A stretch of 64,000 nt of DNA from Streptomyces violaceusniger Tu 4113. Lineage in GTDB: Bacteria; Actinomycetota; Actinomycetes; Streptomycetales; Streptomycetaceae. This document shows positions 1-64,000 of the stretch, piece by piece (position 1 is the first letter of the stretch; every line of letters begins with the position of its first letter). The notes beneath the pieces are model-generated. The model saw only the letters and a program-made list of their open reading frames with translations, had not been told where the DNA came from and ran no database searches. Both the position numbers and the translations under genes were made by a program. Where the stretch lies: positions 5,890,001 through 5,954,000 of the forward strand of contig NC_015957.1 of the NCBI RefSeq assembly GCF_000147815.2, read 5' to 3'.

Positions 1-465
1 GCCGGTGACCTCGACCCTCCGATGTTCCAGGGAGTGCCCGTGGTCGTACACCGCGCGGCCCGCGTAATCGGCCACGTTGAGCGGCAGCGGGTCACCGTCG
101 GGGAGCGCGGGGAAGCCCCAGGGGCGTTGCAGCGCCGTGCCGGTGTGCATGGCGGTGTACGAGCCCAGCGCGGGCGGCGCCACCAGGATGAGGGCGAACA
201 GCGGGAGCACGAGGAGCCAGGAGACCCGTGGTTCCCGGTGGGCGTGGCCGCCGTCGCCCTCCTCCGCGTGCGGGTCGCCATCGGCCGTGCGCGGCCGCTC
301 GTACCAGAGGGTGGCCACGGCGGCCGCGATCAGGACGACACCGGCCGCGAGGAGCAACGGGCGCAGCCCCGCCTTCACATAGCGCAGATACAGGCCGGTG
401 AAACCGGCCCGCAGCACCGCCCCGCCGATGAGGAACAGCACGATCGCCTGAGCCTTCCGGTTCAC
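1..465 (-). CDS. TIGR03943-family membrane protein, N-terminal part (runs off window)
   Basis: About 155 codons are visible; the gene continues past the left edge. It begins at a GTG whose last bases overlap the stop codon of the permease gene before it (GTGA, 4 bp), so the two are translationally coupled. The N-terminus has two hydrophobic helices (about residues 7-24 and 33-52), an acidic/His-rich loop (DPHAEEGDGGHAHRE) and a third hydrophobic segment near 85-105, followed by an extracytoplasmic stretch. This fits the TIGR03943 family, which is regularly paired with the DUF318/UPF0718 permease found here. In Actinobacteria such pairs often sit near zinc-regulated genes, but the function is unproven. 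The His-rich loop could bind metal (inference). Confidence 0.75.
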   Translation of the reverse strand, partial: MNRKAQAIVLFLIGGAVLRAGFTGLYLRYVKAGLRPLLLAAGVVLIAAAVATLWYERPRTADGDPHAEEGDGGHAHREPRVSWLLVLPLFALILVAPPALGSYTAMHTGTALQRPWGFPALPDGDPLPLNVADYAGRAVYDHGHSLEHRRVEVTG

Positions 466-1475
466 AGCAGCACCGCCCCGACCAGGACCGACATCAGCAC
501 GGCGAGGACGAAGGTGGCGGGCGCGAACCGCAGCGCGAACCCGCGGCCGAAGGTTCCGGTCTGCATGGCGAACAGCTTCAGGTCGATCATCGGCCCGACG
601 ACGAGGAACGCCAGCCGGGCGGTGAGCGAGAACTGCGACAGGGACGCGGCCACGAAGGCGTCGGCCTCGGAGCAGATCGACAGCAGCACCGCGAGGACCG
701 CCAGGGCGAGGATCGACACCACCGGGTCATCGGCCGCGCCGCGCAGCCAGCTCGCCGGAACCACGGCCTTGAGGGTGGCCGCGGCCATCGCGCCGACGAC
801 GAGGAAGCCACCGGCGTGCATCACATCGTGGCGTACGGACGCCCAGAACGCGGCGCCCCTGCCGTGGCCGTGGAAGGACGGGCGGGCCGGTGGGCGCAGC
901 CAGTCGGCCCGCCCCAGCCGCTGCCACAGCCAGCCCATCGCACACGCCACGAGCAGACTGGCCACGAACCGGGCGAGCACCATCTCCGGGTCGCGGGGGA
1001 ACGCGACGGCGGTGGCGGTCAGCACGATCGGGTTGATCGCCGGGGCGGACAGCAGAAACGCCAGCGCCGCCGCGGGGGTGACGCCCCGGCGCACCAGCGC
1101 CCCGGCCACCGGCACCGAGGCGCATTCACAGCCGGGCAGCACCGCCCCGGCCACCCCCGCCACCGGCACCGCGAGGGCGGGCCGCCGCGGCAGCGCGCGG
1201 GCGAAGAACGACGGCGGGACGAACACCGCGATGAGCGCCGACAGCACCACCCCGAGCACGAGGAAGGGCAGGGCCTGGAGGACCACCGCGACGAACACGG
1301 TCATCCAGCTCTGCGTCACCGGAGCCGACAGCGCCCGGCGGATCGGCCCCTGCACCGTGACCACCACGACCAGCAGCATGATCAGACCGAGGGACGAATC
1401 GAACCGCCCGCCCCGCGGATCGCCCGCGTCGCGGCGGCCGGCCCGGGTCGGGGCCGCTTTGGTCGTGGTGCTCAC
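462..1475 (-). CDS. permease, DUF318/UPF0718 (ArsP/YraQ-like) family
   Basis: Predicted multi-spanning inner-membrane permease of 337 aa. The GTG start was chosen because GGAGG lies 10 nt upstream; an in-frame ATG 30 codons earlier has no ribosome binding site and would add a polar tail. The protein shows an opening helix (GLIMLLVVVVTVQG), a conserved PGCECASVPVAGA segment with paired cysteines, and a later SAPAINPIVLTATAV helix, all typical of this family. Relatives include ArsP, which exports organoarsenicals, but most members have no known substrate. It overlaps the TIGR03943 gene by 4 bp and is probably its functional partner. Metal or metalloid export is a guess from the family. Confidence 0.8.
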   Translation of the reverse strand: MSTTTKAAPTRAGRRDAGDPRGGRFDSSLGLIMLLVVVVTVQGPIRRALSAPVTQSWMTVFVAVVLQALPFLVLGVVLSALIAVFVPPSFFARALPRRPALAVPVAGVAGAVLPGCECASVPVAGALVRRGVTPAAALAFLLSAPAINPIVLTATAVAFPRDPEMVLARFVASLLVACAMGWLWQRLGRADWLRPPARPSFHGHGRGAAFWASVRHDVMHAGGFLVVGAMAAATLKAVVPASWLRGAADDPVVSILALAVLAVLLSICSEADAFVAASLSQFSLTARLAFLVVGPMIDLKLFAMQTGTFGRGFALRFAPATFVLAVLMSVLVGAVLL

Positions 1476-1566
1476 GGGTGAGGTACCTCCGGCGTCGAGG
1501 GTGCGTGCGCGGTTCCCCGCCCCCTCCAGTACGCCGGTTCGGCCCCGAGTGCTCACCGCGGCCACC

Positions 1567-1610
1567 CACGATCCGGAAGTCCTGTGCCCACCACGATCCG
1601 GATGTCCTTG
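1567..1610. repeat. imperfect direct repeat upstream of the permease operon
   Basis: CACGATCCGGAAGTCCTG (1567-1584) is followed by CACGATCCGGATGTCCTTG (1592-1610), nearly identical and offset by 25 bp. The repeat lies in the short region between the dehydrogenase stop and the permease start. The offset is not a whole number of helical turns. It could be a regulatory repeat for the permease pair or a local duplication; nothing else supports a role. Confidence 0.45.
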
Positions 1611-1621
1611 AGCCGCTCCGC

Positions 1622-2776
1622 TCAGCCGGGGCTCACCCAGGTGCCCCGCTCGGCGGAGCGGGCCATGGCGTCCAGCACGGTGGCGCTGTGCACGGCGTCG
1701 TCCAGGGTGGCGCCGTAGGCGGTGCCCTCGGCGATGGAGCGCACGAAGTGGTACGCCTCGATCACCTTCAGATCGTCATAGCCCATGCTGTTGGCCGCGC
1801 CGGGCTGGAAGGCGGCGTACTCGCCGTGTCCGGGGCCGATGTACACGGTGGAGACGGGCTGGTCCTGGTAGGCGGTGCCGTGGCTGACGCCGAGTTCGCC
1901 CATGCGCCGGAAGTCCCAGAAGAGCGCGCCCTTGGTGCCGTGGATCTCGAAGCCGTAGGTGTTCTGCTCGCCGACCGAGACCCGGCACGCCTCCAGCACC
2001 CCGCGGGCGCCGGAGGCGAAGCGCAGCAGGCAGGAGACGTAGTCCTCGTTCTCCACCGGGCCCAGCTCGCCGCCGGTGGACCGGGTGTGGCCGGCGGTGG
2101 CGCCGGTGGGGCGGGCCCGCTCGGGCACGAAAACGGCGGTGTCGGCGGTCAGGGCGTCGATCTCGCCGAGCAGGAAACGGGCCAGGTCCACCCCGTGTGA
2201 GGCGAGGTCGCCCAGCACTCCGCTGCCGCCCCGCGCGCGTTCGTACCGCCAGGTCAGAGCGGACTCGGGGTGGGCGGCGTAGTCACTGAAGAGGCGGACG
2301 CGGGCATGGGTGACGGTGCCGATCTCACCCGCGGCGATCATGGCGCGTGCGGTCTGGACGGCGGGCGCGTTGCGGTAGTTGAAGCCGACCGCGCCCTGGA
2401 CCCCGGCCTCGGCCACGGCGGCGGCGACCGCGCGGGCGTCGTCGGCGGTGAGCCCGACCGGCTTCTCGATCCAGATGTGCTTGCCCGCCCGGGCCATGGC
2501 GATGCCGATCTCGCGGTGCAGAAAGTTCGGCGCGGCGATGCTCACCGCCTGGACGCGGGGGTCGGCGGCGACCTCCTGCCAGTCCCGGACGGCGGTGGCG
2601 AAGCCGTACCGCCCGGCGGCCTCCTCGGCCCGTCCGGGCACCTCGTCGGCGACAGCGACCAGTTCGGGCCGTACGGACTGCTGCGGGAAGTGGTGCGGCA
2701 GCCGGACGTACGCCTGGGTGTGCACCCGTCCCATCCAGCCGAATCCCACGACGGCGACCCCGAGCGTACTCACCAT
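1622..2776 (-). CDS. Gfo/Idh/MocA family NAD(P)-dependent oxidoreductase
   Basis: Dehydrogenase of 384 aa. The start is ATG with GAAGGG 6 nt upstream; an upstream in-frame start would run through the operator. Residues 4-20 hold the Rossmann motif (GVAVVGFGWMGRVH), about 90-110 the family EKP motif (HIWIEKPVGLTADDA), and the C-terminal half the alpha/beta substrate domain (GDLASHGVDLARFL). Members oxidise a hydroxyl of inositols, sugars or their derivatives with NAD(P). It is divergent from a LacI regulator and both promoters carry the same operator half-sites, so sugar-induced expression is likely. The exact substrate is unknown. Confidence 0.88.
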   Translation of the reverse strand: MVSTLGVAVVGFGWMGRVHTQAYVRLPHHFPQQSVRPELVAVADEVPGRAEEAAGRYGFATAVRDWQEVAADPRVQAVSIAAPNFLHREIGIAMARAGKHIWIEKPVGLTADDARAVAAAVAEAGVQGAVGFNYRNAPAVQTARAMIAAGEIGTVTHARVRLFSDYAAHPESALTWRYERARGGSGVLGDLASHGVDLARFLLGEIDALTADTAVFVPERARPTGATAGHTRSTGGELGPVENEDYVSCLLRFASGARGVLEACRVSVGEQNTYGFEIHGTKGALFWDFRRMGELGVSHGTAYQDQPVSTVYIGPGHGEYAAFQPGAANSMGYDDLKVIEAYHFVRSIAEGTAYGATLDDAVHSATVLDAMARSAERGTWVSPG

Positions 2777-2789
2777 GACTGCCCTTCTT

Positions 2790-2801
2790 TGGACCGTTCC
2801 A
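2790..2801 (-). promoter_or_regulatory. LacI-type operator before the dehydrogenase
   Basis: Read on the minus strand this is TGGAACGGTCCA, a 12-bp near-palindrome (10 of 12 positions) with the central CG step typical of LacI-family operators. The identical 12-mer occurs on the plus strand directly before the LacI gene. It sits 13 bp before the dehydrogenase start, a position where a bound repressor would block transcription. Confidence 0.65.
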
Positions 2802-2872
2802 GAACCTTCCCGGCCCACACTGGAAGCCCTGTCCGCAGGGTGTCAACCCCTTTGACAACCACGTCCGCCCTG

Positions 2873-2884
2873 TGGAACGGTCCA
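2873..2884 (+). promoter_or_regulatory. LacI-type operator before the LacI gene
   Basis: TGGAACGGTCCA, identical to the site 83 bp away in front of the divergent dehydrogenase but in the opposite orientation. It ends 4 bp before the LacI ATG, which has no ribosome binding site and may be read from a leaderless transcript. The arrangement indicates autoregulation together with control of the dehydrogenase. Confidence 0.65.
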
Positions 2885-2888
2885 GAAC

Positions 2889-3896
2889 ATGAGACCACCG
2901 ACGATCCGCGATGTCGCCGAACGGGCCGGAGTGTCGAAGTCGCTGGTCTCCCTGGTGCTGCGCGGCTCCGAGCAGGTGCGCCCCGAGAAGCGGCAGGCCG
3001 TCCTGGCCGCCGTCGAGGAGCTCGGCTACCGGCCCAACGCCGCCGCGCGCAGCCTCAGCGAGCGGCGCACCCGGACCGTCGGGGTACTCCTGAACGATCT
3101 GCGCAACCCCTGGTTCGTGGAGCTGCTCGACGGCCTCAACTCCCAGTTGTACGCGAGCGGTCTGCGGACGCTGCTGGCCGACGGCCGGCTCAACCGGCGG
3201 CTCGGCGAGGACCTCACCCACACCTTCACCGAGCTGCGGGTCGACGGCCTGATCGCGGTCGGCACGCTCCCGGACCCGGCGGCGGTGCGCACGGCGGCCG
3301 CGCGGGTGCCCACGGTGGTCGCGGGCACCCGCGAGCCCGTGCTGCCCCACGTGGACATCGTCGCGGGCGACGACGAGCTGGGCGCCCGCCTCGCCACCGA
3401 GCACCTCATCGGTCTCGGCCACCGGCGCGTCGCCCATATCGCCGGGCAGGGAGTGGTCGGCGAGCTGCGCCGCCGCGGATTCGAGGCGGTCATGCGCGAG
3501 CACGGCCTGTCCGGGTCGGCGGCCGTGGAGCAGGGCGATCTGACCGAGGAGGGCGGCTACCGGGCCACGGTCCGGCTGCTGGGCGCGCCGCACCGGCCCA
3601 CCGCCGTCTTCGCGTTCAACGACATGGCCGGGGTCGGCGCCCTGTCGGCCGCCGAGGAGCTCGGCCTCCGGGTGCCGGACGACCTCTCCCTCGTCGGCTA
3701 CGACAACACCTATCTCGCGCGGCTGCGCCATCTGTGGCTCACCACCGTGGACAACGCCAACCACGACATCGGCCGTCGCGCCGCACGCCGCCTGCTCGAC
3801 CGGATCGCCGACCCCGCCCGCCCCGGCGAAGTCGCCCTCACCGCTCCGGCCCTCGAGGTCCGCGGCACGACCGCGCCACCGCGATCGGCCGACTGA
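2889..3896 (+). CDS. LacI-family transcriptional regulator
   Basis: Repressor of 335 aa. Residues 4-30 form the LacI helix-turn-helix (TIRDVAERAGVSKSLVSLVL), followed by the hinge helix (PNAAARSLSERRT, about 51-63) and a periplasmic-binding-protein-like effector domain (VGVLLNDLRNPWF onward; FAFNDMAGVGAL and PDDLSLVGYDNT in the C-terminal half). The ATG lies 4 bp after an operator copy and lacks a Shine-Dalgarno, suggesting a leaderless message. Divergent to the dehydrogenase with a matching operator and 106 bp upstream of the arabinofuranosidase, it probably senses a sugar released from arabinan or a related glycan; the effector is not known. Confidence 0.9.
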   Translation: MRPPTIRDVAERAGVSKSLVSLVLRGSEQVRPEKRQAVLAAVEELGYRPNAAARSLSERRTRTVGVLLNDLRNPWFVELLDGLNSQLYASGLRTLLADGRLNRRLGEDLTHTFTELRVDGLIAVGTLPDPAAVRTAAARVPTVVAGTREPVLPHVDIVAGDDELGARLATEHLIGLGHRRVAHIAGQGVVGELRRRGFEAVMREHGLSGSAAVEQGDLTEEGGYRATVRLLGAPHRPTAVFAFNDMAGVGALSAAEELGLRVPDDLSLVGYDNTYLARLRHLWLTTVDNANHDIGRRAARRLLDRIADPARPGEVALTAPALEVRGTTAPPRSAD

Positions 3897-3913
3897 CCGT
3901 CGCGCACCGCCCA

Positions 3914-3981
3914 TTGACGCCCCATCGGTCCCTTGCCTATCGTCCGTCCGAAGTACTGAGCAGTGTCCGATATTTCGAACA
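3914..3981 (+). promoter_or_regulatory. promoter and operator of the GH51 gene
   Basis: TTGACG (3914-3919) and TATCGT (3938-3943) are separated by 18 bp and form a housekeeping-type promoter. Just downstream, TGTCCGATATTTCGAACA (3964-3981) is an inverted repeat, TGTYCGA-N4-TCGAACA, with one mismatch. It differs from the TGGAACGGTCCA operator of the neighbouring LacI gene, so a different repressor may act here, although binding by the adjacent LacI cannot be excluded. Confidence 0.5.
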
Positions 3982-4002
3982 TTCTGCGGTACAGGAGTCG
4001 CC

Positions 4003-6582
4003 ATGCGATCAATGGGACGCATCAGACCGGGCCTCGGCCTCACCCTGAGCGCTCTGCTCACCACCTCGCTCGCCGCCGCCTCGCTCACCGACCCCACGGC
4101 CGCCGGAGCCTCCTCCGCGGCCGTGACCGACTACTCGATCACCGTCGATCCGGACCGCGCGGGCCCGGAGATCGACGACGCGATGTACGGCATCTTCTAC
4201 GAGGACATCAACCGCGCCGCGGACGGCGGGCTGTACGCCGAGCTGGTCCAGAACCGGTCCTTCGAGTACGACACCGCCGACCACGCCTCGTACACACCGC
4301 TCACCTCGTGGACCGAGACCACGACCGGCGGCGCCACCGGCACGGCGCGGGTGGTGAACGACGCGGCGCGGCTGGGCGAGAAGAACCGCAACTATCTGCG
4401 GCTGGATCTGCGCGGGGACGGCGGCGGCGCCGGGGCGGGATACGGCGTCACCAACGCCGGATACAACACCGGCATCGCGGTCCAGGCCGGAAAGACGTAC
4501 GACTTCTCGGTGTGGGCCCGCACCGACAACCCCTCGGGCACCCCGCTGACGATCGGGCTGCACACCGCCTCGGGCGCCACCGCGCTCGCCTCGCCGCTGC
4601 GCGCCACCGTGCGCGGGGACCACTGGACGAAGTACACCGGGACGCTCACCGCGCGCGCCACGGACACCACCGGACGGCTCGCGGTGACCGCCGGAGGTGG
4701 CGGCACCGTCCGGCTGGACATGGCCTCCCTCTTCCCCCGGGACACCTACAAGGGCCATCCGAACGGGCTCCGCAAGGACCTCGCGGAGAAGATCGCCGCG
4801 CTGAAGCCGGGCTTTCTGCGCTTCCCCGGCGGCTGTCTGGTGAACACCGGCAGCCACCGGGCGTACGAGGCACCGGACTGGGAGCGCAAGCGGTCCTACC
4901 AGTGGAAGGACACCGTCGGCCCGGTCGAGGAGCGGCCCACCAACGCCAACCCCTGGGGCTACAACCAGTCCTACGGCCTCGGCTACTACGAGTACTTCCA
5001 GTTCGCCGAGGACATCGGCGCGACACCGCTGCCCGTGGTGCCCGCCCTCGTCACCGGCTGCGGCCAGAACAAGGCCACCGACGACCCCGAGCTGCTGAAG
5101 CGCCACATCCAGGACACCCTCGACCTGATCGAGTTCGCCAATGGTCCGGTGACCTCCACCTGGGGCAGGAAGCGCGCGCAGATGGGACATCCGAAGCCCT
5201 TCGGGCTGAACCGTCTGGAGGTCGGCAACGAGGAGAACCTCCCCGACGCCTTCTTCGAGCGCTTCACCGAATTCCGCGAGGCCATCGAGGCGAAGCACCC
5301 GGAGATCACGGTGATCAGCAACTCCGGGCCCGACGACAGCGGCGTCACCTTCGACCGCGCGTGGGAGCTGAACCGCGCGGCCAAGGTGAAGATGGTCGAC
5401 GAGCACTACTACAACAGCCCGCAGTGGTTCCTGGAGAACAACAAGCGCTACGACTCGTACGACCGCCAGGGCCCGAAGGTGTTCCTCGGTGAATACGCCT
5501 CGCAGGACAACCGCTTCGGCAACTCCCTCGCCGAGGCCGCGTACATGACCGGCCTGGAGCGCAACGCGGATGTGGTGAGGATGGCCTCCTACGCCCCGCT
5601 GCTGGCCAACAAGGACTACGTCCAGTGGCGGCCGGATCTGATCTGGTACGACAACGCCGCCGCCTGGGGCTCGACCAGTTATGAGACCCAGAAACTGTTC
5701 ATGAACAACGTCGGCGACCAGGTCGTGCCGAGCGAGGCGTCCGCCACCCCGTCCCTCCCCTCCGGCCCGATCACCGGCGCCGTCGGCCTGTCCACCTGGG
5801 CCACCAGCGTCGCGTACGACGACGTCCAGGTCACCTCGGCGGACGGGGCCACGCTGCTCGGCGACGACTTCTCCGGCGGCGACGGCAAGTGGACGAAGGC
5901 CACCGGGACCGGCTCCTGGCAGGTGCGGGACGGCGCGTATGTGCAGTCCGACACCGGTGCCGAGAACACCATGGTCACCGCGGGCGACCGCGGCTGGCAG
6001 AACTACGACCTGAACCTGAAGGCCACCAAGCGCGCGGGCAGCGAGGGCTTCCTCATCGCCTTCGGGGTCAAGGACACCGGCAACTACTACTGGTGGAACC
6101 TCGGCGGCTGGGGCAACACCCGATCCGCCGTGGAGAAGGCCACGGACGGCGCCAAGCAGACGATGGCCGAGGACGGCACCAAGATCGAGACGGGCCGGGC
6201 GTACGACGTGCGGATCGAGGTCCGCGGCCGGCAGGTGACCCTGTACCTGGACGGGAAGAAGTGGGGCGCGTTCACCGATGACAAGGTCGCCGAGCCGTTC
6301 CGCCAGGTGGTGACGCGCGACAAGGCCACCGGTGAGCTCATCATCAAGGTCGTCAACGCCCAGGACGCGGCCGCCCGCACCCGTATCGACCTCGGCCAAG
6401 GGGTCAAGGTCCGGCGCACCGCGCGGCTGACCACGCTCCAGGGCGACCCGGACGCGGTGAACACCGCCACCGATCAGCCCATCAAGCCGAGCAGTTCCAC
6501 ACTCGACGGTGTGGACACCACCTTCAGTCACACCTTCCCCGCGAACTCCATCACGTGTCTGCGGATCGCGGCGCGGAAGTGA
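4003..6582 (+). CDS. secreted GH51-type alpha-L-arabinofuranosidase with inserted beta-sandwich
   Basis: Secreted enzyme of 859 aa that should release arabinofuranosyl residues from arabinan or arabinoxylan. A signal peptide (about 1-38) is followed by the GH51 entry motif (GIFYEDINRAADGG), a CBM4/9-like sandwich (about 95-245), and the TIM barrel with the acid/base Glu410 in EVGNEEN and the nucleophile Glu497 in FLGEYAS. A laminin-G/ConA-like domain (about 600-745, DFSGGDGKW onward) interrupts the C-terminal alpha-L-AF domain, whose last strands follow it (HTFPANSITCLRI). GH51 enzymes without these additions are near 500-650 aa. GGAG lies before the ATG, and a perfect hairpin ends the gene. 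It follows the LacI gene and may share its sugar signal. Confidence 0.88.
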   Translation: MRSMGRIRPGLGLTLSALLTTSLAAASLTDPTAAGASSAAVTDYSITVDPDRAGPEIDDAMYGIFYEDINRAADGGLYAELVQNRSFEYDTADHASYTPLTSWTETTTGGATGTARVVNDAARLGEKNRNYLRLDLRGDGGGAGAGYGVTNAGYNTGIAVQAGKTYDFSVWARTDNPSGTPLTIGLHTASGATALASPLRATVRGDHWTKYTGTLTARATDTTGRLAVTAGGGGTVRLDMASLFPRDTYKGHPNGLRKDLAEKIAALKPGFLRFPGGCLVNTGSHRAYEAPDWERKRSYQWKDTVGPVEERPTNANPWGYNQSYGLGYYEYFQFAEDIGATPLPVVPALVTGCGQNKATDDPELLKRHIQDTLDLIEFANGPVTSTWGRKRAQMGHPKPFGLNRLEVGNEENLPDAFFERFTEFREAIEAKHPEITVISNSGPDDSGVTFDRAWELNRAAKVKMVDEHYYNSPQWFLENNKRYDSYDRQGPKVFLGEYASQDNRFGNSLAEAAYMTGLERNADVVRMASYAPLLANKDYVQWRPDLIWYDNAAAWGSTSYETQKLFMNNVGDQVVPSEASATPSLPSGPITGAVGLSTWATSVAYDDVQVTSADGATLLGDDFSGGDGKWTKATGTGSWQVRDGAYVQSDTGAENTMVTAGDRGWQNYDLNLKATKRAGSEGFLIAFGVKDTGNYYWWNLGGWGNTRSAVEKATDGAKQTMAEDGTKIETGRAYDVRIEVRGRQVTLYLDGKKWGAFTDDKVAEPFRQVVTRDKATGELIIKVVNAQDAAARTRIDLGQGVKVRRTARLTTLQGDPDAVNTATDQPIKPSSSTLDGVDTTFSHTFPANSITCLRIAARK

Positions 6583-6598
6583 GGTGACCGTCGAGGTG

Positions 6599-6632
6599 GA
6601 GGGCGGGGGGCGCGATGTGATCCCCCGCCCTC
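6599..6632 (+). terminator. intrinsic terminator after the GH51 gene
   Basis: A perfect 11-bp stem (GAGGGCGGGGG with CCCCCGCCCTC) with a 12-nt loop begins 16 bp after the GH51 stop. No U tract follows, as is common in Streptomyces. Confidence 0.7.
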
Positions 6633-6766
6633 GCCGCGGCGGCCGCCGGCCATCTCGGCGACACGCTCGGAAACTTCTCCGGACCTCCGTCTGACCGGCG
6701 CCGCCGCGGGAGACGGAGGCGTCGCCGACGCCCGCGCAGCGGTCGGCCTTGCCGGAGTCGACGGCG

Positions 6767-7006
6767 TCATCCGCGGCTTCGACCGCCGATCGCATCGCCC
6801 GCCGCGCCCACCGCCAGGCCGAGGACGACCATCACCACATAGCTGTAGACCGCGTAGCCGTCGGGGACGACGAAGCGGACGAAACCCATGAAGTGGAGCC
6901 AGCCCCACCATTCGTGCAGCAGGCCGCTTCCGCCACCGACCACGAGGACGAAGCAGAGCAGATGCGACACGGCGGCGAGCGGGGAGGTGGACTTGGTGGA
7001 TGTCAT
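6767..7006 (-). CDS. small membrane protein of unknown function
   Basis: 79 aa with two or three hydrophobic segments (about residues 9-27, 34-46 and 50-70), a Trp-rich turn (HEWWGWLHFMGFVRF) and a short basic C-terminus. No family was recognised. The start ATG has no obvious ribosome binding site. It is divergent from a two-component system gene with about 160 bp between them, a common position for a small envelope protein controlled by that system, but nothing in the sequence proves the link. Codon use is Streptomyces-like, which supports it as a real gene. Confidence 0.55.
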   Translation of the reverse strand: MTSTKSTSPLAAVSHLLCFVLVVGGGSGLLHEWWGWLHFMGFVRFVVPDGYAVYSYVVMVVLGLAVGAAGDAIGGRSRG

Positions 7007-7164
7007 GGCCCGAACCTAGGCGGGCCGCCCCGGGCGGCGGATCGGGCACAAGGCGGCGAGACGGTGACCAAAGAACACCGCCCGCCACCGGCGAGTCGTA
7101 CTTAAGTATCCGCTCGCGGCCACCATCCCCGCTCGCCCGCCGGGTCCGCGTAGATTGCCGGGAC

Positions 7165-8349
7165 ATGCGCCGCATCCACCGCACCCGCCGGGACTGGGCA
7201 GCCGATCTGGGGCTGATGCTCTTCGCCGCCTGCTTCGCCGCCGCCAGCTCGGATTCCATACCGATCGAGGACGGCCTCGATCCGCTGTGGCGGACCGTCG
7301 ACCAGGTGATCGGCGGGCTGGGGTGTGCGACGGTCCTGCTGCGGCGGCGGTGGCCGGTGGCGCTGGCGGTGGCGCTGCTGCTGGCGGGCAGCGAGGTGTC
7401 GCACTATCTGACCGGTCCGGCGATGGTGGCGGTGTTCACGGTGGCCGCGACCCGGCCATGGCGGGCCACGGCATGGCTGGCGGCGGTGGCCTTCGTACCG
7501 CTTCCAGCCTTCCTGTGGCAGCTACCGGAGGTGTCCGGGGACCGGAAGAGCTCGGCGCTGACGTACTTCGCGCTGATCGCCGGGGCCATCGGCTGGGGGT
7601 TGTTCCGGCGGTCCCGGCAGCAGCTGATCGACTCACTGCGGGAGCGCGCCGAACTGGCCGAGGCGGACGCGGAGTTGCGGGCCGAGCGGGCTCGCCGGGA
7701 GGCACGGGAGGAGATCGCGCGGGAGATGCACGATGTGCTGGGGCACCGGCTGACGCTGCTGAGCGTGCACGCGGGGGCACTGGAGTTCCATACGAAAGCG
7801 CCCCGGGAGGAGATCGGAAAGGCCGCCGGGGTGATCCGGGAGAGTGCCCATCTGGCGCTGCGCGATCTGCGCGAGGTGATCGGGGTGCTGCGCGCGGGAC
7901 CGGCGGAGGACGAGCGGCCCCAGCCCGAACTGGCCGACCTGGCCCGGCTGGTGACGGAGGCACGGGCGGCGGGCGGCCGGATCGAACTGACCGGGCCGCC
8001 CGACGGGCCGGCCCCGCCGCCCATGGTGGGGCGGACGGCGTACCGCATCGTCCAGGAGGCGCTGACCAACGCGCGCAAACACGCGCCCGGCGCGGCGGTC
8101 ACCATACGGGTGGCCGGGGGCCCGGCCGACCGGCTGACGGTGGAGGTCCACAACGCGCCGCCGCCCGGGGCGGCCGCGGACACCGGCGGTGGAGGGGGAG
8201 GCGCCGGCCAGGGGCTGATCGGGCTGGCCGAACGGGCCCGGCTGGCGGGTGGCGAGCTGAGGGCGGGTGCGGCCCATGACGGTTTCCGGGTCCGTGCCTG
8301 GCTACCCTGGCCTGCGGCGGACCCGGTGTCCGCCGCGGGCCAGGGGTGA
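7165..8349 (+). CDS. NarL-type sensor histidine kinase
   Basis: Membrane kinase of 394 aa. The N-terminal half has about four transmembrane helices (residues 10-150) with short loops, so there is no large external sensor domain. The HisKA_3 dimerisation helix contains the phosphoacceptor His189 in EIAREMHDVLGHRL; the HATPase region has the N box (RIVQEALTNARKHA) and a glycine-rich G2 segment (GGGGGGAGQGLIGL). The ATG was chosen because a TAGATT -10 box ends 8 nt before it, implying a leaderless transcript; the longer in-frame ORF would begin before the promoter. It is followed 15 bp later by its response regulator. The signal is unknown; membrane stress is typical of this four-helix type. Confidence 0.88.
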   Translation: MRRIHRTRRDWAADLGLMLFAACFAAASSDSIPIEDGLDPLWRTVDQVIGGLGCATVLLRRRWPVALAVALLLAGSEVSHYLTGPAMVAVFTVAATRPWRATAWLAAVAFVPLPAFLWQLPEVSGDRKSSALTYFALIAGAIGWGLFRRSRQQLIDSLRERAELAEADAELRAERARREAREEIAREMHDVLGHRLTLLSVHAGALEFHTKAPREEIGKAAGVIRESAHLALRDLREVIGVLRAGPAEDERPQPELADLARLVTEARAAGGRIELTGPPDGPAPPPMVGRTAYRIVQEALTNARKHAPGAAVTIRVAGGPADRLTVEVHNAPPPGAAADTGGGGGGAGQGLIGLAERARLAGGELRAGAAHDGFRVRAWLPWPAADPVSAAGQG

Positions 8350-8364
8350 GGGAGGACGGCGCGG

Positions 8365-9024
8365 GTGATCCATGTCCTGCTGGTGGACGACGACGCGATC
8401 GTACGGGCCGGGCTGCGCCTGATGCTGGGCGGCGCCCCGGACATCGAGGTCGTCGCGGAGGCCGCCGACGGGGCGGAGGTGGCGGCGCTGGTCGCCGCGC
8501 ACCGGCCCGATGTGGTGCTGATGGACATCCGGATGCCCGGCGTGGACGGGCTGACCGCCACCGCCGAGGTCCGGGCCCGGCCCGGCGCCCCCGAGGTGCT
8601 GGTGCTGACCACCTTCCACACCGACGCGCATGTGCTGCGGGCGCTGCGCGGCGGGGCGGCCGGGTTCCTCCTCAAGGACACCCCGCCACGGGACATCGTC
8701 GCGGCCATCCGGACGGTGGCCGCCGGGGATCCGGTGCTCTCCCCCGCCGTCACCCGCCGCCTCATCGAGCAGGTGGCGGGCGGCGGGCAGGAGGACCGGG
8801 CCACCGCCGCCCGGGCCCGGCTGGCGCTGCTGGGCGAGCGGGAGCGGGAGGTGGCCCGGGCGGTCGGGGGTGGCCGCTCCAATGCTGAGATCGCCCGGGG
8901 GCTGCATCTGGCGCTGCCGACGGTGAAGGCCCATGTGTCGCGCATCCTGACCCGGCTGGACCTCAACAACCGCGTCCAGATCGCCCTGCTGGTCCACGAC
9001 GCCGGCGAGTCGTACGGCGGCTGA
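8365..9024 (+). CDS. NarL/FixJ-type response regulator
   Basis: Response regulator of 219 aa starting at GTG with GGAGG about 10 nt upstream. The receiver domain has the acidic pair Asp8-Asp9, the phosphorylated Asp54 in VVLMDIRMPG and the LLKDT lysine loop. The C-terminal LuxR/GerE helix-turn-helix (REREVARAVGGGRSNAEIAR) binds DNA. It is the cognate partner of the kinase immediately upstream, 15 bp away and surely in one transcript. Target genes cannot be told; the divergent small membrane protein is a candidate. Confidence 0.93.
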   Translation: MIHVLLVDDDAIVRAGLRLMLGGAPDIEVVAEAADGAEVAALVAAHRPDVVLMDIRMPGVDGLTATAEVRARPGAPEVLVLTTFHTDAHVLRALRGGAAGFLLKDTPPRDIVAAIRTVAAGDPVLSPAVTRRLIEQVAGGGQEDRATAARARLALLGEREREVARAVGGGRSNAEIARGLHLALPTVKAHVSRILTRLDLNNRVQIALLVHDAGESYGG

Positions 9025-9080
9025 CCGGCGCTCCGCACGCCCCGGGGTCTTGGCGCTGGTGCGCGCGGTTCCGATGACCC

Positions 9081-9107
9081 TGACTTAAATCAGTCGGTTG
9101 ACTTAAC
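9081..9107. promoter_or_regulatory. paired operator-like palindromes before the TetR gene
   Basis: TGACTTAAATCA (9081-9092, 10 of 12 symmetric) and GTTGACTTAAC (9097-9107) share the core TTGACTTAA/TGACTTAA, 17 bp apart. The second includes TTGACT, a possible -35 element. They lie in an AT-rich notch about 110 bp before the chosen TetR start and probably serve autoregulation. Confidence 0.5.
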
Positions 9108-9216
9108 GTGGCCCATGAGGTTGCCTGATCATGTCGATGACCACCCCGGAACCGAGGGAGAGCGTCGTGGATCGAGGGAACGGCGAGCCGTTGCTCCTGC
9201 CGGTGAGGTGGTGACC

Positions 9217-9861
9217 GTGGCGGGCAGGGCCGTACGGCACGAACGGGCCGATGCCACGCGCGAGGCGATCCTGGCCGCCGCAGAGCGGCTGTTCGCCGAG
9301 CGCGGGGTGTACGCGGTCTCCAACCGCCAGGTGAGCGAGGCCGCCGGACAGGGCAACAACGCGGCGGTCGGCTACCACTTCGGCACCAAGGCCGACCTGG
9401 TACGGGCGATCGCCCGGCAACATGCCGAGCAGGTGGAGCGGTTGCGCAAGCGGCTGCTGAGCGAGATCGGCGACTCCACCGACGTACGGGACTGGGTGGC
9501 GTGTCTGGTGCGCCCGGTCCTCGAGCATTTGGCGGAGCTGTCCGGCCCGACCTGGTACGCACGGTTCTGCGCCCAGGTGATGACCGATCCCGCGCTCCAC
9601 GAGATCATGACCGAGGAGTCCCTGGCCTCTCCGGCGCTGCGGCACACCCTCGAAGGGTTCAACCGGTGCCTTCCCGAGCTGCCGCTCGAGGTGCGCCTGG
9701 AGCGCGGCGCCATGGCGCGCAACCTGATCCTGCACATGTGCGCCGAGCGGGAGCGCGCGCTCGCCGAGAACACCGCCACGCCCCGGTCCAGTTGGCACGA
9801 CGCCGCCACCGGCCTGATCGACGGAATCGTCGGACTGTGGCCGGCGCCCGTCACCCGCTGA
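9217..9861 (+). CDS. TetR-family regulator
   Basis: Regulator of 214 aa. The helix-turn-helix spans about residues 12-60 (REAILAAAERLFAERGVYA, then VSEAAGQGNNAAVGYHF). The C-terminal ligand domain carries an AefR/YsiA-like block (WYARFCAQVMTDPALHEIM). GTG was preferred because GAGGTG lies 7 nt before it and because a longer ORF from an upstream ATG would start within the operator region. It precedes a P450-ferredoxin pair by 89 bp on the same strand and most likely represses that pair and itself in response to a small hydrophobic compound. Confidence 0.85.
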   Translation: MAGRAVRHERADATREAILAAAERLFAERGVYAVSNRQVSEAAGQGNNAAVGYHFGTKADLVRAIARQHAEQVERLRKRLLSEIGDSTDVRDWVACLVRPVLEHLAELSGPTWYARFCAQVMTDPALHEIMTEESLASPALRHTLEGFNRCLPELPLEVRLERGAMARNLILHMCAERERALAENTATPRSSWHDAATGLIDGIVGLWPAPVTR

Positions 9862-9929
9862 GCGCGGCTCCGCACACCAGCGGTCCGTGAGGGCCGTCGG
9901 GGGACAACAACGGGGGTTCCACCACACGC

Positions 9930-9944
9930 CTCAAACGAATTGAG
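9930..9944. promoter_or_regulatory. inverted repeat overlapping the P450 ribosome binding site
   Basis: CTCAAACGAATTGAG is a 5-bp inverted repeat with a 5-nt centre ending where the GAGGGAG ribosome binding site begins. It could be an operator for the adjacent TetR regulator or a small RNA hairpin; it does not match the TGACTTAA sites before the regulator. Confidence 0.4.
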
Positions 9945-9950
9945 GGAGCG

Positions 9951-11180
9951 ATGACCAGCACAGTGAACCCGTTGGACGAACGCGCCGCGCAGGCCCCGGA
10001 GTTTCCGATGGCCAGGGCGGCGGGCTGCCCGTTCGACCCGCCCCCGGGGCTGCGGGACATGCAGCAGGAGGGCCCGCTGGCGAGGGTCAGCCTGTGGGAC
10101 GGCAGCACTCCGTGGCTGGTGACCCGGTACGCCGATCAGCGGGCCCTGCTGGGCGACGCCAGGGTCAGCGCCGACATCAACCGGCCCGGCTATCCCCGGC
10201 AGGCCCCGATGCCGCCCGGAGGCACAGGGGTCAGCTTCATCCTGAAGGACGACCCTGAGCACGCCCGGCTGCGGCGGATGGTGACCGCGCCGTTCGCCAT
10301 CAAGCGGGTGGAGGCGATGCGGCCCGGCGTACAGAAGATCGTGGACGATCTGATCGACGAGCTGCTGGCCGGTCCGAACCCGGTGGACCTGGTGGAGGCG
10401 TTCGCCCTCCCGGTGCCGTCGCTGGTGATCTGCCAGTTGCTCGGAGTGCCCTACGCCGACCACGACTTCTTCCAGGAAAACAGCAAGGTCATCATCAATC
10501 GGAACGTCACGCCCGAGCAGCGGTCGACCGCCCATGGGAACCTGATCGGCTATCTGGACGACCTGATGGGCGAGAAGATCGCCCATCCCCTCGACGACCT
10601 GCTGTCCGGGCTGGCCGGGCGGGTCACGGCGGGCGAGCTGGCCCGCGACGAGGCGGCGCAGATGGGTGTGCTGCTGCTGATCGCGGGACATGAGACCACC
10701 GCGAACATGATCGCGCTCGGCACCCTCGCCCTCTTCGAGCACCCCGATCAGCTCGCCCTGCTGCGCGAGACCGACGACCCCAGGCTGATCTCCTCGGCGG
10801 TGGAGGAGCTGCTGCGCTATCTCCACATCACCCACAGCGGGCGGCGCCGGGTGGCGGTGGCGGACATCGAGATCGGCGGGGAGGTCATCCGCGCGGGCGA
10901 GGGGCTGATCCTGGCCAATGACATCGCCAACCGGGACCCCGGGGTGTTCGCCGAGCCCGACCGGCTGGACCTGCGGCGTGACGCCCGCCGCCATGTGGCC
11001 TTCGGCTTCGGGGTCCACCAGTGCCTGGGCCAGCCACTGGCCCGGATGGAGCTCCAGGTCGTCTACAACACCCTCTACCGCCGCATCCCCACCCTGCGGC
11101 CGGCCACCGAGCTGGAGCGGATCCCGTTCAAACACGACGGATCCGTCTACGGCGTCTACGAACTGCCCGTGACCTGGTGA
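9951..11180 (+). CDS. cytochrome P450, CYP105-like
   Basis: Soluble monooxygenase of 409 aa. The I-helix (LLLIAGHETTANMIAL) has the oxygen-activating acid-Thr pair, the K-helix has EELLRY (ExxR), and the heme loop FGFGVHQCLGQ supplies the axial Cys358. The N-terminal FPMARAAGCPFDPPP segment is characteristic of CYP105 proteins, which oxidise macrolides, terpenes and xenobiotics. GAGGGAG precedes the ATG. A 3Fe-4S ferredoxin gene follows 14 bp later as the electron donor. Whether it acts in biosynthesis or drug detoxification is open; the TetR gene upstream fits either. Confidence 0.93.
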   Translation: MTSTVNPLDERAAQAPEFPMARAAGCPFDPPPGLRDMQQEGPLARVSLWDGSTPWLVTRYADQRALLGDARVSADINRPGYPRQAPMPPGGTGVSFILKDDPEHARLRRMVTAPFAIKRVEAMRPGVQKIVDDLIDELLAGPNPVDLVEAFALPVPSLVICQLLGVPYADHDFFQENSKVIINRNVTPEQRSTAHGNLIGYLDDLMGEKIAHPLDDLLSGLAGRVTAGELARDEAAQMGVLLLIAGHETTANMIALGTLALFEHPDQLALLRETDDPRLISSAVEELLRYLHITHSGRRRVAVADIEIGGEVIRAGEGLILANDIANRDPGVFAEPDRLDLRRDARRHVAFGFGVHQCLGQPLARMELQVVYNTLYRRIPTLRPATELERIPFKHDGSVYGVYELPVTW

Positions 11181-11194
11181 CAAAGGAGAAGCTC

Positions 11195-11389
11195 ATGAAG
11201 GTGACCGTCGACCAGGACAAGTGCGTCGCTTCCGGCCAGTGTGTGGTCGCCGCGATGGAGGTCTTCGACCAGCGCGACGAGGACGGCATCGTGGTGCTGC
11301 TCGACGCCGAGCCCCCGGCCGGGCAGGCCGAGGACGTCCGGCACGCCGCGGCCGTCTGTCCGGCCCTGGCCATCGAGATCCAGGACTGA
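11195..11389 (+). CDS. [3Fe-4S] ferredoxin
   Basis: Small ferredoxin of 64 aa. Cys10 and Cys16 (CVASGQC) and a C-terminal cysteine in AAAVCPALAIEI give the CX5C...CP pattern of single [3Fe-4S] ferredoxins that serve Streptomyces P450s. AAGGAG lies 6 nt before the ATG. It is co-transcribed with the P450 before it, and a hairpin follows, so the pair forms its own unit. No ferredoxin reductase is encoded nearby. Confidence 0.93.
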   Translation: MKVTVDQDKCVASGQCVVAAMEVFDQRDEDGIVVLLDAEPPAGQAEDVRHAAAVCPALAIEIQD

Positions 11390-11417
11390 CGACCGCCCTC
11401 GGGACCCGTGATGTCGC

Positions 11418-11445
11418 GGCGGAGGCGGACCCACCCGCCTCCGCC
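11418..11445 (+). terminator. terminator after the P450-ferredoxin pair
   Basis: A perfect 11-bp GC-rich stem (GGCGGAGGCGG with CCGCCTCCGCC) around a 6-nt loop lies 29 bp after the ferredoxin stop. It separates this unit from the oxidoreductase operon downstream. Confidence 0.75.
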
Positions 11446-11571
11446 GGCGATCGCACTGGCCTGTTTTCGATGTTGCTGAAGTTGACGGCGGCTCACTAAA
11501 GTGGTTGTTGAGACTTAAAGGAAAATTGTCACGGCTTCCCCACGGCATCGCGTTCCTGGAAGGAAGGCACT

Positions 11572-13176
11572 GTGCACAGCCAATCTCTCCACTTTTCCGA
11601 CGCTCTTGACTACCTTGTGATCGGCGCCGGGCCCGCCGGGCTTCAGCTCGGGCACCTGTTGGGGGCGGCGGGTCATCGCTACCGGATCCTGGAAGCCGGA
11701 AGCAGACCGGGCACCTTCTTTCACACGTTCCCCCGCCACCGCCAGCTCATCTCGAGCAACAAGGTGCACACCGGCATCGACGACGCCGAGTTCAACCTCC
11801 GGATGGACTGGAACTCCCTGCTGTCCCCGGATCCCGAGCTGCTCTTCACGCGTTACAGCAAGCGCTACTTCCCTCAGGCCGACGATTTCGTGCGCTATCT
11901 GGCCGACTTCGCCGAGACGTTCGACCTCGACATCGCCTATGACACCCGGGCGGTACGGATCCGCCGTGACGACGACGGCTTCACCGTCACCGACCAGCAC
12001 GGCGGCGACCACCACGGCCGCCGGCTGGTGATGGCCACTGGAGTGAGCCTTCCCTACATCCCCGATGTGCCCGGTATCGAGACCGCCGAGAACTACTCCA
12101 TGGTCTCGGTGGATCCCGACGACTTCATCGACCAGCGGGTCCTGATCCTCGGCAAGGGCAACTCCGCGCTGGAGACGGCCGACAACCTCATCGAGACGGC
12201 CGCCGTCATCCATGTGGCCGGCCCGCACTCCCTGCGGCTGGCGTGGAAGACCCACTACGTGGGCCATCTGCGCGCCGTCAACAACAACTTCCTCGACACC
12301 TACCAGCTCAAATCGCAGAACGCCCTGCTGGACGGCAATGTGCTGTCGGTCGAGAAGGAGCCGGGGGACGGCGGCCGGTACCGTGTGCGGTTCGGCTTCT
12401 CCCGGGCAAACGAGGTCGTGAAGGAACTGACCTACGACCGGGTCATCGTGTGCACCGGCTTCCGCTTCGACGCCTCGCCGTTCGACCCCGAGTGCCGCCC
12501 CGAGCTGGTCATCAACGACCGCTTCGCGGCCCTCACACCGGCGTACGAGTCGGTCAACATACCCGGCCTGTACTTCGCCGGCACCCTCACCCAGCAGCGC
12601 GACTTCAAGAAGTCCACCAGCGGCTTCATCCATGGATTCCGTTATGCCGTACGCGCGTTGAGCCGCATCCTGGACGAACGCCACCATGACCGGCCCTGGC
12701 CGCACGAGCCGCTGCCCACGGATCCGTCCGAGCTGGCGGACGCCGTGGTGGCGCGGGTCAACCGGAGTTCCGCGCTGTGGCAGCAGTTCGGCGTGATCGG
12801 CGACCTGCTGGTCACGGTAGACGGCGGCCAGACCCAATACCACGAGGAGGTGCCGGTCGCCTACGCCCACGAAGGCCCTCTGACGGCGGGCGCCGACTAC
12901 TTCCTCATCACTCTGGAGTACGGCCCCGACCACGACCAGGTCGACCCTTTCGACATCACGGTGCGCCGGGCGGCGCAGAACTCGGTCGGGGACGCCCTCG
13001 ACGCCTCCTATCTGCATCCAGTGCTCCGCCACTTCCGGAGCGGTGAACTCCTCGGCACCCACCACATGGCCGAGAACCTGGAGAACGAGTGGAACCACCC
13101 GAAGGTCCACCACGCCCCGCTGGTCGAGTTCTTCGCCCGTGAGCTGGATCCGCAACCCACCGGCGCGGGGCGGTGA
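11572..13176 (+). CDS. FAD-dependent oxidoreductase, FOXRED2-like
   Basis: Flavoprotein of 534 aa. The N-terminal FAD Rossmann motif is YLVIGAGPAGLQLGHLL (about 15-31), and a second dinucleotide motif (VLILGKGNSALETADNLI, about residue 193) should bind NADPH. An ATG-like motif VIVCTGFRFD follows. This layout fits two-dinucleotide flavin monooxygenases related to FOXRED2. The GTG start has GGAAGGAAGG upstream. Genes for an FMN hydroxy-acid oxidase, a P450-like enzyme and an antiporter follow in the same direction with 9 bp, -4 bp and 4 bp spacing, so it opens a four-gene operon. The reaction is not known; N- or C-oxygenation of an amino acid-like substrate is a guess. Confidence 0.8.
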   Translation: MHSQSLHFSDALDYLVIGAGPAGLQLGHLLGAAGHRYRILEAGSRPGTFFHTFPRHRQLISSNKVHTGIDDAEFNLRMDWNSLLSPDPELLFTRYSKRYFPQADDFVRYLADFAETFDLDIAYDTRAVRIRRDDDGFTVTDQHGGDHHGRRLVMATGVSLPYIPDVPGIETAENYSMVSVDPDDFIDQRVLILGKGNSALETADNLIETAAVIHVAGPHSLRLAWKTHYVGHLRAVNNNFLDTYQLKSQNALLDGNVLSVEKEPGDGGRYRVRFGFSRANEVVKELTYDRVIVCTGFRFDASPFDPECRPELVINDRFAALTPAYESVNIPGLYFAGTLTQQRDFKKSTSGFIHGFRYAVRALSRILDERHHDRPWPHEPLPTDPSELADAVVARVNRSSALWQQFGVIGDLLVTVDGGQTQYHEEVPVAYAHEGPLTAGADYFLITLEYGPDHDQVDPFDITVRRAAQNSVGDALDASYLHPVLRHFRSGELLGTHHMAENLENEWNHPKVHHAPLVEFFARELDPQPTGAGR

Positions 13177-13185
13177 CACCGCGTC

Positions 13186-14319
13186 ATGCTGATGACCGTC
13201 CAGGACTTCGAAACCGCCGCCCGGACGAGACTCGATCCCGTGCACGCCGACTTCATCGCCGGTGGCGCGGGGGACGAGATCACCGTACGGGCCAATGAAG
13301 AGGCGTTCCGGCGGCTGCGGCTGCTGCCCAGGGTGCTGCGCGGCAACACCGAGCGGGCGTGGGACATCACCGTGCTGGGCAGCCATGCGCGGACACCGAT
13401 CCTGCTCTCACCGACCGCCTTCCACAAACTCCTGCACGAGGACGGGGAGTTGGCCACCGCACGCGCCGCCGCGGCCGCCGGCGCGATCATGATCGTGAGC
13501 ATGGCGTCCACGGTGGCCGTGGACGACATCGCGGACGCCACCCGTGGCGCCGGAGAGGACGGCGATCCGGCGCCCCTGTGGTTCCAGCTCTACCTCCAGC
13601 CCGACCTGGAGTTCACCCGGGCCCTGGTGCGGCGGGCCACCGACGCCGGGTGCACCGCGCTGGTGGTCACCGTGGATTCCCCGGTGCGCGGCGCACACGA
13701 GCGCGACCTGCGCAACGGCTTCCTCGACCTGCCGGACGGGCTGCGCTGCGAGCACATGGTCGATCCGCGCGAGGGCGGCCGGGTGCGCCCGATCGCCATG
13801 TCACCGGAGATTTCCTGGGATCATATCGACTGGCTGCGCGGCATCACCTCGCTGCCGATCCTGCTCAAGGGCGCCCTGCACCCCGAGGACGCCCGGCTGG
13901 CGGTGCGCCACGGTGTCGACGGGCTGCTGCTGTCCAACCACGGGGGCCGTCAGCTGGACACCGTGCCCGCCACGATCGAGCTCCTTCCCGATATCCACGC
14001 GGCGGTCGCCGGACGGATCCCGATCGTGCTGGACGGCGGTGTGCGGCGGGGCACCGATGTGGTCAAGGCGCTGGCGCTCGGCGCGTCCGCCGTGGGCATC
14101 GGCCGGCCCGTGATGTGGGCCCTGGCCGAGGGCGGGGAGAAGGGCGTGCGGCGGCTGCTGGAGCTGCTGCGCGAGGAGTTCGACCACGCCCTGGCGCTGT
14201 GCGGCGCCTCCGGTGTCCAGGACCTTACCCCCGACCTGGTGCGCGCCCCGGCCTGGGGACCGCCGCCGCTCCCAGGCGTCGGCGCGGACGCCGGCCGGCC
14301 CGGTGGAGTGGTCTCATGA
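13186..14319 (+). CDS. FMN-dependent alpha-hydroxy-acid oxidase
   Basis: TIM-barrel flavoenzyme of 377 aa that oxidises 2-hydroxy acids (lactate, glycolate or mandelate type) to 2-oxo acids. Visible family features are the N-terminal DFIAGGAGDEITVRAN segment, the FMN-binding SPTAFHKL and WFQLYL blocks, the lysine in LPILLKGAL, the catalytic His252 in SNHGGRQLD and the phosphate loop VLDGGVRRGTDVVKAL. A second ATG two codons in is an alternative start. It is followed by a P450-like gene with a 4-bp ATGA overlap. Similar enzymes supply hydroxyphenylglycine in peptide antibiotic pathways; here the substrate is unknown. Confidence 0.88.
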   Translation: MLMTVQDFETAARTRLDPVHADFIAGGAGDEITVRANEEAFRRLRLLPRVLRGNTERAWDITVLGSHARTPILLSPTAFHKLLHEDGELATARAAAAAGAIMIVSMASTVAVDDIADATRGAGEDGDPAPLWFQLYLQPDLEFTRALVRRATDAGCTALVVTVDSPVRGAHERDLRNGFLDLPDGLRCEHMVDPREGGRVRPIAMSPEISWDHIDWLRGITSLPILLKGALHPEDARLAVRHGVDGLLLSNHGGRQLDTVPATIELLPDIHAAVAGRIPIVLDGGVRRGTDVVKALALGASAVGIGRPVMWALAEGGEKGVRRLLELLREEFDHALALCGASGVQDLTPDLVRAPAWGPPPLPGVGADAGRPGGVVS

Positions 14320-15758
14320 GCCGCGTCGGACGGCCGGTCGCCGGCGCGGCGGCCGTGGCGCTGACGGCCAGCCTGCCGTACTGGCTGCCCCGGCTGGTGA
14401 TCGCCCTGCGGGTGCGCCTCTTCGCCCGGGTCAATGGCGAGGAGGGCATTGCGGCGCCCGGCCGTGAGGTGCCCGTCGAGGAGTTCAAGCGGGTCTACGG
14501 GCATCCGGCCGCGAACGGCCGCAGCCGCGGCGCCGCCCTGTCCGATCTCTTCTGGTACTGGCTCGCCCCCGGTCCCGAGGTCCACCAGGAGCATCTGGAA
14601 CCCGGCCCCCGGTACGACGACGTGGCCAGGACGACCCGGCAGATCCTCGCCGGGCTCTCCCGGGAGCGGTGGACCGAACTGGTCGGCCGCTGCACCCGGC
14701 GGGTGCTGGATGAACTCGACGAAGGGACCGGCGGGTACGGCGCCCGGGAGCACCGGGTGAGACTGCGCGATCTGATGATGCCGGTGTGGGCCGAGGTCTA
14801 CTACGAGGTGGTCTTCCGCGAACCGTGCCCACGCCACGTCCGGGACCTCATCGTCGGCAACGCCGAGGACGTGGTCAGCGCCCTGAAGTGCACCAGCCTG
14901 CGCCATATGGACCGGCGGGAGCGGCTCACCGCGTATCTGCGCAAGCGGCTGGCGAGCGCTCCCCCGCCGGTGCCGCTGCCGTCGCTGCTCACCGAGCGGG
15001 AGCGGGCGTACTACCTGCAGGGCACCTTCTTCAACACCGCCGTGGTACAGACGTCGGAGGCGATGGCCCATCTGCTGCTGGCCCTGGCCACGCACCAGCC
15101 GGTCCAGGAGCGGCTGCTGTCCGGCGAGAAGGACGCCGACTACCTGGACCATGTCATCAACGAGACGCTCCAGCACTTCCCGCTGTTCGGCGTCGCCCAC
15201 CGCATCACCACCGGGGAGATCCCCCGGGCCGGGAGACCCCCGATACCGACGGGCTCGGTCCTGCTGTTCAACTACCCCGAGTATCAGCGGTCGGGAGCCA
15301 CCTCCCCTCACCGGTTCGACCCCGGCCGCTGGCTGTCCGCGGACACCCGGCCCGCCGCCTTCATCCCGTTCGGCGTGACCGCCAACCGGCCCTGCCCGGC
15401 CCGTGGTTTCGCCGTACTGACCATGCGGGTCGCGGCCGAGGAGGTCCTGCGGCGCTTCCGGCTGGCGTCCACGGCCGAGCACACCCGGTCGCTGCCCAGC
15501 CGCGGCCCCTGTCTGCTGATCCCGCATGCCACCCGGCGGACCCCGGTGGCCTGGGGACCGGCCAGGCGGGCGGCGCGGCTCGCGGGGATGCGGCTGGGCG
15601 ACCGGTGGGGGGCGATCCCCCGCAGCCTCACCCAGCTCGTGCTCGGTGGCTACATGGTGTGGGACGCCCGGCGCCAGGGGCTCTGCCGGAACCACTTCGC
15701 CACGGCGTCCGCCGACTCCGCCGCACCCGCCGTCGCCGGCAGTCGACGAGGAGGGTGA
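14316..15758 (+). CDS. atypical membrane-anchored cytochrome P450
   Basis: 480 aa with an N-terminal hydrophobic anchor (about residues 8-32). The heme loop IPFGVTANRPCPARG supplies Cys360 but departs from the usual FGxGxHxCxG. The K-helix reads NETLQHFP, so the near-invariant Arg of ExxR is Gln. The I-helix has TAVVQTSEA where AGxDTT is normal. A C-terminal extension of about 85 residues follows the P450 core. The family is therefore recognisable, but proton delivery and heme-loop packing must differ. The ATG overlaps the preceding stop by 4 bp. It probably acts on the product of the two upstream redox enzymes. It could also be a P450 that works with peroxide or does a non-oxygenase reaction. 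Confidence 0.75.
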   Translation: MSRVGRPVAGAAAVALTASLPYWLPRLVIALRVRLFARVNGEEGIAAPGREVPVEEFKRVYGHPAANGRSRGAALSDLFWYWLAPGPEVHQEHLEPGPRYDDVARTTRQILAGLSRERWTELVGRCTRRVLDELDEGTGGYGAREHRVRLRDLMMPVWAEVYYEVVFREPCPRHVRDLIVGNAEDVVSALKCTSLRHMDRRERLTAYLRKRLASAPPPVPLPSLLTERERAYYLQGTFFNTAVVQTSEAMAHLLLALATHQPVQERLLSGEKDADYLDHVINETLQHFPLFGVAHRITTGEIPRAGRPPIPTGSVLLFNYPEYQRSGATSPHRFDPGRWLSADTRPAAFIPFGVTANRPCPARGFAVLTMRVAAEEVLRRFRLASTAEHTRSLPSRGPCLLIPHATRRTPVAWGPARRAARLAGMRLGDRWGAIPRSLTQLVLGGYMVWDARRQGLCRNHFATASADSAAPAVAGSRRGG

Positions 15759-15762
15759 GACG

Positions 15763-17040
15763 ATGACTCCCACAGAGCTCGCCCCCGCCTTCTTCATCGC
15801 CGCCGTGGTGATCCTGCTGACCTGCCGTCTGGTGGTGCTGGTGACGGGCCGGTTCGGCCAGCCGCCGGTGGTCGGGGAGATGATCGCCGGCGTGGTGCTC
15901 GGCCCGTCGCTCTTCGGGCTGGTGGCGCCGGGCGCGTCGGACGCGGTCTTCCCGCCGGAGCTCAAGCCGGTGCTGTACGTGGCCGGGCAGATCGGCCTGG
16001 TGGCCCTGATGTTCCACGCGGGCTACGAGTTCCGGGCCCACGCCGGGAAGGGGCTGGCCGGAACCGCGGTGGTGATCTCCTCCGCCGGGGTGGTGATCCC
16101 GCTGCTGCTGGGCGTGGGGCTGACCCTCGCGTCCCACGACCACGTCCCCATCTTCATCGACGGGGTCTCGGTCTGGGTGACCGCGGCCTTCGTCGGGGTC
16201 GCCCTCGCCATCACCGCCTTCCCGATGCTGGCCCGCATCATCACCGAGCGGGGGCTGTCCGGGACCCGCTTCGGCTCACTGTCCCTCGCCTCGGGGGCCA
16301 CCGATGACGCGGTCGCCTGGCTCCTGCTCGCCGGGGTGCTGAGCGTGGCCTCGGAGGAGTCCGGGCCGATCGTGAAGGCGCTGGGCGGTTCGCTGGTCTT
16401 CGTAGCCGTCCTGCTCCTGGTGGGGCGGCGTCTGCTGGCATGGATCGTCACCAGGCCGGGGCTGAGCGACGAGACCCGGCTGATGTTCACGGTCGCGGTG
16501 CTGTTCTGCGGCGCCTGGTTCACCGACATCATCCAGCTCTACGCCGTCTTCGGGGCGTTCTCCGTCGGTCTTGCCATGCCCCGCCACGAGGCGTCGGAGC
16601 GGGTGGTGCGGACCGTCCAGGGAGCGACCCAGGTCATCTTCGTGCCGATGTTCTTCACCTACTCCGGTCTCAACACGCGCTTCGACGTGTTCGCCGACCC
16701 GGCCGTGATGGCCTTCGGCGCGGCCTGCGTCGTGGTCGCGTCGGCCGGAAAGTTCGGCGGCTGCTGGGCGGCCGCCAAACTGTGCGGGGAGCCGAGTGCG
16801 GTGGCGGTCAGGATCGGCGCCCTGATGAACGCGCGCGGGCTGATGCAGCTCATCGCGCTCAACATGGGGCTGTCGGCCGGGATCGTCGGTGATGAGCTGT
16901 TCGCGGCGCTGGTCCTGGTGGCCCTGGTGACCACGGTGATGGCGGTGCCGGTGCTCAGCTGGCTGGACCGCCGGGACGCCAAGTCCCCGGCGGCCGGGGA
17001 ACCGAGCGGCGCCGCGGCGGCGGTGCCGGCCGGGAGCTGA
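15763..17040 (+). CDS. cation:proton antiporter (CPA2 family)
   Basis: Membrane antiporter of 425 aa with about 12 transmembrane helices. Motifs of the Na+(K+)/H+ exchanger fold are GQPPVVGEMIAGVVLGPS near the N-terminus and the ATDDAVAWLLLAG helix, whose Asp-Asp pair carries the ion. GGAGG lies before the ATG, 4 bp after the P450 stop. Antiporters of this group are often found in antibiotic clusters, where they support export or ion balance; that role here is inference. A strong hairpin ends the operon. Confidence 0.88.
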   Translation: MTPTELAPAFFIAAVVILLTCRLVVLVTGRFGQPPVVGEMIAGVVLGPSLFGLVAPGASDAVFPPELKPVLYVAGQIGLVALMFHAGYEFRAHAGKGLAGTAVVISSAGVVIPLLLGVGLTLASHDHVPIFIDGVSVWVTAAFVGVALAITAFPMLARIITERGLSGTRFGSLSLASGATDDAVAWLLLAGVLSVASEESGPIVKALGGSLVFVAVLLLVGRRLLAWIVTRPGLSDETRLMFTVAVLFCGAWFTDIIQLYAVFGAFSVGLAMPRHEASERVVRTVQGATQVIFVPMFFTYSGLNTRFDVFADPAVMAFGAACVVVASAGKFGGCWAAAKLCGEPSAVAVRIGALMNARGLMQLIALNMGLSAGIVGDELFAALVLVALVTTVMAVPVLSWLDRRDAKSPAAGEPSGAAAAVPAGS

Positions 17041-17059
17041 GCGCCGCCTCCGCACGGGA

Positions 17060-17094
17060 GACGTCCCGGCATGCCACGTGCATGCCGGGACGTC
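17060..17094. terminator. bidirectional terminator
   Basis: A perfect 15-bp inverted repeat (GACGTCCCGGCATGC and its complement) with a 5-nt loop lies between the antiporter stop and the convergent ligase stop. It should terminate transcription from both sides. Confidence 0.85.
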
Positions 17095-17176
17095 GTGGCG
17101 CGTCAGACGGGGTGGACGGCCCGACCCGGCTCGGCGGGGACCAGTGCTCCCCCGCCGAACGGGCGGCCCCGTACCG

Positions 17177-18754
17177 TCACGCCGTCTCCGGCGGGCCGGT
17201 GACCCGCGACAGCAGCGCCCGCTTGTCCGGCTTTCCGCTCGGCGCCACGGGCACCTCGGCCACGACGGTGACGGTGGCGGGGACACTCGCCTCCCCCAAC
17301 TCCGCCGCGACGAGGGCGCGCACGGCGTCGAGGTCCGGTTCACGGCCCCCCGCCGGGACGACGAAGGCGTGCGCGGCCTCGCCGGTGCGCTCGTCGGGCG
17401 CGCCCACCACATATGCCTGGTCGACATCGGGATGGGCCGCCAGCGCCCGTTCGATCGCCCCGGCGTAGTGCACGATCGCGTTCACGATGACCACGTCCCG
17501 CGCGCGCCCGGTGAGCCGCAGAAAGCCGTGGTCGTCCAGGTGTCCGACATCGCGGGTGCGCACCCACCCCGCCCGCAGGATCTCCCGGGTCTGCTCCTCG
17601 TCCTTCCAGTAGCCCGCCATCGCGGAGTCGGTGCGCACCCATATCTCGCCGGTGGTCCCGGCGGGCACCGGCCGCCCCTCGGGGTCGCGGACACCGATCT
17701 CCACCCCGGACCACGCCCGGCCCACCGAGTCGTACACCTGGTCCGGCCACTCGGTCATGTCGTCCGGGGTGAGCAGGGTGAGCATGCCGGTCTCCGTCTG
17801 CCCGTACCCCTGGTGGACCACCGGGCCCAGCCGCCGGGCCGCCTCCGCGAGCCGGTGCGGGGCGAGCGGGGACCCGGCCACGAGCAGCACCCGGAGGCTG
17901 CCGGTGTCGACGCGGTCGGTGCGCAGGACGTCCAGCACATGGTGCAGCCGGGGCACGGTCATCAGACACGCGGTGATCCGGTGGCGCTCGAAGACCTGAG
18001 GGAAGACGAGCGGCGGATCGGGGATGACGGCGGTGCCGCCACCCAGCAGGCAGACCCCGAGATGCTCGAAGATCACCGCGCTGGTCAGGGTGCCGAAAAG
18101 CAGGTATCGCTCATAGCCCGCCGCGAGCCGCGCGGTCCGCTCGGTCCAACGCGCGGGCTGCCACCCCCAGTTGAGGGCGAGCGAACGGTAGGTCTGCGTA
18201 CAGCCCTTGGGGCGTCCGGTGCTGCCGCTGGTCAGTGTCACCATGGCGATGTCGTCGGGACGGCCCTGGGCGGTCAGCTCCCCGGTGGCCTTCGGGTGGG
18301 CGTCCAGGAGGTCCGGCCCCAGCCGCAGCACGGTCACCCCGCCCGCCGCGTCCAGCAGCTCGGGGGTCGCACCGGTCTCGTCGGCCACCAGGGCGTCGAT
18401 TCCATCGGAGAGGACGTACACGAGATGGGCCGGGGTCATGCCGGGCCGCAGCCCGGTCACCCGGCAGCCCAGCAGGTAGGCCGCCATGAGCACCGCGAAC
18501 CCCTCGGGCGTCACATCGGTGGCCACCGCGACCGACCGCCCCGGGCCGAGTCCGGCCGCCCGCAGCCCGTCGGCGCACCGGCCGATCAGCTCCAGAACCT
18601 CGCCGCGGGAGAGGACGCGCGACCGGTGTTCGAAGGCTGGCAGCTCCGGCCGTGCGCGGAAGGCGTCGATGAGGGCCTGGGGGAAGGGCGCCGGGATGGG
18701 CTCGGCGTCGCCGTGGGGGGCTCTGTGACCGGACGCTCCGGTTAACGTGTCCAT
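17177..18754 (-). CDS. AMP-forming acyl/aryl-CoA synthetase (ANL family)
   Basis: Stand-alone ligase of 525 aa that activates a carboxylic acid as acyl-AMP. The P-loop VTLTSGSTGRPKGCT, the A5-like GYGQTETG, the hinge region DHGFLRLTGRARDVV and the C-terminal catalytic Lys in PSGKPDKR are all present. No carrier domain follows, so CoA or a free carrier protein would accept the acyl group. The ATG has GGAG 7 nt upstream; an ORF extension upstream has none. It is convergent with the oxidoreductase operon and may serve the same pathway, but it has its own promoter. Confidence 0.85.
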   Translation of the reverse strand: MDTLTGASGHRAPHGDAEPIPAPFPQALIDAFRARPELPAFEHRSRVLSRGEVLELIGRCADGLRAAGLGPGRSVAVATDVTPEGFAVLMAAYLLGCRVTGLRPGMTPAHLVYVLSDGIDALVADETGATPELLDAAGGVTVLRLGPDLLDAHPKATGELTAQGRPDDIAMVTLTSGSTGRPKGCTQTYRSLALNWGWQPARWTERTARLAAGYERYLLFGTLTSAVIFEHLGVCLLGGGTAVIPDPPLVFPQVFERHRITACLMTVPRLHHVLDVLRTDRVDTGSLRVLLVAGSPLAPHRLAEAARRLGPVVHQGYGQTETGMLTLLTPDDMTEWPDQVYDSVGRAWSGVEIGVRDPEGRPVPAGTTGEIWVRTDSAMAGYWKDEEQTREILRAGWVRTRDVGHLDDHGFLRLTGRARDVVIVNAIVHYAGAIERALAAHPDVDQAYVVGAPDERTGEAAHAFVVPAGGREPDLDAVRALVAAELGEASVPATVTVVAEVPVAPSGKPDKRALLSRVTGPPETA

Positions 18755-18917
18755 GTGCGGCTCCGTTCGGGGGGTGTGCCCACTGGGACGGGGTGGATCA
18801 CCCGACACGATACGGCGGCGCGGGCCCGCCCGAGCCGGAGTTCGGGATCATAGGCGGCGGCGTGGCACACCCGGCGGCGTCCGCCGCTCCTCCCGGCGCC
18901 CGTACCCCGTCACGCGG

Positions 18918-19523
18918 TCATTCACCACGCCAGACGTTGTCGAAGGCCGCTTCCTCGATGGCCCGCCGCTGCCGTTCGGCTTCCAGCTCCATCACGGCGT
19001 CGTTGACGGCGGCGAGCACGGTCACGGCCGCGTCGCCGGCCGCACCCGCGGCGTCTCCGGCGGGCTGCTCACGGACGCCGATGGCCGCCGCGAGGGAGGC
19101 GAGGACGGGCTCGTCCGAGGCCCAGCGGTCCATCGCGTGGCGGCGGGCGGCCGAGTCCACCGGCACCGCCTCACCGGCGCGGAGCGGCAGCCAGCCGTGG
19201 CGTCGCCGGGTGATCTGTCCCGCGGACTCCAGGGCGTCCAGATAGGCCGGGGACAGACCGCGGCCTCTGCGCCACAGCCAATCGCCCACCGGCTCGTACG
19301 GCGGCCGGCCGACGAACGACGACGCGGCCTCGTCCAGCAGGCGGTCCCCGGTCGGCGGGCACAGGCCCGGCACGATGCGGTCGTCCTCGATCCCGAGCGC
19401 CTCGGCGTCGAGGAGGTCGATCAGCTCGGCTCCCGCGAGCGCGAGCGACAGATCGCCCCGCTCCAGAGGGCGCATGGGCGCCACGTCCAGGGTGACGATC
19501 AACAGGTCCCGCGGTGTGGTCAT
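18918..19523 (-). CDS. GPP34 (GOLPH3-like) family protein
   Basis: 201 aa. The TTPRDLLIVTLD opening, the ALAGAELIDLLDAEAL helix and the GLSPAYLDALESAG segment match the bacterial GPP34 family, homologues of Golgi phosphoprotein 3 that are abundant in Streptomyces. The eukaryotic protein binds phosphoinositides on membranes; the bacterial role is not established. GGAG lies 7 nt before the ATG. It is 163 bp upstream of the ligase and on the same strand, so read-through is possible, but no functional link is evident. Confidence 0.85.
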   Translation of the reverse strand: MTTPRDLLIVTLDVAPMRPLERGDLSLALAGAELIDLLDAEALGIEDDRIVPGLCPPTGDRLLDEAASSFVGRPPYEPVGDWLWRRGRGLSPAYLDALESAGQITRRRHGWLPLRAGEAVPVDSAARRHAMDRWASDEPVLASLAAAIGVREQPAGDAAGAAGDAAVTVLAAVNDAVMELEAERQRRAIEEAAFDNVWRGE

Positions 19524-19618
19524 GAAGCGCTCCGCTCGCCGTCCCTCAGCAACGATACGTCCCAAGCGCGGGGCTGTCCGCCGACGTGTCCTGCGGTGTC
19601 CGCCCTGTCACCGGCCGC

Positions 19619-20911
19619 TCAGGAGCCGGTCGCACCCCACGTGTGGGCCAGCGCGGCGGCCTCGCCACGCGAGGTGACCCCCAGCTTCTCCAGGATGTTC
19701 GCCACGTGGAACTTCACGGTCGACTCGCTGATGTGCAGCTCCTGGGCGATCTGCCGGTTGCGCCGCCCGCGGGCCAGCCGCTCCAGCACCTCCAGCTCGC
19801 GCGCCCCCAGGACGTACAGCGGATCCTTGCGGGCCGGCTGCGGCGGGCCCAGCGGCACGGTGGCCGTCACCAGGGTGCCCCACTCCGGGACCGCGTCCAC
19901 GTCCAGCCGCCCGCCCAGCGCGGACAGCCGCTCCCCGACCCGGCGGGCGTCCAGCGCGGTCCGCCTCAGGACGCCGGGGCCGTCGTCCCGTACGGTGGCA
20001 CGCAGCTCGCCGTCGCCGACCTTCCAGCCGACGTGGACGCGGCGCACCGGGTGCGGCGCACCGTCCTGGCCCGGTCCCTGCTCGTCGAGCATGGCGTGCA
20101 CCACGGCCCGCACCACCGCGCGGGCCGTATTGGCCACATCGGCGGGGAGCAGCCGGTCGGCGCCCTCCTCCGTGCCGGGCGGGCCCAGGTCGAGCCGTAC
20201 GGCCAGGCCGCGCAGCACCGGGCGGAGTGACTCGGCGAGCCGGGCGAAGGCATCGCCGGCCGACTCCTCCACCAGCGCCTGATCCCGGTCGGTCCGGTCA
20301 CGCAGTTCGGCCAGGGCGGTGACGGCGAGGTCCACCGCGCGGGCCCGGGCGGTCGGGTCGTCCAGATCGCGTCGGCGCAACACGCCGAGCAGGGCGGACA
20401 GGGCGGCACCGTGGGCGTCCACGAGCTCGGCGATGGCCGTGGCCCGGGCCGCGGCCGCGGCCCGCGACTGGGCCAGCGTCCCGGGGACCGCCTCCACCGC
20501 CATCCGGTCGCGGTGCGCGGTCACCAGGTCCCACAGGGTTCGGGCGGCCGCCACGGACCCGGCCGGGACGGGGGTCTCCTCGGTGATGACGAGGACGAGC
20601 AGCGCGCCCCGTTCGGTGGCGTCGCTGTACAGGGCCAGAACGGGCACCTCGGCCCCCGCCATCCGCGCCCGGCCCTGCCAGCTTCCCTCGGCGCGCGCCG
20701 CCGGGGAGAGGGCGGCCATCTCGACGGTGGTGATGGCCGATCCGGGGTCGCCGGGCGGGTGTCCATGGGTCTTGAACGGTGAATGCGGGCAGTTGCCGGA
20801 GAGCTCGGCCAGCGCCCGGTGCGGAATCGCCTCGGAGAGGGCATCCGACAGGCGCGGCAGGATCTCGCCCAGGGGCGCCCGGATCACATCGACTGCGGCC
20901 GTGAGGTCCAT
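19619..20911 (-). CDS. histidine-kinase-like ATPase fused to LuxR DNA-binding domain
   Basis: 430 aa in three parts. Residues 1-150 look GAF-like with no transmembrane segment. Residues 165-350 resemble a NarL-type kinase core: a helical region with AELVDAHGAALSALLGVL in the DHp position, then a HATPase domain with an intact G1-like DDGPG and the closing GTLVTATVPL. Residues 365-430 are a LuxR/GerE helix-turn-helix (GARELEVLERLARGRRNRQIAQ). No receiver domain is present, so sensing, ATP binding and DNA binding lie in one chain. It is divergent from a quinone oxidoreductase, with a 22-bp perfect inverted repeat between them that is a likely binding site. Confidence 0.85.
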   Translation of the reverse strand: MDLTAAVDVIRAPLGEILPRLSDALSEAIPHRALAELSGNCPHSPFKTHGHPPGDPGSAITTVEMAALSPAARAEGSWQGRARMAGAEVPVLALYSDATERGALLVLVITEETPVPAGSVAAARTLWDLVTAHRDRMAVEAVPGTLAQSRAAAAARATAIAELVDAHGAALSALLGVLRRRDLDDPTARARAVDLAVTALAELRDRTDRDQALVEESAGDAFARLAESLRPVLRGLAVRLDLGPPGTEEGADRLLPADVANTARAVVRAVVHAMLDEQGPGQDGAPHPVRRVHVGWKVGDGELRATVRDDGPGVLRRTALDARRVGERLSALGGRLDVDAVPEWGTLVTATVPLGPPQPARKDPLYVLGARELEVLERLARGRRNRQIAQELHISESTVKFHVANILEKLGVTSRGEAAALAHTWGATGS

Positions 20912-20941
20912 GTCCGTCAGCGTAATGGGCCCTCCTCGCGG

Positions 20942-20991
20942 CCCCGGCCGTTCCTTCGGCCAGGCGGAACTGGCCGAAGGAACGGCCGGGG
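20942..20991. repeat. 22-bp perfect inverted repeat between divergent genes
   Basis: Arms at 20942-20963 and 20970-20991 are perfectly complementary around a 6-nt centre (GCGGAA). Each arm itself contains a smaller inverted repeat, GGCCGTTCCTTCGGCC, so the element is two head-to-head copies of a 16-bp palindrome-like site. It lies 31 bp before the LuxR-fusion start and 75 bp before the oxidoreductase start. A double operator or a cruciform-forming control element is likely; a terminator is less likely because no gene ends here. Confidence 0.7.
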
Positions 20992-21065
20992 AGGGGCATG
21001 TCCCGGCCGAGGATGGCGTTGTCGCTACAAACGCCCCCTTGACGGGGCTGACGGGAGTGAGAGAG

Positions 21066-21974
21066 ATGAAGGCGATCGTCTACGCGGAGTACGGCGGCCC
21101 CGAGGTGCTGGGGCTGAAGGAGACGGAGGAGCCCCATCCGGGTCCCGGGCAGGTGCGGCTGAAGGTCATGGCCGCCGGCGTGAACCCGATCGACTACAAG
21201 ATCCGCCGTGGCTGGATGCCGCAGATGGGTCCCGCCGCGTTCCCCGCGATCCCCGGTACGGAGGCGGCCGGGATCGTCGACGAGGTCGGCGAGGGGGTCA
21301 CCGGTTGGTCGGTGGGCGACGAGGTGCTGGGCTGGACGGACACCGGCGCCTACGCCCCGTACGCCCTGGCCACCGATGTCGCGCCCAAGCCCGCCGGGCT
21401 CGACTGGGAGACGGCCGCCGCGCTGCCGGTGGCCACCGAGACCTCGGCACGCGTCCTCGACCTGCTGCGGCTCGCGGAGGGCGAGACGCTGCTGCTGCAC
21501 GGGGCCGCCGGTGCGGTCGGCGGGGTCGGCGTCCAGCTCGCGGTGGCCCGGGGCGCCACCGTCATCGGCACCGCCTCCCCCGCCAACCACGACTATCTGC
21601 GCTCGCTCGGCGCGATCCCCGTGGCGTACGGCGAGGGTCTGGCCGAGCGGGTGCGCGCGGTGGCCCCGGGTGGTGTCGACGCCGTCTACGACGCGGCCGG
21701 CCAGGGCGCCCTGCCCGTCTCGATCGAGCTGCGGGGCGGCACGACCGACCGCATCGTCACCATCGCCGACCCCACGGCCGCCGATCTCGGTGTCACGTTC
21801 TCCGGAGGCGGCGGCAACCGCCCCCTGGAGGCCATCGCCGGCTACGCCCGGCTCGCCGCGGAGGGCGGGCTGCGGGTGCCCGTCGTGCGGAGCCTCCCGC
21901 TCGCGGACGCCGCCGAGGCCCATGAGCAGAGCGAGACCGGCCACAGCCGCGGCAAGCTCGTTCTGCGGCCCTGA
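21066..21974 (+). CDS. NADP-dependent quinone oxidoreductase-like (zinc-less MDR family)
   Basis: 302 aa medium-chain reductase. The GroES-like N-terminal domain (MKAIVYAEYGGPEVL, AAGVNPIDYKIRRG, GTEAAGIVDEVG) is followed by a Rossmann domain with the nucleotide loop LLLHGAAGAVGGVGVQLA. The structural and catalytic zinc ligands of alcohol dehydrogenases are missing, so quinone or enone reduction with NADPH is expected. GGGAGTGAGAGAG precedes the ATG. It is divergent from the kinase-LuxR fusion and probably under its control as a redox-stress response (inference). Confidence 0.9.
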   Translation: MKAIVYAEYGGPEVLGLKETEEPHPGPGQVRLKVMAAGVNPIDYKIRRGWMPQMGPAAFPAIPGTEAAGIVDEVGEGVTGWSVGDEVLGWTDTGAYAPYALATDVAPKPAGLDWETAAALPVATETSARVLDLLRLAEGETLLLHGAAGAVGGVGVQLAVARGATVIGTASPANHDYLRSLGAIPVAYGEGLAERVRAVAPGGVDAVYDAAGQGALPVSIELRGGTTDRIVTIADPTAADLGVTFSGGGGNRPLEAIAGYARLAAEGGLRVPVVRSLPLADAAEAHEQSETGHSRGKLVLRP

Positions 21975-21990
21975 TGGGCGCTGCCCGCAT

Positions 21991-23457
21991 CTAGGGGGCC
22001 GCGTTCAGCAGGTCGAGTGCGCTGTGCTGTCGCGCCGCGTCGGTCTTGTCCAGCGGTCCTGACCAGCGCAGTCCGTACTGGTCCAGGGCGTTGCGGTCGG
22101 CGGCGTAGGCGCGGTCCGCCTGCCGTTTCAGATACGCCGTGAAGGGGTGGTCGGGCAGGGCCGCGTCCAGCTTGGCCAGCCCCCGCACATGGGCGCCCTT
22201 GAACGACGGGCCGTCGGCGCCGCAGTCGCCGGTCTCGCAGGGGTCCCTGAGGATGCCGTCGGCCGTGTTGAGCTGGGACGACGTGGTGGCGGCGGTGCCG
22301 ATACGGCGGGCCGCATCCAGCACGGCACCATCACCCGTGGCCTTGTGCAGCTCGGTGAGGCCCCCGAGCAGAACGCCCTGGTTGTAGGACCAGACCGCTT
22401 GGCCGTTGTTCTTGCAGGTGCCCAGGTCGATGCCGTCGTTGACCAGGTTCGAGCCGTTCACCATGCCGGTGCCCTGGAACCAGCTCCACTCCGCCTTCGC
22501 CCGCTGGAGATAGGCGGTGTCGCCGGGGATCCGGTTGTGCAGGGCGGCGTTCAGTTGGAGGTAGAGGGAGTTGGCGATGGCGTTCTTGTAGGTCTTCGCG
22601 GTGCTCCACCACACGCCGCCGCCACAGGTGGAGTCCCAGTAGGAGGCCATGTAGTCGGCGTCGGCGCGGGCGGTGGCGAGATAGCGGGAGTCCCCGGTGA
22701 GGTCGTAGGCCGCCACCCAGGCCAGGCCCCACCAGCCGGTGTCGTCGATGTAGTCGTTGCGGAACTGCCCGCCCTGCGCACCGAGGTTGAGGTCATAGGT
22801 GCGGGCGATGGCGTATTCATAGCTGTGCATGCCCGTGACGCGGATGTTGTCGATGACGGCCGTGAGGGCGTTGGCCGAGTTCCACCAGCCGGTGGTGGAG
22901 AACAGCCCGGTCCCGTAGGAGTAGAACGCCATCTGCGCGGTGGCGGCGGCCGTACGGCGGTCCCACGCGTTCCAGGTCGTACGGGCCCAGGGCGTACAGG
23001 CGATGTCGGGGCGGTCACCGGCCTTGCCGCAGGCCCGCAGCGCGCCGACGCCATGGGCGCCCCAGTCGTCCACGTTGTACATGAGGGTGCGCCAGCCCCG
23101 CTGCCCGGACGGGACGGCGGTGTTTCCGAGGCGGCTGCCCGAGGACCAGCTCCGGCCGCCGTCGAACGAGCGGTCCAGCCATACCTCGTCGCCGGGGCTG
23201 CCGTTGTCGATGGAGGCCCAGCCCATCGCGTCGGCGTCGTCGAAGTGCAGGGCGATGGACCGGGAGAAGAGGGTGGCGGTGACGGGGTTGCGGCTCTGCG
23301 GGGCGAGCGCCGGGTCACGGGCGTCGCAGTACTTGTTGCAGATGGTGGCGGACGGCGCCGCCTCGGCCGTGGCCGGGAGCAACTGAGGGGCCAGCAGGGC
23401 GAGTGCTCCGGTGGCGAGGGCGGCCAGGCGGGTGCGCAGCGGTCTGGTGCGTCTCAT
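21991..23457 (-). CDS. secreted GH76 alpha-1,6-mannanase
   Basis: Secreted enzyme of 488 aa. A signal peptide (residues 1-34, ending ATAEA) is followed by the (alpha/alpha)6 barrel of GH76, with the catalytic pair Asp238-Asp239 in [14 protein letters not shown] and the [12 protein letters not shown] block. It should cut alpha-1,6-mannan of fungal cell walls or actinobacterial glycolipids. It follows a GH64 beta-1,3-glucanase by 18 bp and must be in the same transcript, so the pair attacks two layers of a yeast-type wall. The upstream DasR-like box suggests induction linked to amino sugars. Confidence 0.92.
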
Positions 23458-23475
23458 GCCGTGCCTCCTGCCGGT

Positions 23476-24684
23476 CTAGTTGAAGGGGTCCAGGGTGATG
23501 GACGCCTGCTGCGGATTGCCGTCGTGGACGAGCGACTCGTGCTGGCCGACGTCGTCGAAGGCGAAGGCGTACGCCTTGCCGTCGGCCATCTGGGCGTGGA
23601 TCGCACGGGCGTAGTGATTGGTCACGGCGTCGGTGTAGAACCCGGCGTCACTGGTGTCGGGCTGGTTGGAGTTGGTGAGCAGGGTCGTGCGGTTGTAGCC
23701 GGCGCACAGGGTCCGCGAAATCGGGCCGCGCACCTCGTCGTTGGGTGCGTCCAGGCGCTTGTAGCAGCCGAAGACGGAGTCGGAGTCCGGCTTCTGGAAG
23801 CTGGTGACCACGGCTCCGGCGCCGTTGGTGAAGTTCATGACGTCGCCGGAGACCCGACCGAAGTACTTGGTGTTCGGCCGGTCGGCGAAGGGCGTGACCG
23901 TCAGGGTGGAGCTGGTGTACTTCTGCCACACCCGGTTGATGTAGTTGTCCATCGTGTTCGCGGGCAGGCCGCCCGCCTCGATGCCGTGCCCTGGCGCGAG
24001 GGCCCGCAGGAGGGTGCCGTCCGGGCGGGTCTGGATGAGGCCCGCCCAGCCGCCCGGCTGGGCGCGCAGTGCGTTGAAGACGCCGTTGTAGCCGCCGGGC
24101 TTGAGATGGCCGGCGCTCTTCACGCCGCCGTCGCCGCCCTGCACGCCCACCACGTACGGCGCGGAGAACATGTCGACCTGGGTGCTGTTGATGTACAGGC
24201 CGGAGTCGTCGAGGGTGAACTCGCTCCAGTTGAACAGGATGTTCCTGTTGGGATCGGAGGGGTTCTGCACGGCGGGCTGCACCAGGCCGCCGGTGGTGAG
24301 CCGGAAGTCCAGCTTCTGGCCGTAGGAGAAGTAGACCCGGCCGGAAAGCTTCGGGATGCGGATCGTCAGGGCCTGGCCGCCCGCCGGACCGGCGATCGAC
24401 GCGTCGGGGGCCGGGGTCGGCGGGTTGCCGCCGGCGGGCCAGGGGTGGAAGGTCCCGGAGGCGTCGGCCCAGCCCTGCTGCCCGGTCGAGAGCAGGGTGC
24501 CGATCGTGTAGACGTAGATCTGGTCGCCGCGCCCGGAGTTGTTGGTGAACTTCAGCGGGATCGTGCTCGGCACGGCCGTCCGGGCGGACGCCTCGGGGGC
24601 CAGCGCGGTCATGCCCAGGGCGAGCAGCAGGGCTGATGCCCAGCAGGGCAGGGTCCGGAATCGGGTGGAGACGCGTCTGGACAT
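23476..24684 (-). CDS. secreted GH64 beta-1,3-glucanase
   Basis: Secreted enzyme of 402 aa with a signal peptide (about 1-35, ending EASA). It belongs to the laminaripentaose-producing GH64 family; Glu155 (FNWSEF) and Asp171 (QVDMF) are 16 residues apart, as in the characterised Streptomyces matensis enzyme. It degrades fungal beta-1,3-glucan outside the cell. AGAGGTG lies before the ATG. It is the first gene of an operon with the GH76 mannanase. A DasR-like element sits about 97 bp upstream. No carbohydrate-binding module is attached. Confidence 0.93.
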   Translation of the reverse strand: MSRRVSTRFRTLPCWASALLLALGMTALAPEASARTAVPSTIPLKFTNNSGRGDQIYVYTIGTLLSTGQQGWADASGTFHPWPAGGNPPTPAPDASIAGPAGGQALTIRIPKLSGRVYFSYGQKLDFRLTTGGLVQPAVQNPSDPNRNILFNWSEFTLDDSGLYINSTQVDMFSAPYVVGVQGGDGGVKSAGHLKPGGYNGVFNALRAQPGGWAGLIQTRPDGTLLRALAPGHGIEAGGLPANTMDNYINRVWQKYTSSTLTVTPFADRPNTKYFGRVSGDVMNFTNGAGAVVTSFQKPDSDSVFGCYKRLDAPNDEVRGPISRTLCAGYNRTTLLTNSNQPDTSDAGFYTDAVTNHYARAIHAQMADGKAYAFAFDDVGQHESLVHDGNPQQASITLDPFN

Positions 24685-24780
24685 ACATCACCTCTCGCGC
24701 GGCGGCACGGCCGCGTCAGCGGGGGGAACGGGGGGCTCATGGTGCTGAGGGTGCGGGGTCATCATGGCAGTGAACATGAC

Positions 24781-24796
24781 ACTGGTCTAGACATAC
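24781..24796. promoter_or_regulatory. DasR-responsive element (dre)-like site
   Basis: ACTGGTCTAGACATAC matches the 16-bp dre consensus ACTGGTCTAGACCAGT in its first 12 bases; the left half-site is perfect and the right half is partly lost. It lies 97 bp before the GH64 start and 138 bp before the small repeat-protein gene. DasR is the N-acetylglucosamine-responsive GntR regulator of chitin use and antibiotic control in Streptomyces. Confidence 0.6.
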
Positions 24797-24933
24797 TCAT
24801 GTACATACCGACATCACGGCCAACATCACGACCGACATCGGCGCATGGCCGCCCGCCGACTCGGCCGCACTGCGCCAACCTGGACATCCAGGCGTAAAAT
24901 CGACATCGTCCGCACTAGGAGCGGAGGCATCAC

Positions 24934-25107
24934 ATGACCGAGCCAGCCCCCTCCCACACCGAACACAAACGGGAAACCGGCCACCCGGACGTGCCGTGGA
25001 CGACCCCCTCGCAGGCCGAGGGCGAGCGCGACGACGAGCGGGACACCGGCCACCCCGACGTACAGAGGACGACTCCCTCACAGGCCGAAGGGGAACGGTG
25101 GGATTAG
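24934..25107 (+). CDS. 57-residue disordered repeat protein
   Basis: A short ORF with AGGAGCGGAGG just before its ATG. The product is hydrophilic, with no Cys, and consists of two tandem copies of a unit: TGHPDVPWTTPSQAEGER (residues 15-32) and TGHPDVQRTTPSQAEGER (residues 38-55), joined by DDERD. Small proteins with a TPSQAEG motif are known to me as frequent hypothetical proteins in Streptomyces, without an assigned role. It is likely intrinsically disordered. It lies between the divergent GH64 gene and a TetR gene. A modified-peptide precursor is possible in principle but no modifying enzyme is adjacent. Confidence 0.65.
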   Translation: MTEPAPSHTEHKRETGHPDVPWTTPSQAEGERDDERDTGHPDVQRTTPSQAEGERWD

Positions 25108-25226
25108 CCACCACCCCTCTCGGCACCCGGGCCCGCCTGCCGGTGATCTCCCACCGGTCGGCGGGCCCAGCCATGCGGGCGGGCGGAGCGGACCTGGGCG
25201 GCGACTATCCTGACCGGGGAGGCGAG

Positions 25227-25877
25227 ATGGCACGCGCGACACAGACCGCCGGGACGAGCGGCACCGACCGACCGGCACCACGCCACCACGGCAACCGCCA
25301 CGGGCGCAGCGAGCAGGCCCGGCTGGCGGTGCTGAACGCGGCGGACGATCTGCTGGCCGAGAAGGGTTTCGCGGGCGTCACCATGGAGGGCATCGCCACC
25401 CGGGCCGGGGTCGCCAAGCAGACGATCTACCGCTGGTGGAGCGCCAAGACCGACATCCTCATGGACGCCCTTCTCCAGGATGTGGCCGAGGACCTGCCCG
25501 TGCGCGACCGCGGTGATCTCGCCCTGGACCTGCGCAGTTATCTGTGCGACCTGGCCGGGTTCCTCAGCGCGTCCGACGCCGGCGCCGTATTCAAGGCCCT
25601 GGTCGCCCAGGCGCAGCACGATCCGGCGTTCGCCCGGGACTTCCGGTCCCGGTACCTCGACGACCAGCGCCGCCGCGACCGCCTCCCGCTGGAACGGGCC
25701 ATGGAGCGCGGGGAGTTGCCGCCCGGCCTGGACCTGACCGCCGAGACCGACCAGCTCATGGGCCCCCTCTACTACCGGGTGCTGGTGACCGACGAACCTA
25801 TCGGCCAGGACTTCACCGACCGGCTCGTGGACGCCTTCCTCCACCGCCACGGACTGACGCCACCGGCGAACGGCTGA
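25227..25877 (+). CDS. TetR-family regulator
   Basis: 216 aa. A basic, disordered N-terminus of about 30 residues precedes the helix-turn-helix (ARLAVLNAADDLLAEKGFAG, then ATRAGVAKQTIYRWW). The C-terminal domain (TetR_C_11-like, RSYLCDLAGFLSASDAGAVF) binds an unknown ligand. The ATG with GGGGAGG upstream was preferred over earlier in-frame codons that would overlap the small gene before it. Neighbouring target genes are uncertain; the divergent-convergent arrangement leaves only the small repeat protein upstream as a candidate. Confidence 0.88.
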   Translation: MARATQTAGTSGTDRPAPRHHGNRHGRSEQARLAVLNAADDLLAEKGFAGVTMEGIATRAGVAKQTIYRWWSAKTDILMDALLQDVAEDLPVRDRGDLALDLRSYLCDLAGFLSASDAGAVFKALVAQAQHDPAFARDFRSRYLDDQRRRDRLPLERAMERGELPPGLDLTAETDQLMGPLYYRVLVTDEPIGQDFTDRLVDAFLHRHGLTPPANG

Positions 25878-25904
25878 CCGCGCGAAACACCCGTCCGGAC
25901 GGAG

Positions 25905-26783
25905 TCACCGCACGGGCGAGGCCGTGACCGCCGGTGCCGGGAGGCCGTGCACCGGGAGACCGTCCAGGAACAGGGCCCCCGCGAGCAGTGCGGCGCTTCC
26001 GCGCGGCGCGATGCCCAGCTCACGCAGGTCCGCGTCCAGCGCCGCCAGGGCGGCGGCTCCCTCGGGCGTTGCGGCGCCGCCCGCCTCGAGCACGGCATGC
26101 GCCCCCTCCTTGACCCGTCGGAGGCCCGGCGGACCCGCCCGGTACAGCGGGCCGGTGTCCTGGAGGGTGCTCATCACGGTGAGCAGCGCGTCCAGGCGCG
26201 CCTGGGTCTCGGTGGCCCCCGCCGCACGCGCCCGGGACAGGGCGTCCAGGGCGCGGCGCACATGGGGAAAGGCGGCCCGGCCCTCACCGCGCACCCCCGG
26301 CGCTCCGTAGGTGGCCGAGACATGCGAGCCCGGTGAGGGCCGGCGCGGTGCGCCACGGTCGGGGTGGTCCGCGATCCGCTTGGCGGTGGCGGTCACCTCA
26401 CCGGGCCCGGCGCCGGGCCGCAGCGCGGCGGCCGCCACCAGCAGGCCCATCACCCACAGCGCGCCATGGTGAAGGGGGCCGGTGGCCGCGCCGCCACCGG
26501 CCCGTGCCATCGTCCACTCGGCGCAGCGGCCGATGGCACCCAGCTCCTCGCGCAGCGCCCGGGACGGCTCCCCGGGACGGCGGGCGGCGGCGGCCATGGC
26601 CGCGAACCCGGGCGCCAGCGCCTTGGCCGACCAGCGCAGTGCGAGCAGATCCGCACCGGTGGCGCGGGCCTGCAGATCGCGGGTGTCGGCGAGGCCCGGT
26701 TTGGGCGTCAGCTCCGCCTGGGCGATCAGGGCGAGCACGGCGGCCCGTGCCAGTGCCTCATCCGTGGAGCGCGTCATGGGCAT
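25905..26783 (-). CDS. triphosphoribosyl-dephospho-CoA synthase (CitG/MdcB family)
   Basis: 292 aa. The family transfers dephospho-CoA to the ribosyl group of ATP, making the prosthetic-group precursor for the carrier subunit of citrate lyase or malonate decarboxylase. The AELTPKPGLADTRD opening, the LHHGALWVMGLL block and GSHVSATYGAPGVRGEGRAAFPHV fit the family. The usual GAHxD motif is altered to TGADLL. The gene follows the MFS gene by 68 bp on the same strand and closes the aromatic-catabolism operon, yet no carrier, acyltransferase or decarboxylase genes are present in the window. The start ATG lacks a clear ribosome binding site; a second ATG is two codons in. Confidence 0.82.
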   Translation of the reverse strand: MPMTRSTDEALARAAVLALIAQAELTPKPGLADTRDLQARATGADLLALRWSAKALAPGFAAMAAAARRPGEPSRALREELGAIGRCAEWTMARAGGGAATGPLHHGALWVMGLLVAAAALRPGAGPGEVTATAKRIADHPDRGAPRRPSPGSHVSATYGAPGVRGEGRAAFPHVRRALDALSRARAAGATETQARLDALLTVMSTLQDTGPLYRAGPPGLRRVKEGAHAVLEAGGAATPEGAAALAALDADLRELGIAPRGSAALLAGALFLDGLPVHGLPAPAVTASPVR

Positions 26784-26851
26784 GCCCGGAGGCTAGACGG
26801 CGAACCTTTCAGAGAGATGGGACGTTCCTGTGGCCCGGCTGTGCGGCGTGG

Positions 26852-28261
26852 TCAGCCCGTGGTGGACACGGGCCGCGCGGTGCCGCTCCGCGGGGTGCGC
26901 CGCGCGGTACGCAGGCCGGTGAGGCCGATCATGACGGTGGCGAACAGTGCGGTGGCGGCGAACACGGTGAAGCCCCAGTCCTGCGCCTCGTCAGCGACGA
27001 GCCGGCCGCCGAGCCAGGGCCCGAAGACGGCGCCGAAGCGGCCCATACCGGAGGTCCAGCCGACGGCGGTGGCGCGGTTCTCGGCGGTGGAGCGTCCCGC
27101 GACGGTCGCGTAGACCATGGTCTGGGCGCTGAAGAGCCACAGACCGGTCAGGAAGACCACGAGGTAGGTGAGCGCCGGCGGCATATGGATGCCGAGCAGA
27201 TAGATGCCGATGGCGGTGCAGCCGAACCAGACGGCCGCGACACGGGCGGCGCCGAAGCGGTCGGCGATGCGTCCGGCCACCAGCATGCCGACGATGCCAC
27301 CGAGGTTGATGACGATGAGGAAGGACAGGGCGGAACCGAGTTCATACCCCTGGCCCCGCATCATGGTCGGCAGCCAGGTGCTGACGCCGTAGACGAGGAG
27401 CAGCCCGCCGAAGGAGGCGCACCAGAACAGCACGGTCCTCCTCCACTGGCCGTCGCGGAACAGCGCGGTCAGGGCGTGGCGGCGGTCGTGCGGGGTCGCG
27501 GGAGCCGGTGCGGTGGCGGGAGCCGGTGCGGTGGTGGGGGCCGGTTCGGTGGCGGGAGCCGGTGCGGTGGTGGGGGCCGGTTCGGTGGTGGGCAGCTCGA
27601 CTCGGTAGCGGTCGGCGAGCCGGCAGGCCTCGTCGGTGCGGCCGCAGGCGATGAGGAAGCCGAGGGATTCGGGGAGGAACATCGCCACCAGCGGTACGGC
27701 AATGACCAGCGGGGCCAGCCCGACCCAGAAGGCGGAGCGCCAGCCGAACGGCTCCACCAGCCACAAGCCCAGCAACGCCGCCAGGATGCCGCCCGCCTGA
27801 TGGGCGGTCATCAACAGCCCGATCATGAGGTTGCCGCGGCCGCGCGGGGCGTATTCGGCGACCAGGGTGATGGTGGTGGGCAGCAGGCCGCCGAGTCCCA
27901 GCCCGGCGACGAACCGGGCGACGCCGAAGACACCGAGGGTGGGGGCCATCGCACACACGGCGGAAGCCAGGGAGAACACCGTGGTACAGCCGATGATCAC
28001 CTTCTTGCGTCCGATCCAGTCGGTGACGGTGCCCGCCGACAGGGCACCCAGGAGCATGCCGAAGGTGGCGTAGCTGCCGAGGTCACCGGCCCGGCCGGGG
28101 CTCAGCCCGAGGTCGGGGTCGTCGAGCATGCCGGGCAGCACGGCGCCGTAGACGAACAGATCGAGGCCGTCGAAGAGGACGACCGTCCAGCACAGCGCGA
28201 CCACGAGGGCGGCGAGTGCCATGCCGCGCGAACGGGCGGCGGGGGTGAGTGAGGAGGACAT
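26852..28261 (-). CDS. MFS transporter, aromatic acid:H+ symporter type
   Basis: Transporter of 469 aa with 12 predicted helices. The family signature DGLDLFVYGAVLPGML in helix 1 and GSYATFGMLLGALSAGTVTDWIGRKK between helices 2 and 3 match PcaK-like aromatic acid importers. The large cytoplasmic loop between helices 6 and 7 holds a Pro/Ala/Thr-rich low-complexity stretch (TEPAPTTAPAPA repeated) built from a 36-bp tandem duplication. It lies 81 bp after the extradiol dioxygenase in the catabolic operon and probably imports its aromatic substrate. Confidence 0.88.
   Translation of the reverse strand: MSSSLTPAARSRGMALAALVVALCWTVVLFDGLDLFVYGAVLPGMLDDPDLGLSPGRAGDLGSYATFGMLLGALSAGTVTDWIGRKKVIIGCTTVFSLASAVCAMAPTLGVFGVARFVAGLGLGGLLPTTITLVAEYAPRGRGNLMIGLLMTAHQAGGILAALLGLWLVEPFGWRSAFWVGLAPLVIAVPLVAMFLPESLGFLIACGRTDEACRLADRYRVELPTTEPAPTTAPAPATEPAPTTAPAPATAPAPATPHDRRHALTALFRDGQWRRTVLFWCASFGGLLLVYGVSTWLPTMMRGQGYELGSALSFLIVINLGGIVGMLVAGRIADRFGAARVAAVWFGCTAIGIYLLGIHMPPALTYLVVFLTGLWLFSAQTMVYATVAGRSTAENRATAVGWTSGMGRFGAVFGPWLGGRLVADEAQDWGFTVFAATALFATVMIGLTGLRTARRTPRSGTARPVSTTG
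27515..27586. repeat. two perfect 36-bp tandem copies within the MFS gene
   Basis: Copies at 27515-27550 and 27551-27586 are identical and in frame (12 codons each), encoding the Pro-Ala-Thr linker. Partial copies flank both sides. Replication slippage is the likely origin; copy number may vary between strains without shifting frame. Confidence 0.85.
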
Positions 28262-28342
28262 GGCATTCCTCTCGTCGTGGAGGCGTGTCCTGCGGGCGGG
28301 GTCCTTTGTGCGCGTCCTGCGGGCGGGTTCGGGGGTGACCGG

Positions 28343-29293
28343 TCAGTCGACCGGCGGGGTGCCGTGGGTGTGGAAGGACTCGATGGTCTTCAGACCCCAC
28401 GCCTGGCCCTTGGCGCGCTCGGCCTGGGTCCAGGTGATCAGAGGCCAGTCGGGGGCCAGGATCAGGCGGGTGAGCGGGTTGCACAGTTCGACGCGGTTGC
28501 CGCCCGGCTCGTAGACGTAGAGGAAGAACGTCTGCTGGATGGCGTGCTTGTGGGGGCCGGTCTCGATGTGAACGCCGTTGTCCAGGCACAGATCGGCCGC
28601 GCGCAGGATGTCCTCACGGGTGTCGGTGGCGAACGCGATGTGGTGCAACCGGCCCCGCGAGCCCGACCAGTCCTCGGTGTAGACGATGTCGTAGGACTTG
28701 TTGGTGAACGTCAGCCACTGGGCGGCGAGCCGTCCGCTGTCGAGGACGATCTGCTCGGTGGGGCGGGCACCGAGCACATCGCGGGTGAAGGCGGCGTTGG
28801 GCGCGACGTCGGAGGCCAGGAAGTTGACGTGGTCCAGGCGGCGCACCCCCACGCCGTGGGCGGGTTTGGCCTGGGGCTGGTTCTTCAGTCCCGGCTTGAG
28901 CTCGGGCGGCGCCTCGTACCACTCGGTCTCCCAGTACAGGGCGAGTTCATGGCCGTCGGGGTCGCTGGTGACATAGAGCGGGCCGATACCGGGTTCGTCC
29001 TCGACCCAGCGCCCGGGGAAGCCGGCGGCCTCGGCCTCCTTCACCCGGCGGTGGAGGGCTTCCGCACCGGCCGCGCGCAGGGCGGTGCGGCGGATGCCCG
29101 GCGTCGGGTGGGCGGTGAGGGTCAGGCTGTGGTGTTCGTAGTCGTCCCAGGTCCGCAGGTGGACCGAGTCGCCGGAGCGGCCGTTCTCGGTCAGGCCGAG
29201 GATGGTGGTGAAGAACCACAGACTGCGGTCGGGGTCGGGGGTGAGCAGTTCGACATGCCCGAGGTGGGCGATGTCCCCGAGCGGCGGGGTCAT
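28343..29293 (-). CDS. type I extradiol dioxygenase (catechol 2,3-dioxygenase-like, VOC fold)
   Basis: 316 aa with two vicinal-oxygen-chelate modules. The Fe(II) ligands of the C-terminal module are His155 (RLDHVNF), His218 (RLHHIAF) and Glu269 (NRVELCN); the N-terminal module keeps LGHVELLTPD. It should open a catechol-type ring next to the hydroxyl pair. AAGGAG lies 7 nt before the ATG. It follows a PrpF-type tautomerase gene and precedes the MFS gene. If it feeds the tautomerase and aldolase upstream, the substrate would carry carboxylate groups as in protocatechuate or gallate routes, but those usually use a different dioxygenase class. Confidence 0.88.
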   Translation of the reverse strand: MTPPLGDIAHLGHVELLTPDPDRSLWFFTTILGLTENGRSGDSVHLRTWDDYEHHSLTLTAHPTPGIRRTALRAAGAEALHRRVKEAEAAGFPGRWVEDEPGIGPLYVTSDPDGHELALYWETEWYEAPPELKPGLKNQPQAKPAHGVGVRRLDHVNFLASDVAPNAAFTRDVLGARPTEQIVLDSGRLAAQWLTFTNKSYDIVYTEDWSGSRGRLHHIAFATDTREDILRAADLCLDNGVHIETGPHKHAIQQTFFLYVYEPGGNRVELCNPLTRLILAPDWPLITWTQAERAKGQAWGLKTIESFHTHGTPPVD

Positions 29294-29444
29294 CGGCAAC
29301 TCCTTGAGAAGCGCGGGTGGTTGGGGAATGGGGGGTAACGGGGGAAGGCATGGTGGTGCCGAAGAGGAGAGGTGAATGTGGGCGCGACCGGGCGCCAGGG
29401 TGGGGCGCGACCGGGCGCCGGTGTGGGCGCCACACGCCGCCGGA

Positions 29445-30506
29445 TCAGGCGGGCCGGGGAAACACCGTGCCGTCGAAGATCTTCCGCGCGGTGCGCACAA
29501 CCGCCGTACCCCGTGCCACGGGAGTGGCTCCGTTGTCCACGGCCGTGTCGATGTCCAGGAAGCCGGTGGGGTGTTCGATGCGCAGCCGCTCCCCCCTTGC
29601 CGGGAGCCGGGCCACGTCCTCGCCGACGTTTCCCTCGACGCACAGCCCGGCGGCGACACTGGCGGCTCCCAGGACGCCGATCGCCGTGTGGCAGCGGACC
29701 GGGATGAAGGTGCGGGTCATCACGGTGCCACCGTGGGCGGGCGGGGCCAGCAGGCTGAGCTTGGGCACGGTCGTGGCGCTGACATCGCCCAGGCCCATCA
29801 ACCGGCCCGCCTCCCGCCGGATCTCCTGGAGCCGGGCGCCGAGCACCGTGTCCGCCTCCAGCTCCCCGGGGTCCTCATAGCCGGTGACGTTCAGGGCGGA
29901 CGCGGCGATCAGTACGGTCGGCATGCCGTTGTCCACGCAGGTCACCGCGGTGCCGTCGACGAGGTCACGGGCGTGGCCGGTGGGCAGCAGCGGGCCGCTG
30001 CCCTGCTGGAAGCCGATCACCAGCGGGGCAGCGGATCCCGGTACGCCCGAGATCTCGGCCGAGCCGGTGTAGTCGACGCGCCCGTCAGGGGTGGGCACGG
30101 TCACGGTGGCGTGGTCACCGCTGTTGACCATCCTGATCCGCACCGGTGTCCGCCCGTCCCGGGCGGCGGCCAGGCCACGTTCCACGGCGAAGGGGCCGAC
30201 CCCGGCCAGGAGGTTGCCACAGTTCTGCCGGTCGGAGACCTCCGCCCGGTCCACACCGATCTGCAGAAACAGATAGTCGACATCGGCGTCCGGGTCCCGG
30301 GAGGCGGAGACGACGGCCACCTTGCTGGTGAGGGGATGAGCTCCGCCGAGGCCGTCGACCTGCCGTGGATCGGGGCTGCCCATGATCCGCAGCAGCAGAT
30401 CGTCACGGGCACCGGGGTCGGACGGCAGGTCCTCCGCGAGGAAATAGGCGCCCTTGGAGGTGCCGCCGCGCATCAGCATGCAGCGCACCCCCTCCGGCCC
30501 GCTCAT
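29445..30506 (-). CDS. PrpF-family isomerase, likely 4-oxalomesaconate tautomerase
   Basis: 353 aa. The N-terminal CMLMRGGTSKGAYF and the DRQNCGNLLAGVGPFA and VDNGMPTVLI blocks define the PrpF fold (two diaminopimelate-epimerase-like halves). Members isomerise aconitate-type double bonds; GalD converts the keto form of 4-oxalomesaconate to the enol form in gallate degradation. The ATG overlaps the stop of the RraA-type aldolase gene by 4 bp. That pairing favours the 4-oxalomesaconate role over methylaconitate isomerisation. A hydratase of the GalB/LigJ type, needed between tautomerase and aldolase, is not in the window. Confidence 0.85.
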   Translation of the reverse strand: MSGPEGVRCMLMRGGTSKGAYFLAEDLPSDPGARDDLLLRIMGSPDPRQVDGLGGAHPLTSKVAVVSASRDPDADVDYLFLQIGVDRAEVSDRQNCGNLLAGVGPFAVERGLAAARDGRTPVRIRMVNSGDHATVTVPTPDGRVDYTGSAEISGVPGSAAPLVIGFQQGSGPLLPTGHARDLVDGTAVTCVDNGMPTVLIAASALNVTGYEDPGELEADTVLGARLQEIRREAGRLMGLGDVSATTVPKLSLLAPPAHGGTVMTRTFIPVRCHTAIGVLGAASVAAGLCVEGNVGEDVARLPARGERLRIEHPTGFLDIDTAVDNGATPVARGTAVVRTARKIFDGTVFPRPA

Positions 30507-31264
30507 GAGACGGCCCCGCCGCGGGCGTGCGCGGCATGCTCGGCGTACGGCTGGTACCGCACCCCGAGCCGGTCGAGGGTCTCCCGCAACCCGTAGCGGT
30601 CCAGGCCCAGTTGCCCCTCGGCGAAGGCGGCCCGGGCGGCCTCCTCCTTCGCGGTGCGGGCCTTCGCCGCCTCGACGGCCGTGGCGGCGGACTCGCGCGG
30701 TACGCACATCACCCCGTCGTCGTCGGCGAGGATCACATCGCCGGGGCGTATGCACTGCCCGCCCACCACCACGGGCACATTGACGGATCCGGCCGTGGCC
30801 TTGACGGTGCCCTGCGCGCACACGGCCGCCGACCACACGGGGAAGCCCATCGCGCGCAGTTCGGCGGTGTCGCGCACCCCGGCGTCGATGACCAGACCGC
30901 GGACGCCGCGGTGGTGGAGCGCGGTGGCGAAGAGCTCGCCGAACATGCCGTCCGTGGACGGCGATGTGGTGGCGACGACGAGGACGTCACCCTCGGCGCA
31001 CTGCTCGACCGCTGCGTGGATCATCAGGTTGTCGCCGGGCCAGCACAGCGCCGTGACCGCGGTGCCCGCGATGCGCACGTCCTGCTGGACGGGGCGCAGC
31101 CCGGGACCGAGGCATCCGGTGCGGCCCATGGCCTCGTGCACCGTGGCCACGCCATACGCCCCCAGGGCGTCCACATGGTCGGCCCCGGCGCGTGGCGGAT
31201 CGGTGACGATCACACCGGCCGGCCGTGCGGCAGCGGGCGCGTCACCCGCGTTACCGTGCGTCAT
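30503..31264 (-). CDS. RraA-like 4-carboxy-4-hydroxy-2-oxoadipate aldolase
   Basis: 253 aa. The RraA/HMG-aldolase fold is seen in GDNLMIHAAVEQCAEGDVLVV and in the metal-site segment RGLVIDAGVRDTAELR; DDDGVMCVP follows. Class II pyruvate aldolases of this type split 4-carboxy-4-hydroxy-2-oxoadipate to pyruvate and oxaloacetate and decarboxylate oxaloacetate. The C-terminal extension past about residue 200 is usual for the catabolic aldolases and absent from the shorter RraA regulators, which supports an enzymatic role. It is the second gene of the GntR-headed operon and overlaps the tautomerase gene by 4 bp. Confidence 0.85.
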   Translation of the reverse strand: MTHGNAGDAPAAARPAGVIVTDPPRAGADHVDALGAYGVATVHEAMGRTGCLGPGLRPVQQDVRIAGTAVTALCWPGDNLMIHAAVEQCAEGDVLVVATTSPSTDGMFGELFATALHHRGVRGLVIDAGVRDTAELRAMGFPVWSAAVCAQGTVKATAGSVNVPVVVGGQCIRPGDVILADDDGVMCVPRESAATAVEAAKARTAKEEAARAAFAEGQLGLDRYGLRETLDRLGVRYQPYAEHAAHARGGAVS

Positions 31265-31329
31265 TGCTGATATCTCCTTGCTGGACAGGTCAGTGACCCA
31301 CCCCGCGACGCGAGCCCCGCGTCATGCGG

Positions 31330-31998
31330 TCAAGGCGTCGACGCCGACGATTCACTCAAGGCGTCGATGACACTGGCGAGGTGGGCACGGACGGCCGCTT
31401 CGGCCGCCTGTGGGTCCCTGGCCCTGATCGCTTCGATCACGGCCAGGTGTTCACCCAGGGACCGCTGAGCACGCCCCGGCCGCAGCGCGAGCTGGAAGCG
31501 ATGGCGCACCAGCTGTGCGTTGAGCCGCTCCAGCAGTTCCACCGCCACCTGCTGACCGGAGAACTCCCGGATGCGGGCGTGCAGTTGGTGGTTGAGGTCG
31601 GAGTAGGTCAGCGGTTCGCCGTCGGCGACCGCCTTGGACATCGCCGTGCCCAAGTCGGCCAGCTCGGTGAGCTGCTCCTCGCCGGCCTCGACAGCCGCCT
31701 TGGCGGCGCACAGCCCTTCCAGGACCATGCGGCATTCGGTGATCGCCACGGCCTCCTCCACGCTCACCACCCGCACCCGTGAGCCACGGTTGCGGATCCG
31801 CTCGACCAGCCCCTCGGACGCCAGATCGATCAGCGCCGCGCGGATGCTCGCCCGTGTCACCTCGAATTGCTCGGCGAGCTCGTTCTCCACCAGCCGCTGG
31901 GCCGGTGCCATCTCCCCGCGCAAAATCGCCTGCCGCAGCCGCTCCATCGCATGCTGCTTGGCCTGCTCTCCGGTGCCTGGACGAGCTTCCTTCGGCAT
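31330..31998 (-). CDS. GntR-family regulator (FadR/FCD type)
   Basis: 222 aa. Residues 12-75 are the winged helix (AMERLRQAILRGEMAPAQRL, ENELAEQFEVTRASIRAAL, GLVERIRNRGSRV); residues 85-215 the all-helical FCD effector domain with metal-ligand type residues in DLNHQLHARI and GEHLAVIEAI. GGAGGG lies before the ATG. It is the first gene of the aromatic operon, 65 bp before the aldolase, and has an ACAAGATTGT palindrome in its promoter, so it likely represses the operon until an aromatic intermediate binds. Confidence 0.9.
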   Translation of the reverse strand: MPKEARPGTGEQAKQHAMERLRQAILRGEMAPAQRLVENELAEQFEVTRASIRAALIDLASEGLVERIRNRGSRVRVVSVEEAVAITECRMVLEGLCAAKAAVEAGEEQLTELADLGTAMSKAVADGEPLTYSDLNHQLHARIREFSGQQVAVELLERLNAQLVRHRFQLALRPGRAQRSLGEHLAVIEAIRARDPQAAEAAVRAHLASVIDALSESSASTP

Positions 31999-32045
31999 CG
32001 TGTGCCCTCCCTGAGTGAGTGCCTGTCGAAGGTAAATCTAGGCCA

Positions 32046-32058
32046 ACAAGATTGTCAA
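32046..32058 (-). promoter_or_regulatory. GntR operator overlapping the aromatic-operon promoter
   Basis: ACAAGATTGT (32046-32055) is a perfect 4-2-4 palindrome of the TTGT/ACAA kind favoured by FadR-type regulators. On the minus strand it overlaps TTGACA (32058-32053), a consensus -35 box; TTACCT lies 17 bp further down. The site is about 50 bp before the GntR start. Confidence 0.5.
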
Positions 32059-32193
32059 CGATTCTGTTACCCATATTGGCGACATAGACCCGCCCGCATT
32101 CCCCCGATTCCGGTCTCGTGACAGGGGAAGCCGGGGTTGCTTGAATGGTGCGGCGGTTCCCCATCGGACCCTGTCGACCGTTGGAGCGTGCCC

Positions 32194-34770
32194 GTGCCTC
32201 TCTCGCGTCGTGCCCTCGTCTCCACGCTCCCGGCCGCCACGCTGTCGGCCATGGCCCTGCCGCTGCACGCACGGGCGGCGGGACGTCCGGCCACGTACGG
32301 CGAAACGGCGGACGGCGAAACGTCCGGCGCCGCTCACACCCGGCTGATCGACAACACCGTGGCCGTCTTCGCCGGAACGCGGGAGGTGGGCGCCCGCCCC
32401 GACGTGCGCGCCAAACTCGCCGCCATCGCCGCGACCGCCCGCTCCCGGCTCAACGCGATGGACCGCGCCGGGCAGGGCGAGCTCTTCGAGGGCCTCGCGC
32501 TGGGCACGAGCGATCCCAACCTGATCACCTCGTTCCAGTACCTCTACGAGATCGCCCTCGCCACCCGCACACCGGAAGGCGGCACACGTTCCGGACTGTA
32601 TGGCGACACCGGTGTCCAGCGGCGCGTCATCGACAGCCTGATATGGCTCCACGAGCACTACTACGGCGACCAGTCGAAGGGCTACTACGGCAACTGGTTC
32701 ACCTGGGAGATCGGCATCTCCACCCACGTCAGCAAGATCCTGGCGCTGCTCGTGGACCAACTCGCCGCATACCAACCCGAACTGGCCGCCACCTACGTCA
32801 CCTCGATGGACGCGTATCTGCGCAATGGCAAGGCCGGTGACGTCGACCTCGACTCACGCTTCCACACCGGCGCCAACCTCGCCGACATCACCACCAACCG
32901 CATCCTCCAGGGTGCCGTACTCGGCGACGACGCCCGGATCACCAAGGCCATCGCCGACCAGTTGACCGTCCTGGCCACGATCGACCCGTACGCGCTGCGG
33001 CACGGTGTCACCGACGGCTTCTACGCCGACGGCTCCTTCATCCAGCACGCGTCCGTGGCCTACACGGGCTCCTACGGCAAGGGGCTGCTCACCCGCGTCG
33101 TGCAGACCCTCAAGATGCTCGACGGCACCGGCTACACCACCGACGACCGGCTGGTCCGCGTCGCCCAGGGGTGGGTGGTGGACGGCTTCGCGCCGCTGAT
33201 CTTCGAGGGCTGGCTGATGGAGATCGTCAAGGGGCGTGGGGTGTCCCGCCCGGCGACGGGATACGCCGACGCGGCCGAGGTGGTGGAGGCCGTGGTGGGC
33301 CTGTCCGCCCACGCCACCGGCGCCGACGCCACGGCACTGAAGGGCTATGTCTCGTATCTGCGGCAGACCTCCAAGGCCACACTCGACCCTTCGGCGTTCG
33401 TGTCCCCGGTGAGCATCGCCCGCTACGCCGACATCCTCGCCGACTCCTCGATCCCGGCGCGGGACCTCGGCCCCGCCGAGCGCCATGTCGCGTTCAACGC
33501 GATGGACAAAACCGTCCACCGGCGCCCCGGTTACGCCTTCGCCCTGTCCCGCAGCTCGTCCAGGATCAGCCGATACGAGTACATGAGCGGCGAGAACCTG
33601 ATGCCCTGGTTCCAAGGGGACGGCGCCCACCATCTGTATCTCTCCGGCCAGGACCAGACCCAGGCGTTCGGCATCGACTACCTCACCACCGTCCCGCCCC
33701 ACCGCCTCGCCGGTGTCACCGCTCCCGTGGAGACCCGCCGCACCATCCCCGAGCTGTACGGCACGCTCTGGTACGACAACCCCGAGCGTGGCTTCACCTC
33801 CTCGTCGGAGGCGCAGAACACCTATGTCTACTTCCCGCGCGGCACCCACCCGTTCTCCGGTGGCGCCGCCCTGGGCGCGTACGGTGTGGCGGGGCTCGTC
33901 CAGTCCGACGACGTGGCGTACGCCGCGAAGCAGGCGGGCGACCTCCCCGACGACTTCGTGGTCTACCGCAACGCCGATGCCACCAAGTCGTGGTTCCTGT
34001 TCGACGACGAGATCGTGGTGCTGGCCGCGGGCGTCGGTGACGCCGCCGGGCGCGCGGTGACGACGACCCTCGACACCCGGATCGCCGCCCCCTCGGACAC
34101 CCTCGCCCTCACCGGGCGGCTCCGCGGCGGTGCGCCCTGGTCCGGCACCGGCACAGCCCCGCTCGCCTGGCTGCGGTACGCCAATGCCACCCGGGCCGCC
34201 TCGGTCGGTTATGTCTTCCTCGACGGGCCACCGCCCACGGTCACGCTCGACACCGTCACCCGCAGCCGCCGCGCCGTCCGTCTGGCCAACCCCGACCTCC
34301 CGGTGACCAAACAGCTCTTCGCCGTCACGGTGGAGCGGCCGGCCGGGGCGCCGCACACCTCGATGGCGTACGCCCTCGTCCCGGGCGCCACCGAACGCCA
34401 ACTGGGCACCTACGCCCGTCGGCCGCTCACCGTCCTGGCCAACACCACCCGGCTGCAGGCCGTGGCCCACCGGGGTCTGCGGATCATCGCGCTCAACGCC
34501 TTCACCCCCGGCACCCATCGCGCCGGGCGGCTGTCGGTGCGCGGACCCGGCTCGGTGCTCCTGCGGGAAGCCCGGGACGGCGCCTTGACGATCGCGGTGT
34601 CCGATCCGACCACCGAGCGCGACACGGTGTCGGTCGTCATCCGAGGCCGGAGGATGAGGGCCGTGGCGGCGGACGACGGTGTCCGGGTGGGCCGGGTGCC
34701 CGGCGGCACCCGGCTCGTCGTCACCACCCGCCACGCCTACGGCCGGAGCTTCACGGCGACGCTGCGCTGA
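32194..34770 (+). CDS. secreted polysaccharide lyase family 8 (hyaluronate/chondroitin lyase type)
   Basis: 858 aa, secreted. The signal has a twin-arginine start (PLSRRALVSTL) and ends near ARAAG. An (alpha/alpha) toroid (about 40-380) holds the catalytic residues Asn235, His285 and Tyr294, with the same spacing as in characterised PL8 hyaluronate lyases (50 and 9 residues). The super-beta-sandwich and C-terminal domains follow (SGENLMPWFQGDGAHH at about 465-480). It should split hyaluronan, chondroitin or xanthan by beta-elimination. GTG was chosen for GGAG 7 nt upstream. It shares its last 20 bp with the convergent permease gene. No glycosaminoglycan importer adjoins it, though a sulfatase locus lies 10 kb away. 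Confidence 0.9.
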   Translation: MPLSRRALVSTLPAATLSAMALPLHARAAGRPATYGETADGETSGAAHTRLIDNTVAVFAGTREVGARPDVRAKLAAIAATARSRLNAMDRAGQGELFEGLALGTSDPNLITSFQYLYEIALATRTPEGGTRSGLYGDTGVQRRVIDSLIWLHEHYYGDQSKGYYGNWFTWEIGISTHVSKILALLVDQLAAYQPELAATYVTSMDAYLRNGKAGDVDLDSRFHTGANLADITTNRILQGAVLGDDARITKAIADQLTVLATIDPYALRHGVTDGFYADGSFIQHASVAYTGSYGKGLLTRVVQTLKMLDGTGYTTDDRLVRVAQGWVVDGFAPLIFEGWLMEIVKGRGVSRPATGYADAAEVVEAVVGLSAHATGADATALKGYVSYLRQTSKATLDPSAFVSPVSIARYADILADSSIPARDLGPAERHVAFNAMDKTVHRRPGYAFALSRSSSRISRYEYMSGENLMPWFQGDGAHHLYLSGQDQTQAFGIDYLTTVPPHRLAGVTAPVETRRTIPELYGTLWYDNPERGFTSSSEAQNTYVYFPRGTHPFSGGAALGAYGVAGLVQSDDVAYAAKQAGDLPDDFVVYRNADATKSWFLFDDEIVVLAAGVGDAAGRAVTTTLDTRIAAPSDTLALTGRLRGGAPWSGTGTAPLAWLRYANATRAASVGYVFLDGPPPTVTLDTVTRSRRAVRLANPDLPVTKQLFAVTVERPAGAPHTSMAYALVPGATERQLGTYARRPLTVLANTTRLQAVAHRGLRIIALNAFTPGTHRAGRLSVRGPGSVLLREARDGALTIAVSDPTTERDTVSVVIRGRRMRAVAADDGVRVGRVPGGTRLVVTTRHAYGRSFTATLR

Positions 34771-36361
34771 CCTGCGAGGCGCGCAGGTGCCGGGCGCCCG
34801 CGCGGACCGCCCACACGAATACGGCGAGAGCGAGGACGCCCACCGCCACGGTGTCGTACGGCGCGGGGAGGCGGGCGGAACCGCCGAAGGTGCCGAGCCA
34901 CGACAGCACGGTCAGCGCGGCCAGATGGAAGACCAGCCAGGCGCCGCGCCGCAGCTCCTCCCCCAGGGACGCGCCGCCGTCCTCACGACGCTGCAACAGG
35001 AACAACACCGCGCCGACCAGCACGAAGGGCAGCGCGAGCCGCAGATCGTGCCAGCCCGACCAGTAGACGAACTCGCTGGCCACCACGAAGCTCACCGGTG
35101 CGATCCAGCGCACCCCCGGCACCCGCCCCTCGGCCCGGGTCACTCCCCGCTCGCGGTCGTGTGCCCGGAAGGCCGCGACGGCGACCGCAGAGGCCGCGTA
35201 GATCAGCAGATACATGTCCCCCATCACGCTCACGATGTCCTGCCAGCCGCCGAACGGCAGCATGAAGACGACGATGACCGCCAGGTTGAGCAGCAGCGCC
35301 CGGCGCGCCACCCCGGACCGGGGGTGGATGCGCATGAAGAAGCGGGGCAGCAGCCCGTTCTTGGCCAGGGCATAGGTATGGCGGGCGTCGATGGCCACGC
35401 CCACATAGGCCGATCCGCCCGGTGAGATCACCGCGTCGGCGTAGAGCAGCGTGGCCAGCCAGTGGAGATTGAGCACCAGGGCGAGCTGCCCGAAGGGCGA
35501 TTCGAAGTTGACTCCCTTCCAGCCGTGGCCCAGCAGCGACTCGGGCACCGTGAACAGGAAGGCCAGTTGGAGCCCGAGGTAGACCAGCACGGCGAGGCCG
35601 ATGCCGGTGAGCACCGCGGCCGGTACGGTACGGCGCGGATTGCGCGCCTCCCCGGAGAAGTCGAGCGGGGCCTGGAAGCCGTTGACGGAGTACACGATGC
35701 CGCCACCGGCGAGCGCGGTCAGGCAGGCCGCGTAGCCGTACGGCGCGAAACCGCCGTGATCCGTGAGGCGTCCGGAGTGGGTGCCGGACAGGAACAGCGC
35801 GACGATGGTGAGGACGGGGACGACAACCTTGAACACCGAGATGAGGTTGTTCAGCCGGGCGAATATTCGCACGGCGAACCAGTTGCACACCGTCAGCACG
35901 ACGCTGAGCGCGACGGCCACGGCGAGGCCCGAGACGGTGAGTGTGCCGCCGCTGTAGAGCCCCGGCAGATAGTGCGCGGCGTACTGCATGATCGCGCTGA
36001 TCTCGGCCGCCGTACCGCCCACCGAGAGCAGCACGGACCAGCCGATCATCGTGCCGACCAGCCGTCCGCTGGCGTACAGCGGCCAGCGCACGGTGCCGCC
36101 GCCCTCGGGGCGGGTGGCGCCGAGTTCCACCATGACCAGGGCGATCAGTGCGCACAGCGCCCCCGCCCCGATCCAGGACAGCAGGGCGGCGGGGCCGGCG
36201 GTCTGAGCGGCGTACATGGCCGCGAACAGCCACCCGGACCCCAGGATGTTGGAGAACCCGATCGCGGTCAGGCCCCAGAATCCGAGGTCCTTATGGAGTC
36301 GTCGCTCCTCGGCGAGCACCGCCGGGGCGGCGATGGACTCCGGTGGGTGGTTCTGCGGCAC
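34751..36361 (-). CDS. amino acid permease (APC superfamily)
   Basis: 536 aa with about 12-14 helices. The first helix carries the APC motif GFSNILGSGWLFAAMYAA, and GGIVYSVNGFQAPLDFSGEARNPRRTVP matches helix 6-7 of the family. The GTG start has GAGGAG upstream and precedes QNHPPESIAAP. The gene overlaps the PL8 gene tail to tail by 20 bp. It stands alone, and the substrate cannot be told from sequence. Confidence 0.88.
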   Translation of the reverse strand: MPQNHPPESIAAPAVLAEERRLHKDLGFWGLTAIGFSNILGSGWLFAAMYAAQTAGPAALLSWIGAGALCALIALVMVELGATRPEGGGTVRWPLYASGRLVGTMIGWSVLLSVGGTAAEISAIMQYAAHYLPGLYSGGTLTVSGLAVAVALSVVLTVCNWFAVRIFARLNNLISVFKVVVPVLTIVALFLSGTHSGRLTDHGGFAPYGYAACLTALAGGGIVYSVNGFQAPLDFSGEARNPRRTVPAAVLTGIGLAVLVYLGLQLAFLFTVPESLLGHGWKGVNFESPFGQLALVLNLHWLATLLYADAVISPGGSAYVGVAIDARHTYALAKNGLLPRFFMRIHPRSGVARRALLLNLAVIVVFMLPFGGWQDIVSVMGDMYLLIYAASAVAVAAFRAHDRERGVTRAEGRVPGVRWIAPVSFVVASEFVYWSGWHDLRLALPFVLVGAVLFLLQRREDGGASLGEELRRGAWLVFHLAALTVLSWLGTFGGSARLPAPYDTVAVGVLALAVFVWAVRAGARHLRASQVSAASP

Positions 36362-36562
36362 GTGGCTCGTCTCCTCGGTGGTGCACGAACATACAAAGGC
36401 CCAGCGTGCCATGCGGGCCGACGGGCGCCCCCGGCGCGCCCCGGAGCTCGGTGCGAGCCCATGGCCACGCACACGTGAAGCTCATGACCATGCCCGGCGA
36501 TCGACGGAAAAACACGCCTCATCAGCGAGAAATCGCAGCATATCGGCCTGGGGCGTGTTCTC

Positions 36563-37426
36563 ATGCTTCAGGTGTCCTCTCCCTCCCGCCGTGATGTCCT
36601 GCGGTCCGCGAGCGGTGCCGTGGCAGCCACGACGTGCGGCGTCGGCTGCGGCCACCACGCCATGTCCTCGTCGTCCAGACCGGCCGGTCTCACCGAGACC
36701 CCCTCCTCCGGTGCGGCCTCGGACCGGGCCACGCCCGCCGGACACGCACCGCGCGGACCGGTGCGCTTCCCCGGACTGCCACCCCAGATCGCCCACGGGC
36801 CAGGCGGCGGAAGCGCGGTGGCCCTCACCTTCCACGGCCAGGGGGACGCGGAGCTCGCCCGCTCACTGCTGTCCGAGGCCGAGCGGGCCGGGGCCCGGGT
36901 CACCGTCCTCGCCGTCGGCACCTGGCTCGACGAGCACCCGGAGCTGGCCCACCGGGTCCTGGACGGCGGCCATGAACTGGGCAACCACACCATGCGGCAC
37001 CGCGCCGTCTGCGCGCTGCCCGCCGACGAGGCGTCCGCGGAGATCACCGAATGCGCCGACCGGCTGCGCCGCCTCACCGGGACCATCGGAAGCTGGTTCC
37101 GGCCGTCGCAGGCCCGTACCGCCACGGACCTCGTGACCCGTCTGGCGGCCCGCGCCGGGTACCCGCACGTCCTCTCCTACGACGTGGATTCCCAGGACTT
37201 CCAGGACCCGGGGCCGGACGCGGTGCGGGACACCGTCCTCGGCCAGGTCCGCGCCGGTTCCGTGGTCAGTCTGCACCTCGCCCACACCGGGACCCTGACC
37301 GCGCTGCCCGCGGTCCTCGAAGGTCTGCGCGGGCGCGGTCTGCGCGCGGTCACCGCGACGGAGCTGATGCACTCCGATGGCGTAGCAGCGACAGCGGGCC
37401 CCGGGATGCGTACCGAGACTGGGTGA
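36563..37426 (+). CDS. NodB-fold polysaccharide deacetylase-like protein, altered active site
   Basis: 287 aa, exported. The N-terminus (PSRRDVLRSASGAVAATTC) is a twin-arginine type signal with a possible lipobox at Cys25. NodB motifs follow in order: motif 1 ALTFHGQGD (residues 87-95), motif 2 NHTMRH (141-146), motif 3 SWFRPSQAR, motif 4 YDVDSQDF and motif 5 SLHLAH. In active esterases motif 1 reads TFDDG; here the catalytic base and one metal-ligand Asp are replaced by His-Gly. The His-His pair of motif 2 is kept. The protein may bind glycan without deacetylating or use a changed mechanism. Start choice is uncertain because no clear ribosome binding site is seen. Confidence 0.8.
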   Translation: MLQVSSPSRRDVLRSASGAVAATTCGVGCGHHAMSSSSRPAGLTETPSSGAASDRATPAGHAPRGPVRFPGLPPQIAHGPGGGSAVALTFHGQGDAELARSLLSEAERAGARVTVLAVGTWLDEHPELAHRVLDGGHELGNHTMRHRAVCALPADEASAEITECADRLRRLTGTIGSWFRPSQARTATDLVTRLAARAGYPHVLSYDVDSQDFQDPGPDAVRDTVLGQVRAGSVVSLHLAHTGTLTALPAVLEGLRGRGLRAVTATELMHSDGVAATAGPGMRTETG

Positions 37427-37477
37427 GACGCCGGGCGGCCACCCGTGGTGTGCCCGTACGGGAGCGGAGGAGACCCC

Positions 37478-38032
37478 ATGCACCACCGCAAGGATCTCGG
37501 ACTGCTCGCACTGCGCCTCGGTGTGGGCGGGGTCCTGGTCGCGCACGGCACGCAGAAGCTCTTCGGCTGGTGCGGCGGCGATGGCCTGGAACGTACCGGC
37601 CAGGCCATGGAGGCGATGGGCTTCCGTCCGGGGCGGGCCAATGCCTTGGCGGCCGGGCTGGGCGAGGCGGGCGGCGGGCTGCTGCTCGCGCTCGGCTTCG
37701 CCACTCCCGTGGCCGGGGCGGCGGCCGCGGGGACGATGGCGGGCGCGGTGTCGGTGCACGCGCCGGCCGGGTTCTTCGCCCAGTCCGGGGGCTATGAGTT
37801 CGCGGCCCTGCTGGGGTGCTCGGCGGCGGCGCTCGGGATCTCGGGGCCCGGCCGCTACTCGCTCGATCACCTCACCCGCCATGTGCTGGACCAGCCGTGG
37901 CTGATCGCGACGGCGTTCACCATGAGCGCGCTGACGGCGGCCGCGGTGATCAGACGCCGGATCGCGGTGACCGCGGAGCGGGAGCTGGCCGAGGAGCAGG
38001 GGGTCATCGACGAACAGGAGCTCGCCGAGTAG
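37478..38032 (+). CDS. DoxX-family membrane protein
   Basis: 184 aa with four helices. LLALRLGVGGVLVAHGTQKLFGW and GEAGGGLLLALGFATPVAGAA are the DoxX core; the C-terminal tail is acidic (EQGVIDEQELAE). Family members have been linked to thiol stress and quinone-dependent oxidation in actinobacteria; no specific activity can be claimed. GGAGCGGAGGAG lies before the ATG. It follows the NodB-like gene by 51 bp and may be co-transcribed. Confidence 0.88.
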   Translation: MHHRKDLGLLALRLGVGGVLVAHGTQKLFGWCGGDGLERTGQAMEAMGFRPGRANALAAGLGEAGGGLLLALGFATPVAGAAAAGTMAGAVSVHAPAGFFAQSGGYEFAALLGCSAAALGISGPGRYSLDHLTRHVLDQPWLIATAFTMSALTAAAVIRRRIAVTAERELAEEQGVIDEQELAE

Positions 38033-38160
38033 GGCGCGCCCCTCCCCCTCGCCCTCGTGTATCACCTGTCCGGCAGGTGTCGCACGGCGTGCGAGGGTCG
38101 CACCCGTGCGCCATGGTGGATGCCAGGGCCCGGGAGCGGTCGCACGGGTGGAGGGTGCGG

Positions 38161-39213
38161 ATGTTCGACAGGCGCAGCTTCGGGAAGATCGTCGGCGCGA
38201 GTGCGGTCGGCGCGCCGTTCGCCATCCGCACCACCGGCTCGGCCAAGGCCGCGGGGGACTCCCCGGAGGAGCGGCGGACACTGCCCGCGCGGCCGCATAC
38301 GTCCTTCGCCGCCCTGCGGCAGATCAAGGCCGGGGAGCTGAACGTCGGCTACGCCGAGGCCGGGCCGGCCCATGGCCCCGCGGTCGTCCTGCTGCACGGC
38401 TGGCCCTATGACATCCACAGCTATGTCGAGGTGGCGCCCTTGCTGGCCGCCGAGGGCTATCGGGTGGTGGTCCCGTATCTGCGCGGCTATGGGACGACGC
38501 GCTTCCGGTCAGCCCGGACGTTCCGCGACGGCCAGCAGTCGGTGTTCGCCCTCGACCTCCTCGCCCTGATGGACGCCCTCGGGATCGAACGGGCGATCCT
38601 CGCCGGATACGACTGGGGCTCGCGGACGGCCGACATCGTCGCGGCGCTGTGGCCGAAGCGCTGCAAGGCCCTGGTCTCGGTGAGCGGCTATCTGATCACC
38701 AATCGCGAGAAGAACAAGCAGCCGCAGCCACCGAAGGTCGAATGGGCCTGGTGGTATCAGTACTACTTCGCCACGCGGCGGGGTGTGCTCGGGCTGGAGA
38801 ACCCGGAATACCGGCGTGAACTGGCGCGGCTCGTCTGGCGGTTCAACTCGCCGACATGGCATTTCGACGAGGCCACCTTCGCGCGCACCGCCGCCGCCTT
38901 CCGGAATCCGGACTATGTCCGCATCGTGATCCACAACTATCGCTGGCGGCTGGGGCTCGCGGCGGGTGATCCCCGGTACGACGGTTTGGAGCGGCGCCTC
39001 GCCAAGGGCCCCGTCATCGGCGTCCCCACGGTCACGCTGGACGGCGGGCGCGATCCCTTCACCCCCGCCGGGGGCGGTGCCTCCTACCGGGACAGGTTCT
39101 CGGGTCCGTACGCCCACCGGACACTGAAGGACATCGGCCACAATGTGCCCCAGGAGGCTCCCGGAGCCTTCGCCGATGCCGTGGTCGAGGCCGACGGTCT
39201 GCGACGGCGCTGA
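38161..39213 (+). CDS. exported alpha/beta hydrolase, epoxide hydrolase-like
   Basis: 350 aa. The N-terminus FDRRSFGKIVGASAVGAPFA is a Tat signal. The fold shows the oxyanion HGWP (79-82), the nucleophile elbow AGYDWGS with Asp151 in place of Ser, a Trp/Tyr-rich cap (WAWWYQYYF) and the catalytic His in DIGHNVPQEAP. An Asp nucleophile with HGxP and cap tyrosines marks epoxide hydrolases or dehalogenases. Export of such an enzyme is uncommon, since most are cytoplasmic. GGAGGG lies 5 nt before the ATG. It stands between the DoxX gene and a small unknown gene. Confidence 0.85.
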   Translation: MFDRRSFGKIVGASAVGAPFAIRTTGSAKAAGDSPEERRTLPARPHTSFAALRQIKAGELNVGYAEAGPAHGPAVVLLHGWPYDIHSYVEVAPLLAAEGYRVVVPYLRGYGTTRFRSARTFRDGQQSVFALDLLALMDALGIERAILAGYDWGSRTADIVAALWPKRCKALVSVSGYLITNREKNKQPQPPKVEWAWWYQYYFATRRGVLGLENPEYRRELARLVWRFNSPTWHFDEATFARTAAAFRNPDYVRIVIHNYRWRLGLAAGDPRYDGLERRLAKGPVIGVPTVTLDGGRDPFTPAGGGASYRDRFSGPYAHRTLKDIGHNVPQEAPGAFADAVVEADGLRRR

Positions 39214-39259
39214 ACACCGCCGCCGGGCCACGGGCCGCCACGTCCGAAGGGGGCAGGGG

Positions 39260-39730
39260 ATGGCGGAGTTCGAGGTGGCCACCGGCGCCGCGGGGGTTCC
39301 CGACGGCGACGACCGGGGCCGCCGGGCCGCGGTGCGGACCGCGTTCGAGGGGCTGCTGCAGATCCGCCGGCTGATGAACGCGGACGCCGCCGACCCCGAA
39401 GGGGTGCCCGCCGAGTGGGAGCGGCGACAGCCGGTGCGGGCCGTGGCCCTCGCCCTGGAGGCCGCCGGTGTTCCGCCGTCGGCCACCGACGCGGAGGGCC
39501 GCCGCACGGCGACCGGATACTGCCTCGGCGCGGCGGAGCGGACCGGGGTGGTGCGGGTCGAGTGGCTGGGGCCGCCGGGAAGTGGGGCCGGGTACGCGGC
39601 GGAGGACGCGCTGCGGAACTGTGCGGCCGTGCTGCGGCGGCTGGGCTGGGAGGCGCTGGAGTACCGGGGCCCGCGCCGCCACCGTTACCTCGAGGTCGAG
39701 CCGCCGCCGGTCGGGCCTCCCCGGCGCTGA
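39260..39730 (+). CDS. hypothetical protein
   Basis: 156 aa, not recognised. No signal peptide or transmembrane helix is seen. The C-terminal part has an amphipathic helix (AEDALRNCAAVLRRLGWEAL) followed by a basic stretch (RGPRRHRYLEV), which resembles small actinobacterial proteins with an alpha/beta layout. GGGGGCAGGGG precedes the ATG. Codon bias supports a real gene. It lies 46 bp after the hydrolase on the same strand and may share its transcript. Confidence 0.7.
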   Translation: MAEFEVATGAAGVPDGDDRGRRAAVRTAFEGLLQIRRLMNADAADPEGVPAEWERRQPVRAVALALEAAGVPPSATDAEGRRTATGYCLGAAERTGVVRVEWLGPPGSGAGYAAEDALRNCAAVLRRLGWEALEYRGPRRHRYLEVEPPPVGPPRR

Positions 39731-39735
39731 CCTGC

Positions 39736-39756
39736 CCTGGGCCGAACCGGCCCGGG
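39736..39756. terminator. terminator between convergent genes
   Basis: CCTGGGCCG-AAC-CGGCCCGGG forms a stem of about nine base pairs (one wobble) with a 3-nt loop, placed between the stop of the hypothetical gene and that of the convergent NPP1 gene. Confidence 0.55.
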
Positions 39757-39800
39757 AGACGCGGGCTGTGATGCCACGTCGCCTCCCGGGGCGGTGCCGC

Positions 39801-40568
39801 TCACGCGTTGGGGTCGAAGGGGATCTCGGACGGCTTGGCCTTCGCGAGGTGCGAGGCGAGGGTGCTGTCCTTCAGGCCCAGGGTGGCGCTGCCGAAGTCG
39901 GCCTGGCTCAGCTTGTCGCGCAGCCCGGCGGGGTAGCCGTTCCAGCCGACCAGCGTGGGGTACTGCCAGGTGTGCTTGTGGTTCTCCGGCGGCTCGTCGT
40001 TGGAGTTCGCCGGGCGGAAGCAGTGGGTGCTCACGCCGTCCTTGTGGTACACGACCTTGGGGTGGGTGCCGTCCCAGCGGATCTGGTCCCGGTTGTAGAT
40101 GTTGAAGTTGCCGTGGGCCGAGGTGGCGACGTACTTGGCCTCGTTGTCCTGCACCCACACCACGACGTGTTCCCAGTCGTGGCGGTGTCCGCCGAGACCG
40201 CTCCCGACCACGGCCTGGTCCTTCTCGAAGTACAGGCCGTAGATGATCGCGCACCAGCCGTTGTTGCACTTGGAGCGGGAGTATCCGTTGGTGTTGTCGA
40301 GGTCCCAGGAGTCGCGGCACTGGCCGTTGAGGGCACCGCTCGGGTTGAGCCCGCCCGCGATCGTCCCGTCGGGCCCGATGGCGGGGGTGGGGTAGCAGCC
40401 GTCGGTGTCGTAGTCGAACGCCGGCTGGAACGTCTGCTCCGTGCCATCCGCGTTGGCGGGCAGAGCCGTGGGCGGGTCCGCGAGCGCACTGCCCGGAAAG
40501 GCCACGACGAGCGCGATGGCGCTGCCGAGGATGGCGGATCCCCTACGGATCCGCGAACTCTTCTTCAC
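39801..40568 (-). CDS. secreted NPP1/NLP-family protein (necrosis- and ethylene-inducing-like)
   Basis: 255 aa with a signal peptide cleaved after ALA (residue 30). The hallmark heptapeptide GHRHDWE is intact at 127-133, and paired cysteines (Cys84, Cys101, Cys106) are available for disulfides. NLPs fold like actinoporins and, in plant-associated microbes, bind glycosylinositol phosphorylceramides and lyse dicot membranes; the heptapeptide forms the metal site needed for toxicity. The GTG start has AGGAGG 6 nt upstream. It is monocistronic, flanked by convergent and divergent genes. Its presence in a soil actinomycete suggests plant association or saprophytic membrane attack, which is inference. 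Confidence 0.92.
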   Translation of the reverse strand: MKKSSRIRRGSAILGSAIALVVAFPGSALADPPTALPANADGTEQTFQPAFDYDTDGCYPTPAIGPDGTIAGGLNPSGALNGQCRDSWDLDNTNGYSRSKCNNGWCAIIYGLYFEKDQAVVGSGLGGHRHDWEHVVVWVQDNEAKYVATSAHGNFNIYNRDQIRWDGTHPKVVYHKDGVSTHCFRPANSNDEPPENHKHTWQYPTLVGWNGYPAGLRDKLSQADFGSATLGLKDSTLASHLAKAKPSEIPFDPNA

Positions 40569-40895
40569 TGCGTCCTCCTGAACGACCGCGGCGTGGCACC
40601 ACGAGGGGGGGTGGTTGGCATGCTCAGGTCAGCATGATCGCATTCCTTGAGCGGCGGCGGGAGATGTCGCCGTGATGAAGAGTCAGCCAACAGCTATAGC
40701 AGGTGAAGTGGAGTGACGCCCAGGAGGGGTGGCGGTGGCGGGTCCGCGGCCGGTTTCCGGCGAAACCGCTGCCGCGTGGCCGTCCGCGCTTCCGACGCCG
40801 CCGACGGCTCCAGTGGCGACCTCGGCTTCCGCACCGTCCGCGACACCTGAGCCTTCTTTTATTCCGGGATGTTGACGAAATAGCGTGGCGTGCCC
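40569..40895. promoter_or_regulatory. divergent promoter region between NPP1 and ROK genes
   Basis: 327 bp without a credible gene. It contains CGGTTTC-CGGC-GAAACCG (40751-40768), a perfect 7-bp inverted repeat that could be an operator, and TAGCGT (40881-40886), a -10 box placed 9 nt before the ROK ATG, implying a leaderless message. On the NPP1 side, GGCATGCTCAGGTCAGCATG (40616-40635) has a repeated GCATG. Confidence 0.45.
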
Positions 40896-42086
40896 ATGCT
40901 GTTCGGCATGCACCCCCATCAGGACGGCCCGCTGGCCCGGCTGCGGCGGGGCCACGAAGACTTGGTACTGGAGCTGTTGCGCAAACACGGCCCGCTCAGC
41001 CGGGCCGAACTGGGACAGCACAGCGGCCTCTCCCGGACCACCCTCAGCGACATCGTCACCGAGCTGATCGAGAGCGGCGCCGTGGTCGCCACGGCGCCGG
41101 AAACGGCCCCGCGCAGGCGAGGACGGCCGGTGGAGGCGCTGACGCTCAACCCCAGCGCGGGCCAGGCCATCGGCATCGACTTCGCGCGCCGGGCGGTGCA
41201 TGTCTCCGCGGTCAACGTCGCACACGAGGTGATCGGGTCGGCCAGTGAACCGCACGATCCGGGCTTGCCCTGGGAGGAGCGGATCGCCCTGGCCGAGCGG
41301 CTGGTCGGCACACTCGCCGACGGCGCCCTGCGGCTGGGCGCGCTGAACGCCATCGGGGTGGGTGTGGTCGGCCCGGTCGGAGATCCCGACTCCGGGCCGC
41401 CGGAACCCTGTCCCTCCGCCGATCTGCCCGCCCTGCTGCGCAAGCGTTTCGAGGCCCCGGTGCTGGTGGACAACAACACCCGGCTCGCCGCGCTCGCCGA
41501 GGCCACCTGGGGCGCGGCGGCAGGCGGTCAGGACGTGCTCTATCTGCGGCTGTCGCACGGTGTGGGCGGCGGGCTGGTCGTGGGCGGCTCCCTGCACCGG
41601 GGGGCGTACGGCCTGTCCGGCGAGTTCGGGCATATCGCGGTCGAGTCGGGCGACGGGCGATGTTCGTGCGGCGCCACCGGCTGCCTGGAGACGGTGGCCT
41701 CGGTGGGCGCCGTGCTCGCCGCCTACCGCCGCGCGGGCGGACACGCGGACGGCCTGGCCGCGCTCCTGGGGGCGCTGGAGGCCGGCGATCCGGTGGCGCT
41801 CCGCACGCTGGAGGCGGCCGCCGTCCACATCGGCACCGTGCTGGCGGCGGTGTGCAACGCGGTCGGCCCCGGAGTGATCGTGCTCGGTGGCGAACTCGCC
41901 GCGGCCGGCACACCGCTCTTCGAGCCGGTCGAACAGGCGCTGCGCGCACACATCATGCCGATCTCACGGGACCGTGTGGACCTGAGGCCGGCGACGCTCG
42001 GCGAGGCCGGTGGCGCCCTGGGCGCCATCGCCCTTGTCCTGCATGAATCCCCCCTGCTCAGCCATTACCCGGCCCGTCCGGGCTGA
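40896..42086 (+). CDS. ROK-family transcriptional regulator
   Basis: 396 aa. An N-terminal winged helix ([20 protein letters not shown]) is followed by a sugar-kinase-like ROK domain with [16 protein letters not shown], the [22 protein letters not shown] signature split across about 225-250, and the zinc motif [11 protein letters not shown]. The ATG is favoured because a TAGCGT -10 box lies 9 nt before it; a GTG two codons earlier would precede the transcription start. It is 52 bp upstream of the ABC transporter permease on the same strand and probably controls the transporter-sulfatase operon in response to a sugar. Confidence 0.85.
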
Positions 42087-42118
42087 ACCGGCCCGCCCCG
42101 GGCTGAAGAGGAGGACCC

Positions 42119-42142
42119 ATGAACCCCGCGAGGCGTCCATGA
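42119..42142 (+). CDS. possible 7-residue leader peptide (MNPARRP)
   Basis: An ATG with a near-perfect ribosome binding site (GAGGAGGACCC) opens a seven-codon frame whose stop TGA overlaps the permease ATG (ATGA). The permease itself has only a weak site inside this frame, so its translation may depend on ribosomes finishing the leader. The Arg-Arg-Pro end is the kind of sequence on which ribosomes slow. It could be chance. Confidence 0.35.
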
Positions 42143-42948
42143 CGGTGGTCACCGCGCCCGAGAAGACCCCCACGACACCGGAAGCGCCACGCGGCGCACG
42201 ACGCACCGTCCACCCCCTCGTGTTCCATCTGATCGCCCTCGTCCTGGGCGTCGCCATCTGGGCCCTGACCGCCGCCGCGGGGCTCGCGGACATCCCCGGT
42301 CCACTCTCGGTGAGCTCCAGGGCACGTGAACTGCTCGCCGACGGAACCCTCACCCAGGACGCGCTGGCCAGCCTGCAGCGCGTGCTCCTCGGGTTCGCGC
42401 TCGGCACTCTGGTCGCCGTGCCCGTGGGCTTTCTGATGGGCTGGTACCCGGTCGCCCGGGGCCTGTTGGAGCCGTACGTCCAGTTCTTCCGTACGATCCC
42501 GCCGCTGGCGCTGATCCCCCTGGTCATCGTCCTGATGGGCATCGGCGAGACACCGAAGATCTTCGTCATCTTCCTGGCCGCGTTCATGTCCTGTGTGGTG
42601 GCCGCCTTCCAGGGGGTGACCGGCGTGGACCGGACGCTGATCGACGCGGCGCGGGTGCTCGGCGCCTCGGACCGGACCGTCTTCCTCAAGGTGGTCATCC
42701 CGGCGTCCACGCCGTTCATCCTGGTCGGCATGCGCATCGGGCTCGGCGCGGCCTGGGCGACCGTGGTGGCGGCCGAGATGATCGGCGCCCAGAAGGGCCT
42801 GGGCTTCGAGATGGTCCACGCCCAGACCTACTACGACGTGCCCACGATCTTCGTGGGCCTGATCAGCATCGGCGTCATCGGCCTGGTCATGGACCGGCTG
42901 CTGCTGGTGGCCGAACGCCGTCTCACCGCGTGGCAGGAGCGCCGATGA
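42139..42948 (+). CDS. ABC transporter permease, SsuC/TauC type
   Basis: 269 aa with six helices. The EAA-like loop is [32 protein letters not shown], typical of nitrate/sulfonate/taurine importers. The ATG overlaps the stop of a seven-codon leader frame. The ATPase gene follows with a 4-bp overlap, and a Tat-exported lipoprotein and a sulfatase complete the operon. The neighbouring sulfatase points to a sulfate ester or sulfonate as cargo. Confidence 0.9.
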
Positions 42949-43724
42949 GCCCCAAGATCTCTTTCCGGGACGTGGTCAAGACCTACCCGATGAAGAACAC
43001 CACCTTCACCGCGCTCGGCCAGGTCTCACTGGACATCGGGGACCGGGAGTTCGTCGCGGTGGTCGGGCCGTCCGGCTGCGGCAAGTCCACCTTGCTGAGC
43101 ATGGTGGCCGGACTGGTGGAACCCACCTCCGGCACGGTCACGGTGGACGGCGCGCCCGTCGCCGGGCCGGGGCCGGACCGTGGGGTGATCTTCCAGCAGT
43201 ACGCGCTGTTCCCGTGGCTGACGGTGCGCGGCAATGTCGAGTTCGGGCTGAAGCTGGCCCACGTCCCCGCCGCGGAGCGCAGGCGGCGTGCCGAACACGC
43301 CATCGAGCTGGTCGGGCTCGCCGACTTCGCGGACGCCCTGCCCAAGACCCTCTCCGGAGGGATGAAGCAGCGCTGCGCCATCGCCCGGGCGTACGCCGTG
43401 GACCCCGAAGTGCTGCTGATGGACGAGCCGTTCGGGGCGCTGGACGCGCTGACCCGGGTGCAGTTGCAGGACCAACTCCTGGACACCTGGACTCAGGAGC
43501 GGCGCACCGTCCTGTTCATCACGCATGACGTCGACGAGGCGGTCTATCTGGCCGGGCGGGTGGTCGTGATGGCCGCCCGGCCGGGCCGCGTCCACCGGAT
43601 CATCGACGTGGACCTGCCCTATCCGCGGACCGAGGAGATACGGCTCTCCACGGAGTTCGCCCGGATCCGCAACGACGTCTGGACGCAGGTCTACCACCAG
43701 TCACCGGCCGGTTCCGCCGCCTGA
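42945..43724 (+). CDS. ABC transporter ATPase, SsuB/TauB type
   Basis: 259 aa with Walker A (GPSGCGKST), Q-loop ([10 protein letters not shown]), signature LSGGMKQR, Walker B ([12 protein letters not shown]) and H-loop (ITHDVDEA), all intact. It energises the transporter formed with the permease whose stop it overlaps (ATGA) and the lipoprotein that follows after 56 bp of a pyrimidine-rich spacer. Confidence 0.93.
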
Positions 43725-43780
43725 CCTCCCTCCTCCCTCCACACCCCTCCCCACCCCACTTCCGAAGGGACTCACCCCAG

Positions 43781-44761
43781 ATGAGGATGAGCCGACGCGA
43801 CTTCATACGCACACTCTCCGCGACAGGGGCGGCACTTTCGGTAGCCGCGTGTTCGTCCTCCGGCAACGGCGGCGGCTCCGCGGTCAGGTTCGGCTATATC
43901 GCCGACTACAACGGTGCGAGCCTGCTGGCCATCGCCGAGGACCGGGGCCTGTGGAAGAAACACGGCCTGACCGCCGAGCCCAAGGTGTTCGTCAACGGCC
44001 CGGTCCAGATCCAGGCCCTGCGCACCGGCAACCTGGACTACGGCTATATCGGGCCGGGCGCCCTGTGGCTGCCCGCATCCGGCAAGGCCACCATCGTGGC
44101 CGTCAATACGCTCACCTACGCCGACCGGGTCATCGCCAGGCCCGGCATCACCTCGATCCGGGAGCTGAAGGGCAAGAAGGTCGGCGTCCCCGAGGGCACA
44201 TCCGGTGAGATGGCGCTCAATCTCGCCCTCCAGCAAGCCGGGATGACCATGAAGGACATCTCCAAGGTGGTGATGGACGCGCCCACCGTCGTCTCCGCGT
44301 TCGCCTCCGGGCAGATCGACGGCGCCGGGATCTGGTACCCCCTCATCGACACCATCAAGGAGAAGGTGCCGGGCATGAAGGAGGTGGCGAGCACCGAGGA
44401 CATCCCCGGCTCCGCCTTCCCCACCGCCTTCGTCTCCGGCGGCAAGGCGAAGCCGGAGCGCGACCGCAAGGTCGTCCAGGTGCTGCAGGAGGCCAACGAC
44501 TGGCGGGCCGCCCACCCCAAGGAGTCCATCGCGCTGGCGGCCAAGCTGCTCAAGGCCGATGAGGCGAAGGTCGCGGCGGACGCGGAGCATGTGAAGACGA
44601 TGACGACTGCCGAGCTCGTCGCCAGAACCAAGGACGGCACCGTCGACAAGTGGCTGGACGGCATGAGCCGCTTCTTCGTCCGGACCGGGCAACTACAGAA
44701 GTCGCCCGCCCCGTCCTCGTTCTACGCCGGTGACCTCTACACGAAGGCGGCCGCCCGATGA
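43781..44761 (+). CDS. ABC transporter substrate-binding lipoprotein, SsuA/NMT1-like
   Basis: 326 aa. The N-terminus has both a twin-arginine motif (SRRDFIRTL) and a lipobox ending in Cys24 (SVAAC), so it is a Tat-exported lipoprotein. The binding domain (VRFGYIADYNGASLLAIAEDRGLW, LKGKKVGVPEGTSGEMALN) is of the NMT1/sulfonate type. AAGGGA precedes the ATG at about 10 nt. It delivers the ligand to the upstream permease. Its stop overlaps the sulfatase start by 4 bp, tying uptake to desulfation. Confidence 0.9.
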   Translation: MRMSRRDFIRTLSATGAALSVAACSSSGNGGGSAVRFGYIADYNGASLLAIAEDRGLWKKHGLTAEPKVFVNGPVQIQALRTGNLDYGYIGPGALWLPASGKATIVAVNTLTYADRVIARPGITSIRELKGKKVGVPEGTSGEMALNLALQQAGMTMKDISKVVMDAPTVVSAFASGQIDGAGIWYPLIDTIKEKVPGMKEVASTEDIPGSAFPTAFVSGGKAKPERDRKVVQVLQEANDWRAAHPKESIALAAKLLKADEAKVAADAEHVKTMTTAELVARTKDGTVDKWLDGMSRFFVRTGQLQKSPAPSSFYAGDLYTKAAAR

Positions 44762-46224
44762 ACCTGCTGTTCCTGATGACCGATCAGCATCGCGTCGACA
44801 CCCTCGGCTGTTACGGCAATCCGCATGTGGCCACGCCGAACCTGGACCGGCTGGCGGCGAGCGGCACCCGCTTCGACCGCTTCTACACCCCCACCGCCAT
44901 CTGTACCCCGGCCCGCGCCAGTCTGCTCACCGGCCAGGCGCCGTTCCGCCACCGGCTGCTGGCCAACTACGAGCGCAACGTCGGCTATCTGGAGGATCTG
45001 CGCGAGGACGCCTTCACCTTCCCCACCGCCCTGGCCGAGCGCGACTACCAGCTCGGCCTGGTCGGCAAGTGGCATGTCGGCACCCACCGCAACGCCGCCT
45101 CGTACGGCTTCGACGGGCCCGATCTGCCCGGCTGGCACAACCCCGTGGACCATCCGGACTACGCGGCGTATCTGAAGGAGCGGGGCCTGCCGCCGTACCG
45201 GATATCCGATTCCGTCCGCGGCACCACACCCAACGGCAATCCGGGCAATCTGCTGGCGGCGCGGCTGCACCAGCCGGTGGAGGCCACATTCGAGCACTAT
45301 CTGGCCACCCGCGCCATCGAGCAGTTGGAGCGATACGCCGCGGACGGGCGGCCGTTCTTCCTGGCCACCCACTTCTTCGGGCCGCATCTGCCGTATCTGC
45401 TGCCCGACGCGTACTTCGACGCCTACGACCCCGGCCTGGTGGAACTGCCCGCCTCGATCGCCGAAACCTTCGAGGGAAAGCCACCGGTGCAGCGCAACTA
45501 CAGCGCCCACTGGACCTTCGACACCATCCCGATCGAGGTGACCCGCAAGCTGATCGCGGTCTACTGGGGCTATGTCACGCTGATCGACGAGCAGATCGGG
45601 CGCATCCTCACCCGCCTCGACGAGCTCGGGCTGGCCGATGACACCTCGGTGTTCTTCACCGCCGACCACGGCGAGTTCACCGGCGCCCACCGACTGCACG
45701 ACAAGGGCCCGGCGATGTACGAGGACATCTACCGCATCCCCGGCATCATCCGCGTCCCCGGGGAGGCCCCGCAGGTCCGCCAGGAGTTCGTCAGCCTCAC
45801 CGACTGCACGGCCACCATCCTGGACCTCGCGGGCTGCGACACCTCACCGGCCGTGGACAGCCGAAGTCTGGTGCCGCTGGTGCGGGGCGAACATCCGCGG
45901 TGGCCCACCGAGTTGCTCGCCGAGTTCCACGGCCACCACTTCCCGTATCCACAGCGGATGATCCGCGACGAGCGTTACAAGCTCATCGTCAACCCCGAGT
46001 CGGTCAACGAGCTCTACGACCTGGACACCGACCCCCATGAGCTGACCAACCGCTACGAGCACCCCGAGCTGCTGCCCGTGCGCCGCCGCCTGATGCGCCG
46101 CCTGTACGACCTGCTGCGGGAGCGCGGCGACAACTTCTACCACTGGATGACCCCGATGTTCGACATCGGGGACCTTGACTACGACCCGAGCCTGAGCGCC
46201 TTCGAGCCGGAAGGGACCGCGTAG
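44758..46224 (+). CDS. cytoplasmic type I sulfatase
   Basis: 488 aa. Cys49 in CTPARASLLTGQ is the residue converted to formylglycine; metal ligands include Asp9 in LMTDQH and the DHG of FTADHGEFTG, and KWHVG is the usual Lys-His pair. No signal peptide is present, so sulfate esters must be imported first, which fits the overlapping ABC genes. The C-terminal half (NELYDLDTDPHELTN) is the regular sulfatase subdomain. The substrate may be a sulfated sugar. The formylglycine-generating enzyme is not encoded nearby. One codon after its stop the GH43 gene begins, extending the operon. Confidence 0.92.
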   Translation: MNLLFLMTDQHRVDTLGCYGNPHVATPNLDRLAASGTRFDRFYTPTAICTPARASLLTGQAPFRHRLLANYERNVGYLEDLREDAFTFPTALAERDYQLGLVGKWHVGTHRNAASYGFDGPDLPGWHNPVDHPDYAAYLKERGLPPYRISDSVRGTTPNGNPGNLLAARLHQPVEATFEHYLATRAIEQLERYAADGRPFFLATHFFGPHLPYLLPDAYFDAYDPGLVELPASIAETFEGKPPVQRNYSAHWTFDTIPIEVTRKLIAVYWGYVTLIDEQIGRILTRLDELGLADDTSVFFTADHGEFTGAHRLHDKGPAMYEDIYRIPGIIRVPGEAPQVRQEFVSLTDCTATILDLAGCDTSPAVDSRSLVPLVRGEHPRWPTELLAEFHGHHFPYPQRMIRDERYKLIVNPESVNELYDLDTDPHELTNRYEHPELLPVRRRLMRRLYDLLRERGDNFYHWMTPMFDIGDLDYDPSLSAFEPEGTA

Positions 46225-48583
46225 ATGAGACGAAGTCCTGGCACCCTCGTCGCCACGCTGCTGTGCGCGCTGCTGGCCGGGCTGCTGCCGACGGCCCGGG
46301 CGACGGCCGCCGCGCGCCCGGCGACGGAGGACACCCCGACGGCCCGCGAGGCGCCGACGTACCGCAACCCCCTGACGGCCGGAGTGGTCGACACCTTCCC
46401 CGACCCGGTGATGATCCGGGGCAAGGACGGCCTGTGGTACGCGTACGGCACCCAGAACCCGGTGTTCCAGAGCAAGGGCGAGGACGGTGAGCGGATGCTG
46501 CCCATCCTCCGCTCGGCCGACCTGGCGCACTGGGAGTACGCCGGAGAGGTCTTCACTCCGGAGACCAAACCCGCCTGGCACAAGGGCGCACGGCTGTGGG
46601 CCCCCGACATCCGCTATGTGAACGGCCACTACAACCTGTACTACTCGGTGTCCTCGGAGAACACCGTCGGAGTGGCGACCGCGCCCACCCCCACCGGCCC
46701 GTGGACCGATCAGGGAGCCGTGCTGCCCTCCCCGAGCGGCTGCGCCACCGGCAACATCGACCAGGCCCAGTTCACGGACGAGGGCGGGCAGCCCTATCTG
46801 TACTGGGGGAGCTACGACACGATCTGCGTGGCGAAGATGAACGCTGCCCGCACCCGCATCGAGGGCGCGGTGACCGAAGTGGCGCAGGGCCGCCGGATGG
46901 AGGGCGGGTTCGTCGTCCGGCGCGGTGGCCACTACTACCTCTTCTACTCCGACGCCGGATGCTGCGACGGCGCCTTCAGTGGCTATCAGGTCAAGGTCGG
47001 CCGGGCGACCAGCCCGACCGGGCCCTTCGTGGACGACGAGGGCGTTCCGCTGACGGCCGCCACCAGCAAGGGCGGCGTGGCGCTGACCGCGAACGGCAAC
47101 GGCTGGATCGGCCCCGGGCACAACGCCCTGCAGACCGATCTGTCCGGCCAGGACTGGCTCGTCTACCACGCCATCTCCTCCGACGACCCGGACCTGAAAC
47201 CGGCAGCGGGCGGCACGCTGAAGCTGTCCAAGCGGCCGATGCTGATGGACCGGCTGGACTGGATCGACGGCTGGCCGGTCGTACGGGCCGGGGCCGGCGC
47301 CTCCCAGGGCGCGCAGCGGGCCCCGGTGGGCTCCTGGGCCGCGGGCGGCACCTTCAACGACGGCTCACTGAAAGGGTGGCACGGCGGTGGCGGCTCCGGC
47401 ACCGACGGCTGGCGTGTCGGACATGAGCAGGACGTGCGGGGATTCGTCACACCGCGCGGGAATCCCGCCGGCCCCGCCGCTCTCGTCTCGGATCGCTCCG
47501 CCCCGGCGGCCCGGCGCGCCGAGGCCGATCTGCGGGTCACCTCGGCCACCGGCGCGGCCGGGCTGCTGGTCCGCTACACCGGCCCGGACGACGTCGTGGT
47601 GGCGTGGCTGGACAGGGCGCGCAACGCGCTGGTGACGGACGTGCGGGTGGACGGCCGGAGCCGCGGCGCTCGGACGACCCCGCTCCCGGCGGACTTCGCC
47701 TGGGACACCTGGCACAACGTGGCGGCCGAGGTCCGCGGCACCCGGATGACCGTGGAGGTGAGCGCGGACCGGCTGCGGGACGCGGTGGCCACCCAGGAGC
47801 GGACGCTGCCCGCGGCGGCGGCCCGCTCCGGCAAGGTCGGCGTCGCCGCCCGCGGCGCGGGGGCGGCCGCCGACAACGTGGGGGCCGCGGCGCTCCACAC
47901 ACCGGTCACCACGCGCATCCCCGAGCGTGCGCCGGGCCCGCTGCTGCCCGCCTACAGCGACGACTTCGACACCGCCACCGTCCCCGGCACCACCACGGAT
48001 TCGCCGTGGTCATGGGTGCGCGGACCGGCGTCCGGGGCCACGATGGCCGATGGCGCCCTGTCCTGGCCGACTCAGGGTGGCGAGCTGTATCTCGGCACCC
48101 ATACGGCCTCGGTGCTGACCCGCGACGCTCCCCCGGGCGACTACACCGTGGAGACCAGGCTCCGCTTCGCTCCGGGGCGGAGCAATCAGCAGGCCGGGCT
48201 GGTGCTCTACGGGAACGACGACCACTATCTGAAGCTGGTGCACGCGGTGCTTCCGGTGAGCCACACCGACGGGAAGGTCACACACGTCACGGAGTTCGCG
48301 AAGGAGGGCGAGCGTCCCACCACCACACCGCCGACGCCGGTGGCCTACGGGCCGATGTTCGGCGGTCCGCCCGCGGACACGCTGTGGATGCGGCTGTCGT
48401 ACCACGCCGACACCGCGCGGGAGGAGACCGAGGTGCGCGCCGCCACCAGCACGGACGGTGTGCACTGGGTCCACACCGGCGTCTGGACCCTGCCGACGTC
48501 GAAAGCTCAGGATCGGGCTGGTCGCGCAGAACACCGCGGGCGCGGTCGCGCGCTTCGACTACATGCACACCTACCGCCACTGA
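46225..48583 (+). CDS. secreted GH43 glycosidase, frameshifted near the 3' end
   Basis: About 785 aa when restored. A signal peptide (1-31) precedes a five-bladed GH43 propeller with Asp60 (FPDPVM), Asp179 (GNIDQAQF) and Glu226 (MEGGFVV) as base, pKa modulator and acid. Two ConA-like or GH-C2 type sandwiches follow (about 380-550 and 575-785). At 48502-48504 an AAA run throws the frame off: one base fewer would give KLRIGLVAQNTAGAVARF and a stop at 48581-48583, the expected end of a beta-sandwich. Uncorrected, the frame reads through to 48867 over the next gene. Sequencing error or a fresh mutation at the homopolymer is likely. It abuts the sulfatase stop and should share its transcript, probably cleaving arabino- or xylo-side chains. 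Confidence 0.82.
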
Positions 48584-48670
48584 CGTTCCGGGCGAGCCCC
48601 TCTCCTATGCTGATCACCTTTGTTGATGAGCGACGGGGGCCGCTTCGGCGGCCGGAGAAGGTGAGCGAGC

Positions 48671-48904
48671 GTGGCCAAGCCTGTACGTGCGGCGATCGGA
48701 GACGTGTGGATCACATGTGTGTTCTGCAAGGGCGACCTTTTCCGGGACCGCGAGGTGAAGCTCAACAGCACCGGCATGGAGCTGTTCAAGTTCGGCTGGG
48801 CCAACGAATCGGCCACCGGGCTGATCTGCTGGAACTGTGGCTATGTGCACCTTTTCGCCAACACTGACATCGAGCTGTACAAGGTGAAGAAGGGCGAGAT
48901 CTAG
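48671..48904 (+). CDS. small zinc-ribbon-like protein
   Basis: 77 aa beginning at GTG with GGAGAAGG upstream. Two CxxC pairs, CVFCKG (residues 16-21) and CWNCGY (53-58), could bind one zinc and form a ribbon. No DNA-binding helix or signal peptide is evident. The gene lies between two glycosidase genes on the same strand but has its own spacing and may be independent. Similar small proteins are widely conserved in Streptomyces, without known role to me. Confidence 0.75.
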   Translation: MAKPVRAAIGDVWITCVFCKGDLFRDREVKLNSTGMELFKFGWANESATGLICWNCGYVHLFANTDIELYKVKKGEI

Positions 48905-48958
48905 CCACGCCCACCTGACAGCCGCCCGAGGTCGCGGTAAAAGATGGTGCGCGGGATC

Positions 48959-48974
48959 TTTACAACGATGTAAA
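48959..48974. promoter_or_regulatory. LacI-type operator before the GH2-ABC operon
   Basis: TTTACAACGATGTAAA is symmetric at 14 of 16 positions around a central CG. It lies 54 bp before the GH2 start. The LacI gene at the far end of the operon (convergent) is the obvious candidate repressor. Confidence 0.7.
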
Positions 48975-49028
48975 CGGGTGATGGCATACCCCTGCCCGGC
49001 CGAATCCCCGCCCCGTCCCGGAGACCCC

Positions 49029-50924
49029 ATGGCTCATACCGACATCCCCTCGCCCGACGTGTCGAACGCCGTTCCGCGACCCGAATATCCCCGTCCCAGC
49101 TTCGTCCGTGAGAACTGGCTCAATCTCAACGGTAGCTGGCAGTTCGCCTTCGACCCCGGTGACAGTGGACTCGAACGCGGTCTGGTGCACCAGGAGCTGG
49201 ACGGGCGGATCCTGGTCCCGTTCTGCCCCGAGTCCGAGCTGTCGGGGATCGGTGACACCGACTTCCACCCCGCGGTCTGGTACCGGCGCACGGTCCGGAT
49301 CCCTGCGGACTGGGCCGGGCGGCGGGTGCTGCTGCACTTCGGGGCCGTCGACCACGACGCCACCGTCTGGGCCGACGACCGCGAAGTGGCCCGGCACAGC
49401 GGCGGCTTCACCTCCTTCACCGCCGACCTCGGCGAGGTGGCGGACCCGGCCGGCGAAGGGGCTGAGGTGGTGATCGTGGTACGGGCCCGGGACGCCCGGC
49501 ACGGCCCTCAGGCGCGCGGCAAGCAGGCCACCGAGTACGCCAACAGCGACTGCCACTACACCCGCACCACCGGCATCTGGCAGACGGTCTGGATGGAGCC
49601 GGTGTCCGAGGTCCATCTGCGCAGGCCCCGGATCACCCCCGACCTCGCGTCCGGGGCCTTCCACCTCGAACTCCCGCTCAGCGCCAACCGCCCGGGCCAC
49701 CGGATCACGGCCCGGGTGAGCGACGCGGACGGCGAGACGGTGGCCGAGGCGACCGTGCGCGCCGACCTCGACATGGCACCCCGTATGGTGCTCGCGCTAC
49801 CGGAGGACCGGCGCCGCCCATGGTCTCCGGAGGACCCCCATCTGTACCGGGTGCGGATCGAGCTGCTGGACGCCGATGGCGAGGCCGTGGACCGCGCCGA
49901 GTGCACCGCCGGGCTGCGGTCGGTGGCCGTCGACGGCAAGCGGCTGCTGCTCAACGGCCGCCCCGTCTTCCAGCGGCTCGTCCTGGACCAGGGCTGGTAC
50001 CCCGACGGGCTGATGACCGCGCCCGACGATGCCGCGCTCGTCCGGGACATCGAGCTGTCGCTGGCCGCGGGGTTCAACGGGGCGCGGCTGCACCAGAAGG
50101 TGTTCGAGGAGCGGTTCCTGCACCACGCCGACCGGCTCGGCTATCTCGTCTGGGGCGAGTTCGGCGACTGGGGAGCCGGCAGCGGGCGCACCACCCGGGA
50201 CAACCAGCAGCCCACCGCCGGATTCGTCGCGCAGTGGCTGGAGGCCGTGGAGCGGGACTACTCCCATCCGTCGATCGTGGGCTGGTGCCCGCTGAACGAG
50301 ACACACCAGGAACTCCACGACCGGCAGAGCGTCCTGGACGATGTCACCCGGGGCATGTTCCTGGCCACGAAGGCCGCTGACACCTCCCGTCCGGTCCTGG
50401 ACGCCTCCGGCTACTCCCATCGCGTGGCCGAGACCGACGTGTACGACTCGCACAGCTATGAACAGGACCCGGAGGCGTTCCGCCGCCAGATGGCGGGGCT
50501 GGACAAGGACGAGCCGTTCCTCAACCCCGACAACCGGGGAAACCCCGGCAAGCGGGACACCGACGCGGTGTGGTCGCTGCCGTATCGCGGCCAGCCCTAC
50601 TTCTGCAGCGAGTTCGGCGGCATCTGGTGGAATCCGGAGGAGGCGGAGGCCGCGGCCGGTGACGACCGCGAGGTGTCCTGGGGCTACGGGGAGCGGCCGC
50701 GGACCGAGGAGGAGTTCCAGACGCGCTTCGCGGGGCTGACCGCGGCGCTGCTCGACGACCCCCTGATGTTCGGCTACTGCTACACCCAGCTCACCGACGT
50801 CTTCCAGGAGCAGAACGGCGTCTACCGCTTCGACCGGAGCAGCAAGCTCGACGTGGCGCGGGTGCGCGCGGCCCAGCAGCGCCCCGCCGCCTTCGAGCGC
50901 CCCGCCGGTGAGGAGGGGCGATGA
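49029..50924 (+). CDS. GH2 glycosidase (beta-galactosidase/glucuronidase type)
   Basis: 631 aa, no signal peptide, so it acts inside the cell on imported oligosaccharides. The N-terminal jelly roll (RENWLNLNGSWQFAFDPGD) and immunoglobulin-like domain (about 195-310) precede the TIM barrel, where Glu424 in PLNETHQ is acid/base and Glu528 in CSEFGG the nucleophile. GGAG precedes the ATG; an earlier ATG overlaps the operator. Its stop overlaps the sugar-binding lipoprotein start by 4 bp. The sugar specificity is not resolved. Confidence 0.9.
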   Translation: MAHTDIPSPDVSNAVPRPEYPRPSFVRENWLNLNGSWQFAFDPGDSGLERGLVHQELDGRILVPFCPESELSGIGDTDFHPAVWYRRTVRIPADWAGRRVLLHFGAVDHDATVWADDREVARHSGGFTSFTADLGEVADPAGEGAEVVIVVRARDARHGPQARGKQATEYANSDCHYTRTTGIWQTVWMEPVSEVHLRRPRITPDLASGAFHLELPLSANRPGHRITARVSDADGETVAEATVRADLDMAPRMVLALPEDRRRPWSPEDPHLYRVRIELLDADGEAVDRAECTAGLRSVAVDGKRLLLNGRPVFQRLVLDQGWYPDGLMTAPDDAALVRDIELSLAAGFNGARLHQKVFEERFLHHADRLGYLVWGEFGDWGAGSGRTTRDNQQPTAGFVAQWLEAVERDYSHPSIVGWCPLNETHQELHDRQSVLDDVTRGMFLATKAADTSRPVLDASGYSHRVAETDVYDSHSYEQDPEAFRRQMAGLDKDEPFLNPDNRGNPGKRDTDAVWSLPYRGQPYFCSEFGGIWWNPEEAEAAAGDDREVSWGYGERPRTEEEFQTRFAGLTAALLDDPLMFGYCYTQLTDVFQEQNGVYRFDRSSKLDVARVRAAQQRPAAFERPAGEEGR

Positions 50925-52228
50925 GCGGTCTGTCACGGCGCGGTCTGCTGAGAGGCGCGGTGTACGGGGCGGGAGCCGCCGTGTCGGCGTCCGCGCTCAG
51001 CGGCTGCGGATCGATCGCCGGGAGCGTGGCGAGCGCCGACGAGATCCAGTACTGGACCCTGTTCACCGGCCCCGACGGCGAACTGATGAAGACGATGACC
51101 CGGAACGTGGAGAAGCGCGTCCCGGATCTCAAGGTCAGGACGACGGTGCTGGACTGGGGCCCGCCGTACTACACCAAGCTGGCGATGGCCTCGGCGGGCG
51201 GCCGCTCGCCGGATGTGGCGATCATGCACCTGACCCGGCTGGCGGGCTACGCCCCCGGCGGTCTGCTCGACCCCTGGGACACGGATCTGCTGGCCGAGTT
51301 CGGCCTGAAGCAGGACGACCTCAACAAGACGCTGGTCAAGCGGAGTCTGTACGAGGGCACCCCGTACGCGATTCCGCTGGACACCCACCCCTTCGTCGTC
51401 TTCTTCGACCGGGACGTCATGGACAAGGCGGGTCTCCTCACGGGCGACGGGCGGCTCGTGCCCTTCGAATCGCCGAAGCACGCCCTGGAGCTGATGGACA
51501 AGCTCCGCAAGGACACCGGCAAGCTCGGGCCCGTCTTCGGCCATGCGAACGACGCGGCGATGGGCTGGCGGATGTTCTGGACGCTGTTCAGCCAGACCGG
51601 CGCCACCTTCGACCTCACGGGCGAGCGGGCCGAGATCGACGAGGACACCGCCGTCGAGGTGGTGCGCTTCATGACCGATCTGGCACGCGACAGCCGCACC
51701 ATGGACGTCCAGACGGCGATCGCCGCCTTCGCCAACGGCCGCTCCCCGATGATCTTCTCCGGCGAGTGGGACATGGCCACGTACAAGACGGCGCTGAAGG
51801 ACAGGCTGGGCGGCTCCCCCATCCCCACCTTCTACGACCGTCCGGCCGGGGCCTCCGACAGCCATGCGCTGGTGCTGCCGCATCAGGACAACCCGGATCC
51901 GGAGCACCGGCGGCGCACCCACCGGTTCGTGGCCGAGCTGGTCAAGTCCGGGCTGACGTGGGCGTCGGCGGGGCACATCCCCGCGTACACACCGGCCGTC
52001 TCGTCCGCGGGCTACGCCAAGTTGCGTCCGCAGTCCGAGTACGCGGGCGCCGCGAAGCAGCTCGTGCTCGACCCGCCGGTGTGGTTCGCGGGCTCCGGCT
52101 CGGACTTCCAGACACGGATGTGCCAGGCGCTCGATCCCGCGCTCGGCGGCTCGTCGTCCCCGGCGAGTGCGGTGCGCACGATGGTCTCCCAGATCAACAC
52201 CCTGATGGCCCAGCCGAATCCGGCCTGA
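50921..52228 (+). CDS. sugar ABC transporter substrate-binding lipoprotein
   Basis: 435 aa. A Tat motif (LSRRGLLRG) and lipobox ending in Cys29 (SALSGC) show a Tat-exported lipoprotein. The fold is family 1 sugar-binding (EIQYWTLFTGPDGELMKTM; AIAAFANGRSPMIFSGEW). It starts within the stop of the GH2 gene (ATGA) and is followed by two permease genes. The ATPase is absent, as is common in Streptomyces, where a shared MsiK serves many sugar importers. Confidence 0.92.
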   Translation: MSGLSRRGLLRGAVYGAGAAVSASALSGCGSIAGSVASADEIQYWTLFTGPDGELMKTMTRNVEKRVPDLKVRTTVLDWGPPYYTKLAMASAGGRSPDVAIMHLTRLAGYAPGGLLDPWDTDLLAEFGLKQDDLNKTLVKRSLYEGTPYAIPLDTHPFVVFFDRDVMDKAGLLTGDGRLVPFESPKHALELMDKLRKDTGKLGPVFGHANDAAMGWRMFWTLFSQTGATFDLTGERAEIDEDTAVEVVRFMTDLARDSRTMDVQTAIAAFANGRSPMIFSGEWDMATYKTALKDRLGGSPIPTFYDRPAGASDSHALVLPHQDNPDPEHRRRTHRFVAELVKSGLTWASAGHIPAYTPAVSSAGYAKLRPQSEYAGAAKQLVLDPPVWFAGSGSDFQTRMCQALDPALGGSSSPASAVRTMVSQINTLMAQPNPA

Positions 52229-52259
52229 TCGCGACGGAATCGCAGAAAGGAGCGATGTG

Positions 52260-53210
52260 ATGGCTTCCGTCTCCACGCCCTCGCGGCAGGCCGCGGCCGG
52301 ATCCCGGCGCGCCGGATCCCGATGGGCCGCTGCCATGGACCGGCGACGGTCCCCGGGCGGCGCCGGGTGGCTCTTCGCCACCCCCTTCCTGGTGTTCTTC
52401 ACGCTCTTCCTCCTTGTGCCGATCGGCATCGGCCTGTGGATGAGCTTCACCGACGCCAGCCTGACCGGACACGGTGACGGTGTCTTCGTCGGCCTGGACA
52501 ACTACACCGAGGCGTTCGGCGACAGCCAGGTGTGGCAGACCCTCGGCAACACGGTCTGGTTCACCGTCCTGACCACCGTTCCGCTCGTGATCGTCGCCCT
52601 GGTGATGGCCCTGCTGGTGTACACGGGGATGCCGGGTCAGTGGCTGTGGCGGCTGGCCTTCTTCGCCTCGCATCTGCTGCCGGTGGCGGTGGTCTACCAG
52701 ATCTGGAGCATGCTGTTCCAGCCGGACCGGGGGATGCTCAACAGCGTGCTCCAGACGTTCGGGATGGACGGGATCGCCTGGCTGACGGACGAGAAGTACG
52801 CGATGTGGTCCATCGGGCTGGTGACCCTGTGGTGGACGGTGGGATTCAACTTCCTGCTCTACCTGGCCGCGTTGCAGGCGATCCCCGACCACCTCTACGA
52901 GGCGGCGGCACTCGACGGCGCCGGTGCGTGGCGCCGGCTGTGGTCGGTCACGCTGCCCCAGCTTCGCCGGACCACCGCGCTGATCGCGGTGTTGCAGGTG
53001 ATGGCGTCGCTGAAGGTGTTCGACCAGATCTATCTGCTGACCAAAGGCGGCCCGAACGGGGCCACCCGGCCGATCCTGGAGTACATCTACGACACCGGCT
53101 TCACCAACTACCGGCTCGGCTACGCCTCGGCGGTGTCGTACGTGTTCTTCGGGATCATCATCATCCTCTCGCTCGCCCAGCTCAAGATCTTCTCGCGCAG
53201 GGAGGACTGA
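52260..53210 (+). CDS. sugar ABC transporter permease, MalF type
   Basis: 316 aa with six helices after a basic N-terminus of about 30 residues. FATPFLVFFTLFLLVPIGIGLWMSF is the first helix, and the EAA loop is YEAAALDGAGAWRRLWSVTLPQL. AAGGAG lies before the start; an ATG-TGA minimal frame sits six bases before the chosen ATG, and a GTG one codon earlier is possible. It pairs with the MalG-type permease that follows. Confidence 0.92.
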   Translation: MASVSTPSRQAAAGSRRAGSRWAAAMDRRRSPGGAGWLFATPFLVFFTLFLLVPIGIGLWMSFTDASLTGHGDGVFVGLDNYTEAFGDSQVWQTLGNTVWFTVLTTVPLVIVALVMALLVYTGMPGQWLWRLAFFASHLLPVAVVYQIWSMLFQPDRGMLNSVLQTFGMDGIAWLTDEKYAMWSIGLVTLWWTVGFNFLLYLAALQAIPDHLYEAAALDGAGAWRRLWSVTLPQLRRTTALIAVLQVMASLKVFDQIYLLTKGGPNGATRPILEYIYDTGFTNYRLGYASAVSYVFFGIIIILSLAQLKIFSRRED

Positions 53211-53217
53211 TCGCGCC

Positions 53218-54159
53218 ATGACCACCGAGACACTCTCCCCCCGTACCCCCGGAAAACCCCGCTCGACCATGCCCCGGGAGGTGGTGCGGCGGCGTCGCTA
53301 CGGCGGCGGCCATGCCTGGCACCCCACGCTCGGAACGGGTCCCCTCCCCCGTGTGCTGACGCTGCTGGCGCTGGCGCTGATGACGGTGATCTGGCTGGTG
53401 CCGTTCGGCTGGGGCGTGGACACCTCGTTCAAGTCGGAGGTCGACGCGAGCGCGTCGGGCGCCGACTGGATCCCCAAGGCGGGCTTCACCCTCGACGCCT
53501 ACCGGACCATCCTCGGTCAGGGCAATCTCCCGGTGTGGGCGGTGAACAGCGTTGTGATCGCCGTCTGCGTCACGGCGATCACCGTGACGATCTCGGCGAT
53601 GGCGGCGTACGCCTTCTCGCGTACGCTCTTCCGCGGTCGCCGCGTGTTTTTCGCCGTCACCATCGCCTCGATCATGGTGCCGCCGCAGATCCTGATCGTG
53701 CCGCTCTTCCGGCAGATGCTCGCGATGAACCTCGTCGACACCTACGCGGCGGTGATCCTGCCGCAGGTGGTGGCGCCCGCGATGGTGTTCATCCTGAAGA
53801 AGTTCTTCGACGGCATTCCGCGTGAGCTGGAGGAGGCGGCCCGGATCGATGGGGCGGGCAGCTTCCGGGTGTTCTGGAGTGTGGTGCTGCCGCTGTCCCG
53901 GCCGATCCTGGCGGCCGTGGGGATATTCGTCTTCATCAACACCTGGAACAACTTCCTCTGGCCGTTCATCAGCACCAGCGATCCGCAGCTCATGACGCTG
54001 CCGGTAGGGCTGTCGACCGTGAAGGACTCCACGGGGCTGCGGAACGCCCAGGAGTCTGCCGCCTCGATCCTCGGCTCCATCCCGCTGCTGATCGTCTTCA
54101 TGCTGTTCCAGCGTCAGATCGTGAGGTCCGTGGCCACCACGGGTCTGGGAGGTCAGTGA
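53218..54159 (+). CDS. sugar ABC transporter permease, MalG type
   Basis: 313 aa with six helices. The N-terminal cytoplasmic tail is basic (PREVVRRRRYGG); the EAA loop is RELEEAARIDGAGSFRVFWSVVLPLS. It completes the importer with the upstream lipoprotein and MalF-type permease. Its last 7 bp overlap the end of the convergent LacI gene. Confidence 0.93.
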   Translation: MTTETLSPRTPGKPRSTMPREVVRRRRYGGGHAWHPTLGTGPLPRVLTLLALALMTVIWLVPFGWGVDTSFKSEVDASASGADWIPKAGFTLDAYRTILGQGNLPVWAVNSVVIAVCVTAITVTISAMAAYAFSRTLFRGRRVFFAVTIASIMVPPQILIVPLFRQMLAMNLVDTYAAVILPQVVAPAMVFILKKFFDGIPRELEEAARIDGAGSFRVFWSVVLPLSRPILAAVGIFVFINTWNNFLWPFISTSDPQLMTLPVGLSTVKDSTGLRNAQESAASILGSIPLLIVFMLFQRQIVRSVATTGLGGQ

Positions 54160-55250
54160 GCGATCCGGGCGACACCGCCCTCGGTGGACTCACGGGCGCG
54201 GAGGGTATGCCCGACGACGACCTCCTGGGCCGGGCGGTCCGGTGCCTCGATCCGCTCCAGCAGCAGATCGATGGCGTACCGGGCGATGGCGGTCTTGTCC
54301 GGTGCCACGCTGCTCAGGCTCGGGGTGCTGTACCGCGCGGCCTCGATATCGTCGAAGCCCATCACGGCCATGTCGTCCGGCACCCGTAGTCCGCGCTCGT
54401 ACAGGGTGCGCAGGGCGCCGAGGGCGAGCGCGTCGTTGAAGCAGAACACGGCGTCCGGCGGTTCCGCCTGGTCGAGCAGCGCCGCCATCGCCCGGGCGCC
54501 CTCGGCCAGGTGGTAGCGGGGCGTCTCCCGCTCCAGCCGGGGGTCCAGCGGCAGCCCGGCCTCCTCCAGCGCCTGGCGGTAGCCGGTCCTGCGCAGCAGC
54601 GGTGTGCCGATGTACGGCTCGGGCTGCACCCCGATGGCGGCGATCCGGCGGCGCCCGCCAGCCACCAGATGGTTCACGGCCTGCTGCGCGGCGGCGACGT
54701 TGTCGATCACCACATGGTCGGCGAGGCCGCCGCTGGGGCGTTCGCCGATGAGCACGAGCGGCACGGTGCCGAGGTGGTTCGCGAGCGCGCTGCCGTGCAG
54801 CGCGAGCGGGCTCACCACCATGCCGTCCACGACCTGGTCGCCCAGCCCGTGGATCACCGCCGCCTCCCGCTCGCGGTCACCGAGAGTCTGCTCGATCAGC
54901 AGGGTGCGGCCGTGCTCCTCGGCCGTGGTGAGGAAGTGGCGTCCCAGCTCGGCGAAGTACGGGACGTCCAGCTCGGGCAGGACCAGCCCGATCATGCCGG
55001 TGCTGCCGCGGCGGAGGTTGCGGGCCACGCGGTTGGGCCGGTAGCCGAGCTCCCGGATGGCCCGCTGGACCCGCTCCCGGGTCGCCGGGGACACATGCAC
55101 AAAGCCGTTGATCACATTCGACACGGTCTTCGGGGAGACCCCGGCGAGCGTCGCCACGTCCTTGACGGTGGCGCTCCGGCCGGCACCGTCCGAGCGCTTC
55201 CGCCCCGGTGCCGCTTGATCCCTGGTGGTCTGCTGTTTCACGGCGGTCAC
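54153..55250 (-). CDS. LacI-family transcriptional regulator
   Basis: 365 aa. After a basic tail of about 25 residues the LacI helix-turn-helix (VKDVATLAGVSPKTVSNVI) and hinge helix (PNRVARNLRRGST) appear, then the effector domain (IGLVLPELDVPYFAELG; CFNDALALGAL). On the minus strand TAGGAT ends 6 nt before the GTG start, so the message is probably leaderless. It is convergent with the GH2-ABC operon and should bind the palindrome before the GH2 gene, with the imported sugar as inducer. Confidence 0.9.
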   Translation of the reverse strand: MTAVKQQTTRDQAAPGRKRSDGAGRSATVKDVATLAGVSPKTVSNVINGFVHVSPATRERVQRAIRELGYRPNRVARNLRRGSTGMIGLVLPELDVPYFAELGRHFLTTAEEHGRTLLIEQTLGDREREAAVIHGLGDQVVDGMVVSPLALHGSALANHLGTVPLVLIGERPSGGLADHVVIDNVAAAQQAVNHLVAGGRRRIAAIGVQPEPYIGTPLLRRTGYRQALEEAGLPLDPRLERETPRYHLAEGARAMAALLDQAEPPDAVFCFNDALALGALRTLYERGLRVPDDMAVMGFDDIEAARYSTPSLSSVAPDKTAIARYAIDLLLERIEAPDRPAQEVVVGHTLRARESTEGGVARIAH

Positions 55251-55788
55251 CGACCGATCCTAGAGCGTGACGGTGGTGGGCCGCACCGGCGGGCACCACC
55301 CGGGCCCCGTCCCCTCGGAAGACGGCCGCCCCCTCGGGAGACGGGTGACGCGAAGATCGAAACACAACCGGAATAGAATACTCAATTCAGCTTGAGTACC
55401 AAGATTACATAAAGTCGAAAAGCTTTTTGGCGCGCATCCGTTGTGGCAGAGATGACGCATGCCTATAGTGCCGTGAGGTGTACATGCGACTCCCCGAGCG
55501 GATGCTGGACGTCACGCAACGGAGGAAGTGTAGTGCCGCTGATTTCCTGGGGGTCCGACCCTCTCGGACTCTTTCGAAGATGCAGATGAGCATGGTGCGC
55601 TGCTGATCCACAGCGCCCGTCAGTGACAAGATCCCGGCCCGGTGCCATCGCGGCCGGTACGCATCTCTCTCAGGAATCTCCGAAACGGGAGACCTTCACG
55701 TCATCGCGCCCTCGGGCGCCCATGAGTGGCCACGCTGTGCGCGTGGCTTGGAAAACTCCGACCGGTGGGCGAGTAGAGGTGACTGAGG
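55251..55788 (+). promoter_or_regulatory. AT-rich promoter and structured leader of the adenylation-enzyme operon
   Basis: About 540 bp before the 19-residue ORF. 55351-55440 is unusually AT-rich for this genome. TACTCAA-N6-TTGAGTA (55379-55398) is a perfect 7-bp inverted repeat, likely an operator. TTGTGG (55441-55446) and TATAGT (55464-55469) are 17 bp apart and form a good promoter. The leader from about 55476 holds hairpins: GTCCGA-N5-TCGGAC, TCTCC-N6-GGAGA, GCGCC-CTCG-GGCGC and GCCACGC-N5-GCGTGGC (55728-55746 region). Other short frames with ribosome binding sites exist at 55484-55606 and 55533-55589, but their codon use is poor. Confidence 0.55.
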
Positions 55789-55848
55789 ATGACAGCCGAG
55801 GACTTTCTGGCTTCCCGCGAGGCGGGCGAGGCCGCGACGAAGTGGTAA
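55789..55848 (+). CDS. 19-residue peptide ORF heading the adenylation-enzyme operon
   Basis: The frame encodes MTAEDFLASREAGEAATKW. It has a strong ribosome binding site, GAGGTGA, seven nt before the ATG, and 15 of 18 internal codons end in G or C, unlike the other short frames nearby. A terminator-like hairpin starts 25 bp after its stop, and the enzyme operon follows. It may be the leader of an attenuator, a very small precursor or scaffold peptide for the enzymes downstream, or a chance frame. It has no Cys, so thioether or thiazole chemistry is excluded; Ser, Thr, Lys and the C-terminal Trp are possible modification sites. Confidence 0.4.
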   Translation: MTAEDFLASREAGEAATKW

Positions 55849-55873
55849 TCGTCGCGACCGATAGGTAAGGGGC

Positions 55874-55901
55874 GCCGGGCGGATCTCCGTATTCGCCCGG
55901 C
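55874..55901 (+). terminator. attenuator-like hairpin before the operon genes
   Basis: GCCGGGCG and CGCCCGGC form an 8-bp perfect stem around a 12-nt loop, between the short peptide frame and the first larger gene. Partial termination here would make the peptide more abundant than the enzymes or allow attenuation. Confidence 0.5.
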
Positions 55902-55939
55902 ACCCTGTCGGGGCAGTGTGCACGAGGGTGGGTGGGACA

Positions 55940-56383
55940 ATGTTGCACGGACTCTTGAACGAGGAATCGATAAACTCCCTCCAGGGCCAGGAGTATCGCG
56001 ATCAGATCCAGCGGATAGAAAAGGCGCTGACCGATGCCGCCGACGGCGACCTCGCACTGAAGGAACTGTCCGAGTGGGCGGTCGGGCACCGGGACTGGAA
56101 CGTCAGGCGCCTCGCCGTGGAGACCCTCGCCGCCCGGTTCGTCGACGCGCCCGAGGCACGGGCGGCGATCGGCGATCGGTACGCGCATGTCTACGGCCAG
56201 AACGTGGTGCCCACCCTCTACGCCGGCCCGACCGGGCTGGAGGGCGAGATGACGTACAACCGCGCGGCCTTCACCCCGAGCGGCGCACAGCGCTACGTCG
56301 ACCGCCACTGCCGGAACCTGGAACACATGCTCAAGGACCCCCGGACGCGGATCGGGGAGGTGTGGCATGACAGCGGCCGCTGA
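55940..56383 (+). CDS. hypothetical protein, first gene of the adenylation-enzyme operon
   Basis: 147 aa, not recognised. It is largely helical: YRDQIQRIEKALTDAADGD and HRDWNVRRLAVETLAARF look like a HEAT-type or four-helix arrangement, followed by a Tyr-rich segment (RYAHVYGQNVVPTLYAG) and NRAAFTPSGAQRYVDRHCRN. No signal peptide or known catalytic motif is seen. The ATG was chosen; a GTG eight codons earlier is possible. Its end overlaps the start of the adenylation-enzyme gene by 17 bp, so the two are tightly coupled. A partner or chaperone of that enzyme is a reasonable guess only. Confidence 0.7.
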   Translation: MLHGLLNEESINSLQGQEYRDQIQRIEKALTDAADGDLALKELSEWAVGHRDWNVRRLAVETLAARFVDAPEARAAIGDRYAHVYGQNVVPTLYAGPTGLEGEMTYNRAAFTPSGAQRYVDRHCRNLEHMLKDPRTRIGEVWHDSGR

Positions 56384-58123
56384 CCCGCCCGGACCCGGCC
56401 GTCCGGCCCGCACCCACGACCTGGTGCGCGACGCCGCACTACGGTGGCCGGACCGGCCGGCGCTGATCGAGGGCGACACCGTCCTCAGCCACCGCCAACT
56501 CGACCTGCGTGCACAGGACTTGGCCCAAGCCCTGGTGGCGCGGGGCGCGGCCCGCGACATGACCATCGGGGTCGGCGCGCCACGCTCCGCCGAGCACGTG
56601 ATCGCCGCGCTCGCCGTGTGGAAGGCCGGTGGCGTCTATGTGCCACTGGCGACGGATCTGCCCCCGGCCCGGATCGCGGACATGCTGCGGATCGCCGGCG
56701 TGCGACTGACAGTGGGTCCGGGACTGACCATCAGCGAGATCGTGGATCCCCCCGTGGACCAGCCACTCGCCGGTCTGCCCCCGGCTCCGGAGGGCGAGGA
56801 CGGCGCCGTCGCCTGCGTCTACTTCACCTCGGGCTCGACCGGCAGTCCCAAGGCGGTGGCCCTCACGCACGCGGGCATCGTGAACGAGGCGCTGTGGTCC
56901 CATGACGCCTTCTCGATCCGCCCCGAGGACCGCAGCGGTTGGCTGGCCTACCCCGGATTCGCCATCTCACGGTGGGAGTTGTGGACTCCGCTGACCGCGG
57001 GCGCCGCCATCACCGTCTCCGAGGAGGGCGCGTCCGCGAGCCGGGGGCGCTCCGTGACTGGCTGCTGGACCAGGGGGTGACCTGGAGCATCGTGGTGACC
57101 GGGCTCGCGGAACGGCTCTTCGGCGTCCCCTGGCCGGCGGGCTGCCCGCTGCGCCTGCTGGTGACGGGCGGTGAGCAGCTACGGGTCTGGCCCCGCGGGC
57201 TGCCCTTCGAGGTCGTCAACTCCTACGGTGTCACCGAGGCGTCCAGCGTCCGCCTCGCGGCCCGGCTCGGCCCCTTTGCGGGTTCCACCGGACGTCTCCC
57301 CTCGGTGGGCCGTCCGATCCGCGGTACCCGGGTCCATGTGCTCGACGACGCACTGGCCCCGGTGCCCGACGGGGAGGTCGGGGAGCTGTTCATCGGCGGT
57401 GTCGGACTGGCCCGCGGCTACCTCGGCCACCCGGAACAGACCGCACGGCGCTTCGTACCCGATCCGTTCCACGGCGGCGGGCGGCGCCTGTACCGCACCG
57501 GTGATCTGGTGCGCGTCGACGAGAAGGGGCGGGTGGAATTCGTCCGACGGCTGAACGACGACCCGAAGGTCGGCGGTGTCCGCGTCGACCTCGCGGCTGT
57601 CGAGGCCGCGCTGCTCGCCTCGCCCGAGGTCACCGGGGCCGCGGCCGCGATCCGGGTCCGCGACGGGGAACGGCCACGGCTGGTGGGGTATCTGGTCGCG
57701 GACGACGACCGGCTGGCCCCCGATGAGGTGATCGACGCGGTCGCCCGGCGGCTGCCCCCTCAGATGGTGCCCGGCGTCCTGGTGCGCCTCACCTCCCTGC
57801 CGCTGCTGTCCAGCGGGAAGGTGGACCGCGGCCGGCTCCCGGAACCCACGGCGGACATCGTGTTCCGCGGCCGCCTGGCCACCGCGCGGGACGAGACCGA
57901 GCAGCAGGTCATCGACATCTTCCGGGAAGTCCTCGGCCGCGCGGACATCGGCGCCCACGACGACTTCTTCGGCTTGGGCGGGGACTCCATGGGCGTCGCC
58001 CGGGTGCGGCAGTCCCTCCTGGAACGACACGGCATCGACGTCCCCTACACCCTCATCTTCCGTCAGCGGACCCCACGCCGGATCTGTACGGCGGCGAGCG
58101 ACGGCGGGGAGGAGCCCCGGTGA
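56367..58123 (+). CDS. NRPS-like adenylation-carrier didomain enzyme, frameshifted in this sequence
   Basis: About 585 aa when both frames are joined. The first frame (to 57080) has A1-A3 (WKAGGVYVPLATDLPPARI, YFTSGSTGSPKAVALTH). The second has A5 NSYGVTEAS, A7 YRTGDLVR, an atypical A8 (NDDPKVGGVRVDLAAVE) and A10 SSGKVDRGRLP, then a carrier domain with the phosphopantetheine serine in FFGLGGDSMGVA. Around 57018-57045 one base appears lost: frame one ends at TGA 57078-57080, while VREPGALRDWLLDQG continues in the other frame. An assembly error or recent mutation fits, because both halves are intact. It activates an amino or aryl acid and holds it as a thioester. No condensation or release domain is attached. 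The aminotransferase start overlaps its stop (GTGA). Confidence 0.78.
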
Positions 58124-59340
58124 CCTTCACGGACGCGCCCAGCAGGCTTCCGGCTCTGGCGAGCCGTACGGACCAGCTCGCGGACTCCGCCGTCGCCGCC
58201 GTGCTCCGGCTGACCGACGGCCACGATGTGATCGCTCTGGCGGCCGGCAGCCCGGCGCCGGAGACCTACTGCCACCAGGAGTTCGCCGACGCCACCACCC
58301 GCCTGCTGAGCCAGGGCGGCCTGCCGCTGCGGTACGGCGACGCGAGCGGGCTGCCCGAGCTCCGGTCGTGGATCGCGGCCCGGGAGTCCGCCGAGCTCGG
58401 CCGTCCGGTCGACGCGGGGCAGGTGCTTGTCACCCATGGCTCGCAACAGGGCCTGGACCTGCTGTGCAAGGCGCTGCTCGATCCCGGGGACGTGGTCTTC
58501 GTGGACCGGCCCAGCTATGTGGGAGCGCTGCAGGTCTTCCGTCTCTTCCAGGCCCGGGTGGTGGACATATCCCTGGGGTCGGACGAGGGTCTCGACCGGC
58601 TCGAAGCGGCGCTGTCGGTGGAGGAACGAGCCAAAATCATCTATGTGGTGCCCACCTTCGCCAATCCGACGGGCGCCACCCTGGACACCGCGCACCGGCG
58701 CCGTCTGGCCGCCCTCGCCCAGCGGTACGGCTGCGTCCTCGTCGAGGACGACCCCTACCGGGATCTCGGCTACGACACCGTCGCGCCCCGGCCGGCCGCC
58801 GTGGCCTCCGCCGTGGCCGGCGCCGTGCGGATGGGTACCTTCTCCAAGGTGCTCTTCCCCGCGGCGCGCCTGGGCCATCTGGTCGTCCCACCGTTTCTCA
58901 CCGATGTGCTGATGAAGTTCAAACAGGCGGCCGACCTGGGGAATTCGCTTCTGATGCAGCAGGTGGTGCATGAGCTCGTCAAGGAGCCCGGCTTTCTGGC
59001 CACCCGGCTGGAGCTCGCCCGTCATCTCTATCGCAGGCGCCGCGACGCACTGGTGAGCGCCTTGGCCGGCTCCTTCGAGGGGGCTTTGGAGTTCGAGGTG
59101 CCCCACGGTGGCTTCTTCGTCTGGGCGAGGCTTCCCGGGGGCGCCGACGCCACCGAACTGCTGGCCGCCGCGGTCGAGGAAGGTGTCTCCTTCGTACCGG
59201 GGACCGATTTCTACGCGACCGGGCCCGACCCGTCCACCCTGCGGCTGTCCTTCTCCTGCACTCGTGCCGAGGACATCGTCGAGGGCGTCGCCCGGCTGGA
59301 ACGGGCGTGGCGGACCCTGTGCAAGGGACCCCGCTCATGA
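58120..59340 (+). CDS. PLP-dependent fold-I aminotransferase (LysN/2-aminoadipate type)
   Basis: 406 aa. LRYGDASGLPELRSWIA and VTHGSQQGLDLLCKALLDPGD, the PTFANPTGATL stretch and the Schiff-base lysine in GTFSKVLFPAARLG identify the family that includes LysN and the enzyme half of MocR regulators; no DNA-binding domain is attached. It should make or consume an amino acid, perhaps the building block activated by the upstream adenylation enzyme, whose stop its GTG overlaps. The substrate cannot be read from sequence. Confidence 0.9.
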   Translation: MTFTDAPSRLPALASRTDQLADSAVAAVLRLTDGHDVIALAAGSPAPETYCHQEFADATTRLLSQGGLPLRYGDASGLPELRSWIAARESAELGRPVDAGQVLVTHGSQQGLDLLCKALLDPGDVVFVDRPSYVGALQVFRLFQARVVDISLGSDEGLDRLEAALSVEERAKIIYVVPTFANPTGATLDTAHRRRLAALAQRYGCVLVEDDPYRDLGYDTVAPRPAAVASAVAGAVRMGTFSKVLFPAARLGHLVVPPFLTDVLMKFKQAADLGNSLLMQQVVHELVKEPGFLATRLELARHLYRRRRDALVSALAGSFEGALEFEVPHGGFFVWARLPGGADATELLAAAVEEGVSFVPGTDFYATGPDPSTLRLSFSCTRAEDIVEGVARLERAWRTLCKGPRS

Positions 59341-59828
59341 AGCTCACCAGGGACGCCGACGGAACCTTCCCGGGCCTCGACAAGGCCCCGTTCGACGTGG
59401 ACGCGTTCCTGGCCCGGCCCCTGGTGGCCCGGCTTGCCACCGAGGGCCCACGGGTGCGGCCCGTGTGGTTTCTGTGGGAGGACCACGCCTTCTGGGTGCT
59501 CACGGGCCCCTGGTCCCGACTGGAGGAGCGGCTGACGCGCGCCCCGGTCTTCGAACTCGTGGTGGACTCGTGCGACCTGGCGACCGGCACCGTTCACCAG
59601 GTCATCGCCCGTGGCCACGGCCGGGTGGTGACCTTCGACACGGGCCGGGGCCGCCGCAAGCTCACCCGGTACCTGGGCGAGCGGGAGGAGCTGTGGGACG
59701 CCCGGTTCAGCCTGCGCGGCGACCCGTCCGCCCGGGGCACCCGCTGGGCCCTGCTGGTGCCCGACACCCTGTGGATCGCGGACCTGTCCTTCCGCCCGCC
59801 CCGCGAAGCGCGAACGGACCGCCCATGA
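59337..59828 (+). CDS. PPOX-type (pyridoxamine 5'-phosphate oxidase-like) flavoprotein
   Basis: 163 aa. FLARPLVARLATEGPRVRPVWFLWED is the split-barrel opening of the PPOX/flavin or F420 reductase superfamily, and HGRVVTFDTGRGRRKLTRYL follows in the second half. Family members oxidise or reduce small substrates with FMN or F420, so it may dehydrogenate or reduce the carrier-bound or free product of the operon. It overlaps both neighbours by 4 bp (ATGA each side). Confidence 0.8.
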   Translation: MKLTRDADGTFPGLDKAPFDVDAFLARPLVARLATEGPRVRPVWFLWEDHAFWVLTGPWSRLEERLTRAPVFELVVDSCDLATGTVHQVIARGHGRVVTFDTGRGRRKLTRYLGEREELWDARFSLRGDPSARGTRWALLVPDTLWIADLSFRPPREARTDRP

Positions 59829-61078
59829 GCACGGACACCACGGACGAGACGGCGGGCGGGGCCGCCGGCCACCGGTCCTACCGCCAGGTGCTGACGGGGA
59901 ACCCGCGCCTGGCCGTACTGCTCGCCGGTTATGTGATCTCCAGCGTGGGCGATGGCATCCTGCTGATCGCCCTGCCGCTGCTGGCCATACGCCACCACGG
60001 GCAGCTCTCCGCTCCCGTGGCGGTCGGCCTGGTGATGACCGCACCGTATGTGCTGTCGACCGTGCTCGCCCTCAGCATCGGCCTGGGACGGCTGCGACTG
60101 CCCACCCGGGCCGTGGTCATCACCGACAGCGCGCTGCGCACCGTTCTGTTCACGGTGGTGGGCCTCGCCGCCATGGCCGACCGGATCGACATCCGGTTCC
60201 TGGTGGTGGCGCTGCTCCTCGGGTCCGTCCTGCATCAGACGGCGTCCAGCAGCCGGCGCCTCGTCGCCACCGGTATGGCCGGGAAGGGCGAGCTCTTCAC
60301 CGTCAACGGACTGCTGGGCTTCGCCAACAGCCTGGCGCTCTACGTCGTAGGGCCGGCGGTCGGTGGCGCGGTCACGGTCGCGTTCGGAGCGGACGTGGCC
60401 GTCCTCCTCGAAGCGCTCAGCTTCCTCTTGCTGTTCGGGGCCGTCGCGCTCGTCGTGCCGCCACAGCCGAGAGCGCCCCGGGCGGAGCGGTCGACGGAGT
60501 CCGGGTGGCGGATCCTGCGGCTGCGTCCCGTGGCCGCCCGCCTGTTCTTCGTGGTCTTCTTCTTCAATCTGTCCTATATGCCGGTGGAAGTGGCGCTTCC
60601 CGTACTGGTCAACGGAGATCTCCACGGGGACGGAAACACACTGGGCATCATCTGGACCGCCTTCGGCGCCGGGGCGCTGATCGGCGGGGCGCTCACCGGT
60701 TTCCTGCGGAAACTGCACCAGCAGGCCGTCCTGGTGGCGGTCATCGCGCTGTGGGGCGGTTCGGTGGTACTTCTCGCCCTGGCCCCCTCCGGGCCGGTCG
60801 CGATGTGCGCCTTCGCCCTGGGCGGACTCATCTACGCCCCGTTCACACCCATCGCCTACACCTTTGTGCAGTCGGAGCTCCCGCCCCATGAGCAGCAGCC
60901 GGTGATCACGCTCTGGACCACCGGCTCGACGCTGGCGGCCCCGATCGGCCTGCCGCTCAGCGGCCCGCTGGTGAGCGCGCTCGGTGCGCGCGGCGGACTG
61001 CTGCTCTCCGCGGCATTCACCCTCGTTCTCGTTCCGTTCGCCGCCAAGGGCCTGCTGGGCCCGCGCCGAGTCGCATAG
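59825..61078 (+). CDS. MFS exporter
   Basis: 417 aa with 12 predicted helices. LLAGYVISSVGDGILLIALPLLA is helix 1, and the sequence resembles the enterobactin-exporter/MFS_3 group that exports small metabolites. It starts inside the stop of the flavoprotein gene. Its place in a coupled biosynthetic operon suggests it exports the product and provides self-protection (inference). Confidence 0.88.
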   Translation: MSTDTTDETAGGAAGHRSYRQVLTGNPRLAVLLAGYVISSVGDGILLIALPLLAIRHHGQLSAPVAVGLVMTAPYVLSTVLALSIGLGRLRLPTRAVVITDSALRTVLFTVVGLAAMADRIDIRFLVVALLLGSVLHQTASSSRRLVATGMAGKGELFTVNGLLGFANSLALYVVGPAVGGAVTVAFGADVAVLLEALSFLLLFGAVALVVPPQPRAPRAERSTESGWRILRLRPVAARLFFVVFFFNLSYMPVEVALPVLVNGDLHGDGNTLGIIWTAFGAGALIGGALTGFLRKLHQQAVLVAVIALWGGSVVLLALAPSGPVAMCAFALGGLIYAPFTPIAYTFVQSELPPHEQQPVITLWTTGSTLAAPIGLPLSGPLVSALGARGGLLLSAAFTLVLVPFAAKGLLGPRRVA

Positions 61079-61094
61079 CCAGAGGAGTGCGCAC

Positions 61095-61838
61095 GTGCAG
61101 GGATACGAATCGTCGACCTACGGCGACCACATGACCGACCACGACGCCATCGGCTGGCCGGCCGCGAAGGACGAGGACGCGGCGGTGGGGTTCCTCGTGG
61201 ACGTGGCCAAGCCCGGCCATGCGCTGGAGCTCGGGGTGGGCACCGGGCGGGTCGCCCTGCCGCTTGCGGAGCGGGGGGTGCGCGTCACCGGCATCGACGC
61301 CTCCCCCGTCATGCTCCGGCAGATGGCCGACAAGCCGGGCAGCGCACAGGTGCGGGCCGTCCAGGGCGACTTCGCGGAGGCCGCCGTCGACGGGACCTTC
61401 GACCTCGTCTACGCCGTCCAGCACACGTTCTTCCTGCTGCGCGACCAGGAGACCCAGATCCGCTGCTTCCAGAACGTGGCCGCGCGGCTGGCCCCCGGTG
61501 GCGCCTTCGTCCTCCAGGTGTTCGTCCCCGATCCGCACCGCCTGATCCAGCCGCAGGCCAGCGACGCCCTTCAGGTGGCACTCGACCAGGTGGTCCTGCG
61601 GGTCTCGAAGTTCGACCGGGTGACGCAGACGGTCAATCGGCAGTACGTCGCCATCACCGAGGGCGGGACGAAGCTGTACCCCATGGTGTTCCGCTACGCA
61701 TGGCCCACCGAGCTGGACCTGATGGCACGGCTGGCGGGCCTCCGGCTGGAAGGGCGCTGGGACGGCTGGTCGCGGGCGCCCTTCACCGCGGAGGGCGGGT
61801 ATGTCGTGGTCTACCGGAAGCCCGCCGAGGCGGTGTGA
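61095..61838 (+). CDS. class I SAM-dependent methyltransferase
   Basis: 247 aa. Motif I is ALELGVGTGRVALPLAE, with GIDASPVML, VQGDFAE and LAPGGAFVLQVF as following motifs. GTG was chosen for AGGAG 7 nt upstream, 16 bp after the exporter stop. It resembles small-molecule methyltransferases and is probably the last tailoring step of the operon. Its stop is 3 bp from the end of the convergent dehydrogenase gene. Confidence 0.9.
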   Translation: MQGYESSTYGDHMTDHDAIGWPAAKDEDAAVGFLVDVAKPGHALELGVGTGRVALPLAERGVRVTGIDASPVMLRQMADKPGSAQVRAVQGDFAEAAVDGTFDLVYAVQHTFFLLRDQETQIRCFQNVAARLAPGGAFVLQVFVPDPHRLIQPQASDALQVALDQVVLRVSKFDRVTQTVNRQYVAITEGGTKLYPMVFRYAWPTELDLMARLAGLRLEGRWDGWSRAPFTAEGGYVVVYRKPAEAV

Positions 61839-61841
61839 GGC

Positions 61842-62864
61842 CTACGCCACGGTGTCGCCGACCCGGACGGGTCCGTTGGTGGTGACCGACTGGATGGCGG
61901 CGAGGGCGACGGACAGGGCGGCGCGGGCGTCCTGTCCGGTGACGGAGGGGGCACGTCCGGTGCGCACGCACTCGGCGAAGTCGGCGAGTTCGGCGACGTA
62001 GGCGTCGTGGAAGAGGTCCTGGTCGTAGGCCACGCATGCGGCGGCGATGCCGTCCGGGCCGTAGGCGGTCAGATGGCTGCGGCGGATGTCGCCCATGGTG
62101 AGCATGCCGGCCGAGCCGAAGACCTCACCGCGGACGTCGTATCCGTACACCGCCTGGAAGTTCGCCTCGGCGGTGGCGAGGGCGCCGTTGTCGAAGCGGA
62201 TGGTGACCACGGCGGTGTCGAGCAGTCCGCGGTCCTTGAAGTCGGGGCGGACGAGGGCGTCGGCGAAGGCGAAGACCTCGACGGGCGCGGCGCCGGGGTT
62301 GAGGTAGCGCAGGGTGTCGAAGTCGTGGATGAGGGTCTCCAGGAAGATGGTCCACGGCGGGATGCGGCCCGGGTCGGCCAGCTCGGGGTCGCGGGTGAGC
62401 GAACGCAGTAGCTGCGGGGTGCCGATGGCGCCCGCTCGGATCTTCTCGTGGGCGGTGCGGAAACCGGTGTCGTAGCGGCGGTTGAAGCCCACCTGGAGGG
62501 GGACGCCCGCGTGGGCGGCGGCCGCGATGGCACGGTCCGCCTCATCGAGGGTGACGGCCATGGGCTTCTCGCAGTAGACGGCCTTGCCCGCCCGGGCCGC
62601 GGCCTCGACCAGCCCGGCGTGGGTGCGGGCCGGGGTGGCGATGACCACCGCCTCGATCCCGGGGTCGGCGAGCAGCTCGTCCATCTCGGTGTACGCCGTG
62701 GTGCCGCCCAGGCGGTCGCCGAGCTCCTGGGCGGCGCCCGGGGCCGGGTCGGCGATGGCCGCGAGACGGGCGCCGGGGAGGCGGCGGGCGAGGGTCGCGG
62801 CGTGGAAGGAGCCCATGCGGCCGGCGCCGATGAGACCGACGGGGAGAGGGTGTCGCGTGGTCAT
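61842..62864 (-). CDS. Gfo/Idh/MocA dehydrogenase, inositol 2-dehydrogenase-like
   Basis: 340 aa. The Rossmann motif is PVGLIGAGRMGSFHAATLA, EKP occurs in AVYCEKPMAVTLDEAD, and the substrate domain holds GFNRRYDTGF and the ETLIHDFDTLRYL catalytic His-Asp region typical of myo-inositol 2-dehydrogenases (IolG). It oxidises an inositol or a related polyol with NAD. GGAG lies 7 nt before the ATG. It follows the isomerase gene on the same strand, with a minisatellite in the 200-bp gap. Three LacI-type operators upstream of the isomerase probably control both. Confidence 0.88.
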   Translation of the reverse strand: MTTRHPLPVGLIGAGRMGSFHAATLARRLPGARLAAIADPAPGAAQELGDRLGGTTAYTEMDELLADPGIEAVVIATPARTHAGLVEAAARAGKAVYCEKPMAVTLDEADRAIAAAAHAGVPLQVGFNRRYDTGFRTAHEKIRAGAIGTPQLLRSLTRDPELADPGRIPPWTIFLETLIHDFDTLRYLNPGAAPVEVFAFADALVRPDFKDRGLLDTAVVTIRFDNGALATAEANFQAVYGYDVRGEVFGSAGMLTMGDIRRSHLTAYGPDGIAAACVAYDQDLFHDAYVAELADFAECVRTGRAPSVTGQDARAALSVALAAIQSVTTNGPVRVGDTVA

Positions 62865-62880
62865 GCGGATGCTCCGTAGA

Positions 62881-63013
62881 TTCCGTGAGTCCGTTGTTCC
62901 GTGGGTTCGGTTGTTCCGTGGGTTCCGTTGTTCCGTGGGTTCCGTTGTTCCGTTGTTCCGTGGGTTCCGTAGTTCCGTAGGTTCCGTAGTTCCGTGGGTT
63001 CCGTAGTTCCGTA
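62881..63013. repeat. minisatellite of 17-bp (9+8) units between two operon genes
   Basis: About 14 copies of TTCCGT occur in alternating 9- and 8-bp steps, e.g. GTTCCGTGGGTTCCGTT. On the minus strand this reads CGGAACCCA / CGGAACAA units running up to the dehydrogenase ribosome binding site. Copies differ by single bases (AGTTCCGTA variants in the distal half). Such arrays vary by slippage. There are no unique spacers, so it is not CRISPR. Confidence 0.9.
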
Positions 63014-63064
63014 GGCGAGAACGGGCGCGGTCAGGGCGGTACGGCGTCCCGGCCGCGAGGTCGG

Positions 63065-63847
63065 TCAGCGGGTGAAGGCCGAGCGGAAGCGCTCCAGGGC
63101 GAGGTCGCTGTCGGCGGAGGCCCACGCCTCCATGGCCACGGTGTCCTCGTAGCCGAGGTCGACGAGGGTTTGGGCGAGAGCCGGGTAGTTGATCTCCCCG
63201 GTTCCCGGTTCGCAACGGCCCGGTACGTCGGCCACCTGGATCTCGCCGATCAGGCCCCGACCGTGGGCCCGGCGGACCAGCTCGATCAGGTTTCCCTCGC
63301 CGATCTGTGCGTGGTAGAGGTCCAGATTCATCCGCAGTCCCGGCCGGTCCACGGCCTCGACCAGGGCCAGGGTGTCGGCGGCCGTCGCGAACGGCACACC
63401 GGGGTGGTCGACGGCGGTGTTGAGGTTCTCCAGGGTGAAGGTGACCCCGGTGCGCTCGCCCAGCTCGGCGAGGCGGGTGAGGGTGCGATGGGCGGCGATC
63501 CACATCGGGCCGGTGGCCGGGCCCGCCACCGGCGCCACCGGCAGGCCGTCGCCGTCCAGCCCGGTGCCGTGCAGATTCAGCCGGGGACAGCCGAGCCGTT
63601 CGGCCACTTTGACCGACTCCTCGGCGGTGCGCAGGAGTTCGGCCGCCCCGTCCTCGTCCGTCAGGCTGCCGCGGAGATAGCCGGTCATCGAGGAGAATAC
63701 CGCGCCGGTCCGCTCCAGGGCGGCCAGATCGTGTCGACTCCAGTCCCAGATCTCGACCTGGAAGCCGGCGTCGTGGATGCGCCGTGCCCGTTCCTGGACC
63801 GGCCGATCCCGGAAGACCATCTCGGCGCAGACCGCCAACGTGTACAT
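63065..63847 (-). CDS. sugar phosphate isomerase/epimerase, hydroxypyruvate isomerase-like
   Basis: 260 aa TIM barrel. ARRIHDAGFQVEIWDWS, PRLNLHGTGLDGDG, the metal-ligand Glu in VTFTLENLNTAVDHPG, NLDLYHAQIGEGNL (Asp/His) and VAMEAWASAD match the AP-endonuclease-2-like family with hydroxypyruvate isomerase features. It rearranges a keto sugar or hydroxy-keto acid. GAGGGCGAG precedes the ATG. It is the first gene of a unit with the inositol-type dehydrogenase and has three operator copies upstream. Confidence 0.85.
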   Translation of the reverse strand: MYTLAVCAEMVFRDRPVQERARRIHDAGFQVEIWDWSRHDLAALERTGAVFSSMTGYLRGSLTDEDGAAELLRTAEESVKVAERLGCPRLNLHGTGLDGDGLPVAPVAGPATGPMWIAAHRTLTRLAELGERTGVTFTLENLNTAVDHPGVPFATAADTLALVEAVDRPGLRMNLDLYHAQIGEGNLIELVRRAHGRGLIGEIQVADVPGRCEPGTGEINYPALAQTLVDLGYEDTVAMEAWASADSDLALERFRSAFTR

Positions 63848-63883
63848 CGCTGCTCGCCCTCTCTACGACGATCCCGTCACCAA

Positions 63884-63988
63884 CTAGAACGTTCCAGTCA
63901 CTAGAACGTTCTAGAGAACGAGCAGCAGTACGCCAGCCACCGGCCACCCCTGTCAAGGGCCGGCGACTGAATCACTAGAACGTTATAG
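63884..63988. promoter_or_regulatory. three LacI-type operators at the window edge
   Basis: CTAGAACGTTCCAG (63884-63897), CTAGAACGTTCTAG (63901-63914, a perfect 14-bp palindrome) and CTAGAACGTTATAG (63975-63988) share the core TAGAACGTT. The first two are 17 bp apart and the third is 74 bp from the second, fitting repressor looping or control of a divergent promoter beyond the right edge. Confidence 0.75.
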
Positions 63989-64000
63989 AACCCGGGCGCC

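Follow-up and report, generated by a model that had tools for sequence, protein, structure and literature searches.

The operon that we analysed in a 64,000-nucleotide stretch of Streptomyces violaceusniger Tu 4113 DNA (the window, to which all positions refer; all genes lie on its forward strand) is, as judged by comparison with other loci, a damaged copy of an operon that is conserved in related bacteria. It is headed by an intact and conserved gene of 19 codons (MTAEDFLASREAGEAATKW, 55789-55848), which accompanies HEAT-SUMF1 genes in operons that otherwise differ. We consider it likely that the window holds a remnant of the conserved operon and that the peptide serves as a precursor or scaffold of ribosomal origin, with a Lys-Trp pair that the HEAT-SUMF1 protein would modify. 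With somewhat less assurance we propose a new class of actinomycete ribosomal natural products. It would combine precursors of about 19 (up to 37) residues ending in Lys-Trp, a HEAT-SUMF1 metalloenzyme plus a PPOX protein, and interchangeable ligation modules (NRPS C/A-T, ATP-grasp L-amino-acid ligase, or ATP-grasp plus an asparagine-synthetase-type enzyme); the window would be the fossil of one lineage.

Operon layout and the deletion

An earlier note on this DNA had described a small biosynthetic operon of six closely coupled genes, and re-deriving the coordinates gave the same gene positions and the same coupling. The frame p147 (55940-56383) overlaps the start of the adenylation-carrier (A-T) gene at 56367 by 17 bp. 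The fold-type I aminotransferase (58120-59340, with the SK PLP motif), the PPOX-type (PNPOx_N) split-barrel protein (59337-59828) and the MFS exporter (59825-61078, assigned by domain matches) each overlap the preceding frame by 4 bp; after a gap of 16 bp follows a class I SAM methyltransferase (61095-61838; Methyltransf_25, 1.1e-16). The Pfam match of the PPOX protein (PNPOx_N, 3.1e-06) reaches 28.0 bits, marginally below the cut-off of 28.1. The single promoter assumed earlier was not recovered: a sigma-70-type scan of 55251-56000 found 0 promoters (mean of shuffles 0.1), a result that bears on this promoter type only. The window also contains a second short frame at 55533-55589.

The operon is kept in eight relatives, namely seven Streptomyces and Rhodococcus rhodnii (type A). 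In the intact order, the peptide gene is followed by the genes for the HEAT-SUMF1 protein, an aldolase II-like enzyme, an LLM (luciferase-like) monooxygenase, the condensation (C) and A-T proteins in either order, the aminotransferase, the PPOX protein, the MFS protein and the methyltransferase. In 8/8 type-A relatives the A-T, aminotransferase, PPOX, MFS and methyltransferase genes are conserved together rather than scattered, the loci being mutually related and not independent counts. L012 and L014 belong to one genome, as do L013 and L019, and each genome was counted once; some gene calls in the relatives stem from a home-made caller, and some of these frames are wrong (e.g. the L039 methyltransferase).

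p147, which had been said to match no family, is a deletion chimera of two proteins; comparison with the relatives rules out a new family. Its residues 1-77 (55940-56170) are the head of the 448-aa HEAT-SUMF1 protein, with 92-95% identity to L010-L012. Residues 78-147 (56171-56383) correspond to the last ~70 of the 464 residues of the NRPS condensation protein; they are 90-99% identical to L010-L012 and L015 and give a weak Pfam Condensation match (11.9 bits, below cut-off). At the junction (56170), 4,086 bp are absent as measured against L010 only; the fusion is in frame with a 1-nt microhomology, and the left end of the alignments with L011, L012 and L015 breaks at the same place as for L010. 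Lost are the remainder of the HEAT-SUMF1 gene, the aldolase II-like and LLM monooxygenase genes and most of the C-domain gene, that is, four of the ten operon genes of the relatives wholly or nearly. A search with the 147-aa protein, proposed earlier as a way to find co-occurring homologues, returned only p147 itself from about 5.8 billion proteins (1 protein of 61 candidates, P0001). It had also been concluded that the operon has no condensation domain and that the product must be released by another route. The relatives possess a complete C-domain gene at this place, of which the window keeps just the tail inside p147; the puzzle of release was created by the deletion itself, because it removed the C domain.

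The A-T protein, previously regarded as one frame, is divided in the window by a frameshift near 57.03 kb. The first part of the adenylation domain (56367-57080; AMP-binding, 2e-40) stops early, and the remainder follows in another frame together with the carrier domain, which has the motif GGDS (about 57050-58123; AMP-binding, AMP-binding_C, PP-binding). In the relatives there is a single frame, which is continuous over 585 aa in L010; the second part is 94-96% identical to L010-L012. In place of a complete C, A, T module, the window thus contains a C tail, a frameshifted A domain and a carrier with its motif. Asp235 of alpha-amino-acid A domains is replaced by Ala in 6/6 A domains examined, of eight relatives (GFAIS/GFAIT, aligned with FDGS of LgrA), and also in the A fragment of the window. 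Because of this exchange, the earlier idea that a modified amino acid is loaded on the carrier is doubtful; judging from this position, the C/A-T pair of type A probably activates a non-alpha-amino acid.

With its key modifying enzyme and its C domain missing, the pathway has probably been lost in S. violaceusniger Tu 4113. The view of the earlier note, in which the present genes form a full and working small pathway to a modified amino acid or amide, is very improbable: of the ten operon genes in the relatives, four are wholly or nearly absent here, and a frameshift breaks the A-T gene. In its favour, the frames overlap or are closely spaced throughout, the carrier, A10 and aminotransferase motifs are retained and pN/pS is not clearly raised (0.08-0.79 for the remaining window genes versus four relatives, 0.08-0.66 among relatives). 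The gene kinds named there (A-T, aminotransferase, PPOX, MFS, methyltransferase) stand; the present set as a full pathway does not. From the lack of a clear pN/pS excess it follows that the loss is recent or that the remaining genes still do something. The same normal-looking selection would suit an intact operon in the strain, with deletion and frameshift being assembly or sequencing errors; moreover, the analysis rests on an assembly without reads, and a one-base frameshift may come from sequencing. We judge this explanation improbable, too, but less so: the junction lacks a repeat, making repeat collapse unlikely, and the missing HEAT-SUMF1 part was sought in the rest of this assembly, which is listed as 100% complete, and found nowhere else. 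Finally, p147 might be a domesticated fusion protein with a function of its own, since the fusion keeps the reading frame open and this frame overlaps that of the A domain; with just 77 HEAT residues and a C-domain tail, neither active site and an occurrence in one genome only, it is hardly conceivable in this role. On balance, reading the operon as a remnant leaves the earlier observation partly confirmed overall and its interpretation partly supported.

The peptide and its HEAT-SUMF1 partner

The 19-residue frame behind a ribosome binding site, mentioned earlier merely as preceding the operon, is indeed present, with 19 codons after AGAGGTGA (GGAGGTGA in close relatives), and is the operon's most diagnostic element. 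It occupies the same place in 8/8 type-A relatives, in all of which 13-19 of the 19 residues are identical; some neighbouring proteins drop to 27-54%. The family pattern F[LIM]x[ST]R[DE]...KW(EA/EG) occurs upstream of 22 of the 23 HEAT-SUMF1 genes examined, which belong to four operon types (genes with both domains, found at E<=1e-90 or 1e-100 or in one further listing, leaving out the window fragment and L060, which has no HEAT domain). This is the arrangement of a RiPP, a short gene-encoded peptide beside tailoring enzymes, and we infer the precursor role. In the aligned family, the N-terminal motif and the KW end are conserved and the middle is variable; in type B, EA/EG follows the KW, and the peptide of L059 is longer, with 37 aa. 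A scan of 25 loci (539,634 nt, six frames) gave 23 matches, all at the leader position and none elsewhere, and 5.4 Mb of a second-order Markov control gave 0; the pattern was derived from the same peptides, and the control shows specificity only. A DNA pattern of the peptide tail was found in 1/394 class genomes, the source genome only; it was derived from type A, and peptides of types B-D would escape it.

No recognisable peptide lies within 20 kb of the HEAT-SUMF1 gene of L056; in this gene, one analysis noted an in-frame TGA, and in another the translation of the aligned part contained no stop. L060, with a SUMF1 domain only, has no peptide, and 120 homologues plus the window's P0001 included no fusion of peptide and HEAT-SUMF1. 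A PPOX partner is present in all four operon types. The peptide and HEAT-SUMF1 genes are accompanied by ATP-grasp ligases in types B and C and by the NRPS C/A-T pair in type A. Among the matches of Pfam scans of type-A genes, which are not RRE-specific, there was no RRE (PqqD-like) domain.

In L010, Pfam assigns residues 41-110 of the HEAT-SUMF1 protein to HEAT_2 and residues 176-442 to FGE-sulfatase, and it recognises no DinB domain. Alignment to 6muj and 2q17 places Ser415 and Cys419, invariant in 57/57 aligned sequences, at the cysteine pair that binds copper in FGE; the pair is half kept. With Ser at the first position, the protein differs from a formylglycine-generating enzyme. It also differs from the sulfoxide synthases EgtB and OvoA, which carry iron-binding histidines in an N-terminal DinB domain. 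On account of these two differences, the reaction of the HEAT-SUMF1 protein is not predictable. Residues 391-414 and 426-428 are poorly modelled by AlphaFold (pLDDT under 50), which is why the metal site was left unassigned.

Proposed chemistry and the regulatory alternative

In the proposed mechanism, F[LIM]x[ST]R[DE] would be the recognition part of the peptide and the HEAT domain its likely binding platform. The SUMF1-fold domain, which is probably metal-dependent, would modify the C-terminal Lys-Trp with the aid of the PPOX protein. For type A, the product, released or still attached, might be oxidised further by the LLM and aldolase-like enzymes, transaminated and methylated; an NRPS-activated acyl unit could be amide-linked through the C/A-T pair, and the MFS protein would export the final product.

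Directly 3' of the peptide gene lies a GC-rich hairpin (55869-55906), which resembles a partial terminator or attenuator and has no U tract. Its stem comprises at least 11 bp in 20 of 22 loci (window included, L012 and L056 left out), with stem sequences unrelated between operon types; compared with shuffles in the window, L011 and L015, it is hardly better (z just -1.2 to -1.7). An alignment revealed a second small inverted repeat, present in the window and in several type-A loci, that runs across the codons for KW and the stop. Both elements, as well as the position and size of the frame, would fit a regulatory leader (attenuator or nascent-chain arrest) that controls the operon through the hairpin. 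We nevertheless regard this as unlikely: the N-terminal motif is conserved in addition to the end, there is just one Trp codon, and an attenuator would need neither EA/EG after KW in type B nor the 37-aa form of L059. Furthermore, the peptide tracks HEAT-SUMF1 over four operon types and not one operon, and an Rfam search of 55251-61900 gave no match at E<=0.5.

If the precursor reading is true, SUMF1-fold enzymes would define a RiPP-like class, and NRPS and ATP-grasp ligation would draw on mini-peptides made by the ribosome. Gene callers easily overlook a gene of 60 bp, and such clusters would then be typed by their tailoring enzymes only; the peptide pattern combined with HEAT-SUMF1 offers a mining rule, and several Streptomyces with intact type-A operons make the question directly testable. 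As a caution, a deletion scar can pass for an orphan protein of "unknown family".

Comparison with known systems

A literature search, with most subscription papers outside its scope, found no paper that pairs a SUMF1/FGE-like enzyme with a mini-peptide. The scleric acid cluster was discarded as a source of the type-C product, since the accessible part of PMC13307308 describes other genes. As in daptides, an aminotransferase and a methyltransferase stand beside a peptide, and the best NCBIfam match of the window methyltransferase is daptide_MTase; however, it scores 73.6 bits versus a cut-off of 175, and no daptide dehydrogenase was recognised among the operon genes scanned. Compared with the FGE/SUMF1 family (formylglycine-generating enzyme, EgtB, PvdO, CalU17, ToxD), the proteins described here have an N-terminal HEAT and not a DinB domain, Ser at the first copper cysteine position and a mini-peptide gene upstream. 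Among bufferins, a few Buf1/Cytochrom_C/FGE-sulfatase fusions join an FGE domain to a RiPP-precursor domain, according to PMC12452194; there, an MNIO carries out the modification and the precursor is a large domain within a fusion, whereas here the peptide has ~19 aa and is separate.

In pearlins (ammosamide AmmA; BhaC1 system), tailoring enzymes convert the C-terminal Trp of a scaffold peptide, according to PMC9850906 and PMC12715798. Our proposal likewise involves a peptide scaffold with a C-terminal Trp as tailoring target, but this Trp is ribosomally encoded in a peptide of roughly 19 aa, and no PEARL (LanB-like) gene was detected when the type-A operons of the window and L010 were scanned with Pfam. 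PQQ and mycofactocin are RiPPs with very short precursors. The precursor gene of biarylitides is tiny, escapes annotation and adjoins the modifying enzyme (PMC13417212). The peptide genes reported here resemble those of biarylitides and other short-precursor RiPPs in being tiny and easily missed beside a candidate modifying enzyme; in contrast to these, a HEAT-SUMF1 protein takes the place of the P450 or radical-SAM enzyme, and the genes alongside include those for an NRPS C/A-T pair in type A and for ATP-grasp ligases in types B and C.

A deletion in the window operon

The first gene of the window operon (55940-56383) encodes the 147-aa protein p147, which the earlier note could place in no known family. 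A search of 392 genus genomes with p147 gave matches in five, its own genome among them. In three relatives the match was split: residues 1-79/80 aligned with the beginning of a 473-aa frame, and residues 77/78-147 with the last part of a 541- to 558-aa frame at a distance of about 4.1 kb. In a fourth relative, only the head of p147 was matched. Rather than representing an unknown family, p147 is a chimera that joins the head of one protein to the tail of another. Between the two halves, the relatives possess the remainder of a gene named HEAT-SUMF1, whose 448-aa product combines an N-terminal HEAT domain (Pfam HEAT_2, 3.4e-08) with an FGE-sulfatase/SUMF1 domain (1e-46), as well as genes for a class II aldolase/adducin-like protein (Pfam 2e-41), a luciferase-like monooxygenase (LLM, 1.4e-56) and a condensation-domain (C) protein (2.7e-39).

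Relative to locus L010 of one relative, 4,086 bp are missing from the window, a length divisible by three; the junction at 56170 shows a 1-nt microhomology, and the left-hand match to L011, L012 and L015 stops at that position too. The window shares its LacI and ABC-permease flanks with four of the eight relatives carrying the intact operon, designated type A; in three of these four, those for which the fetched sequence extends far enough, the downstream oxidoreductase gene is present as well. All frames and overlaps described earlier, and the gap, are present in the window sequence. In contrast to that description, the adenylation-carrier (A-T) gene has a frameshift near 57.03 kb in the window; it is a single 585-aa frame in L010. 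No other HEAT-SUMF1 gene was found in the own genome, an 11.1-Mb assembly of three contigs. For the remaining window genes, pN/pS was 0.08-0.79 against four relatives, compared with 0.08-0.66 among the relatives. The loss looks recent; alternatively, the deletion may be an assembly error. We regard the window copy as a probable dead remnant. Downstream of the operon, a 17/59-bp unit (TTCCGTGGGTTCCGTTG) is repeated in tandem at 62873-63012, between oxidoreductase-like and sugar-isomerase-like frames.

The intact type-A operon

The type-A order is peptide, HEAT-SUMF1, aldolase II, LLM, C and A-T, aminotransferase, PPOX, MFS and methyltransferase. Eight distinct relatives carry it: G164, G383, S. 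niphimycinicus, S. endocoffeicus, S. sp. CoH27, S. olindensis, S. pinistramenti and Rhodococcus rhodnii. The C and A-T genes occur in either order and form one 1096-aa frame in R. rhodnii. A scan of one genome per species (84,980 species) gave 6 loci, two of which belong to genomes already in the comparison. The two most distant operons encode proteins that match their L010 or window counterparts at between about 27% (C domain) and 81%. Additional condensation-domain-like frames lie near the operons of S. pinistramenti (L013, 6599-8467) and R. rhodnii (L018, 20167-21147), which may lengthen the assembly line in these two species.

The six A domains examined among the eight relatives all have an alanine (GFAIS/GFAIT) at the position of Asp235, as set by alignment with FDGS of LgrA, and so does the window fragment. 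In ordinary A domains, Asp235 holds the alpha-amino group (PMC11355689). Because alanine replaces it, we infer that the more likely substrate is a keto acid, an aryl acid or an acid modified in another way. Of the HHxxxDG motif, the second histidine and the aspartate are kept in all five C domains examined (L010, L016, L017, L013, L018); in three of these, the first position is alanine or serine and the last alanine.

The peptide and the operon types

The 19-codon frame ahead of the operon (55789-55848) is present in all eight type-A relatives, ending 75-91 nt before the HEAT-SUMF1 start. Four of them encode MTAEDFLASREAGEAATKW, two VTAEDFLASREAGESATKW, S. pinistramenti MTAEDFLASRESGEAATKW and R. 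rhodnii MSNEEFIGSREAGEVATKW; for the last four residues, the window and all eight use the same codons. A small inverted repeat (GCGACGA ... TCGTCGC, 55834-55855) spans the KW and stop codons; several type-A relatives have a similar one, L018 does not. The leader also contains a second short frame behind GGAGGA (55533-55589; 18 aa, VPLISWGSDPLGLFRRCR).

Scans for the HEAT-SUMF1 gene, which share some genomes, gave 13 of 392 genomes for the genus (E<=1e-100), 1 of 394 for the class (E<=1e-90) and 9 of 394 for the family. A peptide of this kind lies directly upstream in 22 of 23 distinct genes with both HEAT and SUMF1 domains, further examples being MSEKDFMGTRDNEQDTTKW, MSDRDFIETRDAKQECSKW and MSDETFLGSRDGGDETTAKWEA; these counts are not independent events, since the loci are related. 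In L059 the peptide is longer (reverse-complement coordinates 8960-9073; 37 aa from its ATG), and its ending, DFLKTRDSKKQIVKW, is comparable. A pattern scan of 25 loci (the 23 genes, the window and L060) gave 23 matches, every one at the leader position, and none in a Markov control. L060, which is without HEAT, gave no match; at L056, where the HEAT-SUMF1 gene adjoins an MFS-like frame, no recognisable KW peptide occurs within 20 kb, its precursor possibly being lost or diverged.

Behind the peptide stop, the folds show a GC-rich stem of at least 11 bp at 20 of 22 loci (z -1.2 to -6.6); L044, where the stem is shorter (z -2.8), and L059 (z 0.1) are the exceptions. Its energy is barely better than that of shuffles in the window, L011 and L015 (z -1.2 to -1.7), stem sequences are unrelated between operon types, and an Rfam search gave no match. 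The hairpin fits a partial terminator behind a precursor gene and, equally, an attenuator.

Type B (L039, L042, L045, L058; peptide end KWEA/KWEG) comprises HEAT-SUMF1, PPOX, MFS, methyltransferase, P450 and an ATP-grasp protein with an L-amino-acid-ligase C-terminal domain, the latter two assigned by Pfam on L045 and the other loci grouped by similarity. Type C (L038, L040, L041, L043, L046, L048, L055, L057) is another conserved kind of cluster, built around this peptide/HEAT-SUMF1 pair, with a metallo-beta-lactamase fold, esterase, asparagine synthase, aldehyde dehydrogenase, threonine-aldolase-like lyase, PPOX and ATP-grasp (Pfam on L041, other loci by similarity). Single genes are missing or unresolved at some type-C loci; L046, whose contig ends early, has no PPOX listed, and L056 has part of the gene set only. 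Type D (L044, L059) has PPOX and a 315-aa protein. In the HEAT-SUMF1 tree, operon types are mostly grouped by lineage; L056 falls outside C+D, and L060 joins type A on a long branch of uncertain placement. Peptide and HEAT-SUMF1 are retained, a PPOX protein occurs in all four types, and ligation genes vary.

Proposed mechanism and known systems

Anatomy and conservation are all that is observed of the mechanism proposed here, and we infer each chemical step. The HEAT-SUMF1 protein would bind the N-terminal motif of the peptide and oxidise or rearrange its terminal Lys-Trp, assisted by the PPOX protein; type-specific enzymes would afterwards finish and ligate the peptide-derived unit.

We file the system as RiPP-like. 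No description of such a class was found in the literature searched, although subscription papers may still contain one. Tested for membership in the FGE, EgtB, daptide and pearlin families, the system departs from each in at least one feature. The pairing of an FGE domain with the precursor domain of a RiPP has a precedent, since a few bufferin/cytochrome/FGE fusion proteins are recorded (PMC12452194). By their logic, two systems are the nearest precedents: in pearlins, the C-terminal tryptophan of a peptide is converted on a scaffold, and in biarylitides, the precursor gene is even smaller than here.
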